Source of the DNA: Anaerolineae bacterium
GTDB taxonomy: Bacteria > Chloroflexota > Anaerolineae > Aggregatilineales > Phototrophicaceae
Assembly: GCA_019912965.1 (NCBI GenBank)
Contig: JAIOHM010000236.1
Span: forward strand, 1-64,000
Direction of reading: 5' to 3'
DNA length: 64,000 nucleotides
This document shows positions 1 through 64,000 of this stretch, piece after piece (position 1 is the stretch's first letter; every line of letters starts with the position of its first letter). The notes under the pieces are model-generated. The model was not told the DNA's origin and did no database searches. It saw nothing but the letters and a program-made list of their open reading frames with translations. The position numbers and the translations under genes are program-made.

Positions 1-621
1 CAGCAGCAGCACCCCATCCGCACGGGTAAGATGTGCTAACCCTGCACAAACTCCTGCTCCCGCAGCATAAACATAACGGTTAGTAATCTTGCCTGTTCCG
101 GCCTGTTTATCAGGTGTAAAAAGCATCCACAGAAAAACCAATCCCAAAGAACCTACTAAAGCATATGGCGCAAACGTATCAATCGCGCCCCAAAATCGCG
201 TATAAAACCCGCTGAATAGCGTCAGCAAACCTGCAACCCAAGCGTGGCGTCGTGTTCCACCCAACTGACCGCCCAGCCAGAACCCGATAAAAACCGTTCC
301 CGCGAACATCAACGCCAACGACCACTGTGCTGCATAATAATTCCCCGGTGCATTCAGTACCCACATCCCGAAAGCCGCACTGAGCGAGGTCAACGGCATC
401 CAGTACAGATGCGAAGGCACAGGCAGCGTATCCGGAGCACCGATATACGTCCACAAATACGGGTCAGTTAGACCCTGCCCATTGACTAATCGATTAGCAG
501 CATTCAGGTGATAAAAAACATCGGTGAAACCCGGCCCCGCCACAATGCCGCGTGTGATGATGAATGCACCTACAACAGCAAGGCAGGCAAACAACAGATT
601 TTCACGACGCGATACGATCAC
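1..621 (-). CDS. Polytopic membrane protein, C-terminus beyond the window edge (partial)
   Basis: Manual translation of the minus strand from a GTG at 621 (VIVSRRENLLFACLAVVGAFIITRGIVAGPGFTDVFYHLNAANRLVNGQGLTDPYLWTYIGAPD...) is open to the window edge; hydrophobic, glycosyltransferase-like; not in the ORF track because it lacks an ATG/stop pair. Confidence 0.7.
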   Translation of the reverse strand, partial: MIVSRRENLLFACLAVVGAFIITRGIVAGPGFTDVFYHLNAANRLVNGQGLTDPYLWTYIGAPDTLPVPSHLYWMPLTSLSAAFGMWVLNAPGNYYAAQWSLALMFAGTVFIGFWLGGQLGGTRRHAWVAGLLTLFSGFYTRFWGAIDTFAPYALVGSLGLVFLWMLFTPDKQAGTGKITNRYVYAAGAGVCAGLAHLTRADGVLLL

Positions 622-631
622 AAATAAGCTC

Positions 632-2257
632 TCAGGGGTTAAACCGGTAAATCGTCACGCGCTCAGAGGCAAAAACCGCTTCCAGATAATCAGCATCAGC
701 CGGATTCCAATCGCCCAGCGCGCGTGCATACTCATCGTACCAGATATAGACCGCGCCAACTTGCTTAAGAAAATCCTGCCGCCAGCTATCTGGGGTTTCC
801 GGGTCATAAAATCGCTCGACCTGCTGCACCTTATTTTCAAAATCGGCTGTCTCAAACCAGTGCCCAATGAACACCCGTTGCCCTGTTGCCGCCACCAACC
901 GCCCACCGCTGCCTTGTCCACGTAAATCGAAAGTCGTCAGCACCAAATCGTTTGGACTGGCTTCTCGTTGCAGCCATGCATAACCCAGCAGTTCATCCGG
1001 GTTATAAAAAGCCGCTGTCATCTTGGTCGGATTCATCAGCGCTGTTGCATTGGCAAACACAATGCCCATCAACGCCACCCCGGCCAGTGTCACATAAATA
1101 GCCGTGACCAGCACCTTACGCCGGAAACGCGGCAGTATAACCTGTGACCAGCCATAAGCCGCCAGAATGGCCAGCGGCGTTTGTACCCCCAGCAAATAAC
1201 GTCGCTGCGTTGGGAACGGCCCGTACAGCAGCATCGCTACCAGTGCCACCCAGATAATCGGTATCCACCAGCGATCATCTGCACGGTCTACCATAAATCG
1301 CCGCGCGCCCAATGCAATCGGGATGATAAAAGGCAGATAACCCAGCAGATAATAGGTCACCAGCGGCGAAAGGGTCTGATTTTGTGCCGAAAATTGCGCC
1401 CACACCGGGTCATTGCTGATCGCCACATATTGATAGACCATCAGCGCACCATAAATTCCCAGCGGAATCACCAGCCACAGCGCCCGTAACCACGACAGCC
1501 TTTTTGCCGAAAACACATGATACGCTGCCAAAATCGCCAGTAACGCCCCGAATAACACAATTCCATACGGCTGAATAATGCTCAATGCTGCCAGCGTCAG
1601 CGTCAGGGTAATCAGCCTGCGCGCGGATGCTCCCTTAGCCCGCACCCAATCATCAAATGTCAGCATTGCCACAATTTGCAAGATAATCGCCGCTGCGAAG
1701 TGCGGCATGAACAACCCACCCAACAGGTTGAATGCATCTGTCAGCCAGAACTCAATCGGGGAAACCTGCGCGGTCATCGCCGGATCAATGAACAGCAGCA
1801 GCCAGCTCCATCCGCTGACCACTGTGCCGAAAATGGTTGCCAACCAGCGTTCCCGTTTCTTCTCGAAGAACCGTCCGCTGAATGCCCAGATTGCCAGCAC
1901 CATACAAACCGTCAGTGCAAACCGGGCGACATGATAAATGAACGGCATCCCAAAAGGGGTAAAAACCGCCACCGCACCCAGAATAACATAAAAACCTTGT
2001 ACCAGTGGCAGTCCCGGATGCGCTTCATGGGTGAAAAGTAGTTGATAATCGAGTTGTCCCCGGCTGCCCTGCCACATCTTAGCCATATGGCTGTTGAAAT
2101 CGACTGCCACCCCCGTTGGCACAGCCGGAGCACCGCTGTAGCGCCAGCCTTCAGATGTGCTAACTAACCCCGCGATATATGGCAGCGAAGTAATCAGCGC
2201 CAACCCGAATGCAAATAACCATACCGAAACCGGAAAACGCCTCATGAAGTCACACAT
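632..2257 (-). CDS. Polytopic membrane protein, glycosyltransferase-like
   Basis: 541 aa ORF with many hydrophobic segments; similar architecture to the 16618-18219 product. Confidence 0.8.
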   Translation of the reverse strand: MCDFMRRFPVSVWLFAFGLALITSLPYIAGLVSTSEGWRYSGAPAVPTGVAVDFNSHMAKMWQGSRGQLDYQLLFTHEAHPGLPLVQGFYVILGAVAVFTPFGMPFIYHVARFALTVCMVLAIWAFSGRFFEKKRERWLATIFGTVVSGWSWLLLFIDPAMTAQVSPIEFWLTDAFNLLGGLFMPHFAAAIILQIVAMLTFDDWVRAKGASARRLITLTLTLAALSIIQPYGIVLFGALLAILAAYHVFSAKRLSWLRALWLVIPLGIYGALMVYQYVAISNDPVWAQFSAQNQTLSPLVTYYLLGYLPFIIPIALGARRFMVDRADDRWWIPIIWVALVAMLLYGPFPTQRRYLLGVQTPLAILAAYGWSQVILPRFRRKVLVTAIYVTLAGVALMGIVFANATALMNPTKMTAAFYNPDELLGYAWLQREASPNDLVLTTFDLRGQGSGGRLVAATGQRVFIGHWFETADFENKVQQVERFYDPETPDSWRQDFLKQVGAVYIWYDEYARALGDWNPADADYLEAVFASERVTIYRFNP

Positions 2258-3786
2258 TCTGATGACAAATCGCCGCGCGCATCAGCATATAAAACCACAT
2301 CCAGATCATTGAATTGCCGTGTTTCAACCGCCGTGTAATGATCTCCCAGCCAATCCAGCGATTGCTGTAGTTCGTTTCGCCCCTGTGTTGCGTACTGTTT
2401 TTCCGCGAAATCGAAGATCACCCACCACACCCGTTGACCGTCACGTCTGGCCTTCTGAACACATGCATCCGCCAGCAGTTGCAGCGACTCTTGTGTCGGC
2501 AGTGCCAGTGTATCTTCACTGCTTCCCGGCACGTCTCCAATGAACCGCTGTGTCAGATCGCGCCCATAATAAACCATCGGTAGCGCCGACAATTTATTTT
2601 GATGAACCACCACATCTCCCACTTGCCACTGTTCGCGCACATATTCCACTGCTGCCGGAAATGGCGAATTCGGGAACGTCGCCCAACTATATTGGTAATA
2701 CAATCCGATTCCGACCAGCAAAATACCGACCCCACTCAGCACAACCACAATCGGGCGCGGCAGACCGCCCCGTGTGATTAACCACGCCAGTGCCAGATAC
2801 AGCATCAACGCCGCCGGAATCAGCGAACGTTCAAGGTACACAGGCTGCCGCTGCGAAACCAACCACATCAATCCAATCGGCGCAGCCACCAACCACAAGG
2901 CAAACAGTAGCGGCTTGCGATCAGGCTGAACCCGACGCCGCAAATACACAACAACCTGAATAATCAGAAACAGAATAATAAACAGTGACCCTATAAAAGC
3001 GATCATCGAGGCAGGTGCGGGGAAGTCCAGCGCGACCGTAAAAAAGCTGCGTGTGGTCAAAAGCGGTCGGGCAATATTCGGCGGCGTCAGCCAGTAATAC
3101 GAACGCAGTTTCTCGAACTGTGACGGCAAATTCACCAGCCACGGCAGGTACACAATGACGGCGACAACTGCCCCAAATACTACCCGTTTGAACAGGTCAA
3201 AGCGCCTCGCCAAAAGTGGCACAAGACCCAGCGCCACCAGATAAAACGCCGCCAACTGCTGCGTATACATTGCTAATCCAGCAAGAACACCAAACGCTGC
3301 CCACCAGCCCCAGTGTTTACGACGCCATCCTCGGATAAAGCACCAAGTTGCTGCCATCAACAGCAAACCCAACAGCGCGTACATCCGTGTTTCCTGCGAA
3401 TACTGCACATGAAATGGCGCAATCGCTGTAATCATCGCAGCGGCTAACCCTGTTTTTTTATCAAATAGTTCCCGCCCCAGCAGGTACATCAAAACAACCG
3501 TCGCTGTGCCTAGCAAAACGCTCCACAACCGGACGGTGAACGCACCCTGCCCGAATATCTCCATCCACACATTGAGCGTGCCGTAATACAGAAGCGGATG
3601 AATATCAGATGCACCGCCCGCCACCGGGGTTAGCGTACCATACAGCATCGAATCCAACCCCTTCTCAGCGAATAGCACAGCGAAAGCTTCGTCATACCAC
3701 AAACTGCGCCCGCCCAGATTGATAACCCGGAGGGCGAGCGCCAGCAAGAGAATAAATACGAGAAGCAGCAGGTGACGTTTGGACAT
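2242..3786 (-). CDS. Glycosyltransferase family 39 / PMT-like membrane protein
   Basis: ORF 2242-3834; start placed at MSKRHLLLLVF. N-terminal 'RVINLGGRSLWYDEAFA' motif typical of PMT/ArnT-like GT-C enzymes. Confidence 0.8.
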   Translation of the reverse strand: MSKRHLLLLVFILLLALALRVINLGGRSLWYDEAFAVLFAEKGLDSMLYGTLTPVAGGASDIHPLLYYGTLNVWMEIFGQGAFTVRLWSVLLGTATVVLMYLLGRELFDKKTGLAAAMITAIAPFHVQYSQETRMYALLGLLLMAATWCFIRGWRRKHWGWWAAFGVLAGLAMYTQQLAAFYLVALGLVPLLARRFDLFKRVVFGAVVAVIVYLPWLVNLPSQFEKLRSYYWLTPPNIARPLLTTRSFFTVALDFPAPASMIAFIGSLFIILFLIIQVVVYLRRRVQPDRKPLLFALWLVAAPIGLMWLVSQRQPVYLERSLIPAALMLYLALAWLITRGGLPRPIVVVLSGVGILLVGIGLYYQYSWATFPNSPFPAAVEYVREQWQVGDVVVHQNKLSALPMVYYGRDLTQRFIGDVPGSSEDTLALPTQESLQLLADACVQKARRDGQRVWWVIFDFAEKQYATQGRNELQQSLDWLGDHYTAVETRQFNDLDVVLYADARGDLSSECVTS

Positions 3787-3793
3787 TTGAATA

Positions 3794-4225
3794 TTACTGA
3801 TCCCAAACGTCGATTTTCTTATTCTCACCAACACCTGGTTTTTTCAGAAGATAAGTCGAAAACTCTGCATTGGATTCAAAACCAATCAGTTCCCACCCTT
3901 CGCGTCCCAATTCATTCAGCGGGAAATAGATCGGTTGATCTTTCCATTCCGGCTTGCCGTCACCATTCACCTTGTACTGAATGCCATACGAACGCTTAAC
4001 TTCCAGCGCCACATATTGCCACGGTGTAACCGGGCCGTTATCAGCCTGTGCAGATTTTTCGACTGCCACCGGAGACACTTTATCCAGATGATCCAGCCAC
4101 TTCTGTGCCGTTGGATCGTCTTTCACCTTCCGCAGCAGTGTTCGAGCCTTGTCGTACTGCTTCTCGTTAATCAATTCGCGCGCGAGTTCCAGTTCCTGTC
4201 GCATCGCCATAAAATAACTCCTCAC
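3794..4225 (-). CDS. Small soluble protein with TPR-like N-terminus, function unknown
   Basis: 143 aa ORF, 'ELARELINEKQYDKARTLLRKVKDDPTAQKWLDHLDKV'; fits between flanking same-strand genes. Confidence 0.7.
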   Translation of the reverse strand: MRSYFMAMRQELELARELINEKQYDKARTLLRKVKDDPTAQKWLDHLDKVSPVAVEKSAQADNGPVTPWQYVALEVKRSYGIQYKVNGDGKPEWKDQPIYFPLNELGREGWELIGFESNAEFSTYLLKKPGVGENKKIDVWDQ

Positions 4226-4280
4226 CTATAAATCGGATTTACGGATTTCAGCAATGTATTATAAAACTAAAATCCGCACT

Positions 4281-5621
4281 TCACGTTACACCATCAGTAC
4301 TGCTGCGTTCCTGCCGCAGAATGTTGTACAAGCCCACACCTACCCCAATTAGAATCGCCGTTCGCGCCAGCACCAGAATCGTGAATGGCCCCAGCAGCGC
4401 CCCCGTAATCTCCCCACCTGTATCCCCCGTGCGGATGAATAAGAATGGATATTCCGCAAATGTCACCAGACTCAGCAGCAAAATAATATAGATCCCGTTC
4501 TTGGTTGGGAAGCACAGCAGCACAAACGGAATAATCTGCATCAACCATTGCGGACTCCATCCCTGCGCCTGCAAAAAGAAAATCAGCAGCGTAATCCCCA
4601 CGAACGCCACCAATCCCTTATCATCAAACCGCCGTGTCCGTGCGAACACAAATAACCCAATCGCACCCGCGGCGCCCAACCGCAGCCACCCCGGAATCCG
4701 CGCCGGATTGCCCTGCACCTCATTCGCCTTCGCCGGTTCGAGTCGATCAGCCAGCGGCCCAAAATTCCCGGTGCGATAATTCCCATCAATCAGCGCCCAC
4801 ACACTCTGGTACGACGCCTTATTAAACTGCGCCGTCAGCGAAGGCAGCGTCATCGCCGCATTCTGCATAAAGAATGGCACATAAACCAGCACCACAATCC
4901 CCAACGCAATCAGGCTGTAGCGTAGCACCTTCCCACGTTCCATAAACCGCCACACCGCACCCAGCAGCAGCGCCGGCGTAAACTTAATCAGCGTCCCCAC
5001 CGCGACCGCTACCGCCGAATTGATATCGCGTTTTTGCAACAGCCACCACAAACCCAGCAGCAGCGCGAATACCACCAATGGTTCAAACGTCCAGGATGTG
5101 AACACCAGCGGCGCGATCAACACCGCATAAATCCACACCAGCGCCATTCCCATTTCCGGTCGATACAACTGCGCCCCAATCCGCCGGATCAGCACCAGAT
5201 TGCCTGCATCGGCAATCAGAAAAATCAAGCCGAGCAGCATGGCGAAACTGCCATAATTCCCGCCCGCCACTTGATAAACCACCACTGAAAGATACGACCA
5301 TAACGGCGGAAACTCGCTCCACCAATCCCGCAGCGGCATCCCGGTTGTATCCGAAAGGGACGCGATTTGGAAATACGTTTGGAAGTCCCCACCAGCCGCA
5401 ATCCCGCGCTCCGTTCCTTGCACATTCAGTGGTTGATAAACCATCATCAGCATCAGCCGGAACGCCACAAACAGAATCACCAGCAACCGAAAATCACCCA
5501 ACAATCCACCAATTGAACTGGTCGAAATTGGCGATTGGGATGAATATCGATTTCCGATCTGAGAGTCTTTACTCCCCTCGCCCTGAGGGAGAGGGGTTGG
5601 GGGTGAGGGTTTCTTACTCAT
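4281..5621 (-). CDS. GT87/DUF2029-like polytopic membrane protein
   Basis: ORF 4281-5639, start at MSKKPSPPTPLPQGEG; many TM segments; start overlaps the stop of the upstream gene. Confidence 0.7.
   Translation of the reverse strand: MSKKPSPPTPLPQGEGSKDSQIGNRYSSQSPISTSSIGGLLGDFRLLVILFVAFRLMLMMVYQPLNVQGTERGIAAGGDFQTYFQIASLSDTTGMPLRDWWSEFPPLWSYLSVVVYQVAGGNYGSFAMLLGLIFLIADAGNLVLIRRIGAQLYRPEMGMALVWIYAVLIAPLVFTSWTFEPLVVFALLLGLWWLLQKRDINSAVAVAVGTLIKFTPALLLGAVWRFMERGKVLRYSLIALGIVVLVYVPFFMQNAAMTLPSLTAQFNKASYQSVWALIDGNYRTGNFGPLADRLEPAKANEVQGNPARIPGWLRLGAAGAIGLFVFARTRRFDDKGLVAFVGITLLIFFLQAQGWSPQWLMQIIPFVLLCFPTKNGIYIILLLSLVTFAEYPFLFIRTGDTGGEITGALLGPFTILVLARTAILIGVGVGLYNILRQERSSTDGVT
5574..5610. repeat. 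G/C-skewed palindromic repeat, copy 1 (inside CDS)
   Basis: CCCCTC-GCCCTGAGGGA-GAGGGG-TTGGGGGTGAGGGT; encodes SPPTPLPQGEG. Confidence 0.85.
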
Positions 5622-7074
5622 CCTGTCCCTCCCGCACAAAAATAACCGCTAATTTATCCTCATAATCCAGCCGCCACCCCGGTTCATCACGCAGCGCCCG
5701 CGCCAGACCGCTGTTGACCTCCACCACCACCCGCTGAATATCATATTGATTCAGCGTATCCTGCCAACCCGGCGCACCGGAAGCCGTCGGTAAATAATCC
5801 CGCGTCAGGAATGTATCGCCGTACAAATCCGTACGCCCATCCACAAACACCGGAATATCCGGCGCTTGGAACATCAGATACCCGCCCCAGTTATAACTGT
5901 TGAACATCGTCCCTTCACCGTCCACACCCTTCAGGTGCTCAACCGCATCCACCGGCAGATAATCCCGTTGCGCCGCATCCACCGTTTTCACATCCAGCAC
6001 CAGCAGCACCTTTGCCAGCGACAATAATCCAATGACTACAACCAAGATCATATTCAGTCGTGCCATGCGTGGTGTGGCACGTTTAACAGGCTGCACCACC
6101 CACCCGCGTTCGCTCAGAATCGCGTCCACATACCGAGTCAGAATTGGAGTCGCCACTACCGCGAATATCGCCACATTCCGCCCCGCCAGTAATCCCATAA
6201 ATGCAGTACCAGAAGCCAGCACAAAATCCGTCCAGTCCAGCCGTTTTTTACTTGCCCCTGCCGCCCCAAACAACCCGATCAGCAGAAAGATAAACGGCCA
6301 GTTTTGGCGCTCATGAAAATTCGGCGTATTCCACTCTTGAATAAAATTTTGCAGCGCCCCAATGCTGATCGTCTGAAACGGCACGCTCAGCATTTGCAAA
6401 CCATATGGGTTAATCACAATCGCCGCCATCGAAACCACAGTGACCAGCACCAGCTTGCGGGTGCCCAGCCACGAAACGACATTTTCCCCTTGTGGATTAA
6501 AAATCCGCCCTAGAATTTCCCCGGCAATCGACCCGAACAGCAGAATGAAGCCGATGGAAAACCCCGCATGCAAATTTCCCCACAACGCCATAATCGGCGG
6601 AATCAACCACAGACGGTCTATTTTCTCCCGCTTATGCAAATGCAGCAGATACAGCGCCACCGCACTTAATAGGAACGAAAACATCTGCGGTCGTGGCGAC
6701 CAGAACACCGCTGCCGTCGCCGCCCCCAACACGATAGCAAACGCCCGCAGGTACACATTTCCGGCGCTCATTTTATAAACGAACCACATGCCTGCCGTCG
6801 CCAAACCTGCCACATAAACCGCCAAACCGAAGTTTCCTGCGACTTGCCAGATGCCGTACAAGGCAATCTGCGCCCCCCAACTGTGGTTAATCCATGCCTC
6901 ACCCGCCTTCGTGAACGAAAACGGATCAGCATAAATCATCCCCTGTGTCAGCGTATACTCGCCGGAACGAATATGCCACCATGTATCGGTATCAATCGGG
7001 ATGCGTGTCGCCAGCGCGAACAGCAGCATAAATAGGATAATCACTGCCGTCCGTTCAATCGTCAATTGCCGCAT
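5614..7074 (-). CDS. Polytopic membrane protein, glycosyltransferase-like
   Basis: ORF 5614-7140; start placed at MRQLTIERT; 'DTDTWWHIRSGEYTL...WINHSWGAQI' plus repeated TM segments. Confidence 0.75.
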   Translation of the reverse strand: MRQLTIERTAVIILFMLLFALATRIPIDTDTWWHIRSGEYTLTQGMIYADPFSFTKAGEAWINHSWGAQIALYGIWQVAGNFGLAVYVAGLATAGMWFVYKMSAGNVYLRAFAIVLGAATAAVFWSPRPQMFSFLLSAVALYLLHLHKREKIDRLWLIPPIMALWGNLHAGFSIGFILLFGSIAGEILGRIFNPQGENVVSWLGTRKLVLVTVVSMAAIVINPYGLQMLSVPFQTISIGALQNFIQEWNTPNFHERQNWPFIFLLIGLFGAAGASKKRLDWTDFVLASGTAFMGLLAGRNVAIFAVVATPILTRYVDAILSERGWVVQPVKRATPRMARLNMILVVVIGLLSLAKVLLVLDVKTVDAAQRDYLPVDAVEHLKGVDGEGTMFNSYNWGGYLMFQAPDIPVFVDGRTDLYGDTFLTRDYLPTASGAPGWQDTLNQYDIQRVVVEVNSGLARALRDEPGWRLDYEDKLAVIFVREGQDE

Positions 7075-7192
7075 AAATGCCTCTAGCGGAAACAACCGCT
7101 TTCTATCCCCAAAACCATCACGTAGGCACGCGCTGCACATCTGTACCCATCAGCTAATCATGACTCCACACCCCATGATCAGTTCTTCAGCT

Positions 7193-7227
7193 CCCCTCTC
7201 CAGTTTGGAGAGGGGCTGGGGGTGAGG
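7193..7227. repeat. G/C-skewed palindromic repeat, copy 2 (intergenic)
   Basis: CCCCTCTCC-AGTTT-GGAGAGGGG-CTGGGGGTGAGG. Confidence 0.85.
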
Positions 7228-7263
7228 TAAATTTCGCTTTTTAAACCCTTAGCGAAAACACCC

Positions 7264-9618
7264 CTACTCACCCAACAAATACAGCAGCACTGGATCATCC
7301 ACCGGATAGGCCACCTGTGGCAAATACTGGCGCGGAATCGTCAGCCGCAAAAACTGCGCGTAGGCAATATTCAAACTCGCCTCATCATCCCCGTCCAGCG
7401 CCCCGCGTTCTAATGCCGCATAAGCCGCCGCTTGATATTGTGCTGCCCCCGCCGCGTCACCATCAAACGCTGCCAATCGCGCCATCCCCAGATGAATCCA
7501 TGCACTGTCTTTGGCCGTGCTGCCCAACCGTGCCGCCTGTTCTAACCAATCAACTGCCGCATCCCGCTCATCTTGTGCCAGTGCCAGTAGCGCATTAAGC
7601 ACAGTGGTTTGTGCCGTTCGCGGTTGTGGATGATCCGCCCATAACGCCACGGCTGCATCCACTTCGCCGCTCTCCAATAACCGCGCCATCTGTGCATAAA
7701 CCGTCAGCTTAAGCGTCTGGCTGGAGATCATAAGTCGCGCGGCTAAAGTATCAAACTCAGGATACAGGCTCGCATCAGGATATTCCCTTAAGATGCGGTC
7801 ATAAGCCATGTTCGCCGCTTCCAGATTTCCCGCAGCTTCATAAAACAGCGCCAGGTTCAGCCGCAGACGCCAATCCCGCGCGTTCAATTCTGCCGCCCGT
7901 TCCATCGCCTCAATCGCGGTCTGCTGCTCGCCCAATTGCCACTTCAGCCCCGCCAGATTTGCCCAGCCCAGCGCATAACCCGGATCAAGCGCGATGAACC
8001 GTTCATAAGCCGCAACCGCATCTTGGGCCGCCTGTGTATCCCCTTCGCTGGCTGCCATCCCCAGCAAAAACCCCTGCTCTAGATGATACAAGCTCAGGTT
8101 CGGATCAGCCTCAATCACCGGTTGCATCCGTTGCGCCGCCGCCCAATAATCGTTCGTCTCGACCGCGTAACGCATCGCCGCCACCGAATTGGCATAAACC
8201 CCGTTGCTCCACAACCCCGTCACCACCAACCCCACCCACAACACAGCCATGCCCATAACAGCGACTCTTTGGGCTATTTTCCCCAAACGATTTACCCTAT
8301 CCGACTGAATCGCTTTCTCCCCCTCTCTGGTACGGAGAGGGGGCTGGGGGGTGAGGTAAAATTGCGGCGCAACCGCCACCACCAACCCCACCAACCCCGT
8401 CAGCGCAATCGCGGGCATCATCGCTGGAACATCCGTCAACTGATGAACCGCAAACGCAACCACCGCCCCGATTGCCCCAGCCAACAGCGTTCGATCCCGC
8501 GCACTCATCGCCCGCCAGTTTGACCGCATCGCCCGTACTGTCAGCCATAGCGTAACGGCAAGTGCCGCCAAACCCACCAAACCGAGTTCTGCCGCGATGT
8601 GCAGTGGCGCATTATGCGCGTGGCTGTGCGGTTTATCCGGTTGAATATCCGGCAGACGCACCAACCCGCGCCCGTAGGTAAATAATCCCTGTCCGGTAAT
8701 CGGCTTTTCGATGAATAATTCAACTGCTGCCTGATAAAGCTCCGTCCGCAAACCCGCCGACCGTGCCGAATCGGAAAATGACCGGACGACAATAACCCCT
8801 GCTACCGCTGTCCCAATCAACACAACGCTGCTAACAGCCACCACACCGCCCCGAACCAGACGGCTTTGTTTGCTCCACCATGCTTTAAGTTGTGACGGCG
8901 AAAGCAGATTATGTTGCGCCAGCAGCAGTAATCCCCAGATCGCGCAGCCCACGGCTGTACCAATCCATGCCCCGCGTGAAAACGTCAGGAACAACAGGAC
9001 AAACGCCAAACCCGCATAAAGCAGCAGCATGATGCGGTTAAATCGAACCCGTGTCAGGAATGCCCGCGAAAGCACCAGTGGAATCAGAACCACCAGAAAC
9101 CCACCCAGAAAATTCGGATTGCCAAATGTGCTGACCGGGCGTGGCAAACTGACCGCGCCTAAACCGGATGCCAGCACCTCCCGCACCCAGAATTGCAGTT
9201 GCACATAACCGAAAATCAGCACGACTAACCCGCTGATGAGCAGTCCATCCACCAGCGTTTCCCGCTTCAACGCGCCGTTAGCGATCATATCGTGCAGCAC
9301 ATACCACACGCCAATATACACGCCCACATACCACAGGCCGATAGCAATCCGCCGTGCCGCATCCGGATTACCTAACAGAGATACCCCGAATGCCACAACC
9401 CACAGCAGCATCGTCCAATCCAGCGCCGTCCGGTGCCATTGCCAACCGCGCCGTTGCCGAATCCATAACCAACCCACCACGCATAAAGCCATAATGATCA
9501 ATGTGATGGGCGCAAACTGCGCATTTAAAATGCCGTTGAATGTCGCGCCTAAACTCAATGCATAGGTGAACAGCAGGGTAACCAGCATACGCGCGAGAAA
9601 ATCGGAGCGTTTGAGCAA
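7264..9618 (-). CDS. O-antigen ligase-like membrane protein with C-terminal TPR region
   Basis: 784 aa; Wzy_C-like core ('LTFSRGAWIGTAVG', 'GQGLFTYG...PHSHAHNAPLHIAAELGLVG') and TPRs. Confidence 0.85.
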   Translation of the reverse strand: MLKRSDFLARMLVTLLFTYALSLGATFNGILNAQFAPITLIIMALCVVGWLWIRQRRGWQWHRTALDWTMLLWVVAFGVSLLGNPDAARRIAIGLWYVGVYIGVWYVLHDMIANGALKRETLVDGLLISGLVVLIFGYVQLQFWVREVLASGLGAVSLPRPVSTFGNPNFLGGFLVVLIPLVLSRAFLTRVRFNRIMLLLYAGLAFVLLFLTFSRGAWIGTAVGCAIWGLLLLAQHNLLSPSQLKAWWSKQSRLVRGGVVAVSSVVLIGTAVAGVIVVRSFSDSARSAGLRTELYQAAVELFIEKPITGQGLFTYGRGLVRLPDIQPDKPHSHAHNAPLHIAAELGLVGLAALAVTLWLTVRAMRSNWRAMSARDRTLLAGAIGAVVAFAVHQLTDVPAMMPAIALTGLVGLVVAVAPQFYLTPQPPLRTREGEKAIQSDRVNRLGKIAQRVAVMGMAVLWVGLVVTGLWSNGVYANSVAAMRYAVETNDYWAAAQRMQPVIEADPNLSLYHLEQGFLLGMAASEGDTQAAQDAVAAYERFIALDPGYALGWANLAGLKWQLGEQQTAIEAMERAAELNARDWRLRLNLALFYEAAGNLEAANMAYDRILREYPDASLYPEFDTLAARLMISSQTLKLTVYAQMARLLESGEVDAAVALWADHPQPRTAQTTVLNALLALAQDERDAAVDWLEQAARLGSTAKDSAWIHLGMARLAAFDGDAAGAAQYQAAAYAALERGALDGDDEASLNIAYAQFLRLTIPRQYLPQVAYPVDDPVLLYLLGE
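8319..8355. repeat. G/C-skewed palindromic repeat, copy 3 (inside O-antigen ligase-like CDS)
   Basis: CCCCCTCTC-TGGTACG-GAGAGGGGG-CTGGGGGGTGAGG; encodes LTPQPPLRTREGE. Confidence 0.85.
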
Positions 9619-9679
9619 AATACCAGCCTTCCGGTATAGTTAAGAATTTATCAAAACTACAACGTATGAAACAAAGAAA

Positions 9680-9712
9680 TTCTCTGTGTTCTCTGTGAAC
9701 TCTGTGGTTCAA
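9680..9712. repeat. CTCTGTG tandem motif of the 'NHREHRE' type
   Basis: TTCTCTGTGTTCTCTGTGAACTCTGTGGTTC. Confidence 0.75.
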
Positions 9713-9763
9713 TCTTTATTTAGTGGATAAAGCACAAAGTCACTCCTGAAAAGGATACACCCG

Positions 9764-10873
9764 ATGCCTGCCCTCCGCACCATAATGCGCCCTTGGTTAG
9801 TTGCTACCCTGCTCTGCCTGATCTACATGGTTTTCGTCCTGTTACAGAATAACGGCGATCCATTGGCCTTTGTGACCATCGGCACACGCTTCAGTCAGGG
9901 CATCCCGGATGGCTCAGAAGGCTATGATGGGCAGTTTAACTACTACATCGCCCGCGACCCGTCCACCGCCGCCCAATTTATTGATGTCCCCGCCTACCGC
10001 TTCCAGCGCATTTTGTTTCCCCTATTAGGACGTGTGCTGGCGCTAGGGCAAGAATCGCTTATCCCGTGGGCATTCCTGCTCATCAATTTAGTCAGTCTCG
10101 CAGTCGGCACATACCTGCTGGAAAAGCTGCTCATCGGGCATGGAGTTAGCCGTTGGTACGCCATTACCTATGGCCTGACGCTGGGCATCTTCGGCTCTTT
10201 ACGCCTCAGCCTTTCCGAACCCCTTGCGTATGCCCTCGTCATTGGTGGAATCACATTAGCCCATCGGGAAAAATGGCTATGGAGCGCCTTGCTTTTTGCC
10301 TTAGCCGCTTTGGCCAAAGAAACCTCCCTCTTTTTCCCCGCCGCTTATACCCTCTATCTGCTGTATAAACGACAGTGGCGGATAGCCATCCCCTTCACCT
10401 TCATCGGCGTTTTACCCTTTGCCATATGGCAGCTTATCTTGCGAAATCAATTTGGGGAATTTGGTATCGGTTCGGGTGGTGCGCTGTCAACCAGCTTTGA
10501 GGTCATCCCCTTTGCGGGTGTCATCCGCATTCTCACCGACTCGCCAGCCGAAGCCCGTGCAGGCTTACTGTTCATCTTCGGCGCAATTTTGCTGCCGTTT
10601 GTGTTGGTTCCGGTTGTGTGGGCGCTCTGGCGCTGCTGGGTGGATATGCGCACGGGGAACCTATCTACTTATTGGTTTCTGATGCTGGTCAATGCCGCTA
10701 TCCTTTTGTTTGTCCCCCTCTCCACTTACCGGGAACCCATCGGCATCTTGCGTTTCATCGTGGGCCTGCAAATCGTCGTCATCCTCTACACCGCCCACGA
10801 GCATTGTTACCGTGCCCTCCGCAACACCACCATCTGGGCGCTGACCATCCTGTTTATTTTTGCGCTGGTGTAA
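9764..10873 (+). CDS. Polytopic membrane protein, unknown
   Basis: 369 aa hydrophobic ORF; 'GYDGQFNYYIARDP' motif; only plus-strand gene in the glycan locus. Confidence 0.75.
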   Translation: MPALRTIMRPWLVATLLCLIYMVFVLLQNNGDPLAFVTIGTRFSQGIPDGSEGYDGQFNYYIARDPSTAAQFIDVPAYRFQRILFPLLGRVLALGQESLIPWAFLLINLVSLAVGTYLLEKLLIGHGVSRWYAITYGLTLGIFGSLRLSLSEPLAYALVIGGITLAHREKWLWSALLFALAALAKETSLFFPAAYTLYLLYKRQWRIAIPFTFIGVLPFAIWQLILRNQFGEFGIGSGGALSTSFEVIPFAGVIRILTDSPAEARAGLLFIFGAILLPFVLVPVVWALWRCWVDMRTGNLSTYWFLMLVNAAILLFVPLSTYREPIGILRFIVGLQIVVILYTAHEHCYRALRNTTIWALTILFIFALV

Positions 10874-10921
10874 AAAGTGGGTTTCCAAAGTTATAAACTG
10901 GATAGAGCATCATTACAGAAG

Positions 10922-10969
10922 GGTTCGTAATACACGTAATGTAACCTGATAACGCCCATTTATCAGGCT
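10922..10969 (+). repeat. Dispersed ~48 bp repeat, copy 1
   Basis: GGTTCGTAATACACGTAATGTAACCTGATAACGCCCATTTATCAGGCT; 17-nt exact core shared with copy 2. Confidence 0.8.
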
Positions 10970-10981
10970 CAAAATTGTGGG

Positions 10982-12400
10982 CTAAACACCGCTCATGCGC
11001 AGCACCTTGCCAACCGTTCGCACCATAATATTCAAATCCAGTGCCAACGATTGATGCCGGATGTAGTAAAGATCATATTGCAGTTTAATCAGAGCATCCT
11101 CGTCCGTGCTGCCATAGCCGTAACGCACCTGCGCCCAACCTGTGAGTCCCGGTCGAATAACCAACCGCGTCCTGTAAAACGGGATTTTCTCAGTCAGTCG
11201 TTTTACATGCTCAGGGCGTTCGGGTCGCGGCCCAACAATGCTCATATCACCGCGCAAAATGTTGTAAATTTGCGGCAGTTCATCCAATCGTGTCTTGCGA
11301 ATAAACCACCCTATGCGTGTCACGCGTGGGTCGCCCTCTTTGCTGAAAACAGCTCCTGTTTCAGCCTCAGCGTCCGAACGCATCGAGCGAAACTTGTAAA
11401 TGCGGAAGCTGCGTCCATTCAATCCGGTGCGTTCCTGCCAATAGAAAATATTCCCCGGCGAATCCAGTTTGATGATGAGCGCCAGAAAAGGCAGTACGAT
11501 CAGAAAAACCGTCATTCCCACCAGCGACAGCAGAATATCAATCATTCGTTTAAAGGTCGGATAGGGATTAAAGATTGAATTGCCGTCAATTGGCAGCACC
11601 ACCGCCCAATTGTTGATGACATGTTCAACCGGTACTTGTCCCGTAATGCGCTCATACAACAGCGGCATGGGAACTATCGATATTCCGTGTTCATAGGCAT
11701 CCATCACGCCCTGAAACGTTTCCCCGCTGACCTCATGTGTGGAACTCACAATCAATTCGCTGATTTGCTCAGTATAAACAACCCTCAAAATATCTTTGCC
11801 AGTACCCACAACAGGGACATCGCACAGGTCTTTCAGTACATCATCTGGTTCAGCAACCACCCCGCGAATATCATAAACGCGGTGCGCGTGCCGTCCAATC
11901 GCACCAATGATGGTCATCGCCGCCCAATCCGTACCCACAACCAATACCCGCCGTGCATCCGCCCAACCATAAAGCACCGGGTTAACCAGCCGCAGCAAAC
12001 CAATCAGGATAAAGGAGGCAATCCCATAGTAGCCAATGAATAAACGCGGCAGTGCCAGCGGACGTGAGAAAAAAAACGCGATCAGATAAAGCACAAACAT
12101 TTGCAGCGTAATGATGATCAATCGCTGGAAAGTTGCTGTTCGGCTGGCCGCGATTCGCAGTTCGTAAAAATCATTTGCGCTGGCCAGTACCAACCACAAT
12201 CCCAGCATGATGATAAACCACAGGGAACGCGGCCATATGAAAGATAGATCAAAGGGTTCTCGTGCAACCAATGCCCAGATACGCAGCGCAATCACCACGG
12301 CTATGGTGACAGCAATCACATCACTTGCCATCAGCAGTACACGACGCTCGGAAATCCGCAGTTGCACACGTTTCCGATTTGGGGACGGCGAAAACAGCAT
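10982..12400 (-). CDS. Polyprenyl-phosphate sugar phosphotransferase (exopolysaccharide initiation)
   Basis: 472 aa; N-terminal TMs, CoA-binding-like region, C-terminal bacterial sugar transferase signature 'KFRSMRSDAE...TRLDELPQIYNILRGDMSIVGPRPERPEHV'. Confidence 0.95.
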   Translation of the reverse strand: MLFSPSPNRKRVQLRISERRVLLMASDVIAVTIAVVIALRIWALVAREPFDLSFIWPRSLWFIIMLGLWLVLASANDFYELRIAASRTATFQRLIIITLQMFVLYLIAFFFSRPLALPRLFIGYYGIASFILIGLLRLVNPVLYGWADARRVLVVGTDWAAMTIIGAIGRHAHRVYDIRGVVAEPDDVLKDLCDVPVVGTGKDILRVVYTEQISELIVSSTHEVSGETFQGVMDAYEHGISIVPMPLLYERITGQVPVEHVINNWAVVLPIDGNSIFNPYPTFKRMIDILLSLVGMTVFLIVLPFLALIIKLDSPGNIFYWQERTGLNGRSFRIYKFRSMRSDAEAETGAVFSKEGDPRVTRIGWFIRKTRLDELPQIYNILRGDMSIVGPRPERPEHVKRLTEKIPFYRTRLVIRPGLTGWAQVRYGYGSTDEDALIKLQYDLYYIRHQSLALDLNIMVRTVGKVLRMSGV

Positions 12401-12403
12401 GAG

Positions 12404-14674
12404 TTATTCCGTATCAGGATTTCGGGATCGGAAAAGGACTAACGTAATCAAGAGCGATACCAAACTGACCAATACACCCGGCCAGAGCCACCAGGGTTGG
12501 TAACTAAAGCTCACAGTATTGACTGAGGGATTCACTTGTACAGCCCGCATCGCCAGATTAGCTGAATACATATCGTATTGGGAGGCATTACCATCGCTAG
12601 CAGCCCAGCCAGGATAGAAGGTATCTGCCAGTACCAACCAGCCTTCACCCTCCACCTGAAGTTGCACATTCACATTATTGCTCGCATCCTCAAAGGTCAG
12701 AACTTCCCCTACCGCACTTGCTTCTGCGGGCGGCGTTGGACAGTCGCCTTCACCTAATAAATGAACCTGTCGCGCCGGATTCCAGGTTGGTTCAAGTATT
12801 GCTGCAATAAGAGATTCTTTGTCGGAATGCCAGCAAGCTGACTCAACCACCCATGCACGTACACCTCGTTCAAGCTTTTGCAGAGTTCCATCAGTATCAT
12901 AAATGCCAGTTACGCCTGCCGCTTGCAATAAAGTATCCCGTTGATCCGGATTCGCCTCAATCAAATCGACATATTCCGCAAACGAACCCACCAACAGTGG
13001 CTCGAAATTATTCAGCAGTGGAGTACGATCAAGCAAATTGAGATTAGATAATCCACTTTTTCTAAAAGCATCCGCATTATCAACGGCTACTTGATAATCA
13101 TTAAACAGCAGGAAAGTTCCAAATTTGACATCTTCTTCAGCGGCCTCCAGCCAATATGCCCGTTCAACGGCAGTATTTGCAGGTTGAAGCCGATCATAAA
13201 ATGAAGCAGATATTGTTGGATTTAAACCCTGGGCTGCATAAATCAGATCACCCGCCAGCACTACCCAAACTGCTGTTATCCACCATCGATACCGATTGCC
13301 TGTTGGTGCTTCTGGCTGTAGCAAAGTCAATGCACCTGCTAAAGCACCCAGAATTCCAGTGGTTACAACAGCCTGAATGATAACCTGTACACCTTCAATG
13401 CTGGATACATCCGGTGGCAAAAAACGCGGAGCAATCAGTGCTAGTAATGCTGCCCCGATACAGCCTGCTGTTGCCAGACGGGTGCTAAAAAACAGCCAAT
13501 ACCCTCGCCCCCACATCCCAACACCGATGCCAGCCAGTACACTAAGTCCAAACACCGTCCAGATATGCCAGCGGACAGGTGCTTGGAATAAACTAAAAGT
13601 TGGAATATTCCGGTATAGAAACGGGAAAATAGGCGAATCTTTGCCGAGCGCAAAAAGATAGGCAATCATCACGATTAGCAACCAGAAAGGCACATGAGCA
13701 AAATAGATTGGTCGTTCGCTCTGTCGCAGTTTACCCCATACCCATGTGAGCATTGCCACCAGTGCCGAAATCAGCGGAATCAATCCGATATAAACGGCAT
13801 CCTCAAAAAAGGCACCTTCTTCGGTGATGTAGCTGCCATCACCAGGATTGCCAAATACATTGGGCGAAAGCAAATTCAAGGTGCGCGGCAGGCTGTAACT
13901 AAAGTTCATGGCAAAGTCAAAATCCACGCCAGTTGAACGCTGCGACTGTCGTAACAATTCAGCCGTTGGAATTAACTGCGCCGCCGCAATACCCGCCCCC
14001 AACATCAATGCCAGAACAACAAACATTAAACGTCGCCAGTTGAAAGGCCGATGTGTAACGCTCCACCATGCCGAAAACACCCCCACCAACAGCATACTAT
14101 ACCAAGTAGTTTGGGCGTGTCCTGCCAGCAGTTGCAACCCAGCAAATACTGCTAACCATCCCATGTCGCGCCGCTGTTTACGGGTGAGAACGCCCAATGC
14201 TGCCCACAATAACCAGGGCATCCAAGCCGCCGCCGAAATTGTTGGATAAGTCCCCAAACGTGCGACCAAGTACCCGGTCATCCCAAACGCCAGAGCGCTG
14301 ATTCCCCGCCCCAGTTCCGGCAGTCCCAACCGCCCAGTGAATAGCCACATCCCCCATCCTGCGATGAATAGATGCAGTACAGCAGTAACACTCATTTGCC
14401 ATGCTAACGGCAGAATCAAACCCAGCCAATTCAGCGGATACAAAAACGCTGATTGATAATTCGCCAACAGCGGTGCACCCAGCCCATTATATGGATTCCA
14501 TAATGGCAGTTGCCCATTCCGCAGCAAATCAAAACCATACTCACGCCATGGATAAAATTGAAGTGAGGGTAACCCCCAGAAAAAAACTTCGCCTAAAAGC
14601 AGGCGATGGAAAGCAGTCAGTAGCGCTCCAGCCAATACGATCAACGGCAGGCGTGAAGAAAAACGTTCAGGCAT
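12404..14674 (-). CDS. YfhO-like polytopic membrane protein
   Basis: 756 aa; 'PLWNPYNGLGAPLLANYQSAFLYPLNWL' typical of YfhO-like proteins. Confidence 0.8.
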   Translation of the reverse strand: MPERFSSRLPLIVLAGALLTAFHRLLLGEVFFWGLPSLQFYPWREYGFDLLRNGQLPLWNPYNGLGAPLLANYQSAFLYPLNWLGLILPLAWQMSVTAVLHLFIAGWGMWLFTGRLGLPELGRGISALAFGMTGYLVARLGTYPTISAAAWMPWLLWAALGVLTRKQRRDMGWLAVFAGLQLLAGHAQTTWYSMLLVGVFSAWWSVTHRPFNWRRLMFVVLALMLGAGIAAAQLIPTAELLRQSQRSTGVDFDFAMNFSYSLPRTLNLLSPNVFGNPGDGSYITEEGAFFEDAVYIGLIPLISALVAMLTWVWGKLRQSERPIYFAHVPFWLLIVMIAYLFALGKDSPIFPFLYRNIPTFSLFQAPVRWHIWTVFGLSVLAGIGVGMWGRGYWLFFSTRLATAGCIGAALLALIAPRFLPPDVSSIEGVQVIIQAVVTTGILGALAGALTLLQPEAPTGNRYRWWITAVWVVLAGDLIYAAQGLNPTISASFYDRLQPANTAVERAYWLEAAEEDVKFGTFLLFNDYQVAVDNADAFRKSGLSNLNLLDRTPLLNNFEPLLVGSFAEYVDLIEANPDQRDTLLQAAGVTGIYDTDGTLQKLERGVRAWVVESACWHSDKESLIAAILEPTWNPARQVHLLGEGDCPTPPAEASAVGEVLTFEDASNNVNVQLQVEGEGWLVLADTFYPGWAASDGNASQYDMYSANLAMRAVQVNPSVNTVSFSYQPWWLWPGVLVSLVSLLITLVLFRSRNPDTE

Positions 14675-16628
14675 GGGGTTTGAACTTTAAGAAGATAAAT
14701 GCGCCTATACTTATCACCCATGCTACACCAGAAATCAAGTAAGTTAGCATCGTGATTTGGTTAAAATTCTGCACAGTCTCGCGATCTGGCAAACTCGGCC
14801 ACCCAACAGGCCAATCAGGTATGTTGATATTTTCGGTTCTCGACTGATAATCCCTATTCGTGTAGATATACACATCATTAATGTGATCTAGCAATTCTAG
14901 TCGAGAGTGCTCTATCGGATACGCCGCCACTACATGACTGACATGCCATTGCGCCAATACCACCGTATCAATGATGGCATTTTGATTAGCCCGTACCACA
15001 TCTCCATCGCTTCTCACCCCCATCAATGAAGGCAGCACAGGATCATATTTTGTACTTGGAACGCCGCTTCCCTGTTCGACGGCCTTCACAATTCCAGTCA
15101 GTTGAAACGGATCAACCCCGCCAAATAACCGAAGATGATAAACCTCTACGACCTGCTGTTCCAAACTATAAGTTGGGGAATAAATGCGATCCGCTTGTGC
15201 TTCAACCAATCGCTCTGCGAGGGTGCGCTGTCCATCAAGCCAAATTTCTGGCCCACGCCACGTTATCCATTGGTAACCTGTCCAAGCTAAATCAGCAAAC
15301 ACAAGTGCCAGCATGAATACAAAAACTTGCCGAGAATTTATGCGACGGTCAAACGCCAATAGCAAGATGGCGCCTAATACCAAACCAATGACCAGTGTTG
15401 CCAACCCCATCACTACTGGAAGTCGTAGCACTAGCAGCGCAAAAATGCCCATTATCACGGTGATAGCCATCCAAGCCACCACGCCTAACTTAACACGAGG
15501 TACAATAACTAGTGATTGATCTTCAACCCAATTCAACAACCATTGCAGCCCATACCCCGCTAACAAAGGCAAAAGCAGAACCAAAATTAACCATGCTCTG
15601 GCTGGTACACGAAACCATAATAAACCCGGAATCGCTTTCATCAGAGTATTCCACAATAGGCTATTTGTACCCAACGCATATAGAAAAACGCCTACAACCA
15701 CCATCAAAAGCAAAACTTTAAAGCGGTCAGAAATAAAAATGGCCGCCATTCCAAGCGTCAGCACAGGTAGTCCCAGATAAGTCAATGTCTCAATACCAGG
15801 AGGCTGTGAAGGTAAGATCAGGCCAAGCAGGTGAACAGTTTCAAGTGAGAATAAACCAGCATCATTCGAGGTAATGTTGCCTCTGGTGATGTATGATTGC
15901 CACATCACCAGTGGCACTAGCAGCGCCGATGTAAGGACAAACATAATTGGCAGCAATAATGCAAAATACCTTAACTGTCGCCGATTTCCCGGCAGTATAA
16001 AAACAACAATCCCGTAAACTACGCCCGAAACGAAAGCGAATAGACTGACCCGCACATCAGCCAACAGTAGCGATGCCCCAATCAAACCGAGTTGCAAACT
16101 GATCTTAAGCCAGTGTTCCTGCTGAATGACCGACTGACGAATCGCCCACATCAGCCATGGCCACCAAGCTAGTGCATACAGCACATCCAGATGCCCGGCA
16201 CCTACATGCCCGATTAAACGAGGAGCCATTACGTAAGTTACTGTACTTAAAGCAATTGCTTCTGTTCGCAGCCCAAGTGAACGCGCCCACACCCACATGC
16301 CACTGCCAGCCAGAAATAGATGCAGCACAATCAGAATATTCAGATGTAATGATGGCGGAAACAAAAGCGCAAGCCATTGAAGAGGATAAGATGTTTTGTT
16401 TAACGGATTAGCAGCAAAAGGCTGTCCTCCCATAGTAGTTTCCCGCCATACAGGGAACTCTCCACGCTCTAGAACTGATTCTTGCAAGAACAACGCATTC
16501 GGCCAATGAGCGGTCACCGAATCAGAATAACGAGCAGCAGAGCGTAAAAAAGGCACAGCATCAGGTCGCATTCCAGCCAGCAGCAAAAAACCAGCCACCA
16601 ACCCAACCAGTGTTAGTTTAAGGCGCAT
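14667..16628 (-). CDS. YfhO-like polytopic membrane protein (paralogue of the neighbour)
   Basis: 653 aa; 'FPVWRETTMGGQPFAANPLNKTSYPLQWLALLFPP'; overlaps the next gene by 8 bp. Confidence 0.8.
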   Translation of the reverse strand: MRLKLTLVGLVAGFLLLAGMRPDAVPFLRSAARYSDSVTAHWPNALFLQESVLERGEFPVWRETTMGGQPFAANPLNKTSYPLQWLALLFPPSLHLNILIVLHLFLAGSGMWVWARSLGLRTEAIALSTVTYVMAPRLIGHVGAGHLDVLYALAWWPWLMWAIRQSVIQQEHWLKISLQLGLIGASLLLADVRVSLFAFVSGVVYGIVVFILPGNRRQLRYFALLLPIMFVLTSALLVPLVMWQSYITRGNITSNDAGLFSLETVHLLGLILPSQPPGIETLTYLGLPVLTLGMAAIFISDRFKVLLLMVVVGVFLYALGTNSLLWNTLMKAIPGLLWFRVPARAWLILVLLLPLLAGYGLQWLLNWVEDQSLVIVPRVKLGVVAWMAITVIMGIFALLVLRLPVVMGLATLVIGLVLGAILLLAFDRRINSRQVFVFMLALVFADLAWTGYQWITWRGPEIWLDGQRTLAERLVEAQADRIYSPTYSLEQQVVEVYHLRLFGGVDPFQLTGIVKAVEQGSGVPSTKYDPVLPSLMGVRSDGDVVRANQNAIIDTVVLAQWHVSHVVAAYPIEHSRLELLDHINDVYIYTNRDYQSRTENINIPDWPVGWPSLPDRETVQNFNQITMLTYLISGVAWVISIGAFIFLKFKPHA

Positions 16629-18219
16629 AGACCACTACACTGCCATAGCGGAAAACAGGAGTTAGTGAATCAAGGCAGTTTGTGTGCCCCAATAATTCCT
16701 CCTGTGGGCCAAGAATAATATAATCCACGTGATAATCATCCAGCAATTCAATGCATTCTGCTGCCGATTCACCCGCATACCAACGCTCCATAGCAGCCCT
16801 TTTTACGTTGGCATCCAGCGTTTCATACGGATGACCATAAACCACTCGTGTACCAACCCAACCCGGAATCCACACACTAACTTCCTCAGAAGCCAGAAGC
16901 ACATCATCAGATTGTGTACGTGTGCGGAGCCACTGAAAAGCAACCGCATAATCCCGATTTAAAAATGGCCCAACAGACACATTCAGATTCAGCACCAGCA
17001 ACACTACATAACTTGCCACCATCAATGGGACTATCAAAATCAGCAGACGATAACGCCAGCGTCGATTAATATACTGGAACCAGAAACCCTCTAGGGCACG
17101 TGCAGCAAAATAGGCTATAGGGATCATCATCCCAGCCGCGAAACGACGTTGAACATTCGTCGGGAAATAGATTGCGACCACAATAACAACTAACCACAAC
17201 AGCATAAAACGATCGCCATCCTGATCAAACTGGCGAATCGACCGCACAATACCAGGTACAGCCATTGCAAGTGGAACACCCAATCCTAACATCATCACCA
17301 ATAAGGATGGCGATGGTGTTAAATTCTGCTGATTCCATTCCCCAACGACCGGGTTATAGGTAACAATCGCGGCATAATACACCGCGATGGGCAATGCAGG
17401 TAGAACAATTACCAGTAACCATCGCATCTCACGCATTTTGAATTCACGCTGATGCAACCAGTAACCCAATACATAAAGCGCAATCGCGAACCCAAAAGGC
17501 AATAATGCCTGAGGATACAATAAAGCCAACACAAAACTGAGTAAACCACCAATCAACCCACCATTGTTCACATTAGGATCATCATTCACACCCGGTCGAA
17601 ATGCAGAAATGCAGACACTCGCAAGCAATGCTAAGCAGGCTAAAGTCAATGGAAAATGGACATTTACAAGGCTGCTGTAAAAAGGAAAAATTTCGGGAAT
17701 TGTAAGATCAGGGAAAGCATTATCACCTGTCAGGGGCCAAAACAACCAACCTAAACCCGAACCAATGGATGCAATCGTAAAAAAAATACGCCGCGCACGA
17801 ATTTTCTGGGTATGAGGCCAGATTGTCGCCGCCAGATGATAGAGCGCCATATACATAATGAGCGAAGCAACCACCCGTGCTACATGAAACAATGCAATAG
17901 GTGGTATGCCAGTTACACTGGCGAGATGACCTAGTGCGGGATAAATGACCTGAATAAGCACACCTGGATGCGGCTCAGATGTGTGCCAGAAGTGGATCAA
18001 CCAAGAGCCTTCCGCACCCTGCGCCATCTTCGATAGATAAGTCGCGCCATCGCGATAGTTGTTTAGCACACCCATGAACTGCCATTGATCACCCGCGACG
18101 CCGCTGAAAGCGACCCAAAGAAAGGGCGAAAAAGCCAGCAAGACCAATGTGCTCCCAAATAAAACCACCCAACGCCATTCCGCTGGAGTAATATGTACTG
18201 CATCGCGTGATGATTGCAT
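16618..18219 (-). CDS. Polytopic membrane protein, paralogue of the 632-2257 product
   Basis: 533 aa; shares 'HTSEPHPG...FHVARV...NVQRRFAAGM' pattern with the 541 aa protein. Confidence 0.8.
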   Translation of the reverse strand: MQSSRDAVHITPAEWRWVVLFGSTLVLLAFSPFLWVAFSGVAGDQWQFMGVLNNYRDGATYLSKMAQGAEGSWLIHFWHTSEPHPGVLIQVIYPALGHLASVTGIPPIALFHVARVVASLIMYMALYHLAATIWPHTQKIRARRIFFTIASIGSGLGWLFWPLTGDNAFPDLTIPEIFPFYSSLVNVHFPLTLACLALLASVCISAFRPGVNDDPNVNNGGLIGGLLSFVLALLYPQALLPFGFAIALYVLGYWLHQREFKMREMRWLLVIVLPALPIAVYYAAIVTYNPVVGEWNQQNLTPSPSLLVMMLGLGVPLAMAVPGIVRSIRQFDQDGDRFMLLWLVVIVVAIYFPTNVQRRFAAGMMIPIAYFAARALEGFWFQYINRRWRYRLLILIVPLMVASYVVLLVLNLNVSVGPFLNRDYAVAFQWLRTRTQSDDVLLASEEVSVWIPGWVGTRVVYGHPYETLDANVKRAAMERWYAGESAAECIELLDDYHVDYIILGPQEELLGHTNCLDSLTPVFRYGSVVVYAP

Positions 18220-18375
18220 TCAATCCGCCTTCATTGCTTGGGCACGCTTGCCCCTTGATTCAAGCGCGGTGTATACTTTTACAATAACCGAGTTTTGACA
18301 CCGCCTGTCATTAAGGCCTTTATCCGCTTGCTCATTTTACACTGAGTTAGGACACACGCCACCAAGAGCGTTTTC

Positions 18376-19083
18376 ATGACACAAGTTGAAGCCCTTTATC
18401 ACCTTCAAGAAATTGACCTGAATTTACTCCAGCGACAAAAACGCTTGAGTGAGATTGCCGCCGCGCTATCCAACAATCAAATTATCCTTGATACTCAACG
18501 CCAGGTTACAGTCGCGGAAAACAAATTAACACCCCAGCAAAGAAAAGTTCGGCAGTTGGAACAGGAAATTCAGTCTAATACCCAGAAAGTCCAACTGACG
18601 GACGAGCAACTTTATAGTGGACGAGTACGCAATCCCAAAGAACTTCAGGATATGCAAAACGAAATTAAATCCTTGAAAAAGCGTAACACCGAACTGGAAG
18701 ATGTTCTGCTGGAAACCATGATGGCAGTTGAGGAAGCCGAAATAGAATTGGCAGATGCTCAAAAACTATTGCAGACTGTTCAGACGTCTTGGGAACAAGA
18801 TCATGCCCAGTTATTGAGCGAACAGGATACGATTAAAGCGGAAATAACCGGATTACAACAAAAACGTCAACAAGCCCTGCCAGCCGTAACCACAGAAAAT
18901 TTGAAAATTTACAACACCCTCCGCCCACGCAAAAACAATCAGCCGATTGCCCTACTGATAAACCAAAGCTGCTCAGTTTGTCGTGTGGAACAGGATATGA
19001 CCATTATTGGAGATGCACGCAAAGGACAAAAATTAACGCATTGTTCAAGCTGCGGACGTATACTATTGTATAGGGGTGGATAA
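18376..19083 (+). CDS. Coiled-coil protein with C-terminal C4 zinc ribbon (COG1579-like)
   Basis: 235 aa; long coiled coil, then CSVC...CSSC zinc ribbon. Confidence 0.85.
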   Translation: MTQVEALYHLQEIDLNLLQRQKRLSEIAAALSNNQIILDTQRQVTVAENKLTPQQRKVRQLEQEIQSNTQKVQLTDEQLYSGRVRNPKELQDMQNEIKSLKKRNTELEDVLLETMMAVEEAEIELADAQKLLQTVQTSWEQDHAQLLSEQDTIKAEITGLQQKRQQALPAVTTENLKIYNTLRPRKNNQPIALLINQSCSVCRVEQDMTIIGDARKGQKLTHCSSCGRILLYRGG

Positions 19084-19100
19084 AAGCGGAGGGTGGAAAC

Positions 19101-21755
19101 GTGGGTTTTGACGTTGAAAACTTCGGTATTGGTTTACTGACGGGTTGGGCAACTGCTTATGGAGTGTACCGTGTTCGCCATCTCATTAGCTCGGTCGTTC
19201 AATCAGCGTCCCAGCAAGCCAGCAGTGCACAAAATTATGCCACCCAGACTGCCGACAAACGTTATATCAATGATGTTGTGCAAATGGCGCAAACCAGCCA
19301 CTTGGCCGGAGGTTTCACCCAACTTAGTGAAATTTTGGTGGAACCGCGCTTCCTTCCTGCACAAACCTTAGCTGCGCCGCCCGATGATGATGTAATTCGC
19401 AGTGTGTTTCATGTTGTCCCTAACATTTCTGATTACCCTTATTTGGGAGCACCTTACAACCTCGAAACACTCTCAATTGATGATCTGAGCACGGGTGACC
19501 GTGCCCTAGCCTTGCTAGGTAATCCGGGCAGTGGCCGCACGACAGCACTGATGTCAATTCTGTTGCGGGCATTAGGACACGTCGAATTTAACCTCCCAGT
19601 TGACAAAGTACAGCAGCGTATTGATGCCGAAGAAGCTAAACTTGATGATAAACAACGAGCAGTCCGCATCAAAGAACGCTTGGCGATTGAGCAACGGGCT
19701 AAAGAACGCTTGGCGGAAGAACGCGGTCAATCATTTGACACAGATGCTGACGATAAAGCAGGTCTTCATCTCTTCAACCGTTTGATGCCCGTTTATGTCC
19801 ATCTAGCAGACATCAATGTGCGCGATCCCGAATTTTCGAACGAAGTTGATCCAGCTGAGCCTCTGGTACGAGCCGTCCAACGGCAGATGGGACGCGTAGC
19901 GGCAAGCGCACTTCCACGCAATCTTTACCTGCGTTTAAGTCGCGGACAGGTGCTTCTGCTGGTTGATGGCTACGACGATTTACCGGAAAATGAACGTTCT
20001 CGCCAATTGAATTGGTTAGCATCGCTCATGGATGCCTACACCTACAATTTCTTTATTGTCGCAGGGCCTTCCACCGGTTATGGCAACTTGACCAGTCGGT
20101 TGGGGCTAACCCCGATCTTTCTGCGCTCATGGACTGATCAGGATATGGAAAGAGCCGCCGAACGATGGGCTTCAATCTGGCCTGAACTTGCCAGATCACG
20201 CCGCAGTGCTGCTTCCAAGCCTGACGGTGAAACTATTCAACGCGCAAAAACCAATACTCGAGCAACCTCACCATTTGATTTGACGCTCAAAATCTGGGCA
20301 AATTATGCTAATGATACCGAAGCGGCTGGTTTTGAAGGGTGGATACGCGCTTATTTAGCCCGACATCTTCCATCAGGTCAATCACTGGATTTAATCCTGC
20401 CACAAGTCGCACAGGCGGCAGCCCTTCAACTGGATGAGGGCTACATCACGCAGGCTAAATTAACCGAATTGGTGACAGGCAAAATCGCGCCAGAGGCATC
20501 AGCTACAGAGTCCGACGCCAAAACGAAAAAAGTCAAAAAAGAAGCAGCAGAGGATACTAATGCACAAGCCAAATTGCTGGCAATGCTTCAAAAAAGCAGT
20601 TTACTCGTCAACTATACGGGCGGACGTTATCAGTTTAGGCATTTTTTTCTTGCAGCCTATCTTGCCAGTCTTACACTCAAAGATGCCACAACGGAACAAC
20701 TGAGCAACAAATCACTTCTCCCAGCATGGAATCAAGCATTAGCCTATGCAAATCTACACCGTCCAATGGACGAGGTAGTACGTGCCCGGCTGAATATGCC
20801 ACCGGATATGCTCTACCAGAATGCATTGGAGATTGCCAATTGGTTACCATACACTAGTCTTGATACCGCTTGGCGCGGCACATATCTCAAACAATTAGGA
20901 ACAATGTTAGTCGCACCCAGCCAGTACCCATTGCTACGTGAGCGTGCAACCGCAGCACTGGTTGGAACACGTGACAAAAGTGTACTAACACTGTTTCGAC
21001 AAGCTACCCGCAGCCCTAATCCCCATCTTCGTCGTTTGGCATGTTTAGGACTCGGTGCATTTGGGGAACCTGAAGTGGTGAGTGATCTTGTACCACTGCT
21101 CAACGATCAGGATGGCGATGTTCAACTCTCAGCCGCTTTGGGATTGGGCGCAGTCCGAACGGAAGAAGCCCTGACTGCACTGGTTGAAGCCTTTACCGAG
21201 GGTTCGGAACAACTACGGCAGGCCGTCGCCGAAACCTTTGCCGATATTCCTGCTGAAGGCTATCCAGTGCTCTACGATGCCATTCACGATGAGGAGATGA
21301 TGCTTCGTCGGGCGGCTGTATTCGGTCTACGTCGCGTCAAATCTGGTTGGGCGCTCATTTCCATTTATCGTGCCTTCCTGGAAGATGAGCAGTGGTACGT
21401 GCGGTCAGCCGCCCAAATGGCTTTTCAGGAGCTTCAATACGGTAAAGATAATGGGCCACATGGCTATCCCCCACCAGAATCGATCCCTTGGCTAACAGAT
21501 TGGGCAGCCAAACGGGGTGAAAACGTCCCGCCGGGTGAAGGAGCAATCCAAATCCTGATGCGCGCGTTGCAGGAAGGTGAACCCTCAATCCGTCTGTATG
21601 CAGCCGCTAATCTGGGGCAGCTTGGTATGGCTTCAACTGCGCGGTCACTTTATACAGCCTTGCGGGACAAACAAGCTGATGTTCGCGAAGCAGCACATCG
21701 CGCGTTGGCTGAGTTGCAAATGCAAATTGGGGAATCGCTGCCCGCGCCTAATTAA
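19101..21755 (+). CDS. Membrane-anchored NACHT-type STAND NTPase with C-terminal HEAT repeats
   Basis: 884 aa, GTG start; N-terminal hydrophobic segment, Walker A GNPGSGRTT, Walker B VLLLVDGYDDL, NACHT-terminal 'YQFRHFFLAAYLAS', then HEAT repeats. Confidence 0.85.
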   Translation: MGFDVENFGIGLLTGWATAYGVYRVRHLISSVVQSASQQASSAQNYATQTADKRYINDVVQMAQTSHLAGGFTQLSEILVEPRFLPAQTLAAPPDDDVIRSVFHVVPNISDYPYLGAPYNLETLSIDDLSTGDRALALLGNPGSGRTTALMSILLRALGHVEFNLPVDKVQQRIDAEEAKLDDKQRAVRIKERLAIEQRAKERLAEERGQSFDTDADDKAGLHLFNRLMPVYVHLADINVRDPEFSNEVDPAEPLVRAVQRQMGRVAASALPRNLYLRLSRGQVLLLVDGYDDLPENERSRQLNWLASLMDAYTYNFFIVAGPSTGYGNLTSRLGLTPIFLRSWTDQDMERAAERWASIWPELARSRRSAASKPDGETIQRAKTNTRATSPFDLTLKIWANYANDTEAAGFEGWIRAYLARHLPSGQSLDLILPQVAQAAALQLDEGYITQAKLTELVTGKIAPEASATESDAKTKKVKKEAAEDTNAQAKLLAMLQKSSLLVNYTGGRYQFRHFFLAAYLASLTLKDATTEQLSNKSLLPAWNQALAYANLHRPMDEVVRARLNMPPDMLYQNALEIANWLPYTSLDTAWRGTYLKQLGTMLVAPSQYPLLRERATAALVGTRDKSVLTLFRQATRSPNPHLRRLACLGLGAFGEPEVVSDLVPLLNDQDGDVQLSAALGLGAVRTEEALTALVEAFTEGSEQLRQAVAETFADIPAEGYPVLYDAIHDEEMMLRRAAVFGLRRVKSGWALISIYRAFLEDEQWYVRSAAQMAFQELQYGKDNGPHGYPPPESIPWLTDWAAKRGENVPPGEGAIQILMRALQEGEPSIRLYAAANLGQLGMASTARSLYTALRDKQADVREAAHRALAELQMQIGESLPAPN

Positions 21756-22279
21756 CTCGATTCGGGCAGTTGTTCGTTAGCTGAATCGCAGGGAATCACC
21801 CGGTCAAAATCCGTGTGAAAAATGTATTGCTGTTCACCGGCTGAAAGTACAATCCGGTAGCCATCCACCTCACCGGGTGAATAGTTTTCACCGGGAATGG
21901 GGCAACCCAAACTGGTATCTGTCCACACATAAGCCACAACTTCTACAATCTGTACACGGCGTGTGGGCAGATTCAACTCTTGGGCAACGCGTCGCTGCGC
22001 CAAAGCCGCTAATTCGGCTGCCACTGGATCATTCGCCAGTTGCTCATCCAAAGAAGGGGACTGATCTATTGATTCCAGTGTACCGACCGGAGTCATCGCC
22101 AAATCACTCGGACGTGGAAGCTCAAGCGGTGTGCTGGTAACAGGCGCAGACGCAGGCGTATCGGTGATTGTCGGCGGGATAAGTTGCTGCGTCGGTTCTA
22201 CTACAGGTGTACCGCCCGAAGCACAGGCAGCAAGTACCAATAGGATAGCCACAATCACCGATTTGAGCCTGATCGACAA
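21752..22279 (-). CDS. Lipoprotein, unknown function
   Basis: 175 aa; signal peptide with lipobox 'VLAACASGG'. Confidence 0.75.
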   Translation of the reverse strand: MSIRLKSVIVAILLVLAACASGGTPVVEPTQQLIPPTITDTPASAPVTSTPLELPRPSDLAMTPVGTLESIDQSPSLDEQLANDPVAAELAALAQRRVAQELNLPTRRVQIVEVVAYVWTDTSLGCPIPGENYSPGEVDGYRIVLSAGEQQYIFHTDFDRVIPCDSANEQLPESS

Positions 22280-22285
22280 GCGAAA

Positions 22286-22609
22286 CTACTCCTCAGCCTT
22301 TTGACCGCCGAGCTTGGATTCCACATCGGCTGTCGAAATACCTTCAACACTAATCATCTTTTCGCGGCTACCTGCACCAGCCACAATTTCAATGCGCTTT
22401 TTATCCACTTCCAGTTTTTGTGCCAGCAAATTGATAAGTTCTTCATTCGCAGCTGGATCACCCGCTGGTGAAGCCACCAACCGAACCTTCAATGCACCAT
22501 CTTCCTGTGTACCGACAATCTCGGTAGCTACGGCACGTGTCACTACCCGTACTGCAAAAGCAGCACCACCTCTAGCATCTGTAATTTCAAATTTCCGATT
22601 TTGCGACAT
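22286..22609 (-). CDS. DUF167 / YggU-family protein
   Basis: 107 aa; 'DGALKVRLVASPAGDPAANEELINLLAQKLEVDKKRIEIVAGAGSREKMISVEG'. Confidence 0.9.
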   Translation of the reverse strand: MSQNRKFEITDARGGAAFAVRVVTRAVATEIVGTQEDGALKVRLVASPAGDPAANEELINLLAQKLEVDKKRIEIVAGAGSREKMISVEGISTADVESKLGGQKAEE

Positions 22610-22750
22610 GTTATCGACCTTTCGCCTTTATGTCTCTATTATCGCCAGGATGTTCTCGGCTCAACCATAAGACCTGTATATAGGAGGCAGGCTTTGGGCA
22701 CCCACCGTTTATATACTTTACTGCGAAATAGTCGGGCGCGCTATTGCACT

Positions 22751-23020
22751 TTACAGCACAACTGGAAGCAACCGCATCAATAGCTGAATAATCAGAAATA
22801 CGACCAATGGACTAAAGTCAATCATCGAACTTTGGGGCAGCATTTCTCGTATAGGTCGCAGTACTGGCTCCGTAATATCATAAAGCAGTTGGATGATCGG
22901 GTTGCTACGATCCACATTTGGGAACCAGCTCAAAACAACCCGTGCCAATAGCATCAGCTCAAATAACCACAAAACCAGGAAAATGATTTGAACGACCAAT
23001 CCCACGATATTTAACCTCAC
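22751..23020 (-). CDS. YggT/YlmG-family membrane protein
   Basis: 89 aa; 'ARVVLSWFPNVDRSNPIIQLLYDITEPVLRPIREMLP'. Confidence 0.95.
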   Translation of the reverse strand: MRLNIVGLVVQIIFLVLWLFELMLLARVVLSWFPNVDRSNPIIQLLYDITEPVLRPIREMLPQSSMIDFSPLVVFLIIQLLMRLLPVVL

Positions 23021-23742
23021 TTCTCTCGTGTACCGAAAATAGCGCGACCAATCCGCACCATCGTTGCGCCTTCTTCAATCGCTACCGGATAATCATCGGT
23101 CATACCCATACTCAAATCCGGCAAGTCAACCTGAAATGATTCTGCCAAACCCAAACGCAGTGCAGTCAATGATGCAAACACCGGTCGAGATTGTTCCATA
23201 TTCTCCACAATCGGTGCCATCGTCATCAAACCCCGTACCCGTAAACCGGGTAACGTTAGAATCTGACCGACTTCTAGCCAAACACTTTCTCGTACTCCTG
23301 GATTGCTTTCCCATCCCGTCGCCCGAATCCCATGCTTCGCTTCTTCCCCAGAAACATTGATTTCCAGAAATATGTTGAGGCGAATATCGCGTTCAACAGC
23401 CAGAGATGATAATTTTCCAGCCAATTTGAAGCTGTCTACCGAATGTACCTGTTGGAACAAAGGAACAATATTCTTTGCTTTTCGGCTTTGAATATGTCCT
23501 ATCATGTGCCACATCAGTAAAACCGACGTTCGAGCATTTACAACTGGGATTTTGTTTTCAGCTTCTTCTACGCGGTTTTCACCAAAATGTTGCACGCCTG
23601 TTGCAACCGCTTCAAGAACCACCTCTGCTGGGTGTGTTTTGCTTACTGCAATTAATGTTACTTCATCAGGATCACGGTTAACCCGAACACATGCCTGTGC
23701 AATAATCTCTTGAACCCGTTTGATATTTTCTGCAATCGTCAT
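23017..23742 (-). CDS. YggS/YlmE-family PLP homeostasis protein
   Basis: 241 aa; 'LIAVSKTHPAEV', 'HFGENRVEEAENK', 'WHMIGHIQSRKAK', 'LSMGMTDDYPVAIEEGATMVRIGRAIFG'. Confidence 0.97.
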   Translation of the reverse strand: MTIAENIKRVQEIIAQACVRVNRDPDEVTLIAVSKTHPAEVVLEAVATGVQHFGENRVEEAENKIPVVNARTSVLLMWHMIGHIQSRKAKNIVPLFQQVHSVDSFKLAGKLSSLAVERDIRLNIFLEINVSGEEAKHGIRATGWESNPGVRESVWLEVGQILTLPGLRVRGLMTMAPIVENMEQSRPVFASLTALRLGLAESFQVDLPDLSMGMTDDYPVAIEEGATMVRIGRAIFGTREK

Positions 23743-24518
23743 GGTAAAGACAACACCGCTCCAAAGCGTCCGGTACGCCCTTTTTCCGCCCGATGTGAAA
23801 AAAATTCATCTGTATGAGTTGCCGTGCAAATTTTAGCAATCTCCACCTGTTCTACCCCTGTGCATTCTACATCCAGTTTGTTAGCAGCCCAGAGATCAAA
23901 ATAAGCTGTGCCATCACTGGGATCACGCTGAATTAACCCCTCCACTGTACCAAAGTGGTTATAAACTGCCTGAACAACTTCTTCCCCAACTTGATATTGT
24001 TTTAGGCCAATACTGGGGCCGATACCAACTTGAATATTCGATGGTTTACAACCATATGCCTGAACCATTGTTTGAACGGTATTTGCTCCCACACCCATCA
24101 CAGTACCTCGCCAACCCGCATGTGCAATACCAATCACACCCTGTACAGAGTCATGAAATAGAATGGGGGTGCAATCCGCAAACCGCATCGTAAGTGGGGT
24201 ATCAGGACAATCTGTAACCATACCATCAGCTAATGCCAGCCAACGTCGTTCTAAAACAGGCCCATTGGCAATAATGGTATCTGCACTATGTACCTGCCAT
24301 ACTGTACAAGCACGCATCTGATTTAATTCTAAAGCCTCATACATGAGAACATGATTATGCCGCACAGCCTCAGGTTCATCACCTACATTGCCACCCAGAT
24401 TTAAAGATGCCCAAGGTGCAGGGCTTACCCCACCTTGACGGGTGAAAACACCATGACGCAAATCAGGCCACATTTCAAATTCATAATAAACCAAATCGTT
24501 ATGTTCAACCCGCTGCAA
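23739..24518 (-). CDS. pgeF: Peptidoglycan editing factor PgeF (YfiH/YlmD)
   Basis: 259 aa; 'VWQVHSADTI', 'DCTPILFHD', 'IGIAHAGWRGTVMGV', 'GPSIG'. Confidence 0.95.
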   Translation of the reverse strand: MQRVEHNDLVYYEFEMWPDLRHGVFTRQGGVSPAPWASLNLGGNVGDEPEAVRHNHVLMYEALELNQMRACTVWQVHSADTIIANGPVLERRWLALADGMVTDCPDTPLTMRFADCTPILFHDSVQGVIGIAHAGWRGTVMGVGANTVQTMVQAYGCKPSNIQVGIGPSIGLKQYQVGEEVVQAVYNHFGTVEGLIQRDPSDGTAYFDLWAANKLDVECTGVEQVEIAKICTATHTDEFFSHRAEKGRTGRFGAVLSLP

Positions 24519-24625
24519 CCCATTACCTGCCTTCTCAATAACAACGCCGTTTAATATTACAGTCTTTAGGCTTAAAAATCATCTCCTTGATATAGGATTA
24601 CATGAAGTCGGACACGCGGGCTTTC

Positions 24626-24655
24626 TTGCAGTGAAAATCAATTCCGTTGTATACT
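24626..24655 (+). promoter_or_regulatory. Candidate sigma70-type promoter upstream of the response regulator
   Basis: TTGCAG-18 nt-TATACT in the pgeF/response-regulator divergent intergenic region. Confidence 0.4.
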
Positions 24656-24673
24656 GCGCTTGAATAGTTGATA

Positions 24674-24703
24674 TGACTAACTTTGTCCGGTATGTGACTA
24701 ACT
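24674..24703. repeat. Direct repeat TGACTAACT x2, 21 bp apart (start to start)
   Basis: TGACTAACT at 24674-24682 and 24695-24703, upstream of the response regulator. Confidence 0.6.
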
Positions 24704-24786
24704 CAGGTCATTCATAACAGTAGATAGTCACGTTTCCCCATGCTGATTAAGTCATGCATGGGTGTCCAAAATTGCGAGGATTCTCG

Positions 24787-25515
24787 ATGAGTGATCGTGA
24801 TGAACATCGCCCTCCGGGCAGCATTTCGGTGCTAATCGTAGACGACCACCCCTTATTCCGCGATGGGTTGCACCAGGCACTCATGCTGGAAGATGATATT
24901 CGCGTGGTTGGGCAAAGCGAAGATGGTGAAGAGGGGTTACGGTCAGCACGCCGCTTGCAACCGGATGTGGTTCTCCTCGACATCAATATGCCCCACATGA
25001 ATGGGTTACAAGTCGCTCGACAACTGAAAGCCGAACGCTCTAATATCGCTATCATCGTACTGACAGCATACCACGATGCTGCCCAGGTACTTCATGCAAT
25101 GCGTGCAGGTGCATCCGCTTATTGTTCTAAAGACATTACGCCAGATGATCTCGTAGACATCATCCGCGATGTTGCACGAGGACAATATGTGGTTGGTAAC
25201 GAGCGTATGGATGAACGAACTCTGGAAACCTGGATGCAATCCAGTATCGAAGCGATGAGCGGCCCCTATATTATTGATGCTGAAGAACACTTTATTCCCC
25301 TAAGTCCGCGCGAAATGGAAATTTTGCAATTCGTGACTAATGGTCTGAGCAACAAAGAAATTGCGGTAAAACTGCGCATCAGCCAACAGACGGTCAAAAA
25401 CCATATGACCTCTATCCTTAAAAAGCTGAATGTAGAAGACCGAACACAGGCTGCTGTAAATGCACTACGCCGAGGCTGGGTGCGTCTCCAAGATAACTCC
25501 AACAATAATCCCTAG
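24787..25515 (+). CDS. NarL/LuxR-family response regulator
   Basis: REC domain (IVDDHPLFRDGL, VVLLDINMPHMNG) and LuxR HTH ('LSPREMEILQFVTNGLSNKEIAVKLRISQQTVKNHMTSILKKL'); start at MSDRDEHRPP. Confidence 0.95.
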   Translation: MSDRDEHRPPGSISVLIVDDHPLFRDGLHQALMLEDDIRVVGQSEDGEEGLRSARRLQPDVVLLDINMPHMNGLQVARQLKAERSNIAIIVLTAYHDAAQVLHAMRAGASAYCSKDITPDDLVDIIRDVARGQYVVGNERMDERTLETWMQSSIEAMSGPYIIDAEEHFIPLSPREMEILQFVTNGLSNKEIAVKLRISQQTVKNHMTSILKKLNVEDRTQAAVNALRRGWVRLQDNSNNNP

Positions 25516-25527
25516 AGTGTGTAAAGT

Positions 25528-26604
25528 ATGGACAGAGATATTGCCGATCCAAAAGAAGAACTGATCGAAACGCTCACCCAGGAAATGAAGCGTATCAAAG
25601 ACAAATTGGTGGAGATTAAAGGGCAAATCGATCAAACCCAGCTCGTGGTAGATCGTGAACAACAGCGAAATGCCGATATTGCCACAGAACTACGCACCAT
25701 TCAGGATAATATCGATACGATTCCGCGTCAGGATATCCGCTCGAAATATGACGAGGCCATTGATGCTCGTTTCCGCCTGACAACCATGCGTGGTCAACTT
25801 GAGAAGTTTCAAGCCAATCGGGAACAGCTAGAACGTGAACAAACCATGCTCTCGCAAATGCTTAATAAACTTCAAGGGGTGACAACCCTCTCTTCAGGTG
25901 AAGAAACCCCCACAACAACAGCGCAAAAAGGTGCAGTCAATATCGTGCGTATCGTTCAGGCTCAGGAAGAAGAAAAACTTCGATTGGCACGCCTGATGCA
26001 CGATGGCCCAGCACAATCGCTCACTAATTTCATTCTTCAAACTGAGATATGTCAACGCCTTTTCGACCGTGATCCGGCACGTGCTGCTGAAGAACTCAAT
26101 AATCTGAAAACGAACGCCAGCGTCACATTCCAAAAAGTGCGAGATTTCATCTTCGATTTGCGCCCAATGATGCTGGATGATCTAGGGGTAGTGCCTACCG
26201 TGCGCCGCTATGTAGACTCATTCCGTGACAAAAACGATATCGACACCAAACTTGAATTGCTAGGTGAAGAACGCCGACTGGAAAGCCACCGCGAAGTGAT
26301 GCTTTTCCGGGGTGTTCAGGAACTCATGGGACATTCCCGTGATTATGCGAGTTCCAACGAACTCTTGGTGCGTCTGGATATGTCCAACGACCGAATTAAG
26401 GTTGATGTAGAAGACAACGGACGTGGTTTTGATGCTGAAGCCGCTTTCACAGGAGACGAAACACATCTTGAACCCCGTGCTCAGGGACTGTTGACTCTCA
26501 AAGAAAAATTCGAACTCGTCGGTGGATCGTTATCGGTATCCAGCAGCGAAACTGATGGCACTCATGTTCACATCGAATTACCCTCCAGCGACGAGTCGTT
26601 TTAG
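25528..26604 (+). CDS. DegS-like sensor histidine kinase (HisKA_3)
   Basis: 358 aa; coiled-coil N-terminus, 'RLARLMHDGPAQSLTNFI' H-box, 'DFIFDLRPMMLDDLGVVPTVRRY', 'VEDNGRGFD'. Confidence 0.9.
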   Translation: MDRDIADPKEELIETLTQEMKRIKDKLVEIKGQIDQTQLVVDREQQRNADIATELRTIQDNIDTIPRQDIRSKYDEAIDARFRLTTMRGQLEKFQANREQLEREQTMLSQMLNKLQGVTTLSSGEETPTTTAQKGAVNIVRIVQAQEEEKLRLARLMHDGPAQSLTNFILQTEICQRLFDRDPARAAEELNNLKTNASVTFQKVRDFIFDLRPMMLDDLGVVPTVRRYVDSFRDKNDIDTKLELLGEERRLESHREVMLFRGVQELMGHSRDYASSNELLVRLDMSNDRIKVDVEDNGRGFDAEAAFTGDETHLEPRAQGLLTLKEKFELVGGSLSVSSSETDGTHVHIELPSSDESF

Positions 26605-26649
26605 TCGAAGCATTGATTGAAAATATGCGTTTTCAAACCATAGGGCTAT

Positions 26650-26677
26650 TTGACAGTCTCTCGCATTCGACTACACT
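26650..26677 (+). promoter_or_regulatory. Candidate promoter of the Tad operon
   Basis: TTGACA-16 nt-TACACT about 100 bp upstream of cpaB. Confidence 0.45.
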
Positions 26678-26776
26678 AGGTTAATGTCTGTGTTTCACTT
26701 GCTTATCCTGCTTCATTTGCGAGAGGCTATTTCCGCCTCCCAGATGAGATACACTTAAGCCTTGAGGGAGGGACTC

Positions 26777-27919
26777 ATGCGCGGTCGCCTGCTCATTCTG
26801 GTCGGATTAATTCTTCTGCTTGGCGTGATCGTTGTGGTCGTGTTAAGCAGCGGGATTTTGAATCGTACACCAGCACCGCCATCTAATGGCACACCTGGAG
26901 TACAGGTTGCCCAAGCAACAGTAGGGCCAACACCAACGCCCTATCCTTTCGTGCGAATAGTCATCGCGCTTCAGAACCTGCCGCGCGGCTATCGCTTCCC
27001 ATCAAACATTGAAGAACTTCAGGACATTGTGGATTATACCCTCTGGCCTGAACCAGCCGTACCTTTCAACGCTCTCCGGGAAGACCAGGGTGGAGTGGAA
27101 GCAGTGCTCGGCAAGATTGCCCGCACGGATATTTTCCGTGAGCAGCCGATTCTCTCCACATTACTTGTCGAAAACCTGACGGAAATCGCCGCCATTGGTT
27201 CAGACGCTGCTGCTATCCTGCCGAGTGATCGGGTAGCTGTATCCATTCCGGTTGACCGTGTGACCAGTGTGGCCTACGGTGTTCAGGATGGCGACCGAGT
27301 AGACGTAATTATCTCCATGCTGTTCGTAGATGTGGATGAAGTATTCCAATCCATTACCCCGAACAACGTAACACTTTTCACCATTAAAGAAAACGGTGAT
27401 ATTGAGCTATTAGAAGCTATTCAGGGTCGTCCTGATCAGACTGCCTTCGGCTCGGCCATCATTGGCCCCTCTGAGCGTCAGCGTCCGCGTTTGGTGACGC
27501 AGCGCACCGTCCAAGATGCGCTTGTAGTGCATGTGGGTGACTTCCCACCAGACGGCAAATTTATTGGCAAGAAACCAACACCAACACCGGTTCCGCAGGG
27601 TACACCAGAAACGGGTCGTGGCACACCTCCGCCGCCCCCCACCGCGGTTCCGCGTCCTGACATTATCACGCTGGGTGTAACGCCGCAGTATGCCGTGATG
27701 CTTGTATGGGCGATTGAAGCCAAGCTGCCATTGACACTCGCACTCCGTTCGGCCACTGATGTGTCACAGCAGACTACTCTGCCTGTCTCACTGGACTATA
27801 TCCTAAACGAGTTTAACATCTCTGTGCCCGGACGCCGTGACTACAGCATTGAACCGGCCATCCGCAGCATCCGCCAACTGTTGGCGGGAGCGGAAATCAG
27901 CCTGAACCCAGGATCATAA
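26777..27919 (+). CDS. cpaB: SAF-domain Flp pilus assembly protein CpaB
   Basis: N-terminal TM, SAF-like 'LPRGYRFPSNIEELQDIV', 'VAVSIPVDRVTSVAYGVQDGDRVDVIISM'; first gene of Tad-type operon. Confidence 0.85.
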   Translation: MRGRLLILVGLILLLGVIVVVVLSSGILNRTPAPPSNGTPGVQVAQATVGPTPTPYPFVRIVIALQNLPRGYRFPSNIEELQDIVDYTLWPEPAVPFNALREDQGGVEAVLGKIARTDIFREQPILSTLLVENLTEIAAIGSDAAAILPSDRVAVSIPVDRVTSVAYGVQDGDRVDVIISMLFVDVDEVFQSITPNNVTLFTIKENGDIELLEAIQGRPDQTAFGSAIIGPSERQRPRLVTQRTVQDALVVHVGDFPPDGKFIGKKPTPTPVPQGTPETGRGTPPPPPTAVPRPDIITLGVTPQYAVMLVWAIEAKLPLTLALRSATDVSQQTTLPVSLDYILNEFNISVPGRRDYSIEPAIRSIRQLLAGAEISLNPGS

Positions 27920-27955
27920 GTATCCTTAACATAAAAGTTTAGTCGGGGAAGTGGT

Positions 27956-29293
27956 ATGAACAGACCAGGCACAAATCAGGGTGGAGACGCGGACATCATC
28001 AGCATCTTGCTGGTGGATGATATTCCCGAAACCCGTGAAAACATCAAGAAACTGCTGGCCTTTGAACCAGACTTCAAAGTTGTTGGATCGGTTGGCACCG
28101 GGCGTGAGGGCGTGACAATGGCTAAAGAGTTGCGCCCCAACATCATCATCATGGATATTAACATGCCTGATATGGACGGCATCCAGGCTACCACACTGAT
28201 TACTGAATCGGTGCCAACAGCCGCCGTCATTATGATGTCTGTACAAAACGACCCCGACTATTTGCGTCGCGCCATGTTGGCTGGTGCGCGCAACTTCCTT
28301 ACCAAGCCTATTCTGCCAGATGAACTTTACAACACCATTCGCACTGTACATATTCGCAATAAACCAATTGCGGCACAGTATGCAGCAATGCAACAGGCAA
28401 CTCCGGTAAACATCAGAGACAACAAAACTGGCGGAACCACAGAAGGCAACCGTGCGGGTCATATCATTGTAGTCTATAGCCCGCAAGGTGGTGCTGGCTC
28501 AACAACCATCGCCACAAACCTGGCTTCCGGGTTGATGAAAGAAGGCATCCGCGTTCTGTTAGTCGATGCCGATTTGCAATTTGGCGATGTGGGCGTATTC
28601 CTGAACTTGCAATCCCAGTCAACGATGGTTGACTTGGCAGGAAATGTTGATGACTTGGATATTGAACTCTTTGACAATATTGTCGTCACTCATGATAGCG
28701 GCCTCAAGGTTCTCATGGGGCCAGCCCGCCCTGAATATGCCGAAGTCATTCAGTCCAATCCAACTTCTGTCTCCGATATACTGAAGAAAATTGGAAGTAA
28801 CTATGATTTCATTGTGGTGGATACCAGCCGCCATGTAGATGAAACACTGCTCTCCCTCTTTGATGCAGCGACAAAGATCGTCGTTGTAGGAACACCTACT
28901 CTGGCCGCGATTAAAAACATCAAATTCGTTCTGGACTTGTTTGACCAACTAACTTATCCAGCCGAGAAAACAACCCTGATCCTAAATAAAGTTCCGGTGG
29001 ATCGCAATCGACAAAAATTCACAATCTCGTCCGAGAAAATTGAGAAATTCCTCAAACGTCCAATTGAGATTGAAATTCCAGAAGACGAGTTGACCGTTTT
29101 AACGGCGATGAGCAAGGGTGTATTGATTGTTGCCCAACGAGATCGCAGCCGCTCTCCAGTTAAGGAGCTCTTGGCGCTTTCCGAGTTGCTTTACACCCGC
29201 TTGATGGGCGACCAGACCGATGATGATGTTCAGCAAGATGACAAGGCTAAACAACGCAAATCACCTTTAGGACTGCGGTTTGGAAAAGCCTGA
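27956..29293 (+). CDS. cpaE: CpaE-like protein: receiver domain fused to MinD/ParA-type ATPase
   Basis: N-terminal REC (LLVDDIPETREN, IIIMDINMPDMDG, FLTKPILPDEL) followed by 'VYSPQGGAGSTTIATNLASGL' ATPase. Confidence 0.9.
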   Translation: MNRPGTNQGGDADIISILLVDDIPETRENIKKLLAFEPDFKVVGSVGTGREGVTMAKELRPNIIIMDINMPDMDGIQATTLITESVPTAAVIMMSVQNDPDYLRRAMLAGARNFLTKPILPDELYNTIRTVHIRNKPIAAQYAAMQQATPVNIRDNKTGGTTEGNRAGHIIVVYSPQGGAGSTTIATNLASGLMKEGIRVLLVDADLQFGDVGVFLNLQSQSTMVDLAGNVDDLDIELFDNIVVTHDSGLKVLMGPARPEYAEVIQSNPTSVSDILKKIGSNYDFIVVDTSRHVDETLLSLFDAATKIVVVGTPTLAAIKNIKFVLDLFDQLTYPAEKTTLILNKVPVDRNRQKFTISSEKIEKFLKRPIEIEIPEDELTVLTAMSKGVLIVAQRDRSRSPVKELLALSELLYTRLMGDQTDDDVQQDDKAKQRKSPLGLRFGKA

Positions 29294-29352
29294 AACAGTG
29301 AAAGAGTCGGCGATCACAAAATCGCCGAAAAGGTAGTGGTGGAGGATAACGG

Positions 29353-30798
29353 ATGTCTTTATTACGTCGCATCGAAAAAGGTGGTTCTGGTGGTAGCGGC
29401 GGTAGCGGCAGTGGTAATACCGGTGGAAACGGCCCGGACACGCCAGGGGGTGAAAACGACGAGTCAAAGTTAGCTGCGATGCGTCAGCGGCGAGCCGCGA
29501 TTGCCGACCAGCAGCGCCCTGGCCGTAAAGAAAACAGCTACATTGACCTGAAAACGCGTGTTCAAAACAAGCTGCTCTCTGAACTTGATCACCAGTCAAT
29601 GGATATTACGCGCAAAAACGAAGTACGTTCCCATATTGAAGAACTCTTCAATGCTATTCTTGCTGATGAAAGCATGGTGCTTTCGCGCGGTGAACGGCAC
29701 AGTTTATTTGAGTCGATTGTCGCTGAAATCCTCGGCTTCGGCCCGTTGGAAATTCTGTTGGCAGATGAAACCATCACCGAAATCATGGTGAATGGCCCCA
29801 AGAATGTATTCATCGAACAAAAGGGTATGATTACCCGGGCGAATGTGACCTTTGAGAATGACGAACATGTGCTTCGTATTCTGGATCGTATCGTCGCCCC
29901 ACTGGGACGCCGCATTGATGAAAGTTCCCCTATGGTAGATGCACGGCTACCAGATGGATCCCGTGTGAACGCTGTTATCCGTCCAATTGCACTGGTTGGC
30001 CCAACCATCACCATCCGTAAATTCTCCAAAAAGCCATTGACGGTCGATGATCTCATCCGTTATGGGTCAATGACCAAAGAAATTGCAGAGTTTTTGCGTG
30101 CTTGCATCATCTCCCGACTGAATATTGTGGTTGCGGGCGGCACGGGTTCCGGTAAAACCACCCTGCTCAATGTGCTTTCTGGTTTTATCCCGAATAACGA
30201 ACGTATCGTCACGGTAGAGAACGCAGCAGAACTTCAGCTTCGCCAGGAACATGTCATCACACTCGAATCACGCCCATCCAATATCGAAGGCAAAGGTGCG
30301 ATTAGTATTCAAGACCTGGTAGTAAATTGCTTGCGTATGCGCCCTGACCGTATCGTAGTCGGGGAGTGCCGTTCCGGTGAAGCGCTGGATATGTTGCAGG
30401 CGATGAACACCGGTCATGATGGGTCGCTCACCACCTGCCACGCGAATACCCCGCGCGATACGTTGTCACGTCTGGAAGTTATGTGCCTTATGTCAGGGAT
30501 GGATTTGCCTATACGTGCTATTCGTGAACAAATCGCCAGCGCGGTCGATATGATCTGTCAACAAAACCGTTTGCGCGATGGTTCACGTAAAATAGAGAAG
30601 ATCACCGAAGTACAGGGCATGGAAGGTGAAATCATCACCATGTCCGACATCTTCGAGTTTGAGCAAACGGGTATCGAAGGTGGCAAGATCATTGGACGTA
30701 TTCGCCCAACAGGTCTGCGCCCCAAATTCATTGACCGTATTGAAGCTGCAGGTATTCATCTGCCGCCGTCGGTCTTCGGTATTGGGCGCAACTACTAA
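29353..30798 (+). CDS. cpaF: CpaF/TadA-type secretion ATPase
   Basis: 481 aa; 'VVAGGTGSGKTTLLNVLSGFIP', 'LRMRPDRIVVGECRSGEALDMLQAMNTGHDGSLTTCHAN'. Confidence 0.97.
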   Translation: MSLLRRIEKGGSGGSGGSGSGNTGGNGPDTPGGENDESKLAAMRQRRAAIADQQRPGRKENSYIDLKTRVQNKLLSELDHQSMDITRKNEVRSHIEELFNAILADESMVLSRGERHSLFESIVAEILGFGPLEILLADETITEIMVNGPKNVFIEQKGMITRANVTFENDEHVLRILDRIVAPLGRRIDESSPMVDARLPDGSRVNAVIRPIALVGPTITIRKFSKKPLTVDDLIRYGSMTKEIAEFLRACIISRLNIVVAGGTGSGKTTLLNVLSGFIPNNERIVTVENAAELQLRQEHVITLESRPSNIEGKGAISIQDLVVNCLRMRPDRIVVGECRSGEALDMLQAMNTGHDGSLTTCHANTPRDTLSRLEVMCLMSGMDLPIRAIREQIASAVDMICQQNRLRDGSRKIEKITEVQGMEGEIITMSDIFEFEQTGIEGGKIIGRIRPTGLRPKFIDRIEAAGIHLPPSVFGIGRNY

Positions 30799-30835
30799 CA
30801 AATTCGTTAGTTTGTACGAAAACTGAAACAAACGG

Positions 30836-30874
30836 ATTATGGGAAGTGCGTCATCTTGACGCGCTTTCCATAAT
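30836..30874. other. Long hairpin in the cpaF-tadB intergenic region
   Basis: ATTATGGGAAGTGCGTCA / TGACGCGCTTTCCATAAT, ~18 bp stem with two G-U compatible positions. Confidence 0.7.
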
Positions 30875-30917
30875 ATTCATACAATAAAAGTGAAGTTGAG
30901 AGTATCGGAGGTAAATT

Positions 30918-31904
30918 GTGCCACCTGAACTCATGCCTATCATCCTCGGTGGTGCCGGGGTAATTGCTTTGGTGGTCATTGTCGTTGGCGTCATCAGCGT
31001 TCGATCAGAAAAGGACTTGGTAGAAGAACGTTTGGGGCGTTATGAACAGGGTTATCAATCATTCCTTGAAGTTGAATCTGAGGATGATAAGCCAAAGGAA
31101 GAGTCGCGCAAGGCATTAGAAGCCATTGATAAGGCTATTTCCAAGCGACCATTTGCCCAAAAATGGCGACAACAGCTTGCTCGTGCCGACATTAAATTGA
31201 CGGTTGCTGAATATGCTGCGCTCCACCTGATCTCTCCTGTCGTTTTCTTTGGGGCAGGTTATTTCCTCCTCTTCCGGGGTGATCTAATCATGTCGATCAT
31301 TTCCGGTTTTGTGGGTTTCTTCTTCCCGCGTCTCTATGTCTCCCGTGCAACCAGTCAGCGTCTCATACGCTTTGAACAACAGTTACCTGACACGCTCGGT
31401 CTTTGGGTCAATGCGCTTCGTTCCGGGTTCAGTGTTCTCCAGGCAATGGAAGCAATTTCCCGTGATGCACCAGAACCAACAGCAACCGAATTCAAGCGCG
31501 TAGTGCAGGAAGTTCAGTTGGGTATTGACGTAGAAGATGCACTTGCTCACCTGTTGGCACGAGTAGAAAGTGATGACCTTGATCTAGTGGTCACAGCCGT
31601 CAACATCCAACGCGAAGTCGGTGGTAATTTGGCCGAAATTCTGGAAACTATTGGTCATACCATTCGCGAACGTATCAAGCTTAAAGGCGAAATCCGCGTA
31701 TTAACATCGCAAGGACGCATCACTGGCTATCTAATTAGCGGTCTCCCAATTGTGGTAGCTCTTTTCCTGTCGGTCATTCAGCCCGGCTTCATGAACCCGA
31801 TGTTTGAAAATCGGCTTTGTGGCTGGCCTATGATCGGTATTGGTCTTGCCCTGATTGGGATGGGTATGGCAGCCATCCAGAAGATCGTCAACATTGATAT
31901 TTAG
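30918..31904 (+). CDS. tadB: TadB-type type II secretion F-domain protein
   Basis: 328 aa; 'LPDTLGLWVNALRSGFSVLQAMEAISRDAPEPTATEFKRVVQEVQLG'. Confidence 0.93.
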   Translation: MPPELMPIILGGAGVIALVVIVVGVISVRSEKDLVEERLGRYEQGYQSFLEVESEDDKPKEESRKALEAIDKAISKRPFAQKWRQQLARADIKLTVAEYAALHLISPVVFFGAGYFLLFRGDLIMSIISGFVGFFFPRLYVSRATSQRLIRFEQQLPDTLGLWVNALRSGFSVLQAMEAISRDAPEPTATEFKRVVQEVQLGIDVEDALAHLLARVESDDLDLVVTAVNIQREVGGNLAEILETIGHTIRERIKLKGEIRVLTSQGRITGYLISGLPIVVALFLSVIQPGFMNPMFENRLCGWPMIGIGLALIGMGMAAIQKIVNIDI

Positions 31905-31918
31905 GCGAGGACATCTCT

Positions 31919-32851
31919 ATGATTGGCGTATTAATTATTGTAGTTCTGCTGGTCGTCGCAGGTTTGGTCTATGTTGGTTTTCGCGACGACCGAAATCGTG
32001 ACCCGCTTCAGGAACGTTTAGCACAATTTGGCGAACGAGAGTTGCCCGATTCATTGGAAGAAATCGAACTCTCACTCCCCTTCCGTGATCGTGTTCTCAT
32101 CCCGGTACTGCGGCGAATTGCAGGGATAACTACCCGGTTCACGCCGGAAAAACAACTTGAAGAAACTCGTAAACAGATCGAACTGGCCGGGTTGGCGGGT
32201 TCTATGGAACCGACCACCTTTTTTGCTATGCGAATTGGGGCAACTATTGGCTTAGGTTTAGCAGCGTTTATGGTCTTCTTCGTGCTCTCGCCCAAGCGTG
32301 ACCCCAACGCCCTAATCTATACCATTGGTGGGGCAGCACTCGGCTATTTCTTCCCAGTGCTTTGGATTAAAGGAAAAATTAGCAAACGCCAGGATGGAAT
32401 CCTCAAGGCACTCCCGGATGCGCTTGACTTGCTGACAATTTGCGTCGAGGCTGGATTGGGCTTCGATCAAGCAATGGGTAAAATTTACGAGAAATGGGAC
32501 AACGATCTGGCAATTGGGTTTGGTCGTGTCTTGCGTGAAATCCAGCTTGGCAAATTGCGCCGTGAAGCCCTTCGTGATATGTCAGAACGTATGGGTGTAC
32601 CAGATGTACAAAGTTTCTGTGCAGCCGTCATTCAGGCCGACCAGCTAGGCGTGAGTATGACCAAAATTTTGCGCGTACAGTCCGACCAAATGCGTGTCAA
32701 ACGTCGCCAGCGAGCACAGGAAAAAGCCCATCAAGCGCCTGTCAAAATGATGATCCCAATGGTTCTGCTCATTTTCCCGTCACTCTGGATTGTGCTACTA
32801 GGGCCAGCCGTCGTCTTTTTGATCGAAAGCGGTGTCATGGGCAAGTTCTAA
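31919..32851 (+). CDS. tadC: TadC-type type II secretion F-domain protein
   Basis: 310 aa; 'LPDALDLLTICVEAGLGFDQAMGKI...KAHQAPVKMMIPMVLLIFPSLWIVLLGPAV'. Confidence 0.93.
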   Translation: MIGVLIIVVLLVVAGLVYVGFRDDRNRDPLQERLAQFGERELPDSLEEIELSLPFRDRVLIPVLRRIAGITTRFTPEKQLEETRKQIELAGLAGSMEPTTFFAMRIGATIGLGLAAFMVFFVLSPKRDPNALIYTIGGAALGYFFPVLWIKGKISKRQDGILKALPDALDLLTICVEAGLGFDQAMGKIYEKWDNDLAIGFGRVLREIQLGKLRREALRDMSERMGVPDVQSFCAAVIQADQLGVSMTKILRVQSDQMRVKRRQRAQEKAHQAPVKMMIPMVLLIFPSLWIVLLGPAVVFLIESGVMGKF

Positions 32852-32858
32852 GCAACTT

Positions 32859-33587
32859 ATGCCAGATTACCCAACACAGTCTTCTACATCAAATATCCAC
32901 ACCGAAGCCCGGGTTTCGCCTGGGCTTCTTACGCCCCGTAATGTGGTCAAAAAGCTCGTAGAAATCAGCGTTGATCTCCTCTTTCCACCGCGTTGTGCCG
33001 GATGTGGACGGATTGATACATTCTGGTGTGCAGAGTGCCAAAACAAATTAGATCAAATACCATACCCTGAGCAAGTTCGACCTTTGCCACCCTTGACTGG
33101 TATTACCTCAACAGCACCTCATATGGGTGTGATCCGCGAAGCCGTTCAGGGTTTAAAGTATGAAAACGCCCACTCAGTTGCCATACCACTTGGTGAACGG
33201 CTGACACTTCATCTTGCTGCCCAAAACTGGACAGTTGACATCCTGGTTCCAGTGCCGTTACACACTAGCCGTCTGGCAGAACGGGGTTATAATCAATCAC
33301 AACTACTGGGCGAACAGGTAGCAAAACACATGGCAATCCCCTGCTCACCAGCCGCACTCCACCGCGAAAGACACACCCAATCACAGGTGACGATGAGTGC
33401 TGCCGCGCGGCTCACCAACGTGCAAAATGCCTTTTCAGCTGATCCCAATCTGGTCAAAAATCGCGTCATCCTGGTAATTGATGATGTATATACGACTGGC
33501 GCAACCCTGAGCGCCTGTGCTGAGGCATTGCTCGCCAGCGGTGCGGTTGCCGTTTATGGTTTAACCGTGACCGTAGCGCGTATTTAA
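32859..33587 (+). CDS. comF: ComF-family phosphoribosyltransferase (start uncertain; GTG at 32943 also possible)
   Basis: 'LLFPPRCAGCGRIDTFWCAEC' zinc finger and 'VILVIDDVYTTGATLSACAEAL' PRPP motif. Confidence 0.9.
   Translation: MPDYPTQSSTSNIHTEARVSPGLLTPRNVVKKLVEISVDLLFPPRCAGCGRIDTFWCAECQNKLDQIPYPEQVRPLPPLTGITSTAPHMGVIREAVQGLKYENAHSVAIPLGERLTLHLAAQNWTVDILVPVPLHTSRLAERGYNQSQLLGEQVAKHMAIPCSPAALHRERHTQSQVTMSAAARLTNVQNAFSADPNLVKNRVILVIDDVYTTGATLSACAEALLASGAVAVYGLTVTVARI
32904..32928 (+). terminator. Candidate terminator after tadC
   Basis: GAAGCCCGGG TTTCG CCTGGGCTTC then TT. Confidence 0.45.
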
Positions 33588-33617
33588 CCTGCCCTACAAC
33601 CATAAGGAGCATATGTC

Positions 33618-34211
33618 ATGGATGTAATTATTCAAGGACACGATCTTAAAGTCACCGATGCTCTGGAAATATATACACGAAAGAAGCTCGATAGACTTGA
33701 CCGCTATTTGCCCAACATCACTGAACTTCGCGTTGACCTCTCTCACGAACGCACCAAACGCGGTGAGGATTTAGCAATCGCGCAGATCACTATCCGCCAT
33801 ATAAGGGGCGCAATTCTCCGCGCTCAGGAAAAAAGCCCCGGCGACATCAACTCAGCCATTAACTCGGCGGTAGACAAAATGTATCGTCAGATTCAGCGGT
33901 TCAAAGGCAAGCACATCCGTAAGGGACGTGAACGCTTCACCGCAACAATAGAAGAACTGAATACCGCCGAACAAATCCCGGATGTAGAGGAATTTGTAGA
34001 AGAACCCCAACTGGAGAATGGGCAACAGAATGAAATTATGCGCCGTAAAGAAGTGGCTGTTGCTGCTATGAACGAGGCTGAAGCAGTTGAGCAGATGGAA
34101 CTGCTCGGTCACAGTTTCTTCATGTTCTTCAATGCCACAACCGGAAGTGTTAATGTGCTCTACAAACGCACATCCGGCGGCTACGGTGTGCTCGTTCCCC
34201 GCGTCGAATAA
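33618..34211 (+). CDS. hpf: Ribosome hibernation-promoting factor, long form
   Basis: 'MDVIIQGHDLKVTDALEIYTRKKLDRLDRYLP' and C-terminal 'LLGHSFFMFFNATTGSVNVLYKRTSGGYGVLVPRVE'. Confidence 0.97.
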   Translation: MDVIIQGHDLKVTDALEIYTRKKLDRLDRYLPNITELRVDLSHERTKRGEDLAIAQITIRHIRGAILRAQEKSPGDINSAINSAVDKMYRQIQRFKGKHIRKGRERFTATIEELNTAEQIPDVEEFVEEPQLENGQQNEIMRRKEVAVAAMNEAEAVEQMELLGHSFFMFFNATTGSVNVLYKRTSGGYGVLVPRVE

Positions 34212-34219
34212 ATTCCACT

Positions 34220-34249
34220 TTAGAGGGTGTCTTGCGAAACACCCTCTAA
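34220..34249. terminator. Bidirectional intrinsic terminator between convergent hpf and GT2 genes
   Basis: TTAGAGGGTGT-CTTGCGAA-ACACCCTCTAA perfect 11 bp stem; GT2 stop codon lies in the stem. Confidence 0.8.
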
Positions 34250-35007
34250 TTCCTCACATCACTACGCCAAAGTTGCCGCAGAATCCAATACTTTCGCAAT
34301 TCATACCATGCCATAAGCACACTTAAACGCAGCCCATGCAGGCCATCGTGATAGCCCTTTAACGTCACAAATCGCCACCAGAACTGCCGCCAGGGTTGTA
34401 AAACATAATTTTGTGCTTTAGGTCGCACACCCTGCTCATACAGAATATGTGCATCATAAGCACTATACCGTCTTTGCTTATCCGCAAATTGAGCGGCGTC
34501 TCGATAATTCAGGTGAATGAGATGGTGCTGCATCGTGCCTTCCTGCCCATCCAGTACTACAAGTTCATGCACCTGCCGGACAGGATCGTAATGTGCCCCC
34601 CCCACCCGCAGTAGCCGTGTCTGATAATCAGGATACCAACCCGCACCCAATGTCAGCTTTCCAAAAATGTAGTTGTAACGGGGAATACGCCAACCTGCAT
34701 AAGCCGTTTGTGAAATAACAGTACGAACCTCTACTGCCAGTTCCGGTGTCACACGTTCATCAGCATCCACAAACAGCACCCAATCCGCCTGTCCCTGAAC
34801 CGCTTCAAGGGCTGCATTACGTTGACGAGCATAATCGTCGAATGTCCGTTGTATCACCTCAGCACCCGCTATTCGTGCAAGTTCGACTGTCGCGTCTTCG
34901 CTGAAAGAGTCAAATACGATAATGTGATTCGCAAAACGCAAACTCTCGATGCAGTCTTTGATATGCACTGCCTCATTGCGCGTCAGAATGATGCCAAACA
35001 GTATCAT
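34246..35007 (-). CDS. Family 2 glycosyltransferase
   Basis: 253 aa; 'GIILTRNEAVHIKDCIESLRFANHIIVFDSFSEDATVELA', 'WVLFVDADERV'. Confidence 0.95.
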   Translation of the reverse strand: MILFGIILTRNEAVHIKDCIESLRFANHIIVFDSFSEDATVELARIAGAEVIQRTFDDYARQRNAALEAVQGQADWVLFVDADERVTPELAVEVRTVISQTAYAGWRIPRYNYIFGKLTLGAGWYPDYQTRLLRVGGAHYDPVRQVHELVVLDGQEGTMQHHLIHLNYRDAAQFADKQRRYSAYDAHILYEQGVRPKAQNYVLQPWRQFWWRFVTLKGYHDGLHGLRLSVLMAWYELRKYWILRQLWRSDVRN

Positions 35008-35945
35008 ATATGCCCTAACGCTTTATCACGAATCTGCTGATATGTTGCCCGGAGATCACTAAAATCTGGCGTTTCCTTCAACCGCCATAGTTTGCGTTCT
35101 ATGCCCAAAGCAACCATCCAGCGGGCCAGTCTCAATTTCCATGACGGATAATGTTTGGCAAATAAACGCAGGCGGCTCGTCCATAAATTCATGATACTTT
35201 GTGCCCGAATCTGTGATGTACTCTGCCCCCCCAGATGAACAACTTGTGCAGTCGGCACACACTGCACATCCCATCCTGCTTTACGAATACGCCATGCCCA
35301 ATCGATTTCTTCACAGTACATAAAAAACTGTTCGTCAAACATGCCTGTTTGTTCAATCACTTCACGCCGCAGCATCATGGTTGCCCCAAGTACACAATCT
35401 ACTGGGAACGGTTTTCCTCCCAAATAAAAAGCGCGAGGATAACGTCCATTAAAGCGCCCCTCGATAAATCGTCCCGGCGTTGGAAAAAACTCCACCCATA
35501 ACTGCCGTAACCCCGGAAATTCAAAAGCGCTGTGTTGAAAGCTGCCATCACCATATGAAAGGCGCGCACCAACCAGACCCACACCGGAGTTAGCCATCAA
35601 TGTCTCATAAAGTATTCTGGTTGCATTCGGTTGGGTAATCGTATCTGAGTTCAGGAGATAAACGGCTTTGGGTAAAGATATGTTCAATTTACCAAAACCA
35701 ATCTCACGTAAAGCACAGTTGTTGCCCCCGGCAAATCCTAAATTCGCTGGGCTGACAATCAGTTTTACCTGTGGAAATGCCTGAGCAATCGCTTCGACGG
35801 TACCATCTGAAGATGCACTATCAACTACGTACACATCTGCATCCGGCCCATTCGCATTCAGATCAGCGTACAGACTTTGTAGTGCTTCTAGGGTTAAGGC
35901 ACAAGTGTTCCAGGTGACAATGATAATGGCAAGATCAGCCATCAA
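35004..35945 (-). CDS. Family 2 glycosyltransferase (rhamnosyltransferase-like)
   Basis: 313 aa; 'IIIVTWNTCALTLEALQSL', 'NLGFAGGNNCALREIG', 'YLLNSDT', 'FFMYCEEIDWAWRI'. Confidence 0.95.
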   Translation of the reverse strand: MMADLAIIIVTWNTCALTLEALQSLYADLNANGPDADVYVVDSASSDGTVEAIAQAFPQVKLIVSPANLGFAGGNNCALREIGFGKLNISLPKAVYLLNSDTITQPNATRILYETLMANSGVGLVGARLSYGDGSFQHSAFEFPGLRQLWVEFFPTPGRFIEGRFNGRYPRAFYLGGKPFPVDCVLGATMMLRREVIEQTGMFDEQFFMYCEEIDWAWRIRKAGWDVQCVPTAQVVHLGGQSTSQIRAQSIMNLWTSRLRLFAKHYPSWKLRLARWMVALGIERKLWRLKETPDFSDLRATYQQIRDKALGHI

Positions 35946-36967
35946 TTTCCTAACTGCGAAAAATCCAATCCAGTACTGCCAATGAAATCAGTAATGGTTA
36001 TGAAGTCAGTGGTCGTTACCGCAAATAGAGCATTTTGTCCCAAGAGAGGACGCATCCGAACAGCAGTACTGCTGTTTTCCGCTATCGCTTCCAAAGAATC
36101 ATTTAGAGATAACCGAGTGCCTAAGGGGACTTGCAGCGGCACAACCAGAATAGCAAGAGGGAACTCAATGCTGGTGTCCAATACCACTACATTCTCCGCA
36201 ACATCCTCAATCTCATCAGCAAATTCTTCCAGTGCATTTGCTGGAATGCCCGCCGCATCACAATCACCTTCGGCGACTGCTCCAACCAGTTCAGGGATAG
36301 TCTCATAATCTGTTACGGTTTCCAGAGCCAGCGGATCAACGCCGTTTGCCCGCATCATCAGGGATGGAATCAGCCAACTATACAGATCATCATAACTAAG
36401 ACGGCAAAATGCTTTCCCACGCAGAGATGCGAAGGTTGTGACACTGCCACCTTCACCTGCAATGATCGATGCAGCCTCGCCTGTGCGCGCATCTTGGCGT
36501 GCGCCGCGCTCCACTTGCAAAGCAGGTTGCCCACAATTCTGCGCCTGTGCCGCAACATAGGACAATCCATTTAACCATGCGACTGCCACTTGTCCGCTAG
36601 ATGAGTCGCACAGTGCTGCAAGGGCTTCGGCGTCTCGCTCTACCAATTCAACCTGAACTACCAAACCCGATTCTTCCAGAATTGCCGCTTCAAAATCAGC
36701 TACTGCGTCGCGTGCATCGACTATATCACCCGGCGGATGAATGATCATTTGCAGCGGGTTACCCTCTTGACCAATCGGAATCGCAGTTGGCAGTGCTGGA
36801 AGGGCTGTCGAACGCGGGGTTGGAGTAAGTCTCGGTAAAGGTGTTGGCCCACCCTCGTCACCCTGACGGCGACAGGCAGCAACCATCAACACTAATCCTA
36901 ACAGGACAATCAGCCGAGGAACATGTTTGGATTTCACAGCGGCATACTCCCTCAATCCGGTGCTCAC
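35942..36967 (-). CDS. PhnD-like periplasmic substrate-binding lipoprotein
   Basis: 341 aa; lipobox 'LVLMVAACRR', T/P-rich linker, PhnD-like binding fold. Confidence 0.75.
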   Translation of the reverse strand: MSTGLREYAAVKSKHVPRLIVLLGLVLMVAACRRQGDEGGPTPLPRLTPTPRSTALPALPTAIPIGQEGNPLQMIIHPPGDIVDARDAVADFEAAILEESGLVVQVELVERDAEALAALCDSSSGQVAVAWLNGLSYVAAQAQNCGQPALQVERGARQDARTGEAASIIAGEGGSVTTFASLRGKAFCRLSYDDLYSWLIPSLMMRANGVDPLALETVTDYETIPELVGAVAEGDCDAAGIPANALEEFADEIEDVAENVVVLDTSIEFPLAILVVPLQVPLGTRLSLNDSLEAIAENSSTAVRMRPLLGQNALFAVTTTDFITITDFIGSTGLDFSQLGN

Positions 36968-36979
36968 CCGATTATAACA

Positions 36980-38395
36980 TTACCCACCCGGCTCGTTGGA
37001 TTGAGCTATCAATTCGATATCGCGCGCACCCACGCGGGCATTGCGAACACTTACCTCGACATCTTCATGAATTAACCCTGCCCAACATTGCTGCGGGTTT
37101 CGCGCCTCAATCAAGCGGGTCATCCGCACAGCACCCCACACCACACTTCTTGTACCTGCAGGTAAATAATAATACGTTTTACCACTTACCGGGTCAACCT
37201 GTGCGATCAAATCCTCTGCGGAACCAATCGCCCAACGCCAGGGGAAATCTGTTGGGCTGGTCGAACAGTTAAGTCCTACACGCCATGCACCTGATTCTTC
37301 AAATGTACCCATAGCGCCCCAGATTTGATCTTGCTGATAAATTGTTCCCGGAGGAGGGCCGCTGGTGCGAATAGGGACAGTTCCGTAATTATCGACCGTG
37401 AGCCGGAAGACCAGTAAATCGCCAACTGACATGGTAATTGTTTGGAAACCAAAATCCTCTGGATCATTCGGTACTGCGATCAGTTCACCCTGAACATTAG
37501 CCGAGGTGAAATAATGCTCATCGTATGGCATCGGCAGAAAAAGCACATCTATGCCAGTTGTTTGAGCCGCAATTTCAGCCTGCGGATCGCCCCCGCCCTC
37601 AACAGTGAGTGAGGTCATTTGCCGCACCCGCTGACCCTCGTCATCCTGCGCTACAGCAACTACTGTGTACGTTCCATTGGGTGGAGGCTGGACACCCAGA
37701 TCAATCCCGCCGTCATAATCGAATAGATGACGGCCTTCCTCCCCCGGTTTACGACCTTCCTTGACTTCTGGTACATAAATCGGGCCATCAGGCCCTTCCA
37801 GATACACAGTCAGGTCAGCAGGTTTGGGCAGATACACGTTGATATAGGTACGATCAGCAATTCCATCCTGATTAGGGGTAAAAACATCAGGTGATACGGT
37901 AAAACTGACGAGTTCCGGCAGTTGCTTTTCGCCGTCTTCAATCATCAATATTCCAATTATCTCCTGACTTGCACCAGTTTGCTCATCCTGTGCCTGCAAT
38001 CGCCAGGTGTAATGACCATCCGGTATCAAACGCCGTTCTACGATTCCCGAAATCGTTTCATCTGGCAGGATAAAACCATCCACCACACCACTGAACAAAA
38101 CTTTTTTCTCACCCGCGGTGCGTGGTTCATTATCACGAAAAACATAGGATGTTCCGCTATCACCCTCAAATACGAGTGAAATCCGCGCATTACGCGAAAG
38201 GGTATAAGAAAACTCGGTTACATCCGCCTCACCATCTGCGTTCGGTGTAATAGTTTCCAGTGAAAATCCGGCTTGGATAATTAGCGGCAAATTCGGCTGC
38301 AACAGGGCTTGTCCTCCTACAAGAACAACCGCCAGCACAACCACCGCAACCAGTGCCGTCAATACAATCGAGATTCGCATAGCGCTCCATCCCAT
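36980..38395 (-). CDS. Membrane-anchored protein with FlgD-like Ig domains
   Basis: 471 aa; N-terminal TM; 'DGHYTWRLQAQDEQTG', 'VSPDVFTPNQDGIADRTYINVYL'. Confidence 0.7.
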   Translation of the reverse strand: MGWSAMRISIVLTALVAVVVLAVVLVGGQALLQPNLPLIIQAGFSLETITPNADGEADVTEFSYTLSRNARISLVFEGDSGTSYVFRDNEPRTAGEKKVLFSGVVDGFILPDETISGIVERRLIPDGHYTWRLQAQDEQTGASQEIIGILMIEDGEKQLPELVSFTVSPDVFTPNQDGIADRTYINVYLPKPADLTVYLEGPDGPIYVPEVKEGRKPGEEGRHLFDYDGGIDLGVQPPPNGTYTVVAVAQDDEGQRVRQMTSLTVEGGGDPQAEIAAQTTGIDVLFLPMPYDEHYFTSANVQGELIAVPNDPEDFGFQTITMSVGDLLVFRLTVDNYGTVPIRTSGPPPGTIYQQDQIWGAMGTFEESGAWRVGLNCSTSPTDFPWRWAIGSAEDLIAQVDPVSGKTYYYLPAGTRSVVWGAVRMTRLIEARNPQQCWAGLIHEDVEVSVRNARVGARDIELIAQSNEPGG

Positions 38396-38517
38396 AGTAA
38401 AACGGATTTCCAGTCTAGCTTAAACCCGCTACCCCGCCAAGTGTGCTTTACTGGAATCACACTCTGGTGTAAACTCATGTTCCCCTGCATCAGCAACATC
38501 TAGAGGAATAAGCCACG

Positions 38518-40965
38518 TTGAGCAACCCGACCATCACTAATGAGTTCCAGAATATACCCAATGCCTTGCTAGACGATCATGGTTTGATCGAATGCCCGGT
38601 GATACTGTTACGTGGTCTGGTCATATTCCCCGGTGCGGTTTCGCCCATCGCCATTCGTAATTCACGTGCTCTGGCAGCGGCTCAAGTGGGGCTGCAAAAG
38701 CACAGAACCGTGATTGCCCTCACCCAACGTACATCAATTTCAACGGATGTTGAAAACTTATATACGGTTGGGACTGAAATTGCTCTGGGCAAAATGCTGC
38801 GAGACACCCATGAAGGACGAAATGTGCTGGCGCAAGGGCGGCGACGTATCAAAGTAGTAGAAATCGTTCAAACCGATCCATATATGGTGGTTAAGGCACG
38901 TCCTATCGAAGAAAACAATTTGGTCAGTGACGACACACAGGCTATCATGCAAACTGTTACCACCCTGCTCAAGCAGGTAGCCGAACTGAATCCTGTACTC
39001 CCGGAAGATGTCATTGACCATATCCTGTCTGCAACCTATCCGGGTTTAATGGCCGACTTGATTACTGCTTCCTTGGTGCTTAGTCTGGAAGAACGCCAGC
39101 GAATCCTCGAAATTCAGGATGTCGATGAACGTTTACAGCAGGTAGCACTCCTGCTAAATCAGGAACTGAATGTACTCGAACTCAAAGACGAGATTAATAG
39201 TCAGGTTCAGCAGGAAATGGATCGTAGTCAGCGCGAAGTCTACCTGCGCGAACAGATGCGTGTCATTCAAACCGAACTCGGCGAAAGCGATATTTTCCAG
39301 CAGGAAATCAATGAGGTGCGGGAACAGGTTTTCAAAGCCCACCTACCACCGGAAATTCATGACAAGGCTCTCAAAGAACTTTCCCGGTTGATGATTATGC
39401 CGCCGATGGCTCCCGAAGTCGGCATCATTCGCACCTATATTGATTGGCTGACCGGGATACCTTGGAATAAACAGACCGAAGACAAACTCAATATTGCCGA
39501 TGCGCAGGAAGTGCTGGACGAAGCCCATTATGGTCTTCCTAAAGTGAAAGACCGCATCCTCGAATACATCGCTGTTCGCAAACTGGCCGCCAGCAAAATG
39601 AAGAGTCCCATTCTCTGTTTCGTGGGCCCACCCGGCGTTGGTAAAACCTCACTCGGTAAAAGCATTGCCAAAGCGCTGGGGCGCGAATTCGTCCGAGTCA
39701 GCTTGGGTGGTGTGCGTGATGAAGCTGAAATTCGTGGCCATCGTCGCACCTATATTGGCGCTTTACCGGGGCGTGTTATTCAGACTATGCGGCGGGCTGG
39801 CACAACCAATCCCGTCTTCATTCTGGACGAAATCGACAAGCTGGGAATGGACTTTCGAGGTGATCCCTCATCCGCCCTATTAGAAGTGCTCGACCCAGAA
39901 CAAAATCATGCCTTCTCTGATCACTATCTGGAAGTCCCCTATGATCTCTCCAAGGTATTGTTCATCACCACTGCTAATGATCTCGAACCACTCCCGCCTG
40001 CGTTACTCGACCGTCTGGAAATTATCGAATTTTCGGGCTACACAGAGGAAGAAAAACTGGCAATCACCCGTAAATTCCTGCTACCTGCTCAGCTTGAAGC
40101 CCACGGATTGGATAACATCAAAATTACTTTTGAAAAACGTGCCCTTCAAGCCATCATCCGCCAATACACCTATGAAGCAGGGGTTCGTAATCTAAACCGC
40201 GAAATAGCCAATGTCTGCCGCAAAATTGCTCGTCTGGTGGCAGAAGAAAAACCTTACCCACCACACATCACTTCCAGTAAACTGATCGAGTATCTTGGCC
40301 CGCCACTCTATACCAGTAGTCGTGCCCATAAAGAAGATACCGTTGGCTTGGTAACTGGATTAGTGTGGACATACGATGGTGGCGACATTTCCATGATCGA
40401 GGTCTCTGTTCTGCCCGGTAAGGGTACACTGCTCATGACCGGACAGCTTGGCGATGTAATGCAGGAGTCGGCGCAGACCGCATTAAGCTATATGCGCGCC
40501 CGTGCCAGTGATTTTGATGTTCCTAGCGACGACTTTGAAAACTACGATGTTCACATTCATCTACCAGAAGGTTCTGTTCCCAAAGAAGGGCCGTCCGCAG
40601 GCATCACACTGGCTATCGCCATTATTTCAGCTTTCACCGAACGCAAGGCGCGAAGTGACTATGCGATGACCGGGGAAATCACATTGCGGGGCAAAGTGCT
40701 ACCCGTCGGTGGCGTCAAAGAAAAAGTATTGGCAGCACGTCGGGCAGGGATCAAAAAAGTCATACTGCCAGGGGATAACAAAAAAGACCTGATTGATGTA
40801 CCCAAAGAAGCACTCGATGATCTAAACTTCAGTTTCGTCACCGATATGCAGCAGGTGATTGACCGAGTACTGCTTCCACCACCGCCAGATGGCCGCAAAC
40901 GTGATCTGGAACGACAGGAAGACGAGAAAGATGAAAAAGACGAAAAGGATGAAAAACAGGCCTGA
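38518..40965 (+). CDS. lon: ATP-dependent endopeptidase Lon
   Basis: 815 aa, TTG start; LON N-domain, Walker [10 protein letters not shown], catalytic '[12 protein letters not shown]' and '[14 protein letters not shown]'. Confidence 0.98.
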
Positions 40966-40972
40966 TTAAAGT

Positions 40973-42406
40973 ATGAACACATCGGTTGAAGATATTCGGC
41001 AATTAATTAAATCCGGGCGTGGTTTACAGGCAGATTGGTTTGGCGACCAAACAGCGTCTAATATTCTGGCCGCCACAATGGCTGCAATGGCAAATACCCA
41101 GGGTGGTACACTCATATTGGGCATCATCGGGCAAAACGCCACAATCATTGGTGTACGCAACGCCGCCGAGGGAGTCGATTTGCTCCTGCAAGCCGCTCTT
41201 TCTATTGACCCTCCGCTTATTGTTCCGCTACCGCAGGTCACCCGAATCAACGGAAAAGCGGTTGTGTTGATTCACATCCCACCCGGAATGCCGCATGTCT
41301 ATGCGCTGGACGGACGTTATTTGCAGCGTCAGGGCACAGAAAATATAACGCTGAAATCCCGCGATCTGCGACGGCTCATCATTGAGCGCGGCGAAATCAG
41401 CTTTGAGGCGGAAATCCCACATGGCGCAAATCTGCATGATCTGGATTTGGATAAAGCCAGAGCCTATGTTGGGAATCTAGGCGGCATTGGGGAAAGCACG
41501 GTAGAGCAAGTCCTGGTTAAACGCGGCTGTCTGGTGGAATATGAAGGTGTTCTGCGTCCCACCAATGCGGGGATTCTCCTGTTCGGCAAAGACTCCCAGC
41601 GATTCATCCGGGGTGCAGACATCACTGCGGCCCGCTTTGGTGGCGAAACTATGAGCGACACCTTTACCCGTCAGGACATAGGTGGAACACTCCCTGACCA
41701 GATTCGCCGGGCTGAAACTTTTTTGGTTGATCATCTCCGCAAAGATATTCATATCGGCCAGTCAATGGCTCGTGCTGAAAGTTTTGAATATCCGCTAGAG
41801 GCCGTCCGCGAATTGGTCGTCAATGCTGTTGCCCATCGGGATTATCAGATCACGGGTGATGGTATCCGGCTCTTCATCTTCAGTAATCGTCTGGAAATCA
41901 CCAGTCCCGGCGGATTGCCCGGTCCGGTAACCATAGACAACATTAAAGACCAGCGCTTTTCCCGGAATCCTGCCATCGTTCAGGTACTTTCCGATATGGG
42001 CTTCATCGAACGCCTCGGTTATGGTGTTGACCGCGTGATCGACCTGATGCGTCAGCAAAAACTCCACGCCCCGGAATTTGAGGAAAAAGCAGGCGGATTC
42101 CGGGTCGTTCTTCGCAATGAACTCAGCGAAACACAATCGGAAATCAAAACTGTTACGCCATCCATCCAATTTAACGGTATTTATCAGGGCACAGAGATCA
42201 ACCCCCGGCAGGAAGCTGCACTCGTTTTTCTGCATCGCGAAAGCAGTAACTATCGCATCACTAACAGTGATTTGCAATCACTATGCCCGGAGGTTCACCC
42301 GGAAACCATCCGCCGCGATTTAGCCGATCTCGTCACTAAAAACATTCTCAAAAAGATGGGGCAAAAGCGAGGCTCATACTATGTCCTCAACCGCGACGAA
42401 CTGTGA
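40973..42406 (+). CDS. AlbA_2-like / HATPase_c_4 regulator (COG2865-type)
   Basis: 477 aa; '[12 protein letters not shown]', '[19 protein letters not shown]', '[14 protein letters not shown]'. Confidence 0.9.
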
Positions 42407-43355
42407 ACTGATCACGTTGGGCGAGACCATGTGGCGGCTCTCGCCACCGGGTCAGCATCAGCGTTTAGAAGCCACCAACAGTCTGGATATTCAAGTCGGC
42501 GGGGCGGAAAGCAATGTCGCTGTTGCTGTTGCCCGACTCGGCAAACAGGTCGCTTGGTGGTCACGATTGCCGGATAATCCATTAGGTCGCCATGTCGCTC
42601 AAACCATTCATGCTCATGGCGTAAACACGGCTAATGTATGCTGGGCAGAAGGGCGCTTGGGAACTTATTTTGTCGAATTTGGGAATGCCCCCCGACCCAC
42701 TCAGGTCATTTATGATCGCGCTCATTCTGCCGCCAGTCAGATGCAACCAAATGATTTTCCGTGGGAACAATTACTAGGGGCAAAATGGCTGCACCTCACA
42801 GGCATCACCCCGGCATTGAGTCAATCTTGTCTTCAAACTGTGCGCTGTGCATTTACTGAAGCCAATAAAGCAGGTATATCCATATCCTTCGATCTGAATT
42901 ACCGCGCAAAGCTTTGGACGCCAGCACAAGCCGCCCCAATTCTTGATGAACTGGCTGGACAAGCATCAATCGTTATTGCTGCCCAACGCGACATAAAAAC
43001 CCTCTTCGGAATTGAAGGTGAACTGGAAACCGTTTTACATCAACTGCATAGCCGCTGGAATGGGGCAACCATTGTTATAACCCAAAGCGCCAAAGGTGCA
43101 AGTAGTTTCGATGGGCACAACACCTACCATGTTCCCGCTTTTCATATCCAGAATCCGATTACCATCGGCGCTGGCGATTCCTTTGATGCGGGGCTGCTCT
43201 GTGCCCTGTTGGATAACAAACCACTACCTGATGCCCTGACTTATGGGAACGCCCTTGCTGCCCTCAAATTAACCATGCCCGGTGATATTGCCCTTGTTAC
43301 CCGACATGAGATCGAAAATCTGCTGCAACAAAACCCAACCACCCTCCTGCGCTAA
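42381..43355 (+). CDS. PfkB-family sugar kinase
   Basis: 324 aa; 'GGAESNVAVAVARLGKQVAWWSRLPDNPLGRHV', 'ITIGAGDSFDAGLLCALL'; overlaps upstream gene by 26 bp. Confidence 0.95.
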   Translation: MSSTATNCELITLGETMWRLSPPGQHQRLEATNSLDIQVGGAESNVAVAVARLGKQVAWWSRLPDNPLGRHVAQTIHAHGVNTANVCWAEGRLGTYFVEFGNAPRPTQVIYDRAHSAASQMQPNDFPWEQLLGAKWLHLTGITPALSQSCLQTVRCAFTEANKAGISISFDLNYRAKLWTPAQAAPILDELAGQASIVIAAQRDIKTLFGIEGELETVLHQLHSRWNGATIVITQSAKGASSFDGHNTYHVPAFHIQNPITIGAGDSFDAGLLCALLDNKPLPDALTYGNALAALKLTMPGDIALVTRHEIENLLQQNPTTLLR

Positions 43356-43402
43356 GACCTATGGCCGATGGTAGCCCCCTCCCTTCTGGTATATGATGGT
43401 TT

Positions 43403-44800
43403 GTGGGGATCAATATGGGGAATCAAATTATGTCGCGCATTGGCTTTATCTGCCTGTTCCTGCTGATTTTATCCGGGTGTAACCTGGGCAGTGCGCCAGA
43501 AGCCACGCTAGAGCCACCAACACCGGAAACTATCGCACTCACCTGTGATGAAATGGTCACGGAAGCCCTAGCAAAAGCAGGTACAATCTGCGAATCTACC
43601 GGACGTAACCAAGCCTGCTATGGCAACAATCTGGTACAGGCAGAATTAGAATCCGGCACCAATGCAACCTTCAACGTTGCTGGAGACATTGCTGACCTGT
43701 TCGCTATCAAAAGCCTCACCACATCCCCCTTGAATTTAGAGTCACGCACATGGGGTGTTGCTATCCTCAAAGTGCAGGCTAACCTGCCAGACACACTACC
43801 CGGACAGAATGTTACCTTTCTGCTCTATGGGGATGCGGCACTGGAAAACATCACCCCGCAGATGCAAGCTGTTGTTCTGAAAACCGGACTTACCGAAACG
43901 ACCTGTAGTGATGCACCTAAATCGGCACTACTTCTCCAATCGCCGGCAGGAACACAGGCAACGCTGACCATCAATGGTGCCAGTATCACCCTCGGCTCAA
44001 CCGTTTACATTACTTCTGAACAATTTAAGGAAATCGAAATCGCAACTATCGAAGGTTCAGCCGTCGTCAGCGCCTTTAATACCACTCGCATCGTTCAGCC
44101 CGGTGCAAAAGTTGGTCTGCTGCTTGGTGGTAGCGATGGTTTGGAAGTCGCCGGGCCGCCTTCCGAACCAGAACCTTTCGATGCCCAAGTGATACAGAAT
44201 GCCCCGTTACCACTTCTGGAACGGCAGATAATCGTACCACCACCCATTACCGAGTCAACCAACACAACCAGCACGCCAGTTTTGCCAACCCGCACGGCTG
44301 CCCCGGCGAACCCAACTTGCACCCCACGAGCAGACTGGACATTCACCTATACAGTACAGCGGGGTGATACCCTGTTCAGCATCGCCCAGCGCGTTGGACT
44401 GACATTAAACCAGCTTCAAGAGGGCAACTGCATTACCAACCCCAACTTGCTTCAGGCGGGACAAATTTTGCGTATACCCATCCAACTGGTGAGCACAAGT
44501 GCCCCGCCCAATACACCTGTACCCACCAACACCGCCGTCCCGACTGGCCCAAATCTGCGTGCGGATAATGTCATCATCAATACAGGTGAATGCACCACAA
44601 TTCGATGGGATGTTGCGAATGTGAGTCAGGTCTATTTTGAAGGGCAGCCCACAACGGGCAACAGCAGTCAGCAGGTGTGTCCAACCATCGATACCACTTA
44701 TACCCTGCTGGTTGTCTATCCGGATGGCAAACAAGCACCCTTCACTATTCGCGTACAGGTCGCCTTGCCACCAGAAACCACGCCCGAACTACAAAGATAG
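43403..44800 (+). CDS. LysM-domain lipoprotein
   Basis: 465 aa; lipobox 'LILSGC', LysM 'YTVQRGDTLFSIAQRVGLTLNQLQEGNCITNPNLLQAGQILRIP'. Confidence 0.9.
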   Translation: MGINMGNQIMSRIGFICLFLLILSGCNLGSAPEATLEPPTPETIALTCDEMVTEALAKAGTICESTGRNQACYGNNLVQAELESGTNATFNVAGDIADLFAIKSLTTSPLNLESRTWGVAILKVQANLPDTLPGQNVTFLLYGDAALENITPQMQAVVLKTGLTETTCSDAPKSALLLQSPAGTQATLTINGASITLGSTVYITSEQFKEIEIATIEGSAVVSAFNTTRIVQPGAKVGLLLGGSDGLEVAGPPSEPEPFDAQVIQNAPLPLLERQIIVPPPITESTNTTSTPVLPTRTAAPANPTCTPRADWTFTYTVQRGDTLFSIAQRVGLTLNQLQEGNCITNPNLLQAGQILRIPIQLVSTSAPPNTPVPTNTAVPTGPNLRADNVIINTGECTTIRWDVANVSQVYFEGQPTTGNSSQQVCPTIDTTYTLLVVYPDGKQAPFTIRVQVALPPETTPELQR

Positions 44801-44894
44801 TTCGTATTACAACCGCAGGCATTCCGCATAGAAGGTCTGCCCATGTCGTGGTATCCTTACCGACTGCAATTGGGCAGACTTGGAAATGTGAATA

Positions 44895-46442
44895 ATGTGG
44901 ATTCGTCGTATTTTGTTACTGAGTGTTTTGTTAGGTGCGTCGTGCCAGACGTTAAATATGCCAACTATCACGCCAACCGCTACTGCTACAGTCACGCCGT
45001 CCAGTACGCCAACAGCTACTTATACTGCTACAGTTACCTATGAACCGCCAACGGCAACCGCTACGGCGACATCAACAGCGACATTAACGCCGTCCATCAC
45101 ACCGACCCCTTCCCCTGTACTTCCGCCAACATTAACACCTCAAGCGGCGGTTGGATTCGTCTTTGATAACTGGAAACTGGTCGATTTGCCTGACGGAGCG
45201 CTCGATGTATTGAATGCACCAGCCATCGCCTTTCTCAATCTGAATAACCGGGACACAGTAGGCGACCGCCGAACACCGCAACCTGCCAACAACATTGAAA
45301 CGCTCTACTACCTGCCTCCCACCAGTTCCGCGGGGCGCATACCCATTCTCGAACTCGCAACCACCAACGGGAGTCAAATTTTCATCTCTGCTAATGGCAG
45401 GTCAATCGCCTATTTTCTGGAAGGTACACCCCAATCCACCGGATTATATGTGCTTGATCTCGAAAGTCGCATCAGTGCGCGTATCCTGCCTATCACATCG
45501 CTGGTTCAACGGGGTATGTCCAGTCAACCCCGTTGGTCATCTGATGGTTCGCGAATGGCAATTGCGCTGGAAACAGGTTATGACCTGGATATTTACACGA
45601 TTGGGCGGGACGGAGCAAACCTGCAAAATCTGACCAACGCAGGCTCATATGATTACTGGCCCGACTGGTCGCCCGACGGTCGTTATATGGCCTTTGTCTC
45701 CGACCGTGCGCGCTGCCCAAGCTGGGTACCTGGCGAACCCGGCGCATGCGATCCACTGACAACTGATCCGTTTCCAAGTGGCGGCAATGTCTATGTGTTG
45801 GAACTTAGCACCGGAACACTAAATCAAATTTCCGATCAATGGACTTCCGAACCACCTCGCTGGATCAACGCCAACCAGATTGCGTTTAGCAGCGGGGATC
45901 CTGCTTTTGGTGACCCGGAGCGTAAACTTTGGCTGGGCGATGTTCGCACCATGCAATCCAGAGAGATCAAACTGGCAGACGGCACCGACAACCCTATTCG
46001 GTTATCAGAAGCTTGGTTAGCAGATGGTAGTGCAGTCATTTATCAAAGTGTCAGCAACAACGTCAATGAACTGATTGCCATTCGTGTTGATGGAAGCCTG
46101 ATTGGACGCACGGATGAAATCAATCTTCCCCGTTATGGTTTGAGCACCTCATGGTCAGTTGATGGAACACGCATCGCAGTTGGCGGCGTAAACGGTCAAT
46201 GCCCATATGGTGCGCGCGTTCTGGATGGCAACATGAACTTCATTACGCGCGGTACGGCACCGCCCAGCATGTGCCAACCAATGTACTCACCGGATGGTCA
46301 ATGGCTTACTTTCACAGGCATCAACCCCCGTGTAGATGGACGGGTTGATGTTTATGTCGCCAATCCAAACGGTTCAGGCTCTGTCAACATGACCAGCGGC
46401 TTACGGGGCACAATCACCATGCTCGGATGGGTAGGAGGATAG
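44895..46442 (+). CDS. TolB-like/PD40 beta-propeller lipoprotein with T/P-rich linker
   Basis: 515 aa; 'LLGASCQTL' lipobox, T/P-rich tract, 'PRWSSDGSRMAIAL', 'DYWPDWSPDGRYMAFVSDR'. Confidence 0.9.
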   Translation: MWIRRILLLSVLLGASCQTLNMPTITPTATATVTPSSTPTATYTATVTYEPPTATATATSTATLTPSITPTPSPVLPPTLTPQAAVGFVFDNWKLVDLPDGALDVLNAPAIAFLNLNNRDTVGDRRTPQPANNIETLYYLPPTSSAGRIPILELATTNGSQIFISANGRSIAYFLEGTPQSTGLYVLDLESRISARILPITSLVQRGMSSQPRWSSDGSRMAIALETGYDLDIYTIGRDGANLQNLTNAGSYDYWPDWSPDGRYMAFVSDRARCPSWVPGEPGACDPLTTDPFPSGGNVYVLELSTGTLNQISDQWTSEPPRWINANQIAFSSGDPAFGDPERKLWLGDVRTMQSREIKLADGTDNPIRLSEAWLADGSAVIYQSVSNNVNELIAIRVDGSLIGRTDEINLPRYGLSTSWSVDGTRIAVGGVNGQCPYGARVLDGNMNFITRGTAPPSMCQPMYSPDGQWLTFTGINPRVDGRVDVYVANPNGSGSVNMTSGLRGTITMLGWVGG

Positions 46443-46445
46443 TCA

Positions 46446-47141
46446 ATGACGGTCTCAACCGAGACACGCATTCAGCAGCGCAATGCACAACTGAAAGCCA
46501 TCACTGAACGAACGCAGATGGATAAGTCTCACATCTATACTGCTGACAAACTGTCGGAAGAAAAAATCCGCTATCTGGCAGATCATTGTCAACACATTCT
46601 GGATGTGGGCAAATCTTCACGGGAGAAATTCGCATATTTCAAGCCGGGTCAAGCTGTAACCCTTGATCTGAACCAATATGGTGATTATCCAGATATCATT
46701 GACGATCTGTGCGATCTGCAAACAATCGCCCCAGAGTCGTTTGATGGCCTCGTATGTTTGGCCGTGCTAGAGCACGTTTATGATCCGCAAAGTGCGGTCA
46801 AAAACATGTACAGCGTTTTGCAAAAAAATGGCTGTTGTTTCGCCTATGTACCCTTCTTGTATCGCTACCATGCCCCTGCCGATCTGGCCTATCAGGATTA
46901 CTTCCGTTACACCCGTGATGGGGTTGCCTATCTGTTCCGCGATTTTAGCGAGGTAACCCTGTATCCCTGTCGCGGTGGTTATTCGACCATTCTCAATCTC
47001 ATGGGTTTCTGGAAGCACCGGGTTGAACGCACATTTGGACAAAGCATTAATAAATTCCTTGACCGTGCGGGCGGCTTGCTTAACCGGAATCGTGAAAGCG
47101 GGCTGCAGGCATCCGGCTATTTTATTTGGGCAGTGAAATAA
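46446..47141 (+). CDS. Class I SAM-dependent methyltransferase
   Basis: 231 aa; 'HILDVGKSSREKFAYFKPG', 'DGLVCLAVLEHVYDPQSAVKNMYSVLQKNG'. Confidence 0.85.
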   Translation: MTVSTETRIQQRNAQLKAITERTQMDKSHIYTADKLSEEKIRYLADHCQHILDVGKSSREKFAYFKPGQAVTLDLNQYGDYPDIIDDLCDLQTIAPESFDGLVCLAVLEHVYDPQSAVKNMYSVLQKNGCCFAYVPFLYRYHAPADLAYQDYFRYTRDGVAYLFRDFSEVTLYPCRGGYSTILNLMGFWKHRVERTFGQSINKFLDRAGGLLNRNRESGLQASGYFIWAVK

Positions 47142-47261
47142 AACTTCCTTATGATCGGCGTTCGCCAGCCCACGCTGGAAACGGTATAGTTTGTGGACAA
47201 AATCGGCAGGAGTATGCTCTTGCTCCAATAGTTCATTTTTGTACAAGGGGAATGGGAATTC

Positions 47262-48008
47262 ATGTCTCAACTCGCAGACCGTATTGCGGTTGTCACCGGA
47301 GGCAGCCGGGGCATTGGCCGGGGCATTGCGCTCGAACTTGCAAAGCGTGGCGCAACATTGGTGATCAACTACAACAGCAATGCTGATGCCGCTAACGAAG
47401 TGGTCGAGCAAATTAAGACAGGTGGCGGGCAAGCAATCGCTGTTCAGGCTGATGTGGGCACGGAAGATGGTGCGAATAGTCTCATCAAAGCCACAACCGA
47501 CGCCTACGGCAAAATCGACATTCTCATCAATAATGCAGGCACAACCCGCGATAACGTGATTATGTTGATGAAGCCCGAAGATTTCGATACAGTGATTCAA
47601 ACCAATCTCCGCAGCACATGGTTATGCTCCAAAGCCGCCGTCCGCACCATGATGCGGAAACGCTATGGGCGCATCGTCAATATCACCAGCATCAGTGGTA
47701 TCGCCGGAAATGCGGGGCAAACCAACTATAGCGCCAGCAAGGCCGGAATCATCGGTTTGACAAAAGCCCTCGCACGGGAAGTCGCTTCGCGTGGCATTAC
47801 GGTCAACGCGGTTGCACCCGGTTTTGTCCTGACCGATCTCACCAAAGACCTGCCAGAAGATATTACCAGCCAGTTGAATAATAACATTCCGTTGGGACGT
47901 TGGGGCGAAATTCAGGATGTGGCCTATTCCACCGCCTTCCTCGCCTCGGACGAAGCCGCTTACATCACTGGGCACGTGCTGGTGGTCGATGGCGGAATGG
48001 CGATGTAA
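47262..48008 (+). CDS. 3-oxoacyl-ACP reductase FabG-like SDR
   Basis: 248 aa; 'VVTGGSRGIGRGIALELAKRG', 'INNAGTTRD', 'YSASKAGIIGLTKALAREVASRGITVNAVAPGFV'. Confidence 0.95.
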   Translation: MSQLADRIAVVTGGSRGIGRGIALELAKRGATLVINYNSNADAANEVVEQIKTGGGQAIAVQADVGTEDGANSLIKATTDAYGKIDILINNAGTTRDNVIMLMKPEDFDTVIQTNLRSTWLCSKAAVRTMMRKRYGRIVNITSISGIAGNAGQTNYSASKAGIIGLTKALAREVASRGITVNAVAPGFVLTDLTKDLPEDITSQLNNNIPLGRWGEIQDVAYSTAFLASDEAAYITGHVLVVDGGMAM

Positions 48009-48022
48009 CAGGAGCAAAATCC

Positions 48023-48373
48023 ATGCCGACCATTTTTTCAAAGATCATCGCACGGGAGATCCCATCGGAAATTGTCTATCAGGACGATCAGGTAACTGCC
48101 TTCAAGGATATTCACCCGCTTGCGCCGGTTCATATCTTGATCGTACCCAATATAGAAATTCCGTCTGTCAACGACGTGAAACCCGAACAGGAATCCATGC
48201 TGGGTCATATGTTCATCGTGGCAAAACAAATAGCCGCAGAACAGGGGATCGCCCAAAGCGGTTATCGGTTACTCATTAATAGTGGCGACGATGCGGGGCA
48301 GGAGGTCTATCACTTGCATATGCATCTGGTAGGAGGACACAATCTGGGGCCGCTACTCACAAAACACCATTAA
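48023..48373 (+). CDS. HIT-family protein (HinT-like)
   Basis: 'MPTIFSKIIAREIPSEIVYQDDQVTAFKDIHPLAPVHILIVP' and 'GQEVYHLHMHLVGG' HIT motif; RBS AGGAG upstream. Confidence 0.96.
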   Translation: MPTIFSKIIAREIPSEIVYQDDQVTAFKDIHPLAPVHILIVPNIEIPSVNDVKPEQESMLGHMFIVAKQIAAEQGIAQSGYRLLINSGDDAGQEVYHLHMHLVGGHNLGPLLTKHH

Positions 48374-48377
48374 ATCG

Positions 48378-48409
48378 TATCAGGGGCGCGCCACAATGCG
48401 CCCCTGATA
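48378..48409. terminator. Bidirectional terminator
   Basis: TATCAGGGGCGC ... GCGCCCCTGATA perfect 12 bp stem between convergent genes. Confidence 0.8.
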
Positions 48410-48420
48410 AACTTCAATAC

Positions 48421-49275
48421 TTACTGCCCTGCTGTAGCCTCAGCCGTAACTTCTGGTGTTGCTTCATCAGGTACTTCGCTGGCAGCATCAGTGGTTGCCT
48501 CAGCCGTAACTTCTGGTGTTGCTTCACCGGATGGCTCAATCTGTGCTGGGGCCTGACCAACCAATGCCTGATCAATGGCCGTGTTTACTGAAGCCAGATC
48601 GGGCGTCTGCACAATCGTCCCATTAACAAATACTGCTGGTGTACCCGGAATATTTTGCAGTTGTCCTGCATCAACCGCCGCCGTCACAACATCAGTTGCA
48701 AATGTGCTCGTCACACACTGACTCCACTGGCTGACATCCAAACCCAAATTGCCCGCCCCTGTGCTCAAACGATTGGCGGAGAATGCTGTGTTGGCATAAA
48801 GTCCCTGCCAGGTAAATAGGGCATCCTGCATTTCCCAAAATTTACCCTGTTGACCTGCACAAACAGCCGCTTGGGCTGCGCCCTGCCCATTCGCAATGCC
48901 GCCCGTTCCATAAACAGGTATAAAAGTAAACTGTACTTCCCCTGCCCGAACCCGATCCATGATCGAAGTCATAACCGTTTCATGGAACTCACGGCAGTGC
49001 GAGCAATCAAAGCTGGAATATTCAACCACTTTCACTGGAGCATCATCGCTCCCGACCTTGGGGAAACCTTCTTCGGTTGTACTCTGCGGCAAACCTTCAT
49101 AACGTGCGGCGGAAACTTCCGGGATAGGCGCTTCGGCTGGCTGGCTGATGAAGAACAGTAGCACAGCAGCGGCTACCGCCACCACCACTAAACCAATCAC
49201 GATAGTCATTTGGCGCTGACGTTTCCGTTGTTGCTCGCGTTCCTTACGGCGTTCAACCGTGCGAGTGCGACCCAT
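48421..49275 (-). CDS. Membrane-anchored DsbA-like thiol oxidoreductase
   Basis: 284 aa; basic N-terminus plus TM; 'SSFDCSHCREFHETV' CxxC; 'IPGTPAVFVNG'. Confidence 0.92.
   Translation of the reverse strand: MGRTRTVERRKEREQQRKRQRQMTIVIGLVVVAVAAAVLLFFISQPAEAPIPEVSAARYEGLPQSTTEEGFPKVGSDDAPVKVVEYSSFDCSHCREFHETVMTSIMDRVRAGEVQFTFIPVYGTGGIANGQGAAQAAVCAGQQGKFWEMQDALFTWQGLYANTAFSANRLSTGAGNLGLDVSQWSQCVTSTFATDVVTAAVDAGQLQNIPGTPAVFVNGTIVQTPDLASVNTAIDQALVGQAPAQIEPSGEATPEVTAEATTDAASEVPDEATPEVTAEATAGQ
48437..48526. repeat. 30-bp exact direct repeat (60 bp period) in the C-terminal tail of the DsbA-like gene
   Basis: gcctcagccgtaacttctggtgttgcttca at 48437-48466 and 48497-48526; encodes EATPEVTAEA twice. 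Confidence 0.9.
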
Positions 49276-49360
49276 ATTATTTACCTTCCTTTAATCACGA
49301 GAAATCATTCACGATAGTCTACTGCGGACACGACAAACTGCAAGCCCTTCTTGGCATCTT

Positions 49361-51157
49361 CTAAAGCAAGAGTTTACGCCGCCATGCTGCCAAATATTGA
49401 AGCCCGTTGGTGATATGACCGGGCAAATGATCGAAAATGACCGGATACTTGACCAGTTTCGCCCGGCCAGATGCCAATGGTGCATCCAGCAAGGGTGGGT
49501 TGGCAAGCCACAATCCCACCGGATTATCGGGTTGATTGTATAACGACTGCGCTGATGTCAACTGACCGCCACCACTTGCCACAATCGCTCCTGCTGCGAT
49601 CAAATCGGCTGTTAGAATATGAATTTGTCGAATATCCTCGTCAGTAACCGGACGTAAACACACACTGCGTAAACGTCCCGTCGCGTCAAAAGCCAGCGTC
49701 AGCCCGCCAAAAGCATCCAGATGTGATCCGGCAAATTCGTGGTACAGACTGCCTGAAAGTGTCGTCCGGCGATGATTGAAATAGGTAATAAAAGTGCTGC
49801 CAGCGGCATTACGGTATGCATTCATGGGTGTTAGGTCAGCAGGAATACTCAGCACCGGGGCAATTTTTTGTTCAAGGAACAAGGCTGCGTCCACTGCCGA
49901 GTCGATAATTTCCGGCGCACGGACATCTGGCAGCCCCTTCAACAGGGCAAGAAACGCTTCCGAATCAGCCTTCGAGAACAAACCCCGTTCATCAAATACC
50001 TGCTGGAGAATCGATGTATGTTTCCCATCATAAAGCACAGAATCGGCTGCCAGGAACGCCCGCGCCATATCCACAAAATCCATTTCTCCCACTGGGCCAA
50101 GTTCCACAGCGCCAATCAGGATATGCCCGACAATATCCCGTGTAGAATGAATTGCCATCCGGTCTTCCATGGACTTTCGTAACGATTCATAAATCCCCAC
50201 GAGAATATCGTAGAATGCCCCGGTAAACAGACGGGAATAATTATGGATTTCACGACCAAGCTCAACTTCTGGATTTGAAGGAATATTGGGAAGTTGGTCA
50301 AATGGCAGCGATTTGAGATCATTCAGCGCATTCCGCAGGTACACTGTCCGCCCCGGCATTTCCTGACCGCGCTGTCTTAGCCGTTCCGTAATTTGATCGG
50401 CCACTACTGAAATGAAATTTACGAGCCGTAGATTGCCCTTCGTCCATTCCAGTAAACGTCGAACCAGTGAGTCATCATGCAGTGCCACCAGCACAGCCGT
50501 CATGTCCCCAAAACTTTCGTGGAAAGCTGCCGAGCCAAGCCCAAATGATTCGTTGTATAGATCGCGTACACCGTCTAATATCGCGTGGGCTGTTTCATGG
50601 CTGACCACATCTGCGCTCTGGGCGGCGTAAATGAATTCATTTTCCACCTGAAAACTATGAAATCCCAACAACCGATCTTGCTCACTGTAAAAAGCATTCG
50701 CGCCGTCTCCGGCATGAGGATCAATCAATAGGCGTGCCGCAGGGAATGACCACGACAGTGTTCGATGAGCATAACGCTCATACATACGTAGCGTGAAAGT
50801 CGCATAATAAAAACTGTTGATCTGATCAAATTCCGGCGTACCTGGCCAGTACAGATAATTTCCTTGAGCATCCGGTTTTGCGGGCTTCACCACACTATCC
50901 CGAAGTTGAAAACGGGTGTTGACCAATCCCGGTGCAATATCAGCCGCGTTCATCTGGCGAACAGCCGGCTCACTTACAAACGGGTCTTGTGGGTGAACCA
51001 CCACACTCACTGTGCTTCGGGGCGGCTCTGGTGCAGCATCCTCGTGAAGCGTAAAAGCGCTCATGTTCTTTTGCATCATCACGCCCGGAATATCGGAGCG
51101 ATTCTGCTCCTGTAAGCGCCGTAAACGGAAGAAAATCGAGGCTTTTTCGTCGGTCAT
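49361..51157 (-). CDS. Gluzincin-like metallopeptidase without an obvious signal peptide
   Basis: ORF 49361-51397, start placed at MTDEKASIFFRL; 'VVSHETAHAILDGVRD' HExxH and downstream 'FHESFGDMTA'. Confidence 0.75.
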   Translation of the reverse strand: MTDEKASIFFRLRRLQEQNRSDIPGVMMQKNMSAFTLHEDAAPEPPRSTVSVVVHPQDPFVSEPAVRQMNAADIAPGLVNTRFQLRDSVVKPAKPDAQGNYLYWPGTPEFDQINSFYYATFTLRMYERYAHRTLSWSFPAARLLIDPHAGDGANAFYSEQDRLLGFHSFQVENEFIYAAQSADVVSHETAHAILDGVRDLYNESFGLGSAAFHESFGDMTAVLVALHDDSLVRRLLEWTKGNLRLVNFISVVADQITERLRQRGQEMPGRTVYLRNALNDLKSLPFDQLPNIPSNPEVELGREIHNYSRLFTGAFYDILVGIYESLRKSMEDRMAIHSTRDIVGHILIGAVELGPVGEMDFVDMARAFLAADSVLYDGKHTSILQQVFDERGLFSKADSEAFLALLKGLPDVRAPEIIDSAVDAALFLEQKIAPVLSIPADLTPMNAYRNAAGSTFITYFNHRRTTLSGSLYHEFAGSHLDAFGGLTLAFDATGRLRSVCLRPVTDEDIRQIHILTADLIAAGAIVASGGGQLTSAQSLYNQPDNPVGLWLANPPLLDAPLASGRAKLVKYPVIFDHLPGHITNGLQYLAAWRRKLLL

Positions 51158-51329
51158 ATATATTCCCTGTTCTAAAGGCCAACCTGACAAGTGCGGCCAT
51201 TTCAGGTAAAATAAGATACGTTTTGAACAAAACTCCACACAAGCGTACAACGCATTCAACGCTCGGAACACCCCAAACGTGTGGTGCAATCTGGCGTTTG
51301 AGAGTCCAAAGATAACGAAGGGACAAAAG

Positions 51330-54044
<2,715 letters not shown>

Positions 54045-54047
54045 ACA

Positions 54048-54067
54048 AACGATAAGTGTTTATCGTT
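54048..54067. terminator. Small hairpin after acnA
   Basis: AACGATAA-GTGT-TTATCGTT. Confidence 0.4.
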
Positions 54068-54070
54068 AGC

Positions 54071-54100
54071 AATGCCCGGTCAACTGATCGGGCATTTTTA
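54071..54100 (+). terminator. acnA terminator
   Basis: AATGCCCG-GTCAACTGAT-CGGGCATT followed by TTTA. Confidence 0.75.
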
Positions 54101-54269
54101 TTGCGGCGATTCGTTAAACCTGTGCCGCTGCAATACTTGCTGAAAAATGTGGACTGCCGTCGGGTTTTTGGGCGGCGGTGGAAACACGGGGGATTCACGC
54201 TATAGGCAGCGGCAAGAACGTGGAATGCCGCCACCGCCGAGGATTGGCGGCGGCAGTGGCGGCGTTAAA

Positions 54270-54746
54270 TTAACCAATCCAAGTGCGCCACTGTTCCGGG
54301 AGGGTTTTGCCCAACGCCTTTAAGTACACACTGGCGCGCCCGCAGAAAATCAACATCGCCTCGCGGTAAATATGCCCCTGCACTCCCGCAGTTGGCTTAA
54401 AACCACCGCGATCAATCGGCTTCTTAAGGTCTTCCTCAGAAAGTCCTTTGATGGTATTCACAATCTCTTCGTCCAGCGCCTTGAACCATGTCTTCAATTT
54501 CTCGACACTGGTATCCAATCCCGGCTCAGGATTGCGATACGACCAATCGTGTTTGAAAGTTCTGAACGACTGAATATAGGTGTATTCGATCTCCCCCATT
54601 TCGCGGCAGAGCGCCCCCAGGCTGACGTTGCTGCCACCGGGGGTAAACGCCAGATCAGCATCCGTCAAAATATCCATCATCTGGGTGCGGAGCGCCTGTG
54701 TCATCTCAAAGACTTCAATATGGTCACGGACAAAACTGTTGGTCAT
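54270..54746 (-). CDS. DinB-superfamily protein
   Basis: 158 aa; 'LREMGEIEYTYIQSFRTFKHDWSYRN' region consistent with DinB-like four-helix fold. Confidence 0.7.
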   Translation of the reverse strand: MTNSFVRDHIEVFEMTQALRTQMMDILTDADLAFTPGGSNVSLGALCREMGEIEYTYIQSFRTFKHDWSYRNPEPGLDTSVEKLKTWFKALDEEIVNTIKGLSEEDLKKPIDRGGFKPTAGVQGHIYREAMLIFCGRASVYLKALGKTLPEQWRTWIG

Positions 54747-54889
54747 GATTATCCCTACGATTCTGTGTATACAGACCTCATAAGTTCATTTTAGCACAAA
54801 TGATCTATACAAGTCAACAACCACGCGAAACAAACCACACCAATCTGGCAGTTGGCAGCATCACAAAAGCAGGCCATAATTCCCGCACT

Positions 54890-55774
54890 ATGAGCAAACC
54901 AAAAGTCACAATTTATACCGATGGTGGGGCACGTCCAAATCCCGGAACAGGTGGATGGGGTGCTGTCCTGATTTACCCTGACCGGGAAAGCGAACTCAGC
55001 GGTGGTGAAAAGGATTCCACCAACAACCGCATGGAACTGACGGCGGTCATCACGGCGCTGGATTCACTGGATCAGTCATATGCGGTTGATCTATACACTG
55101 ACAGCGAATATGTCAAAAACGGCATTACCCAGTGGATCAAAAACTGGATTAAAAAAGATTGGCGCGATGTCAAAAACCCGGATTTGTGGCAGCGTTTGCA
55201 CACCGCCACGCAGCGCCACGAGATCAAATGGCATTGGGTGAAAGGCCACGCGGGACACGCTTACAACGAACGGGTAGACGAACTGGCGACCCGCGAAATT
55301 GAACGGCTGACAGGCAAGTCTATCGTCCGTAAAGTTGAGGTGACACCAACGGTCAGCGCCGATATTCGCATTTACATCAACGCGGCATATTCATTTGAGG
55401 ATAAACGTGGTGGTTGGGGCGCAGTTATCGTCAATACCAGTGAGCAGGAATTCAGCGGGGCGGAACAGAACAGCAGCGAAAATCAATTGGTTTTGATCGC
55501 CAGCAGCACAGCGTTGGAATCGCTCAAATCGCCTGCCGATATTGTGGTTTACACCAACAGTGAATATCTGCAAAAGGGGATGAGCCAGTGGGTGAAAAGC
55601 TGGATTAAAAAGGGCTGGCGCACGGCAGCGGGCGAACCCGTCAAAAATCGTGAGCTATGGGAACGGCTGGTGAAAGCGGCTGAACCCCATCAAATTCAGT
55701 GGGTTTATCAGAAGAAATACGATACGCCGCAAGCCCAACGCGCTTATGAACTCGCCAATAAACCTTTGCGTTAG
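54890..55774 (+). CDS. RNase HI with a second, degenerate C-terminal RNase H-like domain
   Basis: N-domain '[22 protein letters not shown]', 'NRMELTAV', 'LYTDSEY', 'NERVDELA'; C-domain 'IRIYINAAY...GGWGAVIV', 'NQLVLIAS', 'VYTNSEY', 'QRAYELA'. Confidence 0.92.
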
Positions 55775-55784
55775 GCTGAACTCT

Positions 55785-56141
55785 TTATTCACCAACTGCT
55801 TGCTTAAGACCGAGTTGATCGAACACGCGCAGCATCAATTGGCGGAGTTCTTGTGCCACCGCTTCCGGTGAGTCGCCTGCCAACCCAACGGCGATCAGGC
55901 GTTCTGCGGCGCGTAATTCGCCACAGTCTAACGCTAAGGTGGCGGCGCTGCGGTGCAATACCGAACGCGAGGGTTCAAGGTTTGTTTCGGCAATAGCATT
56001 TGCTGCATGGTGGTCTAGCTCAAACGCTTCCCGAAACAGGGCTTTGGCGCTGCTCTCGTCCTTACGGCTGCGCGCCAAGATTGCAAACCCAGCTAGTTCC
56101 ATAGCCTTATCATGAATTGTGGTGATTTCCTGTAAATCCAT
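55785..56141 (-). CDS. Conserved hypothetical alpha-helical protein
   Basis: 118 aa ORF, TPR-like helices; sits between two plus-strand genes. Confidence 0.6.
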   Translation of the reverse strand: MDLQEITTIHDKAMELAGFAILARSRKDESSAKALFREAFELDHHAANAIAETNLEPSRSVLHRSAATLALDCGELRAAERLIAVGLAGDSPEAVAQELRQLMLRVFDQLGLKQAVGE

Positions 56142-56260
56142 AGGTGTTCTGGCTTGAAGAATGTCTATGTTGGACTAACCAATTGCTTTGCCCGTATCTC
56201 TATTCTAGGCCATAATAGCGCCCTTGACACTTTCCAGTCCTACGGGAGCCTAAACAACCC

Positions 56261-57427
56261 ATGCCCACGACAGCCAACCGTGTTTCGTCCTTTGGCACGA
56301 CTATCTTTACGGAAATCAACGTCCTTGCACAGAAGCACGGCGCGATCAATCTGGGGCAGGGACGCCCGGATTTTGATGGCCCACCCGATATTGTGGCGGC
56401 GGCGGTCAAGGCGCTGCAATCCGGGCAGCATAACCAGTATGCACCGGGGCCGGGTGTGCCGAGTCTAAAACAGGGCATCGCTAACCATGTGGCGCGTTTC
56501 TACAATCTGGACATTGATCCAAATGCGGGCGTGGTCATCACCTCCGGCGCGACAGAAGCGGTGTTCGACTGCATACTCGGGTTGGTGGATGCAGGCGATG
56601 AAGTGATCGTCATCGAGCCGTATTTCGACAGCTATGTGCCGAATCTGATTATGGCGGGCGCGACCCCGGTTTATGTGCCGCTGCATCCGCCGAGTTGGAC
56701 GTTAGACCCCGACGAACTGCGGAAGGCCTTCACACCCAAGACGCGGGCGCTTTTGCTGAACACGCCGCATAATCCTACCGGACGGGTTTTCACGCGCGAA
56801 GAACTGACGATGATCGCGGAACTGTGCATCGAACATGATGTCACGGTGATTTCCGACGAAGTTTATGAACACATGACGTTTGATGGCACACTGCACATTC
56901 CGATTGCCACGCTGCCGGGGATGTTTGAGCGCACGGTGACGGTCAGCAGTTTGGGCAAAACCTTCAGCGTGACAGGCTGGAAAATCGGCTGGGTGTATGG
57001 ACATCCTGATTTGGTCGCGGGTGTAGGGCGGGCGCACCAGTTCGTCACCTTTGCCAGCAACCATCCGGCGCAGGAAGCGGGCGCATATGCCTTCAGCCTG
57101 CCGGGAACGTACTATGAAGAATTGCAGGCGATGTACGTCACCAAACGCGATTTGATGATGGAAGCGGTGACGGGCGCGGGCATGACTGCTCATTCTCCCG
57201 AAGGGACATATTTTGTTATGGCGGATTTTTCGAACGTTTTTGAGGGCGACGATGTGGAATTTGCACGCTATCTAACCAGTGAAATCGGTGTGGCCTGCAT
57301 CCCGCCGACCTTTTTCTACAGCCCGGAGCATGCCCATATCGCCCGCAAAACTGCCCGTTTCGCCTTCTGCAAAAGCGATGACACCTTACGCCTCGCCGGG
57401 GAAAAAATGGCGAAATTGAGACGGTAA
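56261..57427 (+). CDS. PLP-dependent class I/II aminotransferase
   Basis: 388 aa; 'INLGQGRPDFDGP', 'NTPHNPTGRVFTREEL', 'SSLGKTFSVTGWKIGW'. Confidence 0.96.
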   Translation: MPTTANRVSSFGTTIFTEINVLAQKHGAINLGQGRPDFDGPPDIVAAAVKALQSGQHNQYAPGPGVPSLKQGIANHVARFYNLDIDPNAGVVITSGATEAVFDCILGLVDAGDEVIVIEPYFDSYVPNLIMAGATPVYVPLHPPSWTLDPDELRKAFTPKTRALLLNTPHNPTGRVFTREELTMIAELCIEHDVTVISDEVYEHMTFDGTLHIPIATLPGMFERTVTVSSLGKTFSVTGWKIGWVYGHPDLVAGVGRAHQFVTFASNHPAQEAGAYAFSLPGTYYEELQAMYVTKRDLMMEAVTGAGMTAHSPEGTYFVMADFSNVFEGDDVEFARYLTSEIGVACIPPTFFYSPEHAHIARKTARFAFCKSDDTLRLAGEKMAKLRR

Positions 57428-57494
57428 ATTTGAACCGCCAGAACGCCAAGAAAGCAATTATTGCGAACTGCTAATCAACAAGGGAGTTTCATTC

Positions 57495-59183
57495 ATGCCC
57501 GAAATTCATTTTGACCGCTACTACCGCTATGAAGAACTGACGCAGCTTTTGATGGCTTTCGATGCCGAATATGCCGGGTTGGTGCAGTTGCAAAGCCTCG
57601 GCAAAAGCTATGAAGGCCGCGACATTTGGATGATCGCCGTCACCAATGAGGCGACCGGGCCAGCCAGCGAAAAGCCTGCTCTTTGGGTGGATGGCAACAT
57701 TCATGCTTCGGAAGTCTCGCCCTCAACGGCCTGCCTGTACCTGTTGAACAAGCTCACCAGCCAGTACATGAAAGACCCGGAAATCACCCGCTGTCTGGAT
57801 ACCCGCGCGTTTTACATCTGCCCGCGCATTAATCCTGATGGGGCGGAATGGGCGCTGGCGGATAAACCCAAAATCATCCGTTCCAGCACCCGCCCGTATC
57901 CGTATGATGAAGAACCTCTGGGCGGTTTGGTGAATGAAGATATTGACGGTGATGGACGCATGTTGATGATGCGAATCCCTGATCCGAATGGGCGTTGGAA
58001 GCCACACCCCGACGAACCCCGTTTGCTGGTGCGCCGCGACCCGACTGAAACGGGCGGCACATATTATCGGGTGCTGCCCGAAGGGACGATCAAAGATTAT
58101 GATGGCGTGACGATTCAACTTCAGCCGAAGAAAGAACGGCTGGATATGAACCGCAACTTCCCGCTGGAATGGCGGCAGGAAGGCGAACAACCCGGCGCGG
58201 GGCAGTATCCCACGTCAGAGCCGGAAATTCATGCCATTGTGGATTTCATCGCCCGTCACACCAATATCACCGGGGCAATTTCGTTCCATACTTACAGCGG
58301 TGTGCTGCTGCGGCCTTATGGGACACACCCGGATGACAACTTCCCGGCAGAAGATTTGTGGACGTTCCAGAAAATCGGTCAAAAAGGCACGGATATTACG
58401 GGCTACCCGAACATCTCGGTGTATCACGAATTCCGCTATCATCCCAAAGAGGTCATTACAGGCGTATTTGACGACTGGGTTTATGACCATCTGGGCGCGT
58501 TCGCGTGGACGGTGGAAATCTGGAGTCCCCAGCGGCAGGCGGGCATCACTGAATACAAGTATATTGACTGGTATCGGGAACATCCGATTGAAGACGATTT
58601 CAAAATGCTCAAGTGGAGCGATGAAAAACTCGATGGCAAGGGTTATGTCGAGTGGTATGCCTTCGACCATCCGCAGTTGGGGAAGGTGGAACTTGGCGGG
58701 TGGAATGCATTGTACGCATGGCGCAATCCACCGCCACAATTTTTGGAGAAGGAAATCGCGCCATTTGCAGAGTGGGCACTGTGGCATCTGCTGATTTCGC
58801 CGCGCCTCGAACTGCACAGCGTTACCGCCTCGCCATTGGGTGATGGACATTATCAAATCCAGATGGTGGTGCAGAACACCGGTTGGCTGCCCAGCTATGT
58901 CTCCAAGAAGGCGTTGGAGAAAAAGGTTGTGCGCGGTGTAATTGCCGAAATTGATTTGCCGGAAGGCGCATCGCTCAAAACGGGCAAGGGGCGTGAAGAT
59001 ATTGGGCAGCTTGAAGGTTGGAATAATCTCGGTGTCGCGTTGACCGCATGGGGATCAGCCGATGTCACCAGCGAACGGGCGAAGGTTGAATGGGTGATCT
59101 TTGCGCCCAACAAAGGTACGGTCAAACTCATTGCACGTCATGAACGCGCTGGGGTTGTGCGGACGGAAGTTGAATTGATTTAA
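57495..59183 (+). CDS. M14-family metallocarboxypeptidase
   Basis: 562 aa; 'LWVDGNIHASEVSPSTACLYLL', 'RINPDGAEWAL', 'AFAWTVEIWSPQRQAG'. Confidence 0.92.
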   Translation: MPEIHFDRYYRYEELTQLLMAFDAEYAGLVQLQSLGKSYEGRDIWMIAVTNEATGPASEKPALWVDGNIHASEVSPSTACLYLLNKLTSQYMKDPEITRCLDTRAFYICPRINPDGAEWALADKPKIIRSSTRPYPYDEEPLGGLVNEDIDGDGRMLMMRIPDPNGRWKPHPDEPRLLVRRDPTETGGTYYRVLPEGTIKDYDGVTIQLQPKKERLDMNRNFPLEWRQEGEQPGAGQYPTSEPEIHAIVDFIARHTNITGAISFHTYSGVLLRPYGTHPDDNFPAEDLWTFQKIGQKGTDITGYPNISVYHEFRYHPKEVITGVFDDWVYDHLGAFAWTVEIWSPQRQAGITEYKYIDWYREHPIEDDFKMLKWSDEKLDGKGYVEWYAFDHPQLGKVELGGWNALYAWRNPPPQFLEKEIAPFAEWALWHLLISPRLELHSVTASPLGDGHYQIQMVVQNTGWLPSYVSKKALEKKVVRGVIAEIDLPEGASLKTGKGREDIGQLEGWNNLGVALTAWGSADVTSERAKVEWVIFAPNKGTVKLIARHERAGVVRTEVELI

Positions 59184-59228
59184 CAACCTCTTTCGGAGAA
59201 ACCATTTGACTATTGGAGCTTTTCTCGT

Positions 59229-59248
59229 GGGCGTAACATGTTACGCCC
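59229..59248. repeat. Perfect 20-bp palindrome
   Basis: GGGCGTAACATGTTACGCCC. Confidence 0.85.
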
Positions 59249-59302
59249 CTACATAGCCAACGCGACATACATTTCCGAACGGGTTCTTAAAGAATATTTG
59301 CC

Positions 59303-59330
59303 GTAGGGACGAGACATATTTCGTCCCTAC
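59303..59330. repeat. Short palindromic repeat, GTAGGG...CCCTAC type
   Basis: GTAGGGACGA-GACATATT-TCGTCCCTAC. Confidence 0.85.
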
Positions 59331-59441
59331 AACTGCTATCCTCTCGTTGGTTTTGCACTATTTCGTACCCTTCCGTCTTGTGGCGATTGCACACCCCGAT
59401 TACACTGATTACATAGCAGAAGCGAGTAGAAAGTTTATTTC

Positions 59442-60896
59442 ATGGTCATCAGTGACACGATGCGTGCCTCGGCATTTGATTTACCCGCCGAACCGCAGAT
59501 TCATGATAATGTGCTCGGCACGATGGGCAATACGCCGCTGGTACGACTGAACCGGGTGGCGCGCGGCGTCCGGGCGCAGATAGTCGCCAAAGTTGAATAT
59601 TTTAATCCCGGCGGCTCGGTCAAAGATCGTATTGGCATCACCATCATTGAAGATGCCGAACGCGAAGGCAAGTTGAAACCGGGCGGCACAATCGTCGAAT
59701 CGACTTCCGGCAATACGGGTGTTGGGCTGGCGATTGCGGCGGCCATCAAGGGTTATAAGACTGTGTTCGTCATGCCGGATAAAATGTCTGAGGAAAAAAT
59801 CCGGGTGCTGCGGGCATATGGCGCGCGGGTGGTGGTTACGCCCACCAATGTCGAACCAGAAGACCCCCGCAGTTATTACAGCGTCGCCAAGCAGATCGTG
59901 GCGGAAACGCCCAACAGCATCCTCGCCAACCAATATCACAATCCGGTCAATCCACAAACGCATTACGACACCACTGGCCCGGAAATCTGGCGGCAAACGG
60001 CGGGTAAAGTGGATGTATTCGTGGCAGGTATGGGCACGGGCGGCACAATCACAGGTGTGGGCAAATTCCTGAAAGAAATGAATCCCAAGATTCAGATCGT
60101 CGGTGTAGACCCCATCGGCTCAATCCTCCACGACTATTTCTATACTGGAAAGATGACCGAAGCCCACAGCTATAAGACCGAAGGCATTGGCGAAGATTTC
60201 ATCCCCTCGGTTTATGACTTCAACTACATCGACGATATGGTGAAGGTCAACGACAAAGAATCGCTGCTGATGACCCGCCGCCTTGTCCGCGAGGAAGGGT
60301 TGTTCGGCGGTGGTTCATGTGGGGCAGCCGTCGCGGGTGCGCTGCGTTACGCCACCGACCGCGCTCTAGGGGCAGATAAAATAGTAGTCGTTCTGCTGCC
60401 GGATAACGGTTCACGCTATCTGAGCAAGGTATTTGACGACAATTGGATGCGCGAAAACCGCTTTCTGGAAAGCGAGTGGGTGGAGACGCCGATTTCCGCC
60501 GTGTTGGAACGCAAGACCCGCCATGAGATGGTGGTCGCCCGCTGTGATGAATCGGTTACGGATGTGATCGGCAAGCTCAAGGCCGCTGATGTTTCGCAGC
60601 TTCCGGTGGTTGGGGAACGCGATCAATTGTTGGGTCTGGTGAATGAGGTCAGCCTGCTAAACTACCTGCTCCGCCAGCCCGGAAGCGATGCATCCAGCGT
60701 GTCGCTGGAAAATGCAGGCGTCATCAACACCAATGTGCCAACGGTGACATCGGAAACTCCGGTTGAGGCCATCATGAGCATTTTCACCACCGAGAAGATT
60801 GCGTTGGTGACGGAACGCATCCCCGGCAGCGATGACCGCCGTGTGGTGGGCATTATGACTCAAATTGATCTGCTGGATTTCCTGGCGAGTCGATAG
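59442..60896 (+). CDS. cbs: Cystathionine beta-synthase-like enzyme with C-terminal CBS domains
   Basis: 484 aa; 'NPGGSVKDRIGI', 'ESTSGNTGVGLAIAAAIKGYK', two CBS-type motifs at the C-terminus. Confidence 0.95.
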   Translation: MVISDTMRASAFDLPAEPQIHDNVLGTMGNTPLVRLNRVARGVRAQIVAKVEYFNPGGSVKDRIGITIIEDAEREGKLKPGGTIVESTSGNTGVGLAIAAAIKGYKTVFVMPDKMSEEKIRVLRAYGARVVVTPTNVEPEDPRSYYSVAKQIVAETPNSILANQYHNPVNPQTHYDTTGPEIWRQTAGKVDVFVAGMGTGGTITGVGKFLKEMNPKIQIVGVDPIGSILHDYFYTGKMTEAHSYKTEGIGEDFIPSVYDFNYIDDMVKVNDKESLLMTRRLVREEGLFGGGSCGAAVAGALRYATDRALGADKIVVVLLPDNGSRYLSKVFDDNWMRENRFLESEWVETPISAVLERKTRHEMVVARCDESVTDVIGKLKAADVSQLPVVGERDQLLGLVNEVSLLNYLLRQPGSDASSVSLENAGVINTNVPTVTSETPVEAIMSIFTTEKIALVTERIPGSDDRRVVGIMTQIDLLDFLASR

Positions 60897-60908
60897 CGGT
60901 TAGGATTT

Positions 60909-60935
60909 GTAGGGGTGAACGCTGTTTGCCCCTAC
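60909..60935. repeat. Short palindromic repeat, GTAGGGG...CCCCTAC type
   Basis: GTAGGGG-TGAACGCTGTTTG-CCCCTAC. Confidence 0.75.
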
Positions 60936-60957
60936 CCTTAGCGAAAACCACCAGTTT

Positions 60958-61539
60958 ATGCCGCAAATCATCAAGTTTTGGAAGCCATTTAATGTTCTGA
61001 CACAGTTCACCGATAAGGATGGACGCCCAACCTTATCGGATTACATCTCTATTCCCAATGTGTATGCGGCTGGACGGTTGGATATGGACAGCGAGGGTTT
61101 GCTGCTGCTGACCGATTCGCCGCGCCTCAAAACCCGTTTGACCGATCCCCACTATGAGCATCCGCGCACCTATTGGGTACAGGTCGAACACATCCCCGAT
61201 GAATCCGCACTGCAAAAACTTCGGGGTGGGCTGGAGCTAAACGACGGACTCACGCGACTCGCACAGACCGAACTGTTGCCCCGAGCGCCAGATTTGCCAG
61301 AACGCTCTGTGCCGATTCGCTTTCGTAAAAATGTGCCGGACTGCTGGATTCAGCTAACCCTGACCGAAGGCCGCAATCGTCAGGTGCGCCGGATGACCGC
61401 CGCCATTGGGCATCCAACGCTGCGGTTGGTTCGATGGGCGATTGGGCCGATTACGCTGGCGGGTTTGCAACCGGGAGAGTGGCGACCACTGACGCGCGAC
61501 GAAGAAAATGCCTTATGGAAAAGTGCGCTGCGGAAATGA
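60958..61539 (+). CDS. RluE/RsuA-family pseudouridine synthase lacking an S4 domain
   Basis: 193 aa; 'VYAAGRLDMDSEGLLLLTDS', 'LTEGRNRQVRRMTAAIGHPTLRLVR'. Confidence 0.95.
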   Translation: MPQIIKFWKPFNVLTQFTDKDGRPTLSDYISIPNVYAAGRLDMDSEGLLLLTDSPRLKTRLTDPHYEHPRTYWVQVEHIPDESALQKLRGGLELNDGLTRLAQTELLPRAPDLPERSVPIRFRKNVPDCWIQLTLTEGRNRQVRRMTAAIGHPTLRLVRWAIGPITLAGLQPGEWRPLTRDEENALWKSALRK

Positions 61540-61544
61540 AAAGA

Positions 61545-61565
61545 GGTGAGCCGCTTGGACTCACC
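61545..61565 (+). terminator. Candidate terminator
   Basis: GGTGAG-CCGCTTGGA-CTCACC then CTTTG. Confidence 0.45.
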
Positions 61566-61578
61566 CTTTGCTTATGGA

Positions 61579-62787
61579 TCAGGGTAGTACAGATGCAGGC
61601 ACGACGAGGATACGATTGTTACCCGTATCGCTGATGTATAAGCTGCCATCAGGCGCGACCAGCACAAACTGCGGGGCTTTCAGGTTTTGGGCGCTGGGTG
61701 CGCCGGAATTGCCGCTTCCGTCGTTATTAGCTGCGCCACTGGTGAAACTTCCAAACTGACCGAATACCCAATCCGCCGTTGTATCCCCATCATCGGCGAA
61801 GTACAGGACGCGGTTATTGTCGCGGTCAGCCACATACAATCCGCCTTTGCTATCCAGCGCGACCGAGGGTGGTTGATTGAAATTATCTGCGCTAGGGGCG
61901 CCACCATCATTAGCAGCGCCGGAGGTAAAAATACCGTTGTGTCCATACACCCGGTCAGCAGTGGTGTTGCCATCATTGGCGAAATACAACACGCGATGAT
62001 TTTCCCGGTCAGCCACATACAATCCGCCAGTGCTATCCAACGCCAACCCACGCGGGAAATTCAGCGTATCCGCGCTCGGTGTGCCGCCGTTGTTCTTCGC
62101 ACCATTGGCAAAACTGCCAAACTGCCCATACACCCCATCAGCGGTAGTATTGCCGTCGTTAGCGAAATACAACACCCGATGATTGCTGGAATCGCTGACA
62201 TATAGTGCGCCATCGCTCGCTGCCAGCACCCCTAATGAGAACACGCCAATCGTATCCGCGCTGGGGATGCCATTGCCGCCCACACCATCATTATTCGGCG
62301 GATTGGTTGCATAACTGCCGAACTGTCCATACACCCGATCAGCAGTGGTGTTGCCATCGTTAGCGAAATACAACACCCGATGATTTTCCCGGTCGGTGAC
62401 ATATAAACCGCCGTCCGGGGCAAGCGAAAGTCCCACCGGGAAATCGAGCGAATCAGCACTGGCAACACCTGAACCACCCACGCCATCGAAATTGGCAATG
62501 TACGAATTCAGATTGCCATATTGTCCATATACCCGATCTGCGGATGTATTGCCATCAGCCGTGTAATACAGTATCCGGCTGTTATTACGATCAGCCACAT
62601 ACACCCCCCCGCTGCTGTCGATGGCAAGCCCAACCGGAAAGCTAAGACCATCGGCGGTATGTCCGGCAGCGTTTGACGTAAAATCCGGCTGACCATAAAC
62701 AATTGCGGCAGACGGCTGATCTTGGGCTTGTGTGATTGTGACGGTGATGAGGAGCAAAAAGAACAAAACAACCAGTTTTCGAAGCAT
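61579..62787 (-). CDS. Secreted NHL-repeat beta-propeller protein
   Basis: 402 aa; signal peptide; repeats 'FPVGLALDSSGGVYVADRNNSRILYYTADGNTSADRVYGQ'. Confidence 0.9.
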   Translation of the reverse strand: MLRKLVVLFFLLLITVTITQAQDQPSAAIVYGQPDFTSNAAGHTADGLSFPVGLAIDSSGGVYVADRNNSRILYYTADGNTSADRVYGQYGNLNSYIANFDGVGGSGVASADSLDFPVGLSLAPDGGLYVTDRENHRVLYFANDGNTTADRVYGQFGSYATNPPNNDGVGGNGIPSADTIGVFSLGVLAASDGALYVSDSSNHRVLYFANDGNTTADGVYGQFGSFANGAKNNGGTPSADTLNFPRGLALDSTGGLYVADRENHRVLYFANDGNTTADRVYGHNGIFTSGAANDGGAPSADNFNQPPSVALDSKGGLYVADRDNNRVLYFADDGDTTADWVFGQFGSFTSGAANNDGSGNSGAPSAQNLKAPQFVLVAPDGSLYISDTGNNRILVVPASVLP

Positions 62788-62915
62788 AACAAATCCTTTT
62801 TACTATAGATATGCTCTAACACTATAGCATTGCTTCAAAATCCGATTGGCAAGTGTAGGCGATTTTTTGCAGGTTTTTACAACAAAAATATGCTCCTTAA
62901 GCCGGAAATGCGGCC

Positions 62916-62962
62916 AGCCTGATAAACAGGCCGTATCAGGTTACATTACGCACATTACAACC
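62916..62962 (-). repeat. Dispersed ~48 bp repeat, copy 2 (inverted)
   Basis: reverse complement GGTTGTAATGTGCGTAATGTAACCTGATACGGCCTGTTTATCAGGCT; 40 of 47 aligned positions match copy 1. Confidence 0.8.
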
Positions 62963-63001
62963 TATCTGGAAGCCATACCCAAACCGTATCAAAACACAAG
63001 A

Positions 63002-63340
63002 TTAGGGTGTGCTGGCCTGTGCTGTTGCTGCCTCTGCCTGCTGTGTCGCCATTTGAATGATGTAGGTTGCGGTGGCTTGCATCTCGCCAAGCTGATTTTC
63101 GTCTGTCACAAAGAGGGCTTGTGCGGTGGCAGTAGCTTGCTGGATGAGATAGGTCGCGGTGATCTGAAATTCGTCTGGATTATTCACCACGTTATTTGCT
63201 GTATTGTTGGTTGATGTGCTGCCCGCACTGACGATCAGCATTGCTAAGATGCCCAGCCCAAAACCGACCAGCAGCAGCCACCATTGAAACCGTCGCGGTG
63301 AATCATTCTTGCGCTTTTCGTCTGATAAGAATCCCATCAC
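63002..63340 (-). CDS. Small single-TM protein
   Basis: 112 aa; basic N-terminus, one TM, repeated 'ATATYLIQQATATAQA / ATATYIIQMATQQAEA'. Confidence 0.65.
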   Translation of the reverse strand: MMGFLSDEKRKNDSPRRFQWWLLLVGFGLGILAMLIVSAGSTSTNNTANNVVNNPDEFQITATYLIQQATATAQALFVTDENQLGEMQATATYIIQMATQQAEAATAQASTP

Positions 63341-63459
63341 ACATCTCCCTTACGGTTACTATTTCTATTGCTGATATACGTGTGTATGGGAATGTGGGTT
63401 GCGGCTTATCCAAATCTATACAACAGTGGATGGATCTGGTCACACCCATAAAAATGCTT

Positions 63460-64000
63460 TCAATTCAGTTTTACAATCCTGAAGCCTCGAAGGAAATTTC
63501 GATCTTGTGGATACCCACCAGAACGATGTGTAATCGTTAGGAGTGAAGGATCATCATAATATGAACCACCCCGCAGCAATCGCAAGCCGCTTTGCGATAC
63601 ATCAACGCTTTCTGTTCCCCAGCCATTCAGGCACCATTCCCAAACATTTCCACTCATGTGCATAACCCCAAATGGACTGCTCCCGGATGAATACAGGGTA
63701 ACAGGCGATGTACCTTTCCGATCAGCGCTGCATCGTGCAGCGTCGAATTCATTTCCCCATGGATACTTGCGATAAGTATCGCCTTGCGCTGCTCGCTGCC
63801 ACTGCTGTTCGGTTGGCAGTGAAATTGTCTCTCCGGTAAAGGCACTTAACCATACACAAAAAGCCATCCCCTCGTACCATGTTACATTCGTTCTCGGACG
63901 ATCATTACCGGGAAATGTGGTTGGCTGCGGTTCCTGATTTTTTACACGCCAGTCCCGCGCATCTGCGGAAAAATCCCACCATTGGGGATTTGAATAACCA
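63460..64000 (-). CDS. Formylglycine-generating enzyme (SUMF1)-family protein, 5' end outside the window
   Basis: Reading frame open past the listed start to the edge: GYSNPQWWDFSADARDWRVKNQEPQPTTFPGNDRPRTNVTWYEGMAFCVWL...LPTEQQWQRAAQG...MSGNVWEWCLNGW...RLLRGGSYYD. Confidence 0.9.
   Translation of the reverse strand, partial: GYSNPQWWDFSADARDWRVKNQEPQPTTFPGNDRPRTNVTWYEGMAFCVWLSAFTGETISLPTEQQWQRAAQGDTYRKYPWGNEFDAARCSADRKGTSPVTLYSSGSSPFGVMHMSGNVWEWCLNGWGTESVDVSQSGLRLLRGGSYYDDPSLLTITHRSGGYPQDRNFLRGFRIVKLN

Follow-up and report, generated by a model that had tools for sequence, protein, structure and literature searches.

Two adjacent genes on the forward strand, here called Z and N, are described from the window, the 64,000-nt stretch of Anaerolineae DNA that was analysed. 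A preliminary description had reported two open reading frames separated by 17 nt, and both frames and the gap were confirmed from the ORF list and by reading the sequence. Z starts with ATG and comprises 235 amino acids, and N starts with GTG. The features of the pair are the following:

18376-19083, +: Z, COG1579/CT398-type protein with coiled-coil hairpin (aa 10-186) and C4 zinc ribbon (PF24481, 2.7e-19; profile matches)
18970-19053, +: C4 zinc ribbon of Z (C199xxC202...C223xxC226), all four cysteines invariant in 39 homologues
19088-19096, +: Shine-Dalgarno-like GGAGGGTGG in the 17-nt Z-N gap, just before the GTG (sequence read)
19101-21755, +: N, 884-aa protein with predicted NACHT (NLR) fold and HEAT repeats (ORF; structure model; Foldseek matches to NOD2/NLRP)
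19101-19295, +: N-terminal helix of N (helix in the model), putative membrane anchor (aa ~5-25) and stalk (to aa 65)
19518-19544, +: Walker A of N, GNPGSGRTT, with Arg146 (CGC, 19536-19538) in place of lysine (R in 58/96, K in 36/96)
19605-19721, +: charged helical insert of N between Walker A and the next strand (aa 169-207; helices in the model)
19953-19979, +: Walker B of N, LLLVDGYDD (D289; residue 293 is E or D in 87/97, from the alignment)
20052-20090, +: sensor-1 region of N, canonical TSR replaced (IVAGPSTGYG); no TSR/TCR-type motif in 96/96
20634-20675, +: winged-helix motif of N, F512-x-H514...AAYLA (H514 in 86/97)
20916-21752, +: C-terminal HEAT superhelix of N (PF13646, 1.7e-33; highest mean pairwise identity of all domains, 0.395)

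The zinc-ribbon protein and its known relatives

Z combines a coiled-coil hairpin with a C4 ribbon, the combination that characterizes the COG1579/CT398-FlgZ family, and its earlier reading as a COG1579-type protein was borne out. The CT398-like hairpin (PF24481) was clearly matched in Pfam, and the ribbon (PF02591) scored 25 bits against a cut-off of 29.1. In profile searches, three solved members of the family were matched with E values of 1e-10 to 1e-24, namely MSMEG_4306 (5y05, 3.2e-24), CT398 (4ilo) and HP0958 (3na7). Known associates of the family are RpoN, FliH/CdsL and NIF3 (PMC3372290, PMC6426960, PMC8469502), of which RpoN and NIF3 are the best known (PMC3372290, PMC8469502); CT398 binds CdsL and FliH, which regulate the type III secretion ATPase (PMC6426960). 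Z differs from these relatives in that its partner gene encodes a NACHT protein. An association with RpoN or NIF3 is common, if not universal, in the family; family searches found neither in the genome that carries the window, and both were therefore rejected as partners of Z.

Fold and nucleotide site of N

The NACHT model of Pfam (PF05729) gave N 18.1 bits, below the curated cut-off of 26.7, and N was still assigned to NACHT because structure was considered to outweigh the sequence threshold. A confident model (pLDDT 91.3, pTM 0.90), built with 66 orthologues, was matched by Foldseek to ADP-bound NOD2, NLRP2 and NLRP3, besides designed HEAT-like proteins. A second model, of a distant orthologue with an eroded P-loop, was matched to the NACHT parts of NOD2, NLRC4 and NLRP3, and the sequence profile of N reaches NLRC4 with an E value of 2e-4. 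The nucleotide-binding domain (NBD), the helical domains and the winged helix expected of a NACHT protein are thus recognized in both models and by the NLRC4 profile. Hence, N is, by structure prediction, an NLR-fold protein in which a HEAT superhelix takes the place of the LRR superhelix. The preliminary description had called it a NACHT-type NTPase with a charged coiled-coil insert after Walker A, a NACHT-like FRHFFLAAYLA segment, a C-terminal HEAT array and no obvious effector. The NACHT assignment holds for the fold and fails at the Pfam threshold; the HEAT_2 match and the insert (helices 167-177 and 181-205 of the model) agree with the description, the FRHFFLAAYLA segment corresponds to the winged-helix FxH motif with its histidine H514, and no effector domain was found in N with Pfam. 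In the order NBD, winged helix and superhelical repeat, and in the winged-helix histidine, N resembles the NACHT-type NLRs (NOD2, NLRC4, NLRP3) and bNACHT, and NOD2, NLRP3 and NLRC4 are its best structural matches outside designed HEAT proteins. It differs from them in having HEAT rather than LRR repeats and no effector domain.

The N-terminus was modelled as a long helix, for which a hydrophobic anchor had been proposed. In 57 of 97 orthologues the segment reaches a KD mean of 1.6, and in 87 of 97 the positive charge is higher behind the helix than in front of it, so that its first part looks like a membrane anchor in most of the family. The proposal fits the window's own N less well, as the segment there is weakly hydrophobic (best 19-residue KD mean 0.81), likewise in its genus; this protein may still lie at the membrane.

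The P-loop departs from the GxxGxGK[ST] pattern by Arg146. The earlier reading quoted the motif correctly, but it passed over the arginine at the catalytic position, and the Walker A K/R mutants that it suggested overlook that arginine is the wild-type residue. Among 96 orthologues, position 146 is R in 58, K in 36, T in one and L in one. The arginine codons are CGN in 55 of the 58 R-type orthologues, two steps from the AAR lysine codons, which indicates that the arginine is old and maintained. About five K/R changes are needed on the tree of the 96 sequences; the base of the family could be either K or R, and both states persist. A pseudogene or a sequencing error at Walker A was ruled out by the occurrence of arginine in 58 genomes, the intact ORFs and the CGN codons. 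A genome-wide habit of arginine in NACHT P-loops was also rejected, since all 27 distinct control proteins keep the lysine. These other NACHT proteins come from 28 loci, one of them sampled twice, in the same genome and in further ones of the class, and most of them also keep TSR/TCR and LDGLDE.

The sensor-1 arginine, in a T[ST]R motif, was found in none of the 96 N orthologues. The rest of the site is better preserved. Walker B has its aspartate followed by an acidic pair (VDGYDD), and D289 is present in 97 of 97 orthologues. G145, S/T147 and D289 are invariant, S/T147 and D289 being the Mg-binding residues; together with H514 in 86 of 97 orthologues, this is the pattern expected if Mg-nucleotide is still bound. 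In both replaced residues the family departs from NACHT-type NLRs and bNACHT, the sensor-1 arginine being missing throughout and Walker A arginine occurring in most members.

In NLRP3, R351G at sensor 1 lowers hydrolysis about 2.5-fold and K232A about 3-fold, both with impaired signalling, and H522 matters too; in NLRC4, sensor 1 is Thr (PMC9633759). A literature search on natural Walker A arginines found no direct precedent. The fungal Kti12 K14L is comparable as a natural, lineage-wide replacement of the P-loop lysine, which is still active at high ATP (PMC7363723), but it belongs to a P-loop family unrelated to N and carries leucine, not arginine.

In one family clade (f134; L135-L141, L153) both ATP motifs erode further, to GPRAAGRT and VDNWES, with part of Walker B (VDNWE) and one Walker A glycine lost. 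Judging from these motifs, it looks as if catalysis were wholly dispensable there.

Descent of N and conservation of the gene pair

N is single-copy in its own genome, where the remaining matches are HEAT or canonical NACHT proteins, and one full-length orthologue per genome was found in the cases checked. It is present in 56 of 61 near relatives and patchy across Anaerolineae, with full-length or near-full-length matches in about 67 of 298 sampled genomes, a number counted by hand from 125 reported matches that include canonical NACHT proteins. Searches of plasmid and phage collections gave no match. In a tree of 96 N sequences each bacterial family forms one clade, with 17 changes, which is the minimum, against a shuffled mean of 62.5; from this, vertical descent with losses was concluded. 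N is an old, vertically inherited gene of Anaerolineae. One candidate orthologue from another class (L114) was removed, as it clusters among canonical NACHT proteins and carries both K and TSR. The HEAT part is the best-conserved domain, its identity exceeding that of the NBD (mean pairwise 0.327).

In 73 of 96 loci, which represent 14 of 18 family groups, Z is the gene immediately upstream of N and shares its strand; the median gap is about 15 nt, and of 70 gaps measured, 65 are 60 nt or shorter. The neighbourhood survey that had been suggested thus found the pair kept together, in support of the proposed co-expression. The other neighbours change from lineage to lineage. In the order of the source organism the pair is flanked by genes for divergent GT-C-type membrane proteins and by YggT-YggS-PgeF genes. 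Family f9 has a VanW-like gene upstream of the pair and F420-related genes downstream of it, and several f134 members have a response regulator upstream. The names VanW-like, GT-C, YggT and F420 are readings of the sequence rather than results of profile searches. This leaves Z as the one neighbour of N that stays constant.

The pairing has exceptions. In 23 of 96 loci N has no adjacent Z, and some of those genomes have no Z at all; conversely, near relatives lacking N still have Z, and some of these loci have Z immediately before the genes that come after N elsewhere. It could be argued from this that the adjacency is conserved gene order and that the two proteins act separately. This is improbable, given that the adjacency, with its short gap, is kept through 14 families and none of the other neighbours is.

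Possible role of the pair and its surroundings

The reading that we favour, with about even confidence, is that N is a membrane-tethered, nucleotide-binding, slow or locked NLR-fold switch or scaffold for an endogenous ligand, with Z as its partner. The N-terminal helix would tether N to the membrane, and bound Mg-nucleotide would hold NACHT core and HEAT superhelix together as a conformational clamp. Hydrolysis would be weakened by the absence of the sensor-1 arginine from every member and by the Walker A arginine in most, leaving a slow or nucleotide-locked device with its endogenous ligand on the conserved HEAT surface. The strong conservation of the HEAT part is the opposite of what would be expected of an arms-race sensor, and the repeats probably read a conserved cellular ligand. 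CT398 and FlgZ dock on proteins that regulate membrane-associated secretion ATPases, and by this analogy Z, presumably co-transcribed with N, could serve as its working partner or adaptor. Contact between the two proteins and a housekeeping role of N would belong to this scheme. Against it count the loci where either gene occurs without the other and the weak anchor in the genus.

The nearest alternative is that N works as a fully active STAND ATPase switch in envelope or stress signalling, with Arg146 substituting for lysine and the loss of the sensor-1 arginine being tolerated. Replacing the lysine by arginine need not abolish activity, which also counts against the favoured slow or locked device: Kti12 K14L is still active, NLRC4 has a threonine at sensor 1, and 36 of 96 orthologues keep the lysine. 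The few K/R changes, with both states persisting, and the acidic residue 293 in most orthologues point the same way. The loss of the sensor-1 arginine in all members and the eroded motifs of the f134 clade, which suggest relaxed catalysis, make full activity unlikely on balance.

An antiphage role, considered in the preliminary description but not supported here, would make N a bNACHT/Avs-like defence protein with HEAT repeats as the sensor. Defence proteins of the NACHT type with a C-terminal sensor are known (PMC12169576), and N has weak PADLOC matches to HEAT models; these matches cover almost only the HEAT repeats. An effector, a mobile or patchy island location and a match to a defence model, by which bNACHT/Avs proteins are recognized, were not found for N beyond these weak HEAT matches. 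The collections of phages and plasmids that were searched do not contain it. It is inherited vertically in single copy and its presumed sensor is its most conserved part, and in both respects it differs from NACHT-type NLRs and bNACHT. In the flanks of the pair PADLOC gave no specific match, only generic ones to the response regulator and kinase. A defence island was excluded on the vertical tree, the lack of phage or plasmid matches and the flanks, in agreement with the housekeeping-like surroundings noted earlier. Vertical inheritance, the lack of an effector and the unspecific flanks make a defence role very improbable.

A more specific version of the favoured reading, held tentatively and somewhat short of even confidence, is that N is a non-immune bacterial NLR, a nucleotide-locked membrane scaffold with a COG1579 zinc-ribbon protein as adaptor. 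Its vertically inherited family would be defined by loss of the sensor-1 arginine and recurrent Lys-to-Arg change in Walker A. The bacterial NACHT/NLR proteins described in the cited literature are immune sensors. If the reading is true, the NLR architecture would be shown to serve ordinary cell biology too, in the form of a protein inherited vertically in single copy, whose ATP site is degenerate and whose operon partner is fixed. The K-type and R-type members would offer a natural series of ATP sites for probing the role of hydrolysis in NLRs, and COG1579, a widespread family, would gain a concrete new partner.

The genome itself carries a large NACHT repertoire: besides N there are 29 PF05729 matches, of which 21 exceed the cut-off; many lie in frames of 800-1500 aa, and all those whose Walker A was read keep the lysine. 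Three successive large membrane proteins are encoded at 12404-18219 (-), divergent from Z. The last of them (16618-18219, -), with a weak Dpy19 match in Pfam, lies next to Z in divergent orientation in most of the order, and genes of its type hold the same place in families f12, f112 and f138. In one relative without N (L167), the same divergent membrane protein lies upstream of Z, and the next ORF downstream on the strand of Z has 385 aa and matches nothing in the window. Further downstream in the window, genes for a LuxR-type response regulator (24754-25515) and a DegS-like histidine kinase (25528-26604) precede one for a Flp-pilus RcpC/CpaB protein (26762-27919, Pfam), and many relatives keep these genes in synteny with Z and N.

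Follow-up and report, generated by a model that had tools for sequence, protein, structure and literature searches.

Why should a chromosomal RNase HI carry, at its C-terminus, a second copy of its own domain from which the catalytic residues have gone? The question is raised by an open reading frame of 294 codons at positions 54890..55774 (+ strand) of the window, by which we mean the whole stretch of 64,000 nucleotides of Anaerolineae DNA that was analyzed. A preliminary description of the locus had proposed an internal duplication, followed by conversion of the second copy to a non-catalytic, possibly substrate-binding, domain. Its sequence features were confirmed in every particular that was checked. 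As described below, the duplication and the conversion are both borne out, and substrate binding is the best-supported function, since the conserved positions lie mainly on the substrate face. Judged from the sequences, the C-terminal domain is probably a clamp for RNA/DNA hybrids, made from a duplicate of the chromosomal RNase HI.

The two domains of the protein

The ATG at 54890 lines up with the starts of the homologues, which support it as the start codon; an in-frame ATG farther upstream, at 54800, was considered and is unsupported by them. The whole protein scored 317.9 bits against the NCBIfam model PRK00203 (cut-off 160), and the Pfam RNase_H model (PF00075) matched each half separately, with E values of 3.9e-45 for the N-terminal half and 1.4e-23 for the C-terminal half. 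All of the features given below lie on the same + strand.

The N-terminal RNase HI domain (54902..55306; PF00075 at residues 5-137, PRK00203) retains D11, E49, D71 and D130 together with H120, the counterpart of E. coli H124, and all four acids were likewise kept in 59 of the 62 N-domains of the two-domain homologues. By every applicable sequence test it is an ordinary RNase HI, for which cleavage of hybrids is predicted. It is followed by a linker of about residues 141-158 (55310..55363), with pLDDT below 50 at residues 148-155. Among the homologues the spacing from D134 (E. coli numbering) to the equivalent of D10 in the second domain ranges from 23 to 49 residues, and the linker is predicted to be disordered.

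The C-terminal pseudo-RNase H domain occupies residues 159-294 (55364..55771), as delimited by PF00075 and the structure model. The two halves align over their full length, as originally noted, with 39% identity over 137 columns (E 1e-31), such that their likeness is not due to chance. In this alignment each of the four acids is replaced, again as described: D11 by N164 (55379..55381; D10 in E. coli numbering), E49 by V201 (55490..55492; E48), D71 by N223 (55556..55558; D70) and D130 by Y286 (55745..55747; D134). The region of the catalytic His has also been exchanged, His120 and the GHAGHAYNE loop of the N-terminal half giving way to KYDTPQ, and the fold landmarks quoted in the preliminary description were found again in the C-terminal half. 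The predicted handle and DNA-binding channel of the pseudo-domain (55571..55660) contain W234, W238, W243 and W257, which are the counterparts of E. coli W81, W85, W90 and W104.

Loss of catalytic residues and purifying selection

The extent of catalytic loss was analyzed in 62 C-domains, using E. coli numbering. The first Asp, D10, was absent from all of them; the position was usually taken by Arg, Lys, Ala, Gly or Tyr, with Arg or Lys in more than half. E48 was retained in 42% and D70 in 14%. Counted by protein, none of the DEDD residues remained in 24 C-domains (the window protein and 23 others), one remained in 35 and two in 3. E48 occurred in families f8 and f42 and nearly all of f43; D70 occurred in same-genus relatives of the window protein (where the third Asp is still present, in the motif YSDSEYL) and in families f59 and f60. 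Arg, and sometimes Lys, in place of the first Asp was observed in the C-domains of families f3, f4, f6, f8, f42 and f43. Such a basic residue could convert the former metal site into a phosphate-binding site.

Among close relatives for which dS could be estimated, pairwise dN/dS was 0.04-0.29 for the C-domains versus 0.01-0.23 for the N-domains; the C-domain is thus maintained under purifying selection. With no D10 in any member and at most two of the four acids in each, its conversion to a non-catalytic domain is supported, and the name of RNase H enzyme is inappropriate for it despite its membership in the fold family.

Origin and distribution of the two-domain architecture

A tree was built from 180 domains. 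The 63 C-domains all fell on one side of a single branch (SH-aLRT 97) and the N-domains were intermixed with single-domain enzymes, although the tree came from a quick search of 118 columns with long C-domain branches, so that long-branch grouping is possible. Within the C-domain group, however, the sequences clustered by taxonomic family, which argues for inheritance rather than such an artifact. The separate phylogeny of the two domains that had been suggested thus supports internal duplication. The pattern is compatible with a single old duplication, after which the second copy lost catalysis and was itself lost several times. The rate of evolution of the C-domain is approximately 1.5-2 times that of the N-domain, and several lineages no longer have it.

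Two-domain homologues were detected in the genus of the window, in several other genera of its family and in six other families of its order. In total, the architecture was present in at least 16 families and at least 44 of the 249 genomes sampled from the class, and in the sample of the phylum no match outside the class spanned the second domain. Single-domain RNase HI occurred in many of the same families, including about half of the genomes sampled from the genus of the window. The coexistence of both forms in the same families indicates either repeated loss of the C-domain or its acquisition from a patchy ancestor, and the several genera that have only the single-domain form imply that the putative clamp is dispensable. 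When remnants of a C-domain were sought by tblastn downstream of single-domain genes, the significant matches fell in the RNase H gene itself.

Two unusual loci were encountered among the homologues. In genome G002, which belongs to the genus of the window, a second two-domain copy (locus L007, 575-1453, - strand) lies directly downstream of a two-domain RNase HI gene, with a gap of 24 bp. The N-terminal half of this copy is damaged as well (E48 to K, D134 to V, His loop gone), thus giving a wholly dead paralogue adjoining an active gene. In locus L107 (G047:C22:120400-122900) two reading frames are needed to follow the N-domain through the region of the handle, as though paired frameshifts or sequencing errors had occurred there.

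Conservation of the substrate face and the handle

In sharp distinction from the catalytic columns of the C-domain, which ranked between 71st and 133rd of 136 in conservation, T43 (always Thr or Ser), N45, Y73, W81, W85, W90 and W104 (E. coli numbering) were conserved in 95-100% of the C-domains. The top-ranking columns were Y73, W85, W90, W104, W118, N45 and W81; W85, W90 and W104 were each present in 62 of 62 sequences and W81 in 59. N100, which adjoins the DNA phosphate pocket, was Asn in just 39 of 62. In human RNase H1, W221 of the basic protrusion makes a stacking contact with a deoxyribose in the hybrid's DNA strand (PMC8960830; PMC4132731). Judging by how far it lies from the catalytic Asp in the sequence, W81 of E. 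coli would occupy the position of human W221. The conservation of the Trp residues may be partly structural, as the same residues pack the handle helices. Nevertheless, the handle is absent from some RNases HI (PMC1950709; PMC9719913), and its retention in the C-domain is therefore informative.

The distribution of the handle between the two domains was examined further. W81 was kept in 52 of 53 single-domain enzymes and in 59 of 62 dead C-domains, versus 47 of 62 (76%) of the active N-domains. The excess of loss in N-domains gave a Fisher P of 7e-4, yet it corresponds to 8 changes on the tree versus 1, and in phylogenetically paired tests, which had few informative pairs and low power, it was not significant. 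In two proteins (L028 and L106) the N-domain lacks the whole handle and the C-domain has it, while in three others (L087, L089 and L091) W81 is missing from the C-domain and present in the N-domain. Family f28 is a further lineage with an eroded handle in the N-domain. Replacement of the N-domain of L028 and L106 by a foreign RNase H was also considered; a tree that keeps family f1 together was not rejected (AU p 0.70), which makes plain loss of the handle an equally likely explanation. The median pI was 8.85 for single-domain enzymes, 7.18 for N-domains and 8.83 for C-domains; in the window protein the values were 6.5 for the N-domain and 9.07 for the C-domain. The erosion of the handle in N-domains and the shift of basic charge agree with a division of labor, as far as sequences can indicate one.

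Structure models

The preliminary description had called for structure prediction of the two halves. The AlphaFold model of the C-terminal half adopts the RNase H fold (pLDDT 94.5), and its best match among solved structures was E. coli RNase HI (1f21; TM 0.87, 1.7 A); since the input alignment consisted of RNases HI, this result is a consistency check on the fold and not independent proof. The full-length model has a pTM of 0.58, with an uncertain arrangement of the domains, and its alignment contained no two-domain homologues, so that the interdomain geometry is not usable.

In a Foldseek search, the full-length model aligned over the connection and RNase H domains of foamy virus and gammaretroviral Pol proteins, with a poor rigid-body fit. 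A ribonuclease H of 306 residues from Pithovirus LCPAC404 (BFVD A0A481ZDV3) aligned with most of the two-domain model and is another potential tandem RNase H. A search for viral relatives returned many RNase HI loci.

Proposed function and alternative explanations

The following mechanism is proposed. The N-domain of the cell's chromosomal RNase HI would cut the RNA strand of RNA/DNA hybrids, as expected of the enzyme. In the ancestor of the class, its RNase H domain would have been duplicated in tandem, giving rise to the C-domain, from which metal binding and catalysis presumably disappeared very early, the first Asp being lost in all members. The C-domain would have kept the substrate face, i.e., the contacts to 2'-OH groups and phosphates and the Trp-lined handle for the DNA strand. 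Tethered by its flexible linker, it would bind the RNA/DNA duplex beside the active domain, thereby raising affinity or processivity and sparing the active domain some of the gripping of the DNA strand. Both the binding of hybrids by the C-domain and the gain in affinity or processivity are inferred here from conservation patterns.

Other roles for the C-domain were weighed against hybrid binding. It could be a structural module, serving dimerization or stability, whose core and handle are kept because they fold and make contact with the N-domain or with a second protomer. W90, W104 and W118 do sit in a buried aromatic cluster, and the uncertain interdomain arrangement leaves room for an interface. 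This explanation appears unlikely, however, as T43/S, N45, Y73 and W81 stand at 95-100% conservation against a mean identity of 39% elsewhere in the domain, other RNases H fold without a handle, and the linker is variable in length and predicted to be disordered. Less likely still, the C-domain might direct the enzyme to a partner or to another substrate, such as dsRNA, a protein bound to R-loops, the replisome or SSB. The frequent Arg or Lys at the position of D10 would suit binding to the phosphates of another duplex, and a family-specific surface would be permitted by the free rebuilding of the C-terminal helix and of the loop that follows strand 5; yet no C-terminal tail or surface is conserved across the families, and the face that is conserved is the canonical one for hybrids.

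Two further explanations are very improbable. Were the C-domain a decaying remnant without function, its faster evolution and its disappearance from several lineages would be accounted for, but the reading is contradicted by purifying selection at the dN/dS values given above, by intact frames in at least 16 families and by the invariant W85, W90 and W104. The idea that the domain has remained a nuclease by arranging its catalytic residues differently could draw on the E48 and D70 residues that persist in the lineages named above. Against it, D10 is lost in all members, at most two of the DEDD residues are left in any of them, and none is left in the copy in the window.

Comparison with known RNases H

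The catalytic residues of E. coli RnhA (PF00075, PRK00203) are shared with the N-domain, and its fold and basic-protrusion handle with both domains, but the known RnhA is a single domain, to which a dead second copy is fused C-terminally here. Searches of the open-access literature for bacterial RNases H in tandem, double or pseudo form found no such description. An accessory module that is believed to hold the hybrid, and that can substitute for a lacking handle, is also known from the RNases HI/H1 that carry a hybrid-binding domain (dsRHbd/HBD, PF01693), including those of B. halodurans, Shewanella SIB1 and eukaryotes (PMC1950709). The HBD, however, is N-terminal and has a small, unrelated fold, in contrast to the degenerate C-terminal RNase H described here. 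Similarly, the TBP-like N-domain of RNase H3 recognizes RNA/DNA like an HBD (PMC4132731), but both its fold and its catalytic domain, which is type 2-like, differ from those of the present protein.

No match to PF01693 was detected in the 294-residue protein or in its genome. In the class, HBD-bearing RNase HI was found in 18 of 150 genomes sampled, in several cases on RNases H that lack the handle. The HBD genomes include none of the two-domain genomes (hypergeometric P 0.026, a value that ignores phylogeny), which suggests that an HBD and a dead RNase H are alternative grips. In B. halodurans, the HBD was proposed to make up for the missing handle (PMC1950709), and in the light of that proposal L028 and L106 look like an analogous case.

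The connection or tether domain of retroviral reverse transcriptases and the dual RNase H of Ty3/Gypsy elements also combine a degenerate, non-catalytic RNase H with an active one (PMC9040795). In these elements, the dead domain is the older, stands N-terminal to the newer active domain and is tied to a polymerase. In the present protein, by contrast, the active domain comes first, there is no reverse transcriptase and both copies derive from one RNase HI. Whether the duplicate has been made a permanent clamp, with catalysis in the N-domain and the grip on the DNA strand in the C-domain, as a polymerase-free and reversed-order counterpart of the retroviral tether, we regard as an evenly balanced proposition. 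The human RNase H1 mutant D210N, used as a probe for R-loops, lacks a catalytic Asp and binds hybrids uncut; it is engineered and separate, while the dead domain described here is natural and fused.

RNases H have gained additional grip on hybrids several times, either by recruiting foreign modules (the HBD and, in RNase H3, the TBP-like domain) or, as in retroviruses, through degradation of an old RNase H. If the proposed function is true, the present protein would be a free-standing cellular RNase H that gained its grip through its own copy. Many natural intermediates are available, in which Glu or Asp is partly kept, the handle is shifted between domains or a neighboring gene is dead in both halves, and natural sequences would allow catalysis and substrate grip to be separated and tested. 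The natural dead-RNase H domains might also become probes for hybrids or R-loops.

Genomic surroundings and other RNase H genes

The two-domain gene stands alone. Its neighbors, a DinB-like gene on one side and on the other a small gene that matches no Pfam family, are encoded on the opposite strand, and genes for an aconitase and an aminotransferase lie farther away. RNase HII is also encoded in the same genome.

Three additional RNase H-containing genes were observed in this genome, apparently within a repeated cassette that occurs on contigs C76, C30 and C234 (L002, L003 and L004). The cassette encodes a DUF488-like protein, an RNase HI with a C-terminal domain that is weakly DprA/SLOG-like and a protein of 320 residues without a Pfam match, and it looks like a mobile or defense-type unit. 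Several relatives (G002, G007, G008, G013, G015 and G024) have RNase H genes that belong to this length class. Another unusual fusion was observed in Halanaerobium saccharolyticum (L053-L055), in which RNase HI is followed by a C-terminal domain that resembles carboxymuconolactone decarboxylase/AhpD-type proteins (DDCITYH...).
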